Assembly (NCBI GenBank): GCA_024709245.1
Contig: JANJXB010000116.1
Location: 1 to 34,602, forward strand
Reading direction: 5' to 3'
DNA from: Acholeplasmataceae bacterium
GTDB taxonomy: Bacteria > Bacillota_I > Bacilli_A > Acholeplasmatales > Acholeplasmataceae
DNA length: 34,602 nt
Shown: piece by piece, positions 1-34,602 of the stretch
How positions within the stretch are numbered: the stretch's first letter is position 1
Layout: the number at the start of each line of letters is the position of its first letter
Position numbers and translations under genes: made by a program
The notes under the pieces: generated by a model
Database searches by the model: none
What the model saw: the letters and a program-made list of their open reading frames with translations, nothing else
Told to the model about the DNA's origin: nothing

Positions 1-1
1 T

Positions 2-691
2 TCATTCATTTTTGGTGCGAAAGCAGCACCTTCCTACCATATGGCAAAAGCAGTCATCGAATTGATTGACACAGTTTCTGAAATCATCAATCAAGATCCT
101 GAGACCCAACATCTCTTAAAAGTAGTTTTTGTTCGAAATTACAATGTCACCTATGCAGAATACATCATGCCAGCTGCGGATTTATCCGAACAAATTTCAA
201 CTGCAACCAAAGAAGCAAGCGGAACAGGCAATATGAAATTTATGATGAATGGTGCAATCACCATCGGAACACTGGATGGAGCCAATGTAGAGATCGTTGA
301 AAAAGCAGGCAGTGACAATGCTTTCATCTTTGGATTGACAGCAGATCAAGTCCACAATATTTACAAGAATAATGGATATAAGCCTCGAGAAATCTATGAA
401 TCTGATCCCAGATTGCAACAAGTATTCCAGTATATTCGAAACTTAAATCCAAATCCTCAGCACTTTGATTACATTTTGAACAATTTACTCAATAGTGATT
501 ATTTCCTCGTGATGAAGGATTTTGATGGATATGCAAAAGCACACGAAATTGCCAATAAAGCCTATAAAAATCAGTCCAAATGGGCTGAAATGCAGATTGC
601 AAATATAGCGAATTCCGGGTTCTTCACTTCGGATAGAACCATTGAACAGTACAATCAAGAAATTTGGAAGTTAAAGAAGATAGATTTATAA
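2..691 (+). CDS. glgP: Glycogen/maltodextrin phosphorylase, C-terminal part (5' truncated by window edge)
   Basis: Frame is open from base 2: SFIFGAKAAPSYHMAK, then NYNVTYAEYIMPAADLSEQISTATKEASGTGNMKFMMNGAITIGTLDGANVEI, the conserved C-terminal/PLP region of glycogen phosphorylases. The tracked ORF starts at an internal Met (41). Confidence 0.96.
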   Translation, partial: SFIFGAKAAPSYHMAKAVIELIDTVSEIINQDPETQHLLKVVFVRNYNVTYAEYIMPAADLSEQISTATKEASGTGNMKFMMNGAITIGTLDGANVEIVEKAGSDNAFIFGLTADQVHNIYKNNGYKPREIYESDPRLQQVFQYIRNLNPNPQHFDYILNNLLNSDYFLVMKDFDGYAKAHEIANKAYKNQSKWAEMQIANIANSGFFTSDRTIEQYNQEIWKLKKIDL

Positions 692-741
692 GTTTTTATT
701 TCTCACATGTACTCCATGCATCATATTAAGGATCAGAACAT

Positions 742-2700
742 ATGAAAGTCTTCATTGATGGTTTTCATCAGTTACGCATCGAATCATACAATTACATCGA
801 GTCGATTGTACTCCGAGATTTGAAAGCACAATTTGTCAGAAGTGATGATCATATGCAATTTTTTGTGACTGATCAACCGATGTGTCTCCACACAGATGAT
901 CAAATCATCATCAATGGTAGACCTTATCCACTGGAAATCGGATTGGTCACACTGACGAAGGAATTTGAAGCGAAATTTCGCTATGATGGTATTTTAGGTG
1001 CGGAATATCATCCTACAGATACAACATTTAGACTCTTTTCACCCGTTGCTAAAGCAGTCTCTTTGGTTTTAGAGGGTATTGAGTATCCCATGTCTTATGA
1101 AGAACCGATCTGGTTTAAGACTGTACTAGGAGACCATGACGGGAAACCTTATCATTATTTAGTCAGACTTGTCGATACTTTTGTGAAAGTAAAAGACCCA
1201 TACACGATGGCATGTTCCACACAAGATAGCTATGTGATTGACTGGTCCAAAACGATCCCAATCCTTCCTTCACCCATCAAACTCAAACGCTATGTCGATG
1301 CTGTGATCTATGAAGGTCACGTCAGAGATCTGTCCATTCATTTGGATGTCGAATCCAAAGGCGTCTTTGAAGGTTTGATAGAACATTCCAAAAATCTCAA
1401 AGGATCTGTCTTAAGTCATATCAAAAAACTAGGTATGACTCACTTGCAGTTGCTTCCTGTATTCGATTTTGAAGGTGTTGATGATCTCAATAAAGACACA
1501 TTATACAACTGGGGTTACAACCCTTCACAGTTTTTTGCTATCGAAGGATGGTACTCCAAACATCCGGATGATCCTTATGATCGCATCAATTCCTTTAAGA
1601 AAGTGATCAATTATGCACACCGGATTGGTTTAGGTATCAACATGGATGTTGTTTATAATCATGTGTATCAACATAAAACATTTCCCTTTGATCAAATCGT
1701 CCCAGGTTACTTTTATAGACACAACAGTCTACACAAAATGACTGATGCTTCATATTGCGGTAATGATATCGAGACACGCAATTACATGGTTAGAAAACTC
1801 ATCATCGATAGTTTGATGCATTTTGCACAGCATTTTCAAATGGATGGATTCCGATTCGATCTCATGGGATTGATGGATATCGACACCATGCTTGAGATTG
1901 AACGGAAACTCAAATCAGTGAATCCTTCCATCATGCTCTATGGTGAAGGATGGAATATGCCAACTGAAGTTCCTGCAAAAATGCGCTCAAATATGTCCAA
2001 TCAGGCACAGTTTACCGGCTATGCACATTTCAACGACTTTTTCAGAAATACTATGAAAGGTGAACTGCATGGAAGCGGTATTGGGTACACCATGGGCAAT
2101 AGACACCAATCGAACAGAGCCATGGATGCACTGATTGGTTCACCGCATCTCTTTTCATCACCTAACCAGTCCATCAATTACGTTGAATGTCATGACAATC
2201 TGACGTATTATGACAAGATGCTCTTATCGTGTGGATTTGAAGATTCGAAATTCAAATACTGTCAGGATCTTGCCAATCATATGATTGCAATTGCGCAAGG
2301 CATTCCATTCTATCATGCAGGTCAGGAGTTCTATCGTTCGAAAAAAGGTGTCGAAAATTCTTACAATAGTCCAGACCTCATCAATCAAATCATCTGGAAT
2401 GTCAAAGAACCCGCAGTCCAACAATTAAAGAGATTACTCAAAATCAGAAAACGATTTGCCTTGTATCGACAGACCACTTACAGTCAAGCTGTAAGCGTCC
2501 AAAAAGAAGGCAATCTCCTCATTTACACGCTTGAAAGTCAAAAAGATATTTTATATCACTACATTAAGAACCAACAAGGCATCGAAAAATTGCCACTGAT
2601 GAATGGAAAATTGATTTTCCCATCTCAAAAAGCACTCATCGATGATGGACATATTTTCGTCGACCAACCCGGAATCTACATCATCCAAATCAAGAAATAG
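742..2700 (+). CDS. pulA: Type I pullulanase (GH13)
   Basis: 652 aa; YNWGYNP motif, MDVVYNHV, DGFRFDLMGLMD, YGEGWNMP, YVECHDNLTYYDK GH13 motifs; N-terminal domains upstream of the barrel. Confidence 0.9.
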   Translation: MKVFIDGFHQLRIESYNYIESIVLRDLKAQFVRSDDHMQFFVTDQPMCLHTDDQIIINGRPYPLEIGLVTLTKEFEAKFRYDGILGAEYHPTDTTFRLFSPVAKAVSLVLEGIEYPMSYEEPIWFKTVLGDHDGKPYHYLVRLVDTFVKVKDPYTMACSTQDSYVIDWSKTIPILPSPIKLKRYVDAVIYEGHVRDLSIHLDVESKGVFEGLIEHSKNLKGSVLSHIKKLGMTHLQLLPVFDFEGVDDLNKDTLYNWGYNPSQFFAIEGWYSKHPDDPYDRINSFKKVINYAHRIGLGINMDVVYNHVYQHKTFPFDQIVPGYFYRHNSLHKMTDASYCGNDIETRNYMVRKLIIDSLMHFAQHFQMDGFRFDLMGLMDIDTMLEIERKLKSVNPSIMLYGEGWNMPTEVPAKMRSNMSNQAQFTGYAHFNDFFRNTMKGELHGSGIGYTMGNRHQSNRAMDALIGSPHLFSSPNQSINYVECHDNLTYYDKMLLSCGFEDSKFKYCQDLANHMIAIAQGIPFYHAGQEFYRSKKGVENSYNSPDLINQIIWNVKEPAVQQLKRLLKIRKRFALYRQTTYSQAVSVQKEGNLLIYTLESQKDILYHYIKNQQGIEKLPLMNGKLIFPSQKALIDDGHIFVDQPGIYIIQIKK

Positions 2701-2709
2701 GAGAAACGT

Positions 2710-4596
2710 ATGAGACTCATTTCCGATCATGATGTCAATGAATTTTTACTGGGACGTTCTTCAAATTTGCATGAATTCTTAGGTGCTCATCTGCTTAAAG
2801 ATGAACAAGGCAGAGTGACATCAACAGAATTCACGGTCTATGCACCGAATGCCAAAGAAGTACGTTTGCTTGCAGAGTTCAATCAATATGCGAGTTGGAA
2901 ACATGTACTCACAAAAATCCATCACATGGGTTTTTTCCGGATTGAAATTCCAGGAAACCATGAATGGGCAACCTATAAGTATGAAATACACACGCCATCA
3001 GGACGTGTGCTTTATAAGGCTGATCCTTTTGCACATTATGCAGAAGTTCGACCCCAGACTGCAAGTAAAGTCTATGACATCAAAGGATATACTTGGCATG
3101 ACGGAGAATGGCTTTATCAGAAGAAAAAGAGTTATGATCAACCCCTCTTGATTTATGAACTGCATTTGGGTTCTTGGCGTCGCAAATTCGGACAATTCAA
3201 ACCGTATAATGAAGTCGTCGATGAACTCGTTGAGTATGTCAGTACTCAAGGATTTACGCATGTTGAACTGATGCCGGTTTATGAATATCCTCTAGATGAT
3301 TCATGGGGTTATCAGGGCACAGGTTACTTTGCTGCTACATCAAGATTTGGTGTACCCAAAGATTTGATGTACATGATTGACCGATTTCATCAGGCAAACA
3401 TCGGTGTCATCATGGATTGGGTTTTAGGACACATTTGTAAAGATGCTCATGGGTTATCGTTTTTCGATGGAACTCCTCTGTATGAATTCCCTGATCGTGA
3501 GCGTAGAGAAAATGTAACTTGGGGAACCGATAATCTTGATTTCTCTAAAGGCATTACCAGAAGCTTTATGTTATCCGCACTCACATTCTGGATGGATGAG
3601 TTTCATGTCGATGGATATCGAATCGATGCGGTTTCTAATCTCATCTATTATTTAGGTGATCGAAGTCAAGGTGTGAATCAGGATGCAATCAATTTCATAA
3701 GACAGATTTCTTACCATTTATTCGGTAAGGACGATCGAATGCTTTTAATGGCAGAAGACTCCACTGATTTTCCGTATGTCACACATCCTGTTTCTACAGG
3801 TGGTATCGGATTCAATTACAAATGGAACATGGGTTTCATGAATGATATCTTGAGATATTTCAAAGAAGACCCGATTCACCGCAAGTATCATCATGACAAA
3901 GTCACCTTTGGATTGATGTATGCATTCAATGAGCAATTTGTATTGCCATTCTCGCATGATGAAGTCGTGCACATGAAGGGCAGTTTGGTCAATAAGATGC
4001 CAGGTGATTACTTTCAAAAGATGGCCAACTGGCGATTACTCCTCTCTTTGTGGATGACGCATCCTGGTAAAAAGTTGTTGTTCATGGGTCAAGAATTTGC
4101 GTCATTTTCGGAATGGGCTTTCCAGAAAGAGTTGGATTGGAACTTATTCGATTTCCCAGCACATCAACAAGCTAACCGCTTTTTCAGAGATTTAGCAGCG
4201 GTATATCGACATCACAGTGCCCTTTGGCAATACGATCATCATCCGAAAGGCTTTGAATGGTCAATCGTTGATGACCGAGATCAATCCGTTTTCGCATACA
4301 TCCGAAGAAGCGATACCGAAACACTCGTCGTTGTCCTTAATATGACACCCAATGTCCATGAATTCTATGAAATTGGAGTTCCTGAACTCGGTTCTTATGA
4401 AGAAATCATCAACAGTGACAAAGCTATTTATTTTGGTTCTGATCAATACAATGGATTACCTCTTCAAGCAATCAAAGGCAATAAAAATCAATTTGAGCAA
4501 TTCATCAAGCCGAAATTAGGTCCGTTGTCTGGTATGATTTTCATTCATAAGAAGCAAACTCAAAATACAAAAAAGCGCCAAAATCCGAAAGGATAG
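2710..4596 (+). CDS. glgB: 1,4-alpha-glucan branching enzyme (GH13)
   Basis: 628 aa; YELHLGSWRR, MPVYEYPLDDSWGYQGTGYFA, FHVDGYRIDAVSNLIYY, LMAEDSTDFPYVT, FSHDEVVHMKGSL, GKKLLFMGQEFASFSEW; RBS AGGAG upstream. Confidence 0.93.
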   Translation: MRLISDHDVNEFLLGRSSNLHEFLGAHLLKDEQGRVTSTEFTVYAPNAKEVRLLAEFNQYASWKHVLTKIHHMGFFRIEIPGNHEWATYKYEIHTPSGRVLYKADPFAHYAEVRPQTASKVYDIKGYTWHDGEWLYQKKKSYDQPLLIYELHLGSWRRKFGQFKPYNEVVDELVEYVSTQGFTHVELMPVYEYPLDDSWGYQGTGYFAATSRFGVPKDLMYMIDRFHQANIGVIMDWVLGHICKDAHGLSFFDGTPLYEFPDRERRENVTWGTDNLDFSKGITRSFMLSALTFWMDEFHVDGYRIDAVSNLIYYLGDRSQGVNQDAINFIRQISYHLFGKDDRMLLMAEDSTDFPYVTHPVSTGGIGFNYKWNMGFMNDILRYFKEDPIHRKYHHDKVTFGLMYAFNEQFVLPFSHDEVVHMKGSLVNKMPGDYFQKMANWRLLLSLWMTHPGKKLLFMGQEFASFSEWAFQKELDWNLFDFPAHQQANRFFRDLAAVYRHHSALWQYDHHPKGFEWSIVDDRDQSVFAYIRRSDTETLVVVLNMTPNVHEFYEIGVPELGSYEEIINSDKAIYFGSDQYNGLPLQAIKGNKNQFEQFIKPKLGPLSGMIFIHKKQTQNTKKRQNPKG

Positions 4597-4603
4597 GCGC
4601 TTT
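4572..4603. terminator. Bidirectional intrinsic terminator between convergent glgB and lacI-type gene
   Basis: AAAGCGCC ... GGCGCTTT 8-bp stem with internal TCC-GAAA-GGA; T-rich on both sides; overlaps the last glgB codons and stop. Confidence 0.8.
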
Positions 4604-4606
4604 ACT

Positions 4607-5587
4607 TTATTTTGTGGTTTCTCGTTCAATCAGTTTGACATCAATGATGTCATGAAGACTTTCCAATTCAACATCTCGAATCAATTTGGTTAAATTGATG
4701 AAACTCTGTTTACCCATGTAATTGATGGATTGATGAATGGTTGTAATCGAAGGTGTCACCCATTTGGAATAAGGTGTATTGTCATACCCGATGATGGAGA
4801 CATCATTGGGAACTTTTCTACCTAATTTCTGCACGATGTTTAAGCAAGCAAATGCCAACGTATCACTGAATGTGAAAATGGCATCGACTTGAGGATTATT
4901 TCTCAAGATTTCTTCCATCAATTTAAAGTCTGGATTGACCAAGTCGAAATCAAAGATATCCGCATATAAACCATGTTTTTTGAGTTCATTCATGAATCCA
5001 ATGGTGCGTTCCATAGTTGTCAGCAAGAATGAAGGACCACGGAACATCAATATATGTTTCGCACCTGTTTGAATCAATTTTTGAGCAGCTAGTGCGCCAC
5101 CTTTGACATTATCCGACGTGATGGAAGGTATCGTTTCATCTAAAATATGATCCACCGTAATCACAGGTATATTCAGTTCTAGCAATCTTTCTTTGTTATT
5201 GAAATTGGATGCTACAATGAGACCTTCAATATTGTAGGATTCAAAGAATTTCAAATATTCAATTTCCCGATCTGGGTCATCTTGAGTGTGGCAGAACATA
5301 ATTTTATAGCCGTATGCTGCTGCCTGGGATTCAATACCTTCCAATAGTTCTCCATAAAAAGAAGGACCGATGTGTGGAACGATGACTCCTATGATTTTAG
5401 AGCTTCGATTGGTGAGAGATCTTGCAAGCTGATTTGGAGTGAATCCAAGTTCATCAATGATTTTCATCACAACAACCTTGGTTTCCTCATGAACATATCC
5501 CTTTTGATTGATGACTCTGGAAACAGTCGATACACTCACATTGGCTTTTTTAGCAACATCACGAATGGTTGGTTTCATAGCACTCAC
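4607..5587 (-). CDS. LacI/GalR-family transcriptional regulator (likely maltodextrin/glucan regulator)
   Basis: PTIRDVAKKANVSVSTVSRVINQKGYVHEETK HTH, then a periplasmic-binding-like domain (IIGVIVPHIGPSFYGELLEGIE). GTG start at 5587 overlaps the upstream stop; ATG at 5578 is possible. Confidence 0.93.
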   Translation of the reverse strand: MSAMKPTIRDVAKKANVSVSTVSRVINQKGYVHEETKVVVMKIIDELGFTPNQLARSLTNRSSKIIGVIVPHIGPSFYGELLEGIESQAAAYGYKIMFCHTQDDPDREIEYLKFFESYNIEGLIVASNFNNKERLLELNIPVITVDHILDETIPSITSDNVKGGALAAQKLIQTGAKHILMFRGPSFLLTTMERTIGFMNELKKHGLYADIFDFDLVNPDFKLMEEILRNNPQVDAIFTFSDTLAFACLNIVQKLGRKVPNDVSIIGYDNTPYSKWVTPSITTIHQSINYMGKQSFINLTKLIRDVELESLHDIIDVKLIERETTK

Positions 5588-7377
5588 ACTTTCTGAAGCA
5601 ACAAATATCCATAGGCTTCTAAAGTGATTTTACCATGAATATCAATCAATTGGTTTGTAAAAAGATTGATGTACTGACCTGAGATCAGGTGTGTATCGAT
5701 TGAAGAATGCTTTGCATTGTTGTTGATGATCAATAAGATTTGTTCTTTTCCAATCTCTTTTAGGATGAGAAGACCATTGGATTCAATAAAATGAAAATCG
5801 TGAGAAGCCATGGATAAAAAGGACTTTCTCAAGTAAATGAGATGTTTGGTGAATTGATAGAAATCAGTGCTTTGCATCGTGGAGTCCCAAATCATGCATC
5901 TTCGGTTATCCGGATCGTGTTCACCGGTCATTCCCACTTCATCGCCGTAATAGATATTCGGTGCTCCAGCAGAGATAAACATCAGTAAATAGGCAAGTTT
6001 AACCCGTCTTTCATCATCGTTTAGACGTCGTTTAATACGAATGGTATCATGGCTTCCAACCAGATTAAACATGTTTTCCATGACGTTTTTCGGTGTGTGA
6101 GCCATATAGGTGGATACGACATGCTGAAATGAGGAAAGGTCCATCTTGTGCTCAAGGTATTTCCAGATGGGATAGGATAAGTCATAATTCATGACAGAGT
6201 CCAATTGATCCCCATGGAGCCATGGAATGGATGAATCCCAGTTTTCACCGAGAATAAACGTATCTTTTTTAGCTTTTCTGGCAGTTTCCCTGATTTTTCT
6301 TAAGAATTCATGTGATATTTCGTTGGAGACATCTAATCGCCATCCATCAATATCATAGGCTTCAATCCAGTATCGGATACAATCCAAAAGATGCTTTTCA
6401 GAGATAGGACTGGAAGTGTTCCATTTGGGCATCATCGGTGCGAATGCAAATGTTCGATAATTGAGATTCGTTCCTTGATACCTTGCGGGTTTGCCAGTGA
6501 TTGGATTTAATGGAAAATTAACGACTGGATATTGATCAATGTAGAAACAATCCTTGTAAGGACTGGATGCCCCGTTCTTGATGACATCTTGGAAGAAAGG
6601 ATGATCATAACCCGCATGATTAAAAACACCATCAAGCATCACTTTAATGCCCAATTCATGTGCTCGTTTGACGAGATCACCAAAATCAGCATTCGTACCA
6701 AACTGAGGGTCGATTTTGAAATAGTCTGTTGTATCGTATTTATGAGCTGTTGGAGATTCAAAAATAGGGGTAAAATAGATCCCTGTAATTCCGAGTTGCT
6801 GGAGATAGGTGAGTTTTTCAGTGATTCCCTTTAGATTTCCACCGTAAAGTTCATGATTGTTGACAGGAAGTTTCCCCCATTTGAGATTGGGGTTAGGCGA
6901 TGTTGAATAAAAGCGATCTGGAAATATTTGGTACCAAACCGTATCTTTGACCCAACTGGGGGTATGATGTAAATCTTCATGATTCAAGTAGGGAAAATTG
7001 AAATATTCAGATAAGTCATACAAACTGTATAAATCATCTTCCTTTTCTATTTTTTTAAGTTGTTTGGTTCCATACAAATAAACTTGATCCGATTGACTCA
7101 ATGTAAAAGCATATTTGGTTCGGTAAAATGTAGGTTCGATGGCAATAAAATAATAGTCAAACAAATCATTTGAATACCGTTTCAACATGAGCTTTTGATC
7201 ATGCTTCCAAATCATATTGGAGTGCTCATCCTTAATCCAATGAAATGGATCTCCATAAATGAGTGAAACTGAGTCAATATCATTTTTTGCAGTTCTAAAA
7301 ACGAGATGCAATGTGTTAGCATCATAAGCATAAGAGAATTCAGATTTGGCTTGATGGAGCAATGCATGTTGATTCAT
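5584..7377 (-). CDS. Neopullulanase / cyclomaltodextrinase-type alpha-glycosidase (GH13)
   Basis: VWYQIFPDRFY, GIYFTPIFESPTAHKYDTTDYF, VMLDGVFNHAG, DGWRLDVSNE, ILGENWD, NLVGSHDTIR; N-terminal starch-binding-like region. The tracked ORF begins at 7395, but GGTGAT 8 nt upstream of the internal ATG (MNQHALL) favours 7377. Confidence 0.9.
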   Translation of the reverse strand: MNQHALLHQAKSEFSYAYDANTLHLVFRTAKNDIDSVSLIYGDPFHWIKDEHSNMIWKHDQKLMLKRYSNDLFDYYFIAIEPTFYRTKYAFTLSQSDQVYLYGTKQLKKIEKEDDLYSLYDLSEYFNFPYLNHEDLHHTPSWVKDTVWYQIFPDRFYSTSPNPNLKWGKLPVNNHELYGGNLKGITEKLTYLQQLGITGIYFTPIFESPTAHKYDTTDYFKIDPQFGTNADFGDLVKRAHELGIKVMLDGVFNHAGYDHPFFQDVIKNGASSPYKDCFYIDQYPVVNFPLNPITGKPARYQGTNLNYRTFAFAPMMPKWNTSSPISEKHLLDCIRYWIEAYDIDGWRLDVSNEISHEFLRKIRETARKAKKDTFILGENWDSSIPWLHGDQLDSVMNYDLSYPIWKYLEHKMDLSSFQHVVSTYMAHTPKNVMENMFNLVGSHDTIRIKRRLNDDERRVKLAYLLMFISAGAPNIYYGDEVGMTGEHDPDNRRCMIWDSTMQSTDFYQFTKHLIYLRKSFLSMASHDFHFIESNGLLILKEIGKEQILLIINNNAKHSSIDTHLISGQYINLFTNQLIDIHGKITLEAYGYLLLQKV

Positions 7378-7393
7378 TAAGATCACCACTGAC

Positions 7394-7402
7394 ATTATAT
7401 CA
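7394..7402 (-). promoter_or_regulatory. Extended -10 (TGATATAAT) for the leftward neopullulanase-lacI operon
   Basis: Reverse complement of ATTATATCA; about 17 nt upstream of the preferred start codon. Confidence 0.55.
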
Positions 7403-7423
7403 TGCCATGATATTTCAAAATTA

Positions 7424-7437
7424 TGAAACCGATTACA
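7424..7437. promoter_or_regulatory. cre/LacI-family operator-like site between divergent glucan operons
   Basis: TGAAACCGATTACA matches all positions of the cre consensus TGWAANCGNTNWCA; it lies between the two divergent -10 elements. Confidence 0.7.
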
Positions 7438-7460
7438 TTATTTTATTCATATTGAAAATA

Positions 7461-7469
7461 TGTTACAAT
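7461..7469 (+). promoter_or_regulatory. Extended -10 (TGTTACAAT) for the rightward malL-malQ operon
   Basis: TGnTACAAT 25 nt before the ATG at 7495, with AAGGTGA RBS between. Confidence 0.5.
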
Positions 7470-7494
7470 TGTTATGGTTAATTAAGGTGATTCT

Positions 7495-9195
7495 ATGAAC
7501 AAAAAATGGTGGATGGAAAGTGTCGGCTACCAGATTTATCCCAAGAGTTTTTATGACACCAATGATGATGGAATTGGGGATTTACCAGGCATACTGGAAA
7601 AACTCGATTATCTGAAGATGCTCGGTGTCGATTTAATCTGGATCTGCCCGTTTTATGATTCTCCAATGGATGATAACGGATATGATGTCAGAGATTTTTT
7701 TGGTGTCTCCAAGGAATTTGGTACCATGGAAGATATCAAAAACATCATCCAAAAAGCACATGAGTATGGCATGCGCATTGTCTTGGATTATGTGCTCAAT
7801 CACACCTCTGATGAACATCCCTGGTTTATAGAGTCTAAATCATCAAAAGATAATCCATACCGAGACTACTACATCTGGAGTGAAGGTAAAATGGTTGATG
7901 GGGTTCTACACGAACCCACCAATTGGGGTTCATTTTTCGGGGGTAGTGCTTGGAACTATGACAAGACAACCGATAGCTATTACCTGAAGATATTTTCCAA
8001 TAAAATGCCAGATTTGAATTGGAAAAACCCGAAAGTTCGAGAAGAAATGATTGAAGTCGCCAAAAAATGGCTCGATCTTGGAGTCGATGGATTTCGAATT
8101 GATGCTGTATCTCATTTGGATAAAGCCCCTTTCGTGGATGCTGAAGCGAAACCAGGTGAAAAGTATCCGCTCGATTATTTCAAGTTTTCGAATCAACCGA
8201 TGGTTCACCCTTATTTAAAAGAGCTTAATCAAAAAGTGTTTTCATCGTATGATGCTGTAACCATTGGTGAAGTTGGTGGATCTGCATCCATCGAGGAAGG
8301 GATTCGATACAGTGCTTTTGACTCCCACGAACTTTCAATGGTATTCTCATTTGATCACAATTGGTGTAATAATATATTTGAGATTAACCATCCTAAATTT
8401 TTAAAGACAGATGTCGTTAAGCTCAAGCAAGCATTCAACATGTGGCAAACCTCATTGAAAGACATCGGTTGGGTTCCACTCAATTGGTTCAATCACGATC
8501 AACCCCGTCTCATCAGTCATTATGGCAGTAAGAAGTACCCTTTACAAAGTGGTAAAATGCTTGCTACAGTATTGCATTTGATGAGAGGCACTCCCTTCAT
8601 TTATCAAGGTGAGGAAATTGGTATGACCAATTATCCCTTTGAAGATGTTTCGGACTTTAACGATATCTCTTCGATTTCCAGTTATCAGCATCATTTAAAC
8701 CTTGCACCAGACGATCCCGTCTCAGCACTCAGAATTGCAGGCATGCGCTCAAGAGACAACGCGAGAACACCTATGCAATGGACATCAGGATTCTTCGCTG
8801 GATTTTCAACAGTCAAACCCTGGCTGAAGGTCAATCCAAACTACAGAAAAATCAACGTAGAACGTCTTTTAAAAGATCAAGATTCTTTATTCTATCACTA
8901 TCAGAAATTAATCGCATTAAGAAAATCATCTCAGTATAAAGATGTGATCCTTTGGGGAGATTTCATTCTCAAAGATCGTGAAGATCAAGATCATTTCACA
9001 TACCTCAGGAACTATCAGGACAACACATTGCTCGTCATCAACAGTTTTTCCCAATCGAAGACTTATTATGACCTATCAAAATATCAAATCTTGGATACAC
9101 TGATACACAACCAGAAGAAAATAAAAATCAAGGACCAGAAGATCCTATTGAAACCCTACGAATCGATTGTATTCGCAGTGAAGGAGAAATCATGA
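7495..9195 (+). CDS. malL: Oligo-1,6-glucosidase / alpha-glucosidase (GH13)
   Basis: WWMESVGYQIYPKSFYDTNDDGIGDLPGILEKLDYLKMLGVDLIWICPFYDSPMDDNGYDV; MRIVLDYVLNHTSDEHPWF; GVDGFRIDAVSHL; NWFNHDQPR. Exact substrate is not determinable from sequence alone. Confidence 0.88.
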   Translation: MNKKWWMESVGYQIYPKSFYDTNDDGIGDLPGILEKLDYLKMLGVDLIWICPFYDSPMDDNGYDVRDFFGVSKEFGTMEDIKNIIQKAHEYGMRIVLDYVLNHTSDEHPWFIESKSSKDNPYRDYYIWSEGKMVDGVLHEPTNWGSFFGGSAWNYDKTTDSYYLKIFSNKMPDLNWKNPKVREEMIEVAKKWLDLGVDGFRIDAVSHLDKAPFVDAEAKPGEKYPLDYFKFSNQPMVHPYLKELNQKVFSSYDAVTIGEVGGSASIEEGIRYSAFDSHELSMVFSFDHNWCNNIFEINHPKFLKTDVVKLKQAFNMWQTSLKDIGWVPLNWFNHDQPRLISHYGSKKYPLQSGKMLATVLHLMRGTPFIYQGEEIGMTNYPFEDVSDFNDISSISSYQHHLNLAPDDPVSALRIAGMRSRDNARTPMQWTSGFFAGFSTVKPWLKVNPNYRKINVERLLKDQDSLFYHYQKLIALRKSSQYKDVILWGDFILKDREDQDHFTYLRNYQDNTLLVINSFSQSKTYYDLSKYQILDTLIHNQKKIKIKDQKILLKPYESIVFAVKEKS

Positions 9196-10670
9196 GAACA
9201 AGCGGTATATTATTACACATTTCAAGTTTGCCAGGAAAATATGGCATCGGATCTTACGGTAAGGAAGCTTATCGTTTTGTTGATTTTCTCCACGATACTG
9301 GGACCACTTACTGGCAAATATTGCCATTAGGTCCGACTTCGTATGGCGATTCGCCCTATCAGACGTTTTCAGCGTTTGCAAACAATCCGTATTTCATTGA
9401 TCTTGATGTCTTGATAGAAGAAGGCTTGTTACAACCTCATGAAATCAAAGCTACCTTCCATAGTCCACGCTATGTTGAATATGCAGAACTTTATATGGAA
9501 CGTTTTGATGTTTTAAAACATGCGTTTTTACGATTTAACAAACATGATTATGGTTATCAGCATTTTGTTTTTGAACAACGCAAGTGGTTAGCAGATTATG
9601 CTCTATTCATGGCACTCAAAGTCCATCATCAAGGTGCAGCTTGGTCAACTTGGAACCAAGATTTGCGATTAAGAACACCAGAAACCATTGCATATTATCA
9701 AGATTTATTGAAAGAGGATATTGAATTCTATCAGTTTTTACAATATAAGGCATATCAACAGTGGTTTAATTTAAAATCCTATGCAAATCAAAAAGGTGTC
9801 AAGTTTATCGGTGACATGCCGATTTATATCTCCTATGATTCCTCCGATGTTTGGGCAAATCCGCGATATTTCGATTTAAATGCTGATCGCGTTCCAAATC
9901 ACGTTGCAGGTGTCCCACCGGATAACTTTTCAGCTGATGGCCAACTCTGGGGAAATCCACTGTACAATTGGGATTTACTTGCAGAAGAGTCCTTTGATTG
10001 GTGGGTTGATCGCGTTTATTCAGCAACTCATCTCTTTGACATGATTAGAATCGATCATTTCATCGGATTCCAAAATTTCTTTTCGATCCCCTATGGTCAA
10101 GAAACTGCAAAACATGGCGAATGGAAAAAAGGACCTGGCATTCAATTATTCAATGTCATTAAGAAGCGTCTTGGTGAAGTCAACATCATTGCTGAAGATT
10201 TAGGTGTTGTTACAGAAGAAGTCAGAAAGATGCTGAAAGAAACTGGATTCCCAGGTATGAAACTCTTGCAGTTTGCATTTGATTCGAGAGAAGAAAGTGA
10301 TTACATACCACATCTTTATCATCAGAATTTGATTGCATACACTGGCACGCACGATAATGAAACAACGGCGCAATGGTTTGAGAAATTGCCCAAAGCAGAC
10401 CTTGACTATTGCTTGAACTACATCAATCACGGTTCAGGCAGTCCAACAGACAGCTTAATCAAATCCACGCTCGCATGCATTGCTGATACAGCAGTCATAC
10501 CGATGCAAGATTGGTTGAATTTAGGTGCCGAGGGTCGAATGAACATTCCGTCAACAACAGGAAACAACTGGAAGTGGAGAATGTTGGATTCTGAGTTGAA
10601 TGATGCATTGAAATCAAAAGTTAAAAATTTTACACATTTATATGGTCGATCTTTATTGACCAAAAAATAA
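9192..10670 (+). CDS. malQ: 4-alpha-glucanotransferase (amylomaltase, GH77)
   Basis: RTSGILLHISSLPGKYGIGSYGKEAYRFVDFL, YWQILPLGPTSYGDSPYQTFSAFANNPYFIDLD, FIGDMPIYISYDSSDVWANP, IIAEDLGVVTEEV, YTGTHDNET; ATGA overlap with malL stop. Confidence 0.97.
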   Translation: MRTSGILLHISSLPGKYGIGSYGKEAYRFVDFLHDTGTTYWQILPLGPTSYGDSPYQTFSAFANNPYFIDLDVLIEEGLLQPHEIKATFHSPRYVEYAELYMERFDVLKHAFLRFNKHDYGYQHFVFEQRKWLADYALFMALKVHHQGAAWSTWNQDLRLRTPETIAYYQDLLKEDIEFYQFLQYKAYQQWFNLKSYANQKGVKFIGDMPIYISYDSSDVWANPRYFDLNADRVPNHVAGVPPDNFSADGQLWGNPLYNWDLLAEESFDWWVDRVYSATHLFDMIRIDHFIGFQNFFSIPYGQETAKHGEWKKGPGIQLFNVIKKRLGEVNIIAEDLGVVTEEVRKMLKETGFPGMKLLQFAFDSREESDYIPHLYHQNLIAYTGTHDNETTAQWFEKLPKADLDYCLNYINHGSGSPTDSLIKSTLACIADTAVIPMQDWLNLGAEGRMNIPSTTGNNWKWRMLDSELNDALKSKVKNFTHLYGRSLLTKK

Positions 10671-10685
10671 ACCAAAACGCTAAAA

Positions 10686-10711
10686 AAAGAAATCCGTTGC
10701 TGGATTTCTTT
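10686..10711. terminator. Bidirectional intrinsic terminator between convergent malQ and ABC operon
   Basis: AAAGAAATCC-GTTGCT-GGATTTCTTT followed by TGTTTTA; A-tract on the left. Confidence 0.8.
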
Positions 10712-10715
10712 TGTT

Positions 10716-11468
10716 TTAGATGACATTGACACGTTTTAAAAATGTTTTTGTGCGTTCTTCTTTAGGATTGGAAAAGATGATTTCGGGTGTACCCATCTCA
10801 ACGATGACACCTTCAGCCATGAAGACAACTCGATCAGAAACTTCTTTGGCAAATGCCATTTCGTGAGTGACGATGACCATGGTCATTCCAGCATTTGCAA
10901 GTGTTCGCATGACAGAGAGCACTTCACCCACCATTTCAGGATCCAAAGCTGAGGTAGGTTCATCGAATAACATCACATCGGGTTTCATTGCCAGTGCTCT
11001 TGCGATTGCAACTCTTTGTTTTTGACCACCGGAAAGTTGACTTGGATAAGCATCGATTTTATCGCTTAATCCCACTTTTTCTAAGAGGTCTTTAGCCATG
11101 ATTTCAGCATCATGCTCGCTCATCTTCAAAACAAGTTTTGGTGATAATGTAATATTTTCTAAGACTGAAAGATGTGGGAATAGATTGAATGACTGAAACA
11201 CCATTCCCATTTTTTCTCTCAATTGATTGATGTTTTTATCCTTAATCGATAACAAATGACCTTCGAAAATGATTGAGCCCGCAGACGGAACTTCCATTAA
11301 ATTCATGCATCTTAACAGTGTTGATTTACCCGAACCTGATGGACCAATGATGGATACAACTTCACCCTTCATAATCTCCAAATCAACACCGGATAATGCA
11401 TGAATCGTTGTCTTAAACGTTTTTTTCAACCCTTTAATCTGAATAATCTTGTTACTTGGCGTCTGCAT
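10716..11468 (-). CDS. Polar amino-acid ABC transporter ATP-binding protein (GlnQ family)
   Basis: [15 protein letters not shown] Walker [41 protein letters not shown] 8-9 nt upstream of the internal ATG (MQTPSNK) supports start 11468 rather than 11492. Confidence 0.95.
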
Positions 11469-12165
11469 GGCGCATTCTCCTTTCAAAAGCATTCATCAGT
11501 TTCGATAAAGGATAGGTGAGCATCAAATATAAAATACCAGCCATCATATAGAGTTCAGTTACTGCAAGTGTCATACCCTTAACAACACCTATTTGATACA
11601 TCAATTCTGCAACACCGACATAGACAAAGATGGAAGTTTCCTTGATGATTGTCACAAACTCATTACCGAGCGCAGGAAAAATGTTTTTGACAGCTTGAGG
11701 TAGAACTATTCTTTTCATCGTAAGCGATGCAGACATCCCCAAAGAACGTGCAGCTTCGGTTTGACCTTTATCGACAGCAAGAATACCCCCTCGAATGATT
11801 TCAGAAATATAGGCCGAACTATTGATGAGTAATGCCACCAGTCCAGGAACAAAACTTCCCATATCAATGCCACCAATCAAAAATAAGGGGATGTTTAAGA
11901 GTTGATAGATCAAAAGAACTTGAACAAGCAAAGGTGTTCCACGAATAATTTCAACATAAGCAGTTGCGGGGATGCTTAAAAATTTCTTCCCCGATAACCG
12001 CATTAAAGCAGGAATCAAAGCAAGAATACTCCCCAGGGCTACTGCAAGAAAGGCAAGAAATAAAGTCATGCCTAGCCCTTGAAACAAGAGTGCCAGATAA
12101 TCAGCATCTCGTAAAAAAGAAAAATTTAAAAATATGTTCATTAGGATGAAAATTCCACGAGCCAT
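11452..12165 (-). CDS. Polar amino-acid ABC transporter permease
   Basis: Hydrophobic protein with the His/Glu/Gln permease pattern: [18 protein letters not shown]-like ([19 protein letters not shown]), [54 protein letters not shown]. Start could be MNIFLNF. Confidence 0.95.
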
Positions 12166-12947
12166 TCAGCAATTTTGCCTTCTTCAATCAATTCATCAAT
12201 CACGGCATTAATCAATTCAAGCAGTTCGGTATCGCCTTTTTGAACAGCAACCGCATTACCTTCATAGCCTTCTAAAGAATCGATTTCGATTTTGATGAAA
12301 TCGGGGAAGTTGCCATTGATGTGAGTGTCTGCGACCGTACCTTCAGTGAAGAGGGCATCGATTTGCTTATTATTCAAGTTGTTTAACAATTCATTTAAGT
12401 CTGTGATTAGTTTTGCGGTTGCATTGGGAGTAAATACACTTGCAAATTCAGCTTGAATGGAACCGGACTGTGCACCGACTCGAACACCTGCGACATTGAT
12501 TTTTTCTAATGTATCATAAAGTGCTTGATTATCTTTATGAACCAAAATCACTTGCTGAACAGATTCTTCAGTGTAGTAAGACTTCGAAAAATCGACTACT
12601 TGAGCTCTGGTTGGTGTTGGTGTAAGACCAGCAATGACAAAATCAACTTTACCTGTACGAACGTCTTCAACTAAAAAATCAAATCCTTTATGAATGACTC
12701 TGAGATTCTTACCCAAAGCACGAGCGATTGCTTTCCCAATTTCAATATCGACACCGACAACAGTATTTTTCCCGTTTTCATCTTTAACAATGTTTTCATA
12801 CGGTGGATAATCTGCTGAGGTAGCCATCGTTACATACTCAGTGTAACTTGGATCTAATTCAAAATCGAATACATTGGATGAATTACTACATGCACTTAAT
12901 CCAATGGCTGCAAATACTAAGACTAAAACCAATAATAATTTCTTCAT
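12141..12947 (-). CDS. Amino-acid ABC transporter substrate-binding lipoprotein
   Basis: MKKLLLVLVLVFAAIGLSACSNSS lipobox; YPPYENIVKDENGKNTVVGVDIEIGKAIARALGKNLRVIHKGFDFLVEDVRTGKVDFVIAGLTPTPTRA (SBP family 3). AAGGAG upstream of this ATG favours 12947 over the tracked 12977. Confidence 0.95.
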   Translation of the reverse strand: MKKLLLVLVLVFAAIGLSACSNSSNVFDFELDPSYTEYVTMATSADYPPYENIVKDENGKNTVVGVDIEIGKAIARALGKNLRVIHKGFDFLVEDVRTGKVDFVIAGLTPTPTRAQVVDFSKSYYTEESVQQVILVHKDNQALYDTLEKINVAGVRVGAQSGSIQAEFASVFTPNATAKLITDLNELLNNLNNKQIDALFTEGTVADTHINGNFPDFIKIEIDSLEGYEGNAVAVQKGDTELLELINAVIDELIEEGKIAEWLVEFSS

Positions 12948-13051
12948 TTTCTTCTCCTTAGGATTAAAAAAAGCCAAAGCTGGCTTCTGATTTCTGTATA
13001 CTCAGGGGTTGTCACATACCCCATCTTGGAAATAGGCTGGCTTTTTTTTAT
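12948..13051 (-). ncRNA. Putative structured cis-regulatory leader (attenuator/riboswitch-like) of the amino-acid ABC operon
   Basis: Region between the predicted TSS and the start codon holds an intrinsic terminator (12966-12988) plus an upstream segment (13038-13048) perfectly complementary over 11 nt to the terminator 3' arm/U-tract (12966-12976). Two small internal hairpins are predictable by eye. Confidence 0.6.
12966..12988 (-). terminator. Intrinsic terminator inside the 5' leader of the amino-acid ABC operon
   Basis: Minus strand AGAAGCCA-GCTT-TGGCTTTT TTT: 8-bp stem (one G-U), tetraloop, U-run; ends about 18 nt before the ATG. No gene on this strand lies immediately upstream that it could terminate. 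Confidence 0.75.
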
Positions 13052-13057
13052 GAGACA

Positions 13058-13085
13058 ATTTTAGCACACATGCAAAAATATGCAA
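13058..13085 (-). promoter_or_regulatory. Sigma-A-like promoter for the amino-acid ABC operon leader
   Basis: Minus strand TTGCAT - 16 nt - (TGC)TAAAAT, extended -10. Confidence 0.6.
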
Positions 13086-13185
13086 GCAATTCCTCAAAAA
13101 AAGTCCTGATTTTAAAAAGTAAACGTTTTCTATACTGAAACTCAGTTCAGAAAAACTTTGAACTTCAAAAAGTATAATTTTGAAA

Positions 13186-13214
13186 TTGACAATCGTATGG
13201 AAAAGCATTATAAT
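13186..13214 (+). promoter_or_regulatory. Consensus sigma-A promoter of acpP
   Basis: TTGACA - 17 nt - TATAAT. Confidence 0.92.
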
Positions 13215-13243
13215 ATGACTATTGAAACAAGGAGGATATGAAC

Positions 13244-13474
13244 ATGATTTTTGAACGTGTCAAAGAAATGATCAAGGAAGAACTCAACGTACCCGAAGAA
13301 AAGATTTCATTAAAGGCAAGATTGGCAGAAGACCTCGGCGCAGATTCCATCGATGCAGTCGAACTGATCATGAACATTGAAGATGAATTCAATATTCAGG
13401 TCTCAGACGAACAAGCTCAAAGCATTAAGACTGTTGGCGATCTCGTCAAGTACATCGAAGCACTGAAAAAATAA
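13244..13474 (+). CDS. acpP: Acyl carrier protein
   Basis: FERVKEMIKEELNVPEEKISLKARLAEDLGADSIDAVELIMNIEDEF with the phosphopantetheine Ser (DSIDAVEL). AAGGAGG spacing favours ATG 13244 over 13238. Confidence 0.97.
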   Translation: MIFERVKEMIKEELNVPEEKISLKARLAEDLGADSIDAVELIMNIEDEFNIQVSDEQAQSIKTVGDLVKYIEALKK

Positions 13475-13479
13475 AAACA

Positions 13480-13506
13480 AAAGGGGAATTGAAATTCCCT
13501 TTTTTT
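13480..13506 (+). terminator. Intrinsic terminator after acpP
   Basis: AAAGGGGAATT-GA-AATTCCCTTTTTTT hairpin and T-run. Confidence 0.88.
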
Positions 13507-13507
13507 G

Positions 13508-13536
13508 TTGGAAAAATAGCCTTTTTTGATTATAAT
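13508..13536 (+). promoter_or_regulatory. Sigma-A-like promoter of leuS
   Basis: TTGGAA - 17 nt - TATAAT, directly after the acpP terminator. Confidence 0.75.
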
Positions 13537-13565
13537 AGATATAGCATCGAAAGAAGGTATCCATC

Positions 13566-15974
13566 ATGTATTATGACTTTGGTAGCATTGAGAAAAAATG
13601 GCAAACGTATTGGTATGAAAACAAACTTTTCAAAACCCAAGAAGACCGACTGAAAGAGAAGTTCTATGTCCTTGACATGTTTCCTTATCCTTCAGCCAAC
13701 GGACTCCATGTTGGCCACATCGAAGGTTATACAGCAACAGACATCATCAGCCGATTTAAACGTATGCAAGGCTACAACGTTCTTCATCCCATGGGGTGGG
13801 ATGCTTTTGGCTTGCCTGCTGAACAATATGCATTGCAAACAGGTAAAGACCCTAGAACTTTTACATATTCCAATATTCAGAATTTCAAAAGACAAATCAT
13901 CGAGTCCGGTAAAGGCATTGACTGGGACCGTGAATTTGCGACACCCGATGCCAACTATTTCAAATGGACACAATGGATCTTCAAGAAAATGTATGAACAT
14001 GGTCTTGCAGTTCTAAAGGACGTTGAAGTCAATTGGTGTGAAGGTTTAGGTACAGTTTTAGCCAACGATGAAATTGAACTCGTCGATGGCAAAATGGTTT
14101 CAGAACGTGGTCAATATCCTGTGGTGAAGAAAGCCATGCGTCAATGGGTCTTAAGAATCACTGCCTATGCTGACCGTCTATTGGATGATTTGGAAACCCT
14201 CGAATGGCCAGAACATTTAAAAGAAATGCAACGCAACTGGATTGGCAAATCCAATGGAGCGATGATGACATTCAAAGTGGATCAGTCGAATCAGTCTTTT
14301 GATGTATTCACGACCCGTCCAGACACCATTTATGGAGCGACATACTGTGTACTCGCTCCTGAGCATCCTTTAGTCCTTCACATCACTTCAGAAGACGAAC
14401 TAGAATCTGTGAAGGCATACATTGAAGTAACCAAGAGCAAAAATGATATGGACCGTGCATTGGATAAGACCAAATCAGGTGTATTCACAGGATCTTATGC
14501 TATCAATCCATTAAACCATAAGAAAATTCCCATCTGGATTGCCGATTATGTCTTACCTCACTATGGAACAGGTGCCGTTATGGCTGTTCCTGCTCATGAT
14601 GAACGTGACTTTGAGTTTGCACAGATTCATGGTTTAGATATCGTTGAAGTCATTCAAGGTGAAGCTGAAGGGGCATATACAGGCGATGGTATTCATTACA
14701 ATTCAGGCATTATTGACGGATTGTACAATGAAGAAGCCAAAGCGAAAATCATTCATTATCTTGAAAAAACCAAACAAGGTTTTGGACACAATACCTATAA
14801 ATTAAGAGATTGGGTATTCTCCAGACAGCGTTATTGGGGTGAACCTTTCCCTGTCATTTATGATGAAGAAGGCCATATCCATATTTTAGAAGATGATGAA
14901 TTGCCCTTAGAATTGCCCATACTTAAAAACATTAGACCCAGTGGCACGGGTGAATCACCCCTTGCCAACGCCAAAGAATGGCTGAATGTCGAATACAAAG
15001 GATTCCAAGGGAGACGGGATACCAATACCATGCCACAGCTTGCTGGTAGTTCATGGTACTTTATTGGTTATATTTTAAAGAATCATTTAGGCATGATTCC
15101 ACTCAATACAGAAGAGGCTAAAAAACTTCTTGATAAATGGTTACCAGTTGATTTATACATCGGTGGAACTGAACATGCAGTAGGGCATTTGCTCTATTCC
15201 AGATTCTGGACTAAATTTTTATATGACATTGGAATACTGTCCGTTCAAGAACCTTTCAAGAAATTATTCAATCAAGGGATGATTTTAGGATCCGATCATT
15301 CCAAGATGAGTAAATCGAAAGGAAATGTTGTCAACCCCGATGAGATTATTGCTTCACATGGCGCGGATGCATTAAGACTTTATGAAATGTTCATGGGTCC
15401 TCTCGATGCAGAAAAACCGTGGTCTACAGAGTCTTTAAATGGAGCTAAGAAGTTCATTGATCGTGTATGGCGCATGTTTGAATTTGATATTACAAAAGAT
15501 GAAGTGACTGATTTAAGACAGATTTATCATCAAACCATCAAGAAGGTCACAGAGGATTATGATAAACTCGCATTCAATACTGCCATCAGTCAGATGATGA
15601 TTTTTGTCAATGAAGTCTACAAAAAACAAACCATTGGTAAAGAGATGGCAAGAGGATTCCTAAAACTGCTCAATCCGATTTGTCCTCACCTCACTGAAGA
15701 AATCAATAAGGAAATCTTAAAACAAAATGAAGAGTTAATATATTCGGATTGGCCAATTTATCATGAAGCTTATTTGGTTGTTGATGAAGTCGAAATGGTG
15801 GTCCAAGTCAATGGTAAGCTCCGTGCAAGATTTATGGTGTCTTTTGATGAGAATCAAGAAGTCGTCAAGGAGATTGCACTCAATCATCAAAATGTGACAA
15901 AGCATTTAGAGGGATTAACCGTGAGAAAGATTGTTGTGATTCCAAATAAACTTGTCAATATTGTCGCTAGCTAA
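13566..15974 (+). CDS. leuS: Leucyl-tRNA synthetase
   Basis: [23 protein letters not shown] (HIGH region), editing domain [38 protein letters not shown] (KMSKS). Confidence 0.98.
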
Positions 15975-15978
15975 CCTT

Positions 15979-16011
15979 AAAGAACGTCTATTCATAGAAA
16001 CGTTCTTTTTT
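15979..16011 (+). terminator. Intrinsic terminator after leuS
   Basis: AAAGAACGT-(CTATTCATAGAA)-ACGTTCTTTTTT. Confidence 0.85.
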
Positions 16012-16033
16012 CTTTTGATGTAAAATGAATATA

Positions 16034-16063
16034 ACCAATAAAAAAAGATGTTTTTAAGTATAT
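16034..16063 (+). promoter_or_regulatory. Candidate promoter element of the ECF sigma operon (shared with 17688-17717)
   Basis: ACCAATAAAA-N14-GTATAT, followed by GATGT and an RBS; the same two blocks at identical spacing precede the lipoprotein gene at 17743. Confidence 0.5.
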
Positions 16064-16081
16064 GATGTGTAAGGGGATATT

Positions 16082-16594
16082 ATGGATCAGATGACAAGCC
16101 TGATTGAACAACTGAAAAGACGTGATTATACGTCATTCGATGCATTTTATCAACTGACTAAGAATCAGGTCTTTTATGCCATCGTTTCCATTGTAAAAGA
16201 CAAATCATTAGCAGAAGACTTGATGCAAGACACATACATGAAGTTTTTGGAAAACATCAGCAATTTCAAACAGGGATCCAATGTCTTTGCCTACCTATCG
16301 AAAATCGGTAGAAACCTTGCGATTGATACGTATCATGAACGTAAAAAGATCGTTCAAGGCGATGAAGTCTTTGAAACCATCCCTTCTCCGGAAGTTGAAG
16401 AAGAACAGGATGACATCTTTAAAATGTTGGATTTGCTTAAAGATGATGAAAGAGAAATCGTAACACTTCATGTCATTAACGATTTAAAGTTCAGAGAAAT
16501 CGCTGAAATGGTAAATAAACCCATTGGCACAGTCTTATGGATCTTCAATAAAGCCATCAAAAAACTAAAAGAAAGGGCAGGTGACTACCTATGA
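16082..16594 (+). CDS. ECF-type RNA polymerase sigma factor
   Basis: 170 aa with sigma2 (FDAFYQLTKNQVFYAIVSIVKDKSLAEDLMQDTYMKFLENISNF) and sigma4 (LLKDDEREIVTLHVINDLKFREIAEMVNKPIGTVLWIFNKAIKKLKE) regions. Confidence 0.92.
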   Translation: MDQMTSLIEQLKRRDYTSFDAFYQLTKNQVFYAIVSIVKDKSLAEDLMQDTYMKFLENISNFKQGSNVFAYLSKIGRNLAIDTYHERKKIVQGDEVFETIPSPEVEEEQDDIFKMLDLLKDDEREIVTLHVINDLKFREIAEMVNKPIGTVLWIFNKAIKKLKERAGDYL

Positions 16595-17682
16595 AGAAAA
16601 AAGAATTAATACAACTCATCAAAACAAAATCTGAACAGGTCGAAATCCGTGATTTTTCAAGGGAAATCATTGAAAAAGCGAAGCATTTGCCTCGAGTAGA
16701 AGTGATTGAAAAAACAAGATTTTCATTTCGCCTTAAACCTTATTATCTTGCAACAATCGGTTTAATGCTCACAGTTCTCATGATTGTTTTATTTACACCA
16801 GATACTCCAATTAATCCCATTGATCCGACACTTGAAAATATGGATGAGGTGATTGCATTTTCTACGCTTACATCCGTATCGCTCATCCAAACCCTCGATC
16901 TTGATTTAGATACTGTATCCGACAATGTCACCTTATCACACGGGAACCCACCGACTCCAAGGATGATTGAAAATCAGATTACCGACATCACCAAATATTT
17001 GGACATGATGGAAAAGCTATTTGGTAGCAATCCTGATTTTGATCTAACTTTTGAAGATCAAACGAACCCGATGTATAACAATCGCATGCGATTCAAGACC
17101 AAAGATTTGCTGGATGAAGAAGTCGAATATGCAATTGACTTCAATCAAACCAACATTGGGATCCATGATTTTATCATCGAAGGCATGGTCATCATCGGAG
17201 AATATGCATATCCCATCTACGCGAGCGGATCTTCCAATGATATCGATACACTCGAACTTGTGATCGAGCAAGAAAATGGAAATCAGATTACCATTCATTA
17301 TGAAAAGATACAGGAAGTCCATGAGTTTGAGATCAAAATCTATCAAGACGACCTTTTAATTCAAGAAGTTTATTTTACCTACCAAGAACAAGGCGAAGAC
17401 AAACACGCTACACTTGATTTTATTTATGGTGAAACGATAGGATCCTATACATTTTCACTGGATGTTGAAGACAATGTGAGACAGATTAGAATCACTTATG
17501 CTATTGAATCGGAAAACGAATCTGGTGAAATTGTCATTCGAATTCGTACATTACTCGGTCAAACAACCTATGTCATCTTGATTATGCCTGATGGTGGTAT
17601 CCCATTCATCATCAATAGTGAAAGACGAACCCCACCCATGCATGGCAATCATCCGATGAATGATGAAAGTATCTTATTATAA
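16591..17682 (+). CDS. Single-TM protein of unknown function, putative anti-sigma factor
   Basis: ATGA overlap with the sigma stop; basic N-terminal ~50 aa, one hydrophobic segment (YYLATIGLMLTVLMIVLFTPD), large extracytoplasmic beta-rich acidic domain. Anti-sigma role inferred from position and topology only. Confidence 0.6.
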   Translation: MKKKELIQLIKTKSEQVEIRDFSREIIEKAKHLPRVEVIEKTRFSFRLKPYYLATIGLMLTVLMIVLFTPDTPINPIDPTLENMDEVIAFSTLTSVSLIQTLDLDLDTVSDNVTLSHGNPPTPRMIENQITDITKYLDMMEKLFGSNPDFDLTFEDQTNPMYNNRMRFKTKDLLDEEVEYAIDFNQTNIGIHDFIIEGMVIIGEYAYPIYASGSSNDIDTLELVIEQENGNQITIHYEKIQEVHEFEIKIYQDDLLIQEVYFTYQEQGEDKHATLDFIYGETIGSYTFSLDVEDNVRQIRITYAIESENESGEIVIRIRTLLGQTTYVILIMPDGGIPFIINSERRTPPMHGNHPMNDESILL

Positions 17683-17687
17683 AAAAC

Positions 17688-17717
17688 ACCAATAAAATGA
17701 TCTATTCTAACGTATAT
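17688..17717 (+). promoter_or_regulatory. Candidate promoter element of the RsgI-domain lipoprotein gene (shared with 16034-16063)
   Basis: ACCAATAAAA-N14-GTATAT, then TAGATGT and AAAGGAGG. Confidence 0.5.
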
Positions 17718-17742
17718 TAGATGTACAAAGGAGGATTTACCC

Positions 17743-18690
17743 ATGAAATCATTCAAATTCGTTTTAAGTTTCGTATTCTTATTTGCAGCAATCTTTGCAA
17801 TCATCGGCTGCACAGAGGTATCTGCCAATGATACATATGTGACACTGGATATCAATCCAAGCGTCGAATTAATCGTAAACCGTCGGGATAAAGTCATTTA
17901 TGCCAACGCACTCAACGAAGATGGAGAAGTTCTACTTGCTGAACTTGACTTGATTGGAATGGATGTTGAAGATGCGATTGATTTAATCATCGAAACTGCA
18001 ACTCATCTCGGTTACATCGATCCAGATGCTGAAGAAACTTATGTTTCTGTCAGTGCAATCTCCAAAGATACTGCAATTGGTGATCAAGTTAGAGAACGCA
18101 TTAAGGAACACATTAACAATGCTTTTGCAAAGCGCTACATGATGGGCAAAGCTCAAGACAAGGCATTCACTCCAGAATTTTTAGCAGAAGCAGAATCTTA
18201 TGGTGTGACTCCAGGATTCTTATTCATGGTCAAATCAGCATTGATTGCAGATGATGAATTGTTACTTGAAGACGCTTTATTGCTCACTCCAGAAGAATTA
18301 CAGGCCATCATCAAGACAGCAAAAGCAGAAATGAGAGAAGTTTCTCAAGCACTCAAAGAAGAATTCTTTGCAGCAAGAGAACTGCTATTTGATGAATATC
18401 TTCCACAGATTCAAGCACTTGAAGAAGCCATTGAACTGGGTGAAGGTGATATTGAAGCACTGACTGCTGAACTGGATGCACTCAAATTGGAATTTAAAGA
18501 AGCACTGGATGCACTGAGAACTGAGTTTCATACTGAAACAGAAGCGATTCGTGCTCAAATGAAAGAAATTCATCAAGAACGTAAAGAAATCTTCGAACCC
18601 ATCATGAACCAACACATGGAAACCATGCAGGAAAGAAGAGAAGAAATGCAGGAAAAGATAGACGAATTCCAAGGTAGAAAACGCCCATAA
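17743..18690 (+). CDS. Lipoprotein with RsgI-type ectodomain and long charged helical C-terminal tail
   Basis: MKSFKFVLSFVFLFAAIFAIIGC lipobox; TYVTLDINPSVELIVNRRDKVIYANALNEDGEVLLAELDLIGMDVEDAIDLIIETATHLGYI resembles the RsgI mid-domain (TIDINPSIE...LNDEG...); SYGVTPGFL resembles the YGVTPG segment in RsgI-like proteins; E/K/R-rich tail. Confidence 0.75.
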   Translation: MKSFKFVLSFVFLFAAIFAIIGCTEVSANDTYVTLDINPSVELIVNRRDKVIYANALNEDGEVLLAELDLIGMDVEDAIDLIIETATHLGYIDPDAEETYVSVSAISKDTAIGDQVRERIKEHINNAFAKRYMMGKAQDKAFTPEFLAEAESYGVTPGFLFMVKSALIADDELLLEDALLLTPEELQAIIKTAKAEMREVSQALKEEFFAARELLFDEYLPQIQALEEAIELGEGDIEALTAELDALKLEFKEALDALRTEFHTETEAIRAQMKEIHQERKEIFEPIMNQHMETMQERREEMQEKIDEFQGRKRP

Positions 18691-18711
18691 TCCCCTGATG
18701 GGTTGTTCAAA

Positions 18712-18741
18712 AAAGGACGAAAGCGATTGCTTTTGTCCTTT
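18712..18741. terminator. Bidirectional intrinsic terminator between convergent genes
   Basis: AAAGGACGAAAGC-GATT-GCTTTTGTCCTTT, 13-bp stem with one G-U, T-rich on the right. Confidence 0.85.
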
Positions 18742-19285
18742 ATTTTTTGTAAATCATATAGATGTATGGTGGCGTATTGTCTTGAAAAGGTAAATCGATT
18801 TTTAAGACTTTATAGTGTACGGTTGATAGAGTCTTGAGGTAGTGATTGAGTTGATCGGATTCTAATTTTCCTTGCTCGTGACCGGTATAGACCACCAGTT
18901 GGATGAATCCACCATGTTTCAACGCTTCAAGCATCGAGATGAGTGTTCTTAACGTAACATCCTTTTCAGTCGTGATGGATTTATCGCCACCCGGTAAATA
19001 TCCCAAATTGAAGATGGCTGCTTGAAATGTGACCACGTAATCTTTAAAGGTTTCGTGAGAAGCATGGATCAGCGTGACATTCCGAATGTTTTCTTGTTTT
19101 AAGAGGGTTGATGTCTGATCAATCGCTCTTTTTTGGATATCAAAAGCATAGACATGCTGAACAAGTGGAGCTAAGAATAAAGTGTCATTACCATTTCCGA
19201 CAGTAGCATCAATGACGATATCATCCTTCGATAGGTGATGTTTGAGTAAGAGATGTGCCGTTTCCAAGATCAGATTTTGTTTCAT
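18740..19285 (-). CDS. mnmM: YtqB-like class I SAM methyltransferase (MnmM-type tRNA mnm5s2U34 methyltransferase family)
   Basis: DDIVIDATVGNGNDTLFLAPLVQHVYAFDIQKRAIDQT, FNLGYLPGGDKSITT; adjacent to a YtqA-like gene as in B. subtilis. AGGGAGAT RBS favours 19285 over 19309. Confidence 0.82.
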   Translation of the reverse strand: MKQNLILETAHLLLKHHLSKDDIVIDATVGNGNDTLFLAPLVQHVYAFDIQKRAIDQTSTLLKQENIRNVTLIHASHETFKDYVVTFQAAIFNLGYLPGGDKSITTEKDVTLRTLISMLEALKHGGFIQLVVYTGHEQGKLESDQLNHYLKTLSTVHYKVLKIDLPFQDNTPPYIYMIYKK

Positions 19286-20225
19286 GATAATCTCCCTGAT
19301 ATAAACCAAGTTTTCTCAGTTTTTTGTCTATCTCATTGGTCACAACAAATTTTTTTCGAGTCCAATTAGGTGCAATGAGCATTGATGAAGGTGAATCTCC
19401 TGTGAGTCTATGAATGATGATATCTTTTCGAAGCCAAAGTATTTGTTCGACAGTGATATCGACATAATCTTCTAAAGATAGTAATGTCCATGGATTCTTT
19501 TTGTAGGCATATCCCATTTTGGTTTTTTCCATCAAATGGAGCATATGGATTTTGATGCCCTGTATATCCAATGTATTCAGATGCTTTACAGTTTCAATCA
19601 TCATGTCTTTGGTTTCATAGGGTAACCCATTGATGATATGGACAACAACTTCAAGATTCTTTGCACGTAAACGTTTGACCGCATCATCAAAACATGCCAA
19701 ATCATGGGCTCTGTTGATGAAATCTGAAGTCTCTTGATGGATGGTTTGGAGTCCAAGTTCAATTTGGACTGGCATTCTTTGATTCAAATCAGACAAATAT
19801 GCAACAACATCATCAGGAAGTACATCAGGTCGTGTTGCAATTGATATCATCACGATGTTTGGATCCAATGTGATGGCTTCTTCATAAAGTGATTTGAGTC
19901 TTGAAAGTGGAGCATGTGTATTCGTATTGGCTTGAAAATAGACAATATATGCCCCATCTTCCCATTTTTGGTGCATCATGGATTTGATTTTCTGAAATTG
20001 AAGTGCAATCGGTTCAAGCTTATTGCCTGCGAAATCCCCGCTGCCCATATAAGAACAAAATGTGCAACCCCCGGTTGCAACTGTCCCATCAATATTCGGA
20101 CAAGTGAATCCACCATTCAGTGCAATTTTAAACACTTTACGATTGTATTTGGATTGATAGTAGTTATTCAGTGTGTTGTAATGCTTTTCGTGATTCATTA
20201 AATTCATTGTTTTCACCAAGTTCAT
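19221..20225 (-). CDS. ytqA: Radical SAM protein, YtqA/YhcC (TIGR01212-like) family
   Basis: CPNIDGTVATGGCTFCSYMGSGDFAG (CxxxC.. radical SAM cysteines), YFQANTNTHAPLSRLKSLYEEAI, IELGLQTIHQETSDFINRAHD, HRLTGDSP. Start may be 20207 (GGTGA RBS). Confidence 0.88.
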   Translation of the reverse strand: MNLVKTMNLMNHEKHYNTLNNYYQSKYNRKVFKIALNGGFTCPNIDGTVATGGCTFCSYMGSGDFAGNKLEPIALQFQKIKSMMHQKWEDGAYIVYFQANTNTHAPLSRLKSLYEEAITLDPNIVMISIATRPDVLPDDVVAYLSDLNQRMPVQIELGLQTIHQETSDFINRAHDLACFDDAVKRLRAKNLEVVVHIINGLPYETKDMMIETVKHLNTLDIQGIKIHMLHLMEKTKMGYAYKKNPWTLLSLEDYVDITVEQILWLRKDIIIHRLTGDSPSSMLIAPNWTRKKFVVTNEIDKKLRKLGLYQGDYHETKSDLGNGTSLTQTSPIEG

Positions 20226-20246
20226 TCTACCACAAAAACATTATTA

Positions 20247-20255
20247 TGATATAAT
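20247..20255 (+). promoter_or_regulatory. Extended -10 TGATATAAT upstream of DUF1189-like gene/polC
   Basis: TGATATAAT; no good -35; about 21 nt before the ATG, with AAGGAG between. Confidence 0.5.
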
Positions 20256-20276
20256 AAGACACAAGGAGTTGAAGGC

Positions 20277-21056
20277 ATGTTTAAGAGACTGGCAACGAGT
20301 ATTACCAAACCCCCGTTAGCGGTTTTTTTTATCAAGGATACGTGGGTTAGGATCATTTTATATCTCTTTTTCATACCACTGATCATGACCTTGCCCATCA
20401 CGGTGAGAACCATGATTAATCCCGGGATGAATCAAGCAAGATTTGAACGTATGACTGCGATTATCCGTTCGGATTTTCAGATTGAAAATACCAAAATTGA
20501 GTCAGGCAACCTATCTGTTGGATCCAATAAGACTGCAACATTTGATTTTTTTACTTTAACGATGGGCGATGTGGAACCTCACAGTCAAACGGTAACCATT
20601 TTATTTGATGAAAGTGAACTCGTCTTTCTGTTTGGTCAGTTTGAATTTGGTCGAAAAAGTTACCTTGAACTTGGATTATCTGAATTTGATTTTTCAATCG
20701 CCACATCTGCGAACAGTATGATCTTAGGGTCAGCCATCCGGTCGCTATATGATGAAATTGGAACATTTGGTCTGTCGGATATCACGCTCTCCTTCATGTA
20801 CAATCTATTTGATTATGTTCTCTATGTTTTTCTAATGGCTGTCATCATGGTGTTTTTTGCACAAGAACTCGAATTTACATTTCTAGAACGTATCAAATTA
20901 TCGACCTATCTCTCATCGATTTTCGGAATTTCAACATTCATTTTGGCATTATTCGGTCTTGAAGGTGCTGAAATCATCAGTATCATTCTGCTTTATCTGT
21001 TTCATTTATGGGCATATCGCAATATCCATATGGTAAGAAAGGAGCCAGAAAATTGA
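20277..21056 (+). CDS. DUF1189-like integral membrane protein
   Basis: N-terminal FKRLATSITKPPLAVFFIKDTWVRIILYLFFIPLIMTLP followed by a soluble domain and three or more C-terminal hydrophobic helices; family assignment by resemblance. Confidence 0.6.
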   Translation: MFKRLATSITKPPLAVFFIKDTWVRIILYLFFIPLIMTLPITVRTMINPGMNQARFERMTAIIRSDFQIENTKIESGNLSVGSNKTATFDFFTLTMGDVEPHSQTVTILFDESELVFLFGQFEFGRKSYLELGLSEFDFSIATSANSMILGSAIRSLYDEIGTFGLSDITLSFMYNLFDYVLYVFLMAVIMVFFAQELEFTFLERIKLSTYLSSIFGISTFILALFGLEGAEIISIILLYLFHLWAYRNIHMVRKEPEN

Positions 21057-24000
21057 GTAAAGATAAATTTTCATTATTCCTCGAACAATCCAAATTTTCA
21101 TCACCTGTGCTCCAACAAGCATCCCTTTCCAATGTTCATGTCCATCTAAAAGAAAAGAAATGGACATTCAACATCGTTTTATCCGAAGTCATCGGACCTG
21201 AAACGCTTTTTCCATTTATCAATAACATCAAAACTTATTTTTTAGTCTCCAAAGTGGTGTCCATGATTGATGTATCGATTCAGTTCAAATCATTGGAAGC
21301 ATTCAAAAACTATGCAATGGACTATTTTGATCATGCAGTGATTGAGTTATCAAAAATTAAAGCGCGCTATTTGGTGCTTAAGAATTTTGAAGCACGATTT
21401 GAGAAGGATACTTACATCATTTCGGTTGACCAAGATAGTACATACTTGAGTGAATACTTACCTGAATTAAAGAATATTCTGAATTCATTAGGATTCCCGG
21501 TTTCTGCAAAACTGGAAGTGATACACACCTTGACTCCAACGAGCAAAATGATTGAATCCTCGATTGTAGAGCAGGAAAAAGCACTCGAACAAAAGACTGT
21601 TTATGCTAAACAAAACGTTAAAAAAGAAGATAAGAAAGTATTCACACGAAAGAGTTCACCGCAAGCGATTGCCATCAAGGAAATTCCTCTTGACAATATG
21701 AAGCTGGACCTCTATAAAAACGAAAAAGGGGATACCAATTTTCTCATTGAAGGTATTGTTTCAAAGACAGAAATCAAGCAACTGACGAACATGTCCTTAC
21801 TCTCATTTGTTCTGGGAGACGATGATGATGCGATTTATGTCAAGCGATTCATCAAAAATGAAAAAGATCGATTGCTGGCAGAATCGGTGCATGACGGAGA
21901 CTTGATCCAAGTCGAAGGTAAAGCCAATTTTGATACCTATTTGAAAGATGTCGTCATTTTTGCCGATGCGTTGAGCTTCGTTGAAAAGAGTAAGAAAGAA
22001 GAACGCATGGATCGTGCCAAAGAAAAACGTATCGAATTCCATGTGCATACCAAAATGTCGAACATGGATGCAGTCACCGATGCAACCGAATACATAGAAC
22101 AAGCCATCAAATGGGGTCATGAAGCCATTGCGTTCACTGATCACAATGGTCTTTATGCATATCCAGAAATCTATAAAGCCTGTCAAAAGAAGGATATTAA
22201 ACCGATTTATGGTGTGGAATTGGACTTTGTCGATGAAGTCAATTTCAGAATAACAACAGATACCCATCGCACACTTCTACTCAAAGATGCGAAATATGTT
22301 GTTTTTGATATTGAAACCACGGGATTATCCAACACACGTGATAAAATCATCGAAATCGGTGCGGTCAAAATTGAAGGTGGAGCCATCACAGAACGCTATC
22401 AAAGTTTAATCAATCCAGGCGAAACCTTATCCTCATTTACCACTGAACTCACCGATATTACCGATGAAATGCTTCAAAATGCCCCCACCATCGAAGAAGA
22501 ACTTCCTCACTTCTTAAAGTTCATCGAGGGCTCGATTTTGGTTGCACACAATGCCTTGTTTGACATTGGTCATATAAGAGAAAATGCACGTAAACAGGAT
22601 TTGTCTTTTGATGATTCGCTGGTGATTGATACCATCCAAATTGCGCGCTATTTCTACAACCAGGATATGAAAAGATTCAACTTAAAAGCTGTTGCTAAGT
22701 TCTTTAAAGTCAAACAAGAACAACACCATAGAGCAGAAGATGATGCTTATGTCACTGCACAAATTTGGTTATCGATGATGAATACACTCTTAAGTAAAAA
22801 CATCAAACATTACCATGAAATCAATCAGGCCATTGATGATAAAGAAGCATGGAAGCACATTAAACCGTATCATATCAACATCCTTACTCAGAATCAAGTC
22901 GGTTACAAAAACCTATTCAAATTGATTTCAGATGCATTAACGACCCATTTCTATGGGGGTCCTAGAACATTGAAGTCTGTATTAGAAAAATATCGAGAAG
23001 GATTACTCATCGGCAGTGGTTGTGTCAACGGTAACGTGTTTGAAGCTGCACTCAATCAAAGTGATGAAGCATTGAAACAAGCCATTTCATATTATGATTA
23101 CATAGAAGTTCAGCCTCCACAAGCCTACAAACATCTCAAAGAAGAACTTGGACCTTTTGCAGATGAGATCATTGAAGCCATCATCGCAAAAATCATCCGT
23201 TATGCGAAAGAACAGAATAAGATTGTCATTGCATCAGGCGATGTACACTATTTGGAAAAGAAAGATGTTTTATATCGCGAAATATACATCAGAACACCAC
23301 TGGTTGGCGGAGGTATACACGAATTATCGAAATACAACGTTATGCCAGAACAGTATTTTTTAACAACGGATGAGATGCTCAAATCATTCCAGTTCCTCGA
23401 TAAAGAACTGGCCTATGAGATTGTCGTTAAAAATACACACGTTCTCAATGACATGATCGAAAAGATTCAAGCATTTCCCAAGCAATTGTACTCACTTCCA
23501 GATGATGCATTTAAAGATATTTTGGGTATTGATTCCATATCCGATGAAGTGAAGCGTTTGGTATTTGACAAAATGCAACAACTTTATGGAAATGATCCTC
23601 ATCTTTTAGTCGCCGAACGCGTCCAAAGAGAACTGAAAAACATCATTGAAAATGAGTTTGCTCCAAACTATTATATTTCACATCTCTTAGTCAAAAAATC
23701 GTTGGATGACGGTTACTTGGTTGGATCACGTGGTTCTGTAGGTTCATCGCTTGTTGCTACCATGCTTGATATTACGGAAGTCAATCCTTTAAAACCTCAT
23801 TACAGATGCCCTAACGGAGACTTTACTGTTTTTCATTTAACCGATGAAGAAATCAACCATTATGGGCTCACCTCAGAACAAAAAGCATTTCAACCCTTCA
23901 TGAAAGGTATTCAATCTGGCTACGATTTACCGACGAAAGACTGTCCCATTTGTGGTGCACGATTGATCAAAGATGGTCATGATATCCCCTTTGAGACCTT

Positions 24001-25510
24001 CTTAGGGTTTGATGGAGATAAAGTGCCAGATATCGATTTAAACTTCTCAGGGGACTATCAAGCGACTGCACATGCCTATGTGAGAGAACTTCTTGGAGAA
24101 GATTATACCTTTAGAGCAGGAACCATACAAACCGTTGCTGAACGCAATGCTTATGGATATGTCAAAGGTTATCTAGAAGATAAACATTTGGAAGTGAGAA
24201 ATGCTCAAGTTGAAAGACTGGCTAAAAAAATCGAAGGTGTCAAACGATCTTCAGGACAGCATCCAGGGGGTATTGTGGTGGTGCCTAAATCCAAAACCAT
24301 CTATGATGTTACCCCCATTCAATACCCAGCAGATGATCCAGATTCTGAGTGGAAGACGACACACTTTGACTATCACTCCTTTGAAGATAACTTGCTCAAA
24401 CTGGATATCCTCGGTCATGATGACCCAACCATGATTAAATTCCTCATGGATTATGTGGCACTTCATCCCGAAGAGTTTCCCTTTGATAAAGCTCAAGACA
24501 TTCCTTTAGATGATCCTGAAGTGTATCAACTCTTTTCAGGTACAGAGATCATTGGACTCAAATCCACTGATATTGATTCAGAGGTTGCATCCTATGCAAT
24601 CCCTGAATTTGGAACACCATTCACAAGACAAATGCTTGTCGATACCAAACCAAAAACATTTGCTGGACTGGTTAAGATCTCTGGATTGTCTCATGGAACC
24701 GATGTTTGGTTGAAAAACGCTCAATCCCTTGTCAATGGTTCAACTCCTTACGGTAAAATCCCGTTTAATGACATCATTGCATGCCGTGACGATATCATGG
24801 TTCAACTTTCAGATCGCGGGTTATCTCCCATCAAAGCTTTTGAAATCATGGAATTCGTCCGAAAAGGAAAGCCTTCCAAGGATAAAGCAAAATGGCTCAA
24901 TTATGAGCAAGAAATGAAAAAAAACAATGTACCTGACTGGTATATATGGAGTTGTAGTCAAATCAAGTACATGTTCCCTAAGGCGCATGCCACTGCATAC
25001 GTCATCATGGCGATGAGAATCGCTTGGTTTAAGGTTTATAAACCGCTTCTGTTTTATAGTGGATTCTTCAGCAAACGTGCGGTTCAATTTGATTATGAAG
25101 TCATGGTTGCTGGTGCCAATGCCATTCGAAATCGTATGCAATCCATCTCTGGTGGGTTCAATATGAAGGTCAAAGATGAGAACTTGATTGTTACATTGGG
25201 TGTTGCTCTCGAAATGACGAAACGTGGGTATCATTTCTTACCCATTGATATCAATAAATCAGAAGCCACTACATTTGTCATGGAACAAAAAGGACTCAGA
25301 ATGCCATTTACTGCAATTGATGGACTCGGTGAAGCGGTTGCTTATGATATTGTTCAAAAACGTCTCGAAAAACCATTTACCAGTCGTGATGATGTCAATG
25401 ACAGAACACGAGTGAATAAGACTGTATTCGAGAAACTGGAATCATTTGGCGCATTCAAAGAATTAAGTGTGGAAAATCATGTGATTGAAGCGGGATTATT
25501 TGCACTTTGA
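21053..25510 (+). CDS. polC: DNA polymerase III PolC-type alpha subunit
   Basis: PHP motif EFHVHTKMSNMDAV, exonuclease YVVFDIETTGLSNTRDKIIEIGAVKI, Zn motif CPNGDF..CPICGARL, GFDGDKVPDIDLNFSGDYQ, KRSSGQHPGG, MFPKAHATAYVIMAMRIAWFK. The tracked start (21008) lies inside the upstream gene; AAAGGAG plus TTG at 21053 (TTGA overlap) is the probable start. Confidence 0.97.
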   Translation: MSKDKFSLFLEQSKFSSPVLQQASLSNVHVHLKEKKWTFNIVLSEVIGPETLFPFINNIKTYFLVSKVVSMIDVSIQFKSLEAFKNYAMDYFDHAVIELSKIKARYLVLKNFEARFEKDTYIISVDQDSTYLSEYLPELKNILNSLGFPVSAKLEVIHTLTPTSKMIESSIVEQEKALEQKTVYAKQNVKKEDKKVFTRKSSPQAIAIKEIPLDNMKLDLYKNEKGDTNFLIEGIVSKTEIKQLTNMSLLSFVLGDDDDAIYVKRFIKNEKDRLLAESVHDGDLIQVEGKANFDTYLKDVVIFADALSFVEKSKKEERMDRAKEKRIEFHVHTKMSNMDAVTDATEYIEQAIKWGHEAIAFTDHNGLYAYPEIYKACQKKDIKPIYGVELDFVDEVNFRITTDTHRTLLLKDAKYVVFDIETTGLSNTRDKIIEIGAVKIEGGAITERYQSLINPGETLSSFTTELTDITDEMLQNAPTIEEELPHFLKFIEGSILVAHNALFDIGHIRENARKQDLSFDDSLVIDTIQIARYFYNQDMKRFNLKAVAKFFKVKQEQHHRAEDDAYVTAQIWLSMMNTLLSKNIKHYHEINQAIDDKEAWKHIKPYHINILTQNQVGYKNLFKLISDALTTHFYGGPRTLKSVLEKYREGLLIGSGCVNGNVFEAALNQSDEALKQAISYYDYIEVQPPQAYKHLKEELGPFADEIIEAIIAKIIRYAKEQNKIVIASGDVHYLEKKDVLYREIYIRTPLVGGGIHELSKYNVMPEQYFLTTDEMLKSFQFLDKELAYEIVVKNTHVLNDMIEKIQAFPKQLYSLPDDAFKDILGIDSISDEVKRLVFDKMQQLYGNDPHLLVAERVQRELKNIIENEFAPNYYISHLLVKKSLDDGYLVGSRGSVGSSLVATMLDITEVNPLKPHYRCPNGDFTVFHLTDEEINHYGLTSEQKAFQPFMKGIQSGYDLPTKDCPICGARLIKDGHDIPFETFLGFDGDKVPDIDLNFSGDYQATAHAYVRELLGEDYTFRAGTIQTVAERNAYGYVKGYLEDKHLEVRNAQVERLAKKIEGVKRSSGQHPGGIVVVPKSKTIYDVTPIQYPADDPDSEWKTTHFDYHSFEDNLLKLDILGHDDPTMIKFLMDYVALHPEEFPFDKAQDIPLDDPEVYQLFSGTEIIGLKSTDIDSEVASYAIPEFGTPFTRQMLVDTKPKTFAGLVKISGLSHGTDVWLKNAQSLVNGSTPYGKIPFNDIIACRDDIMVQLSDRGLSPIKAFEIMEFVRKGKPSKDKAKWLNYEQEMKKNNVPDWYIWSCSQIKYMFPKAHATAYVIMAMRIAWFKVYKPLLFYSGFFSKRAVQFDYEVMVAGANAIRNRMQSISGGFNMKVKDENLIVTLGVALEMTKRGYHFLPIDINKSEATTFVMEQKGLRMPFTAIDGLGEAVAYDIVQKRLEKPFTSRDDVNDRTRVNKTVFEKLESFGAFKELSVENHVIEAGLFAL

Positions 25511-25559
25511 AGAAAGTATTATATAATAAAATTGAATTTAAAAGAGGAGTTGAAAGTCT

Positions 25560-26297
25560 ATGAGAAGTTCCAATCCTGTATTCAGAACACTGGAAAGAAG
25601 TGAAGCTTACGTTGGTACAGAAGCTGCGAGTTATCGTGGCATCGTTGGAAAGACGGGTTTGCTGTTGATCACAGCTGTTATTTCAGGTTATTTATTCTTA
25701 TATAGTATTGCCAATGGATTGATTCCAGCTGCTTCAGTATATCCTTTACTGATTGGATCTGTGGTCATTGCTTTGATTTCTGTGATTGTTTCGACGAGAA
25801 GCATTCGTTTTGCTGCAGTTGCTGCCATCACTTATGCACTTGCTGAAGGGGTATTACTCGGTTTGATCACTGTCATTGCTGATCAATATGCACCCGGTGC
25901 TGCTTTAGCTGCTGTGGTTGCTACCGCATCCATTTTCACAGTCATGCTATTCTTATATTCCAGTAGAACCATTCGAGTTACTGAACGATTTAGAAGAATC
26001 ATGTATTCTGTTCTTCTTGGATTCTTATTCTTCATCGTGATCGGATTCATCATCAATTTGGTTGCTCCAGGTTTGCTTGTATTATCCAGTCCATTGCTTC
26101 TCGGTATTTCTGCGATCTTCATCATTTATGGAGCACTCATGCTTACACTTGATTTTGACCGAGCAGAAATGATTGTAGAATCCGGTGCAGACCGTTCGTA
26201 TGAATGGATGGTTGCAGTCGGTTTGATGGTCACAATCGTTTGGATTTACATTGAATTATTGAGATTTTTGATGATTCTTGCCAATAACAGACGATAA
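25560..26297 (+). CDS. Bax inhibitor-1/YccA-like multi-pass membrane protein
   Basis: 245 aa, seven or so TM segments; MRSSNPVFRTLE...YRGIVGKTGLLLITAVISGY...ALAEGVLLGLIT, LDFDRAEMIVESGADRSYEWMVAVGLMVTIVWIYIELLRFL. Confidence 0.85.
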   Translation: MRSSNPVFRTLERSEAYVGTEAASYRGIVGKTGLLLITAVISGYLFLYSIANGLIPAASVYPLLIGSVVIALISVIVSTRSIRFAAVAAITYALAEGVLLGLITVIADQYAPGAALAAVVATASIFTVMLFLYSSRTIRVTERFRRIMYSVLLGFLFFIVIGFIINLVAPGLLVLSSPLLLGISAIFIIYGALMLTLDFDRAEMIVESGADRSYEWMVAVGLMVTIVWIYIELLRFLMILANNRR

Positions 26298-26319
26298 TAG
26301 AAATAACTCATATAAATCA

Positions 26320-26535
26320 ATGATCAGAAGTAGTACTTGACTTCAAATATCCGTCAAGAGAGCACAGGAGGGTGGAATCTGTGCCGGTTATGTCAACGAA
26401 TTCATCTGTGAGAGGTGCTAGACACACCCGTGTGCTCGCGTTAAGAGTCTTTGAGGGCTAGAGCAATCTAGAACTAAGGTGGTACCGCGTGAATCACGTC
26501 CTTAGAGCAATCTGAGGACTTTTATTTTTATAACT
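26320..26535 (+). promoter_or_regulatory. T-box riboswitch (tRNA-Phe) controlling pheST
   Basis: T-box core AACTAAGGTGGTACCGCG at ~26471-26489; stem I region with candidate UUC (Phe) specifier at 26401-26403; terminator before pheS RBS. Confidence 0.95.
26498..26531 (+). terminator. T-box intrinsic terminator
   Basis: GTCCTTAG-AGCAAT-CTGAGGAC followed by TTTTATTTTTA. Confidence 0.9.
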
Positions 26536-26552
26536 CATTTAGGAGGATTAAC

Positions 26553-27560
26553 ATGATTGATACATTGAAAAAACAAGCTTTGGAAGCCATTTTAAATGCA
26601 GAATCACTCGAGCAACTCGATGAAGTGAGAGTGCGATACTTAAGCAAAAAAGGTGAAGTTTCACTACTCATGGGGAAACTGAGAGATATTCCTCAAGAAG
26701 AAAGACCTCAATTTGGTGCGCTTGTCAACTCATTGAAGGAAACAATCGAACTTGCTCTCTATCAAAAGAAACAAGGATTAGAAGATCAGGCACTCTGGGT
26801 GGCTTTGTCAAAAGAAAAGATTGATGTCACATTACCTGGTTATCAGCTCTATCAAGGTGGTGTTCATCCACTTAATCAAGTCATCGAAGATATGGAAGAT
26901 TTGTTCGTTGGTCTTGGCTTTGAGGTTGCAACCGGTCCTGAACTCGAAAACGACCATTATAATTTTGAGATGATGAACTTAGATAAGGATCATCCAGCAC
27001 GTGCGATGCAGGATTCTTTCTATGTCGATGAAAACTTGCTTCTAAGAACACACACATCACCTGTTCAGGCACGTACAATGCTTGAAAAGCAAGGGAAACC
27101 TTTAAGAATTATTTGTCCTGGTAAGGTATACCGAAGAGATGATGATGATCCAACCCATAGCCATCAGTTCATGCAAATTGAAGGATTGGTCATCGATGAA
27201 TCCATCACATTTGCTAATTTGAAGGATTCACTCCTAACCATGGTGAAACACCTATTTGGTCCGGAAAGAATCATCCGATTAAGACCTTCTTATTTCCCAT
27301 TTACGGAACCCTCTGTCGAAGTCGATGTATCCTATCAGAAAAAAGATGGCACACTCGGTTGGATTGAAATTTTAGGCGCAGGTCAAGTTCACCCCAATGT
27401 CTTAAAAATGGGTGGCTATGATCCTAAAAAGTTCAGAGGATTTGCATTTGGTGTCGGTGTTGAACGCATCACCATGTTGAAATACAAGATTGATGACATC
27501 CGTCATTTTTACACCAACGATTTGAGATTCTTAAATCAATTCAAGGGGGCAAGCAAATGA
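26553..27560 (+). CDS. pheS: Phenylalanyl-tRNA synthetase alpha subunit
   Basis: [95 protein letters not shown]. Confidence 0.98.
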
Positions 27561-29914
27561 AAATTTTAGAGAGCATGCTCAAAAAATGGGTTCAAATCCC
27601 AGAAAATATTTATGAATTGACCAATCAAAAGATCATCGAAATCGATGAATTTGGTCCAGTCAATCCTGCAACCCAATTGGTTGTAGGTCATGTTTTGACC
27701 TGCATAGATCATCCCAATTCTGACCATCTTCACGTAACGACTGTTGATTTAGGTGACCGTGTTGAGCAGATTGTGTGTGGTGCACCGAATGTCGCAGCAG
27801 GTCAGTACGTCATTGTTGCACAAAACGGATCCGTATTACCCGGAAATTTCGAAATCAAAGCCACAAAAATTCGTGGCGTTGAATCCAATGGCATGATTTG
27901 TAGCTTAAAAGAACTTGGAATTGACGATAAAAACGCACCTGAAGCCCATCGAACTGGCATTTATACCTTCGATGGTGTTCGTGAAATCGGATCGTCAGGA
28001 CTTGCTGCCATTCACCAAGAGGGTTGGGTGATGACACCTAAATTAACACCCAATCGCGGTGATCTTCTTTCTGTGCTCGGATTTGCATATGATCTTGCTT
28101 CAATGACCGGACAGAAAATTCATTTGCCACACATTCACATTAAAGAAGAGCATCAACATAATCCCTTTGATGTCAATATCCATACTCAAGGATGCGGAAG
28201 ATATTACGCAAGACACTTTACACATGTTAAAATTCAAGAATCACCTTGGTGGTTAAAGAGTGCACTTTTGGCATGCGATATCAATCCCATCAATAATGTG
28301 GTGGATATTTCAAACTATGTCATGCTTGAATATGGTACACCTCTTCATATGTTTGATGCATCCAAGATAGGTTCGAGTCAAATTGTCATTCGAGATGCCT
28401 TTGATGGTGAAGAAGTCATTTCCTTAGACGACCAAAAACGTATCCTTCATCCGGATGATGTCGTTATCACAAACGGTAAAAACCCGATTGCCATTGCTGG
28501 AGTCATGGGTCTTGCCAATACTATGATTACTGAAGATACACATGAAGTTGTCTTGGAAGCCGCTTATTTTGAACCCAAACGCATTCAAAAGACCAGTAAA
28601 CGTCTAGGATTACGCAGCGATTCATCCCTCCGTTTTGAACGTGGGATTGATGATGAACGCGTGTTGCTTGGATTGGAAAGAGCGAGTGAACTTCTGGTTG
28701 AACTCGCAGAAGCCAAAGTTTCTAAAGGTATTGCATCCAGTCTTCATCATCAAAGCGAAAATCCTATTGTTCGAGTCCACAAAAACTATTTCAATGAACA
28801 ACTCGGTGTTGTCATTCCAGAACTCGAATTGATCCAAATCTTGAATGCTTATAATTATCGAATTGAATTTGAAAATGATATGATTCACATCAAAGCTCCT
28901 AGTTATCGCAAAGATATCCTGATTGAAGCAGATGTCCTTGAAGAAGTAGCTAGAATGTATGGTCTAGACCGTATACCGATGAAATCGATTGATAAACCAC
29001 TTCCTGGGAAGCTTTCTTTCAAACAAAAGAGACTTAGACAAATCAGACATCACTTTGCAAATCTTGGATTGAATGAAGTCATCACATACAGCTTGTTATC
29101 CATCGATAAAGTCAATCGTTATGGCCGATTAGGTGAACCTGTATCGATTCTCATGCCTTTATCTGAAGATCGGAAAACACTGAGACAAAGTCTAGCAAAC
29201 GGTTTACTTGAAAGCATTCAATATAACCAGGCAAGACAAATGAAGGATATCGCCATCTTCGAAATCGGTAATGTCTTTGCTCAAGATCTTGAAACACTTC
29301 AACTTGGTGTTGCAATGTCAGGAACATGGCAAAAATTACCTTGGAAAAAGGAAAAGATTACTGCTGATTTCTATGTGTTAAAAGGTTTAATCGAGGGTGT
29401 TTTAAATCCACTTTCAATCACACTTTCTTATGAAAACTCTTCTGATGTTGCAGCGTATCATCCTTATCGACAAGCTAAAATCAAATATCAGAATCAAGTG
29501 ATCGGAACCATTGCCGAATTGCATCCGAGCGAAGTTAAAAGACTGGGTATTGAACCCACTGTCATCTGTGAAATCAACTTGGATGCTCTACTCAATACGC
29601 AACAACCGGTTGTTTTTAAACCCATTTCGAGATTCCCATCCATCTCTAGAGATTTAGCGATTGTTGTCGATGAGAAGATTACTGCAGATGAATTGATGCA
29701 ACTCATCACTCAAACAGCAAAGAAAAACTTAGTCAATCTTGAGGTCTTTGATGTCTATCAAGGAGCACACATCGAGGTAGGTAAAAAGTCGATTGCTTTC
29801 TCGTTGGAATTTGGTGACAATGATAAGACATTGAGTAGTGATGATGTCGATCAATTGATGAAGAAAATTACCAACCGACTCAGTTTTTCCTATAAAGCAG
29901 TCATTCGAAACTAA
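27557..29914 (+). CDS. pheT: Phenylalanyl-tRNA synthetase beta subunit
   Basis: [43 protein letters not shown] (tRNA-binding domain), RCC-type [31 protein letters not shown]-terminal ferredoxin-fold domain; ATGA overlap with pheS. Confidence 0.98.
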
Positions 29915-29936
29915 AACCTGATTCGTCAGGTTTTTT
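29914..29936 (+). terminator. Intrinsic terminator after pheT
   Basis: AAACCTGA-TTCG-TCAGGTTTTTT (UUCG tetraloop). Confidence 0.92.
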
Positions 29937-29981
29937 GCTTCGTCAAAAATGATATTCATGTATAATAGAAATGGTGATCAT

Positions 29982-30998
29982 ATGCTAATTTATAATCTGA
30001 CTCATGCAGAGTTAGTCCATTTTGTCGAAACACACAATCATAAAAAGTTCAGGGCAGATCAAATCTGGCACTGGCTCTATCAACAAAAAGTCAAAACATT
30101 TCAAGAGATGAACAATCTTCCAGAAGATTTGATTTTAGCTTTGGAGTCTACCTACCAAATTCAAGCGCTCGAACTCGTGCTCAAGCATGTCAGTCAAGAC
30201 GGCACACTCAAAGCACTCTATAGTTTAAATGACGGTAACTTGATTGAAGCTGTCCTCATGAAACAACATTACGGTAACTCAATTTGTGTCACAACACAAG
30301 TGGGTTGCAACATTGGTTGTTCTTTTTGTGCCTCTGGATTATTAAAGAAAAAGCGTGATTTAAATGCAGGCGAAATCATTGCACAAATCATTGAAACTGA
30401 GCGTCTTTTAGGTGAACGTATCAGTTATGTGGTTGTTATGGGCATTGGAGAACCGTTTGATAATTATGAGAATTTGCTCAAATTTTTATCGACCATCAAT
30501 CATCCTAAAGGACTCGCGATTGGTGCAAGACACATCACTGTTTCAACATCAGGTATTGTACCGAAGATCAAAGAATATGCCCATATGGGTCTTCAAGTGA
30601 ATCTTGCCATCAGTTTGCATGCACCCAACAATGAAATCAGAACCAAATTGATGAAGATCAATAAGAGTTATCCCATTGAAGAAGTCATTGGTGCCATTAA
30701 GTATTATCTATCTGTAGCAAAACGCAGAGTAACAATTGAATACATCATGATTGATGGATTAAACGACATGGAAGAAGTTGCACAAGAACTTGTCCAGTTA
30801 CTCAAAGGCATGAATGTCTATGTCAATCTGATACCCTACAATGAAGTCATTGAAGCAGATTATAAACGTTCCAAGTTAGAAAATCAATTAAAGTTCTACG
30901 ACATACTCATGAAAAACAAAATCAATGTGACCCTTAGAAAAGAACAAGGTCACGATATCAATGCGGCATGTGGACAACTGCGTAGCCAGCATCTCTAG
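29982..30998 (+). CDS. rlmN: Dual-specificity 23S rRNA/tRNA adenine-C2 methyltransferase (radical SAM)
   Basis: KKFRADQIWHWLYQQKVKTFQEMNNLP, CVTTQVGCNIGCSFCASG, VVMGIGEPFDNYENLLKFL, NLAISLHAPN, LIPYNEV. GGTGAT RBS before MLIYNL; the tracked start (29949) precedes a TATAAT -10-like element. Confidence 0.96.
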   Translation: MLIYNLTHAELVHFVETHNHKKFRADQIWHWLYQQKVKTFQEMNNLPEDLILALESTYQIQALELVLKHVSQDGTLKALYSLNDGNLIEAVLMKQHYGNSICVTTQVGCNIGCSFCASGLLKKKRDLNAGEIIAQIIETERLLGERISYVVVMGIGEPFDNYENLLKFLSTINHPKGLAIGARHITVSTSGIVPKIKEYAHMGLQVNLAISLHAPNNEIRTKLMKINKSYPIEEVIGAIKYYLSVAKRRVTIEYIMIDGLNDMEEVAQELVQLLKGMNVYVNLIPYNEVIEADYKRSKLENQLKFYDILMKNKINVTLRKEQGHDINAACGQLRSQHL

Positions 30999-31007
30999 GA
31001 GGAACAT

Positions 31008-31964
31008 TTGAAAAAAGCTTTTATCAAGAAAATGATCTCAAACCAATACACGATTGTCGATTTAGAGACAGGTCGTGAAATGATTGCAGGTGCTAGAGGA
31101 AAACTCCGGTACATGAGACTTGATGAAGAAAGTTCCTTCAACAAACAAACCACCAAAAAAACAAAGAAAGAGACCGTCATCTTGCAGATATCTCCAAAAG
31201 TGGGAGACCATGTCCTGTATGATGATCGTGAAGATCAAATTTTGATCACTGAGATTTTGCCAAGAAAAAATGATCTTCAGCGTCCTGATGTCGCGAATAT
31301 CGATCAGGTACTCCTTGTTTTTTCAGCCATCAATCCCGATTTCTCATTCCATCTCTTGGATAAGTTTTTAGTGATTATGAATCAGGAAAGACTTACGCCT
31401 GTCCTAATCATTTCAAAAATCGATTTGATCGATGAAAGAAAATTAGAACAACTCAAAAAAGATTTACACTATTATCACGATATTGGGTATGAGATCTATT
31501 ATGTCAATAGCAAACAACGGATTGGCATCGATGTCTTGAGTCATGTATTTAAAAATAAACTGACTGTCCTTGCAGGTCAAACCGGTGTCGGTAAATCGAC
31601 GCTATTGAATGCGTTAATGCCTGAACTTGATCTCAAGACTCAAGAAATATCGTATGCTCTAGGACGCGGGAAGCATACAACACGGCACACAGAACTCTAT
31701 TCATACAATGAGGGTTATATTGTCGATACTCCAGGCTTTTCAAAAATCGAATTTCAAATCTTTCATGCCGATGAATTAAAAGCATTCTATCCGGATTTCG
31801 TCATGCATAGTGATCACTGCAGATTCAAAGGTGATTGTATGCACTTATCAGAACCTGGTTGTGAAATCAAGCGTCGAGTTGAAACAGGTTTGATTCCCAA
31901 ATCAAGATATGATATTTATCAATTATTCATCAATGAAATTAAAGAACAAAAAGAAAAATACTAA
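31008..31964 (+). CDS. rsgA: Ribosome small subunit GTPase RsgA
   Basis: TTG start after AGGAGG; RPDVANIDQVLLVFSAINPDFSFHLLDKFL, GQTGVGKSTLLNAL (circularly permuted GTPase), GRGKHTTRHTELY, VDTPGFS, C-terminal Cys/His cluster. Confidence 0.97.
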   Translation: MKKAFIKKMISNQYTIVDLETGREMIAGARGKLRYMRLDEESSFNKQTTKKTKKETVILQISPKVGDHVLYDDREDQILITEILPRKNDLQRPDVANIDQVLLVFSAINPDFSFHLLDKFLVIMNQERLTPVLIISKIDLIDERKLEQLKKDLHYYHDIGYEIYYVNSKQRIGIDVLSHVFKNKLTVLAGQTGVGKSTLLNALMPELDLKTQEISYALGRGKHTTRHTELYSYNEGYIVDTPGFSKIEFQIFHADELKAFYPDFVMHSDHCRFKGDCMHLSEPGCEIKRRVETGLIPKSRYDIYQLFINEIKEQKEKY

Positions 31965-31976
31965 GGAGGACATCGG

Positions 31977-32606
31977 ATGAAGATTGCCCCATCAGTCTTA
32001 ACTGCAGACTTTTCGAATTTAAAGCATGAACTTCAATCGATTGAAACTGCAGATTATCTCCATTTAGACATTATGGATGGTCATTTCGTTCCTAATATCT
32101 CTTTTGGACCTGCCATTGCTAAAACCATCAGCCAATCAACACATCTGCCTTTGGACATCCATTTGATGGTTACAGATCCCATTCGTTGGGTTCAACCTTT
32201 TGCACAGTCGAATCCAGTATTCATGACCATCCATGTGGAATCGAGCGATGTAGAAAAGACACTGAAATTGATTCATGAACACAAGATTAAAGCTGGGATA
32301 TCATTGAAACCGAAGACTGAAATTGAAGCCATCATCCCTTATTTGGATCAAGTTGGACTTGTGCTTGTCATGACCGTTGAACCCGGTTTTGGGGGTCAAG
32401 GATTCATGGATTCGATGCTTGTCAAAGTTGAAAGACTTGTTCAAATCAGAAAACAAAAAAATCTGGATTTCCAGATAGAAGTCGATGGCGGTATCAATTT
32501 AGAAACCATCAAACGCTGCAAAGAAAGTGGTGTGGACATTGCAGTCGCTGGAAGTTATCTTTTCAATATGTCTGATCGGAAAAAAGGGATTGAATCTTTA
32601 AAATGA
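31977..32606 (+). CDS. rpe: Ribulose-phosphate 3-epimerase
   Basis: KIAPSVLTADFSNL, YLHLDIMDGHFVPNISFGP, LVMTVEPGFGGQGFM, IEVDGGIN. Confidence 0.98.
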   Translation: MKIAPSVLTADFSNLKHELQSIETADYLHLDIMDGHFVPNISFGPAIAKTISQSTHLPLDIHLMVTDPIRWVQPFAQSNPVFMTIHVESSDVEKTLKLIHEHKIKAGISLKPKTEIEAIIPYLDQVGLVLVMTVEPGFGGQGFMDSMLVKVERLVQIRKQKNLDFQIEVDGGINLETIKRCKESGVDIAVAGSYLFNMSDRKKGIESLK

Positions 32607-33211
32607 GAGTCTTAGTCGTTACGTATCCCACACCCAAAGACATTCGAAAATTCTTCCCATTACAACCCAATGATTACATCATTGCAGTTGATCAAGCAGT
32701 CATGGCACTGTATAAGCAACGCATCAAAATTGACTTAGCCGTCGGTGATTTTGACTCTTTAACCAATCATAGCATGCTCTCACAACTGAATGTCATCAGA
32801 CTGAACCCGGTTAAGGATGTCACAGATACCCATCAAGCTCTCGTTGAAGCATCTAAGATTGATTATGATGAACTCTATATGATTGGTGGGATTGGCGGAG
32901 AGCGCATTGAGCATTTCATGGTGCATCAAATGTTTTTCTCTGAGTTTCCAAAATTGATCATCAAAGATGAGCATTCAACCCTTTATGTGATTGAAAGTGG
33001 ACTCCACGAAATCGTGACAAGTGACTATGTATCATTTTTTGCTTATCCGAAAGGTGTTTTATCCTTATCAGGATTCAAGTATGATTTAACCAAGTACAGG
33101 CTATCGACTTATGATCCATTATGCATCTCCAATGAAGTAAATGGAAAAGGTTTAGTTCATGTCCATGAAGGCAAAATCATGGTGGTCATCTCAAAACGAA
33201 GTGCAGAATAA
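32603..33211 (+). CDS. thiN: Thiamine pyrophosphokinase
   Basis: DYIIAVDQAVMALYKQRIKIDLAVGDFDSL, RLNPVKDVTDTHQAL, IGGIGGERIEHFMVH; overlaps rpe stop; syntenic with rsgA-rpe. Confidence 0.92.
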   Translation: MRVLVVTYPTPKDIRKFFPLQPNDYIIAVDQAVMALYKQRIKIDLAVGDFDSLTNHSMLSQLNVIRLNPVKDVTDTHQALVEASKIDYDELYMIGGIGGERIEHFMVHQMFFSEFPKLIIKDEHSTLYVIESGLHEIVTSDYVSFFAYPKGVLSLSGFKYDLTKYRLSTYDPLCISNEVNGKGLVHVHEGKIMVVISKRSAE

Positions 33212-33243
33212 AAAAATAAAAGGCGTTGGCCTTTTTATTTTTA
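33212..33243. terminator. Bidirectional intrinsic terminator between thiN and rpmB
   Basis: AAAAATAAAAGGC-GTTG-GCCTTTTTATTTTT. Confidence 0.88.
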
Positions 33244-33429
33244 AACGCGTTCTAGATTGTTTTTCTTCAAAGCACGAGCGGAAACTTTAACTCTAATCAC
33301 GTTTCCATTTTCATCCTTGATCCGTACGGATTGTAAGTTGCTCTTCCACATACGGCGAGTCGCGTTTAGCGCGTGACTGCGTTTGTTACCAAAAACTGTC
33401 TTTTTACCTGTTACGTAGCATTCAGCCAT
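33241..33429 (-). CDS. rpmB: 50S ribosomal protein L28
   Basis: [45 protein letters not shown]. Start 33429 or the adjacent ATG at 33432 rather than 33450. Confidence 0.95.
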
Positions 33430-33455
33430 CATTCTCACTCCTAACTGCACAACCT

Positions 33456-33484
33456 AATTTAACATAAAAAAATGGAAAATGCAA
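33456..33484 (-). promoter_or_regulatory. Promoter of rpmB
   Basis: Minus strand TTGCAT - 17 nt - TAAATT with extended TGT. Confidence 0.6.
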
Positions 33485-33552
33485 CCACTATACGAATAAA
33501 TCATGAAAAGAAAATGACAAACTGTAACAATCGTGAAGACAACGGAAGAGGA

Positions 33553-33582
33553 TTGAAGTATTTCGTAGAAATATGATATAAT
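33553..33582 (+). promoter_or_regulatory. Distal promoter of fakA/yloV
   Basis: TTGAAG - 18 nt - TATAAT with extended TGA. Confidence 0.65.
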
Positions 33583-33613
33583 ACAGGTGAATATTAAACT
33601 TATTTAATGATAG

Positions 33614-33642
33614 TTGCAATATCAAATCTTTCATGCTATACT
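33614..33642 (+). promoter_or_regulatory. Proximal promoter of fakA/yloV
   Basis: TTGCAA - 17 nt - TATACT with extended TGC. Confidence 0.65.
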
Positions 33643-33734
33643 GTAAAAGTGCTAAAATGGAATGACCCCAAACCTTAAATATTTCTAAAAAACAAATAAC
33701 CTATAGTGAATAAATCATTCAGGGAGGATCATGT

Positions 33735-34602
33735 ATGGCAAACCAAACAGTCAGTGGAACTCTATTTAAAAAAATGGTAACAAATGGCGCAGTTAATCTT
33801 AAAAATAATCATAAAGAAATCGATCACTTAAACGTATTCCCGGTCCCAGATGGAGATACCGGAACCAACATGCAAATGACCATGATGGCAGGCATTAAAG
33901 AAGTTAACAATCTAGAATCACAATCGATTGTTGATATTTCAAAAATTTTATCCAGAGGTTTACTCATGGGTGCCAGAGGTAATTCTGGAGTTATCTTATC
34001 GCAATTCTTCCGCGGTGTCTATTCAGAAATCGCGAAAATCAATAATGGATCAGCAACCATTCAAGAATTCATTCAAGCTTTGGTGGGTGGCTATCAGATG
34101 GCATATCGTGCTGTCATGGATCCCGTTGAAGGAACCATCCTCACAGTGGTGAGAGAATCCGCTGAAAAAGTGGTTCGTGAATCTTCGAAGCTTCATAGCG
34201 TTGAAGAAGTCTTAAAGATTTATCTTGATCAAGCCAATGAAACATTACAGAAGACTCCAGAACTTCTACCCGTTTTGAAAGAAGCAGGTGTTGTCGATTC
34301 CGGTGGTGCAGGTTTCATTAAGATCATCGAAGGCTGGATGATGGCACTTGAAGGAAAAATGCTTAACGAAGCAGAAGCCAATTTCCAACCCCAACAAAGA
34401 GAACATTATCATGGTGCTGAAAATTTAGGCGCTGTCGATATTAAGTATGGCTATTGTACCGAATTTATTGTTAAACTTCACAAACCAGAAAAATTCAATG
34501 AGAACTTCATGAAGGATCCACTCAATCAAATGGGGGATTCACTCGTGGTGGTCACAGATGATGATCTTCTCAAAGTTCACGTTCATACCAACCAGCCAGG
34601 GG
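33735..34602 (+). CDS. fakA: DhaL-domain fatty acid kinase catalytic subunit FakA/YloV (3' truncated by window edge)
   Basis: Translated by hand from ATG 33735: MANQTVSGTLFKKMVTNGAVNLKNNHKEIDHLNVFPVPDGDTGTNMQMTMMAGIKEVNN...SRGLLMGARGNSGVILSQFFRG...DPVEGTILTVVRE; open through the window end, so absent from the ORF track. Confidence 0.93.
   Translation, partial: MANQTVSGTLFKKMVTNGAVNLKNNHKEIDHLNVFPVPDGDTGTNMQMTMMAGIKEVNNLESQSIVDISKILSRGLLMGARGNSGVILSQFFRGVYSEIAKINNGSATIQEFIQALVGGYQMAYRAVMDPVEGTILTVVRESAEKVVRESSKLHSVEEVLKIYLDQANETLQKTPELLPVLKEAGVVDSGGAGFIKIIEGWMMALEGKMLNEAEANFQPQQREHYHGAENLGAVDIKYGYCTEFIVKLHKPEKFNENFMKDPLNQMGDSLVVVTDDDLLKVHVHTNQPG

Follow-up and report, generated by a model that had tools for sequence, protein, structure and literature searches.

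We describe a short leader RNA that precedes a polar amino-acid ABC importer operon in a 34,602-nucleotide stretch of Acholeplasmataceae DNA (hereafter the window) and that recurs, singly or in series, in other Bacilli. With a probability of roughly 60%, we read it as a new class of cis-acting antitermination leader RNA that controls arginine acquisition, is probably a riboswitch, and allows its genes to be transcribed when arginine is short. The core of the element is AAGA(U/C), a hairpin termed P2, and (U/C)GAG(U/C)AUA. A more specific reading, in which the element is the first bacterial arginine riboswitch class, is held tentatively, at somewhat short of even odds: the aptamer would be compact, with a helix, P1, enclosing AAGAY-P2-YGAGYAUA in some 40 nt, and would serve singly or in tandem in Bacilli that either have argGH or are without argG.

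The window locus and its conserved core

The original prediction placed on the minus strand a promoter of the form TTGCAT-N16-TAAAAT, a leader of about 104 nt, and an intrinsic terminator ahead of a lipoprotein ATG, and our reading of that strand agrees. The leader starts at about 13051, the element proper occupies window positions 13050-12966, and the gene for the substrate-binding protein (SBP) of the importer begins just downstream of the terminator, with its ATG at 12947-12945. The features of the locus are as follows.

13058-13085, minus strand: promoter, with -35 TTGCAT at 13085-13080, a 16-nt spacer and -10 TAAAAT at 13063-13058, by minus-strand reading
13036-13049, minus strand: antiterminator 5' strand (A-tract plus GCCAGC), the outer part of P1, predicted to pair with 12980-12966
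13029-13033, minus strand: 5' strand of P1a, AUUUC, beside the core, predicted to pair with GAAAU at 12994-12990
13023-13027, minus strand: core 5' half, AAGAU, with AAGA invariant in 18 sequences and the final position U or C
13005-13022, minus strand: P2 hairpin, GGGG (13022-13019) with CCCC (13008-13005) and a loop of variable length, from covariation
12997-13004, minus strand: core 3' half, UGAGUAUA, with GAG.AUA invariant in 18 sequences
12990-12994, minus strand: 3' strand of P1a, GAAAU, from sequence and the comparative P1 test
12986-12966, minus strand: intrinsic terminator AAGCCA-GCTT-TGGCTTTTTTT (3' arm TGGCTT plus U-tract), by minus-strand reading
12141-12947, minus strand: gene 1, lipoprotein SBP of an ABC importer, arginine-binding-protein type, from PDB matches
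11452-12165, minus strand: gene 2, permease of the polar amino-acid uptake family (TIGR01726, above cut-off)
10716-11492, minus strand: gene 3, ATPase of the GlnQ/TcyN/ArtP type, from an NCBIfam scan

The promoter is sigma-70-like with an extended -10, and both TTGnnn and TGnnTAnAAT are kept in relatives; across 15 orthologous leaders the promoter, A-tract, core and terminator are all retained. Because folding of the 87-nt window sequence alone is uninformative, lying barely above chance (z = -1.5), the evidence for structure is comparative. In the alignment of 15 relatives, 96% of cells in the terminator hairpin are paired, and RNAalifold recovers P2 and the terminator from the Acholeplasmataceae alignment, whose conserved features are an A-rich 5' end, the core (CAAGAU, hairpin, UGAGUAUA) and the terminator. 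P2, which corresponds to a GGGG...CCCC hairpin of the original prediction, is paired in 72 of 72 cells, and all four of its pairs covary, each varying on both sides; as a control, sliding the partner strand by one column abolishes the pairing. The remainder of the internal architecture proposed with that hairpin fell away. A second hairpin, CUGA...UCAG, is paired in 45% of cells and a loop pairing, GUAUG/UAUAC, in 56%, each equal to shuffles and the latter showing no double changes, and the region they were to occupy is conserved instead as the unpaired core, AAGAU...UGAGUAUA.

The 3' side of the core can accommodate long insertions, and in one genus the core is pared down to AAAGAU/UGAGUA, a symmetric 6x6 internal loop flanked by P1 and P2, whose opposed bases could stack as U-U, A-G, G-A, A-G and A-U/C. 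At two loci, L124 (1501-1660) and L135 (1500-1590, both on the reading strand), the P2 3' strand and (U)GAGUAUA are duplicated behind a single AAGAU-P2 5' half, and a duplicated core 3' half is also seen in the last copies of L102, L104, L105, L107 and L109, in several genera. Two 3' halves for one 5' half imply two mutually exclusive routes to the core.

Antiterminator and terminator pairings

The leader segment AAAAAAAGCCAGC (13048-13036) is complementary to the loop, 3' arm and U-tract of the terminator (12980-12966), so that the 3' arm and U-tract are common to the terminator and the antiterminator pairing. This complementarity, which the original prediction had pointed out, is kept in relatives: among 15 from the Acholeplasmataceae, the duplex between 5' leader and terminator has a mean energy of -12.4 kcal/mol, compared with -4.9 +/- 0.6 for shuffled leaders, a difference of 13 SD. 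When leaders were swapped among close relatives, 123 of 1000 swaps were as good, a control that does not discriminate because the sequences of close relatives are too alike. The discriminating test of P1 was permutation across 40 copies, in which the duplex formed by the flanks averaged -8.97 kcal/mol against -5.77 +/- 0.31 for permuted partners, with none of 300 permutations as good; taken alone, P1 is weak or unexceptional in several Acholeplasmataceae copies, that of the window included.

P1 lies directly 5' of AAGAU, while its 3' strand is found anywhere from 0 to more than 100 nt past UGAGYAUA, sometimes with a hairpin inserted. The terminator arm that it blocks differs by lineage, being the 3' arm in the genus of the window and the 5' arm elsewhere. 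At L106, for example, P1 is formed by TTGGTTTTATTTA and TAAATAAAGCCAA, and the terminator is AAAGCCAA-GCAA-TTGGCTTT, the 5' arm of which is taken up by P1. That different arms are blocked in different lineages implies that the antitermination logic is kept while the sequence changes. On these predicted pairings, P1 and the terminator are mutually exclusive in the copies examined, through pairings that differ from one lineage to another, and the exclusion first proposed for the window thereby gains comparative support. In most units the two states differ in folding energy by no more than a few kcal/mol, which is what one would anticipate for a switch; in the second copy of L104 and in the first and second copies of both L106 and L107, the balance already lies with P1, whose fold is the stabler. 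What is conserved is a structured leader RNA with a plausible expression platform, as would be looked for in a riboswitch.

Distribution, gene context and known families

A nucleotide search of 88 Acholeplasmataceae genomes found the leader in 15, each time ahead of the orthologous SBP. A first covariance model added one locus (L062) and later models two more (L124 and L135), which brings the Acholeplasmataceae carriers to 18. The first model also reached L077, a locus from another family of the class, at which a further amino-acid SBP is preceded by two complete units in tandem. A tighter second model detected the element in 9 of the 28 genomes of that other family, usually with two or three units each. 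With two genomes that the second and third models added from a sister family of the same order, the total comes to 29 genomes and about 42 units in two bacterial orders. The third model, run over 395 sampled genomes, all of them Bacilli and many of them draft metagenome-assembled genomes (MAGs), gave matches in 16 at E <= 0.03, a threshold to be read with the roughness of covariance-model E-values in mind, and every one of these matches precedes an amino-acid ABC importer or argG. Two matches of the first model were treated as chance: L078, inside grpE and ahead of dnaK, and L079, where a long reading frame on the opposite strand runs across the match. In tandem arrangements the whole unit is serially duplicated, and the copies mostly carry one terminator each. 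L101 (1600-1760) has yet another terminator-like hairpin, its third (AGAAGCTTAAAGAGCTTCTTTTTTT), after the second element and ahead of the SBP.

The genes that follow the element concern arginine in several respects. The best PDB matches of the window SBP are 4ymx, 4i62 and 4h5f, the first two of which we take to be arginine binders. The third, 4H5F, is described as an arginine-binding SBP of Streptococcus pneumoniae (PMC5573083). Several carrier SBPs are likewise nearest to arginine-binding proteins (among proteins of this kind, TmArgBP corresponds to 4PRS; PMC4022495), although the importers span several SBP subfamilies, not all of them nearest to arginine binders, and the SBP of the type at L109 is less clear. 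In 28 of the 29 carriers the element stands ahead of a polar amino-acid ABC importer, and argG was detected in none of these 28, some of which are incomplete MAGs. Among 38 genomes examined, argG is present in one, and there the element (L103) stands ahead of argG and argH.

In the leader of this last genome (L103, 1488-1783), the element is followed directly by an Arg T-box and then by argG and argH, placing two RNA switches in series. The specifier of the T-box reads CGC (Arg), by the same anchor that yields UUC for the T-box ahead of pheS in the window. The latter (window 26311-26506, UUC specifier for Phe, ahead of pheS-pheT) is of a known class.

Five tandem leaders from three genera (L102, L104, L106, L107 and L108) contain, downstream of the element copies, a short ORF with tandem Arg codons, which starts 190-457 nt past the first core and before the SBP. 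These ORFs (MRRNKAITKNGVVME, MRRKISIEEKEWKSTI, MRRNNINTRNGVVIELALY, MKTKIRRPYFFL and MKTKMRRLF...) have a strong Shine-Dalgarno sequence, and their tandem codons are CGG CGG, CGG AGA or CGG CGA, mostly CGG, a codon that such AT-rich genomes should seldom use. From their sequences, these MRR, MKTKIRR and MKTKMRR ORFs are probable Arg leader peptides. Strong matches to the element all lie ahead of a polar amino-acid importer, with its substrate assigned by homology, or of argGH, and the regulon as a whole points to arginine. The leader had been predicted to sense an amino acid or related metabolite transported by this system; gene context makes arginine the candidate, and its direct binding is something we infer.

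The original prediction recognised no known class in this leader of a polar amino-acid ABC operon, and in a cmscan against Rfam 15 at the gathering score no family was matched by the leader in the window, where nothing credible appeared at E <= 10 either, or by the element at 12 related loci. The Rfam matches in these sequences are T-boxes alone, separate from the element (window 26311-26506 and L103:1572-1783), and the element itself has no match to the T-box family, RF00230. We know of no riboswitch core that reads AAGAY...YGAGYAUA. T-box leaders likewise oppose antiterminator to terminator, regulate amino-acid genes and occur in tandem arrays, but they are about 200 nt long where the element is about 85 nt, and the element has no Stem I, specifier loop or T-box sequence. 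A T-box-like reading of tRNA-Arg by the core was considered and rejected, as inspection by eye found no conserved acceptor-end pairing or purine-flanked specifier. In the glycine gcvT, guanidine-IV and Gd4v RNAs, as in the element, an outer helix competes with an intrinsic terminator and the conserved nucleotides lie between helices. Gd4v, an orphan variant of guanidine-IV, provides a precedent for a ligandless candidate class found in the same way (PMC9788692). Glycine switches also share the tandem arrangement of aptamers, whereas tandem copies of the element mostly have a terminator apiece.

Arginine sensing by RNA has been proposed before, for a fungal riboswitch in the arginase mRNA of Aspergillus; a 2022 review judged the fungal claims insufficiently supported (PMC10043782). 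A full-text literature search, with subscription papers and preprints outside its scope, found no validated bacterial arginine riboswitch.

Proposed mechanism and alternative explanations

In the proposed ON fold, P1 would close a conserved loop in which AAGA(U/C) faces (U/C)GAG(U/C)AUA, capped by P2, and by consuming one arm of the terminator it would let RNA polymerase continue into argGH or the genes of the importer; formation of the terminator hairpin would define the OFF fold. The assignment of P1 to the ON fold is a well-supported prediction from sequence, since a terminator arm is consumed in each lineage, which makes P1-core-P2 the read-through state. The conserved loop would be the binding site for an effector that reports arginine status, most likely a small molecule, with L-arginine as the most likely candidate. 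The net effect would be expression when arginine is scarce, a direction suggested by gene logic, that is, by the Arg T-box, the Arg-codon ORFs and the carriers lacking argG. Arginine, if it is the ligand, should act against P1 and so turn the genes off; if the ligand stabilises P1, it would be a scarcity signal or a protein. P1 may thus be weakened by arginine or strengthened by a scarcity signal, and the sequence is compatible with either sign.

The architecture of P1 resembles that of ligand-ON switches such as glycine gcvT. The genes, however, should be on when arginine is scarce, and simple arginine-ON logic fits poorly with an Arg T-box ahead of argGH. The same layout, with P1 sequestering a terminator arm and abutting the 5' side of the core, would suit a riboswitch that turns its genes on when bound to some other ligand, such as citrulline, ornithine or ppGpp, and an ON signal combined with an Arg T-box before argGH would make a sensible AND gate. 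We regard this as unlikely, though a serious alternative: citrulline could not be used through ArgG in carriers without argG, and confinement to arginine genes would be unexpected for ppGpp.

The effector might instead be an antiterminator protein that binds the AAGAU/UGAGUAUA loop in the manner of a factor acting at a RAT site, stabilises P1 and prevents termination at low arginine. RNA targets of BglG/LicT are imperfect hairpins that overlap a terminator and whose formation leads to read-through, a likeness that counts in favour of this explanation, as do the small size of the core for an aptamer and the long insertions tolerated on its 3' side. However, RAT sites of the BglG/LicT type govern sugar genes whereas the element governs amino-acid genes, and the RNA-binding domain of these proteins, CAT_RBD (PF03123), was found in 0 of 38 genomes, all 29 carriers included; nor is a gene for an RNA-binding regulator conspicuous beside the loci read. 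A BglG/LicT protein is thereby excluded, and an antiterminator protein in general we hold to be unlikely.

The near balance of the two folds would also be compatible with a plain attenuator, in which the terminator reduces expression of the importer to a set degree, the 5' complementarity only tunes it and there is no sensor. But an unpaired core that stays invariant across two orders while the sequences of P1 and P2 change is unexpected of a fixed attenuator, as is serial duplication of the whole unit, and we consider this very unlikely. Ribosome-mediated attenuation through a leader peptide encoded inside the element is scarcely credible: although five leaders have Arg-codon ORFs after the element, these lie downstream of its terminators, the orthologous leaders have no start codon with a Shine-Dalgarno sequence inside the element, the sole candidate in the window overlaps the promoter, the AUG of AAGAUG gives way to AUA or AUC in many copies, and the loops differ in length without keeping frame. 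Leader peptides do exist in the bacterial family of the window, as in the uORFC-13-1 motif before Acholeplasma aroF listed in a 2021 survey (PMC8632094), which is likewise an attenuation leader with a terminator but differs from the element in being peptide-based, with phenylalanine codons and another gene.

An antitermination leader that responds to arginine shortage thus remains our preferred reading. If its ligand is arginine, the element would fill a gap among amino-acid riboswitches; if it answers to a protein or another signal, genome-reduced bacteria would have an antitermination system of a new kind. Layered RNA control of a single nutrient could be put to the test here, given the tandem repeats, the two alternative 3' halves that share one 5' half, and the leaders in which the element is accompanied by an Arg T-box or an Arg-codon ORF.

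Two further conserved motifs lie upstream of the importer promoter in the window. A palindrome, TTTGAAGTTCAAAG (13156-13169), conserved in 15 genomes near the divergent acpP, is similar to operators of the FabT type (TTTGAnnnTCAAA). A conserved AACGTTT(A/T)C (13115-13130; TGATAACGTTTACTT in relatives), some 35 nt ahead of the importer promoter, looks like an operator of the LacI/CcpA type, and by its sequence is likely to provide a second, DNA-level control.
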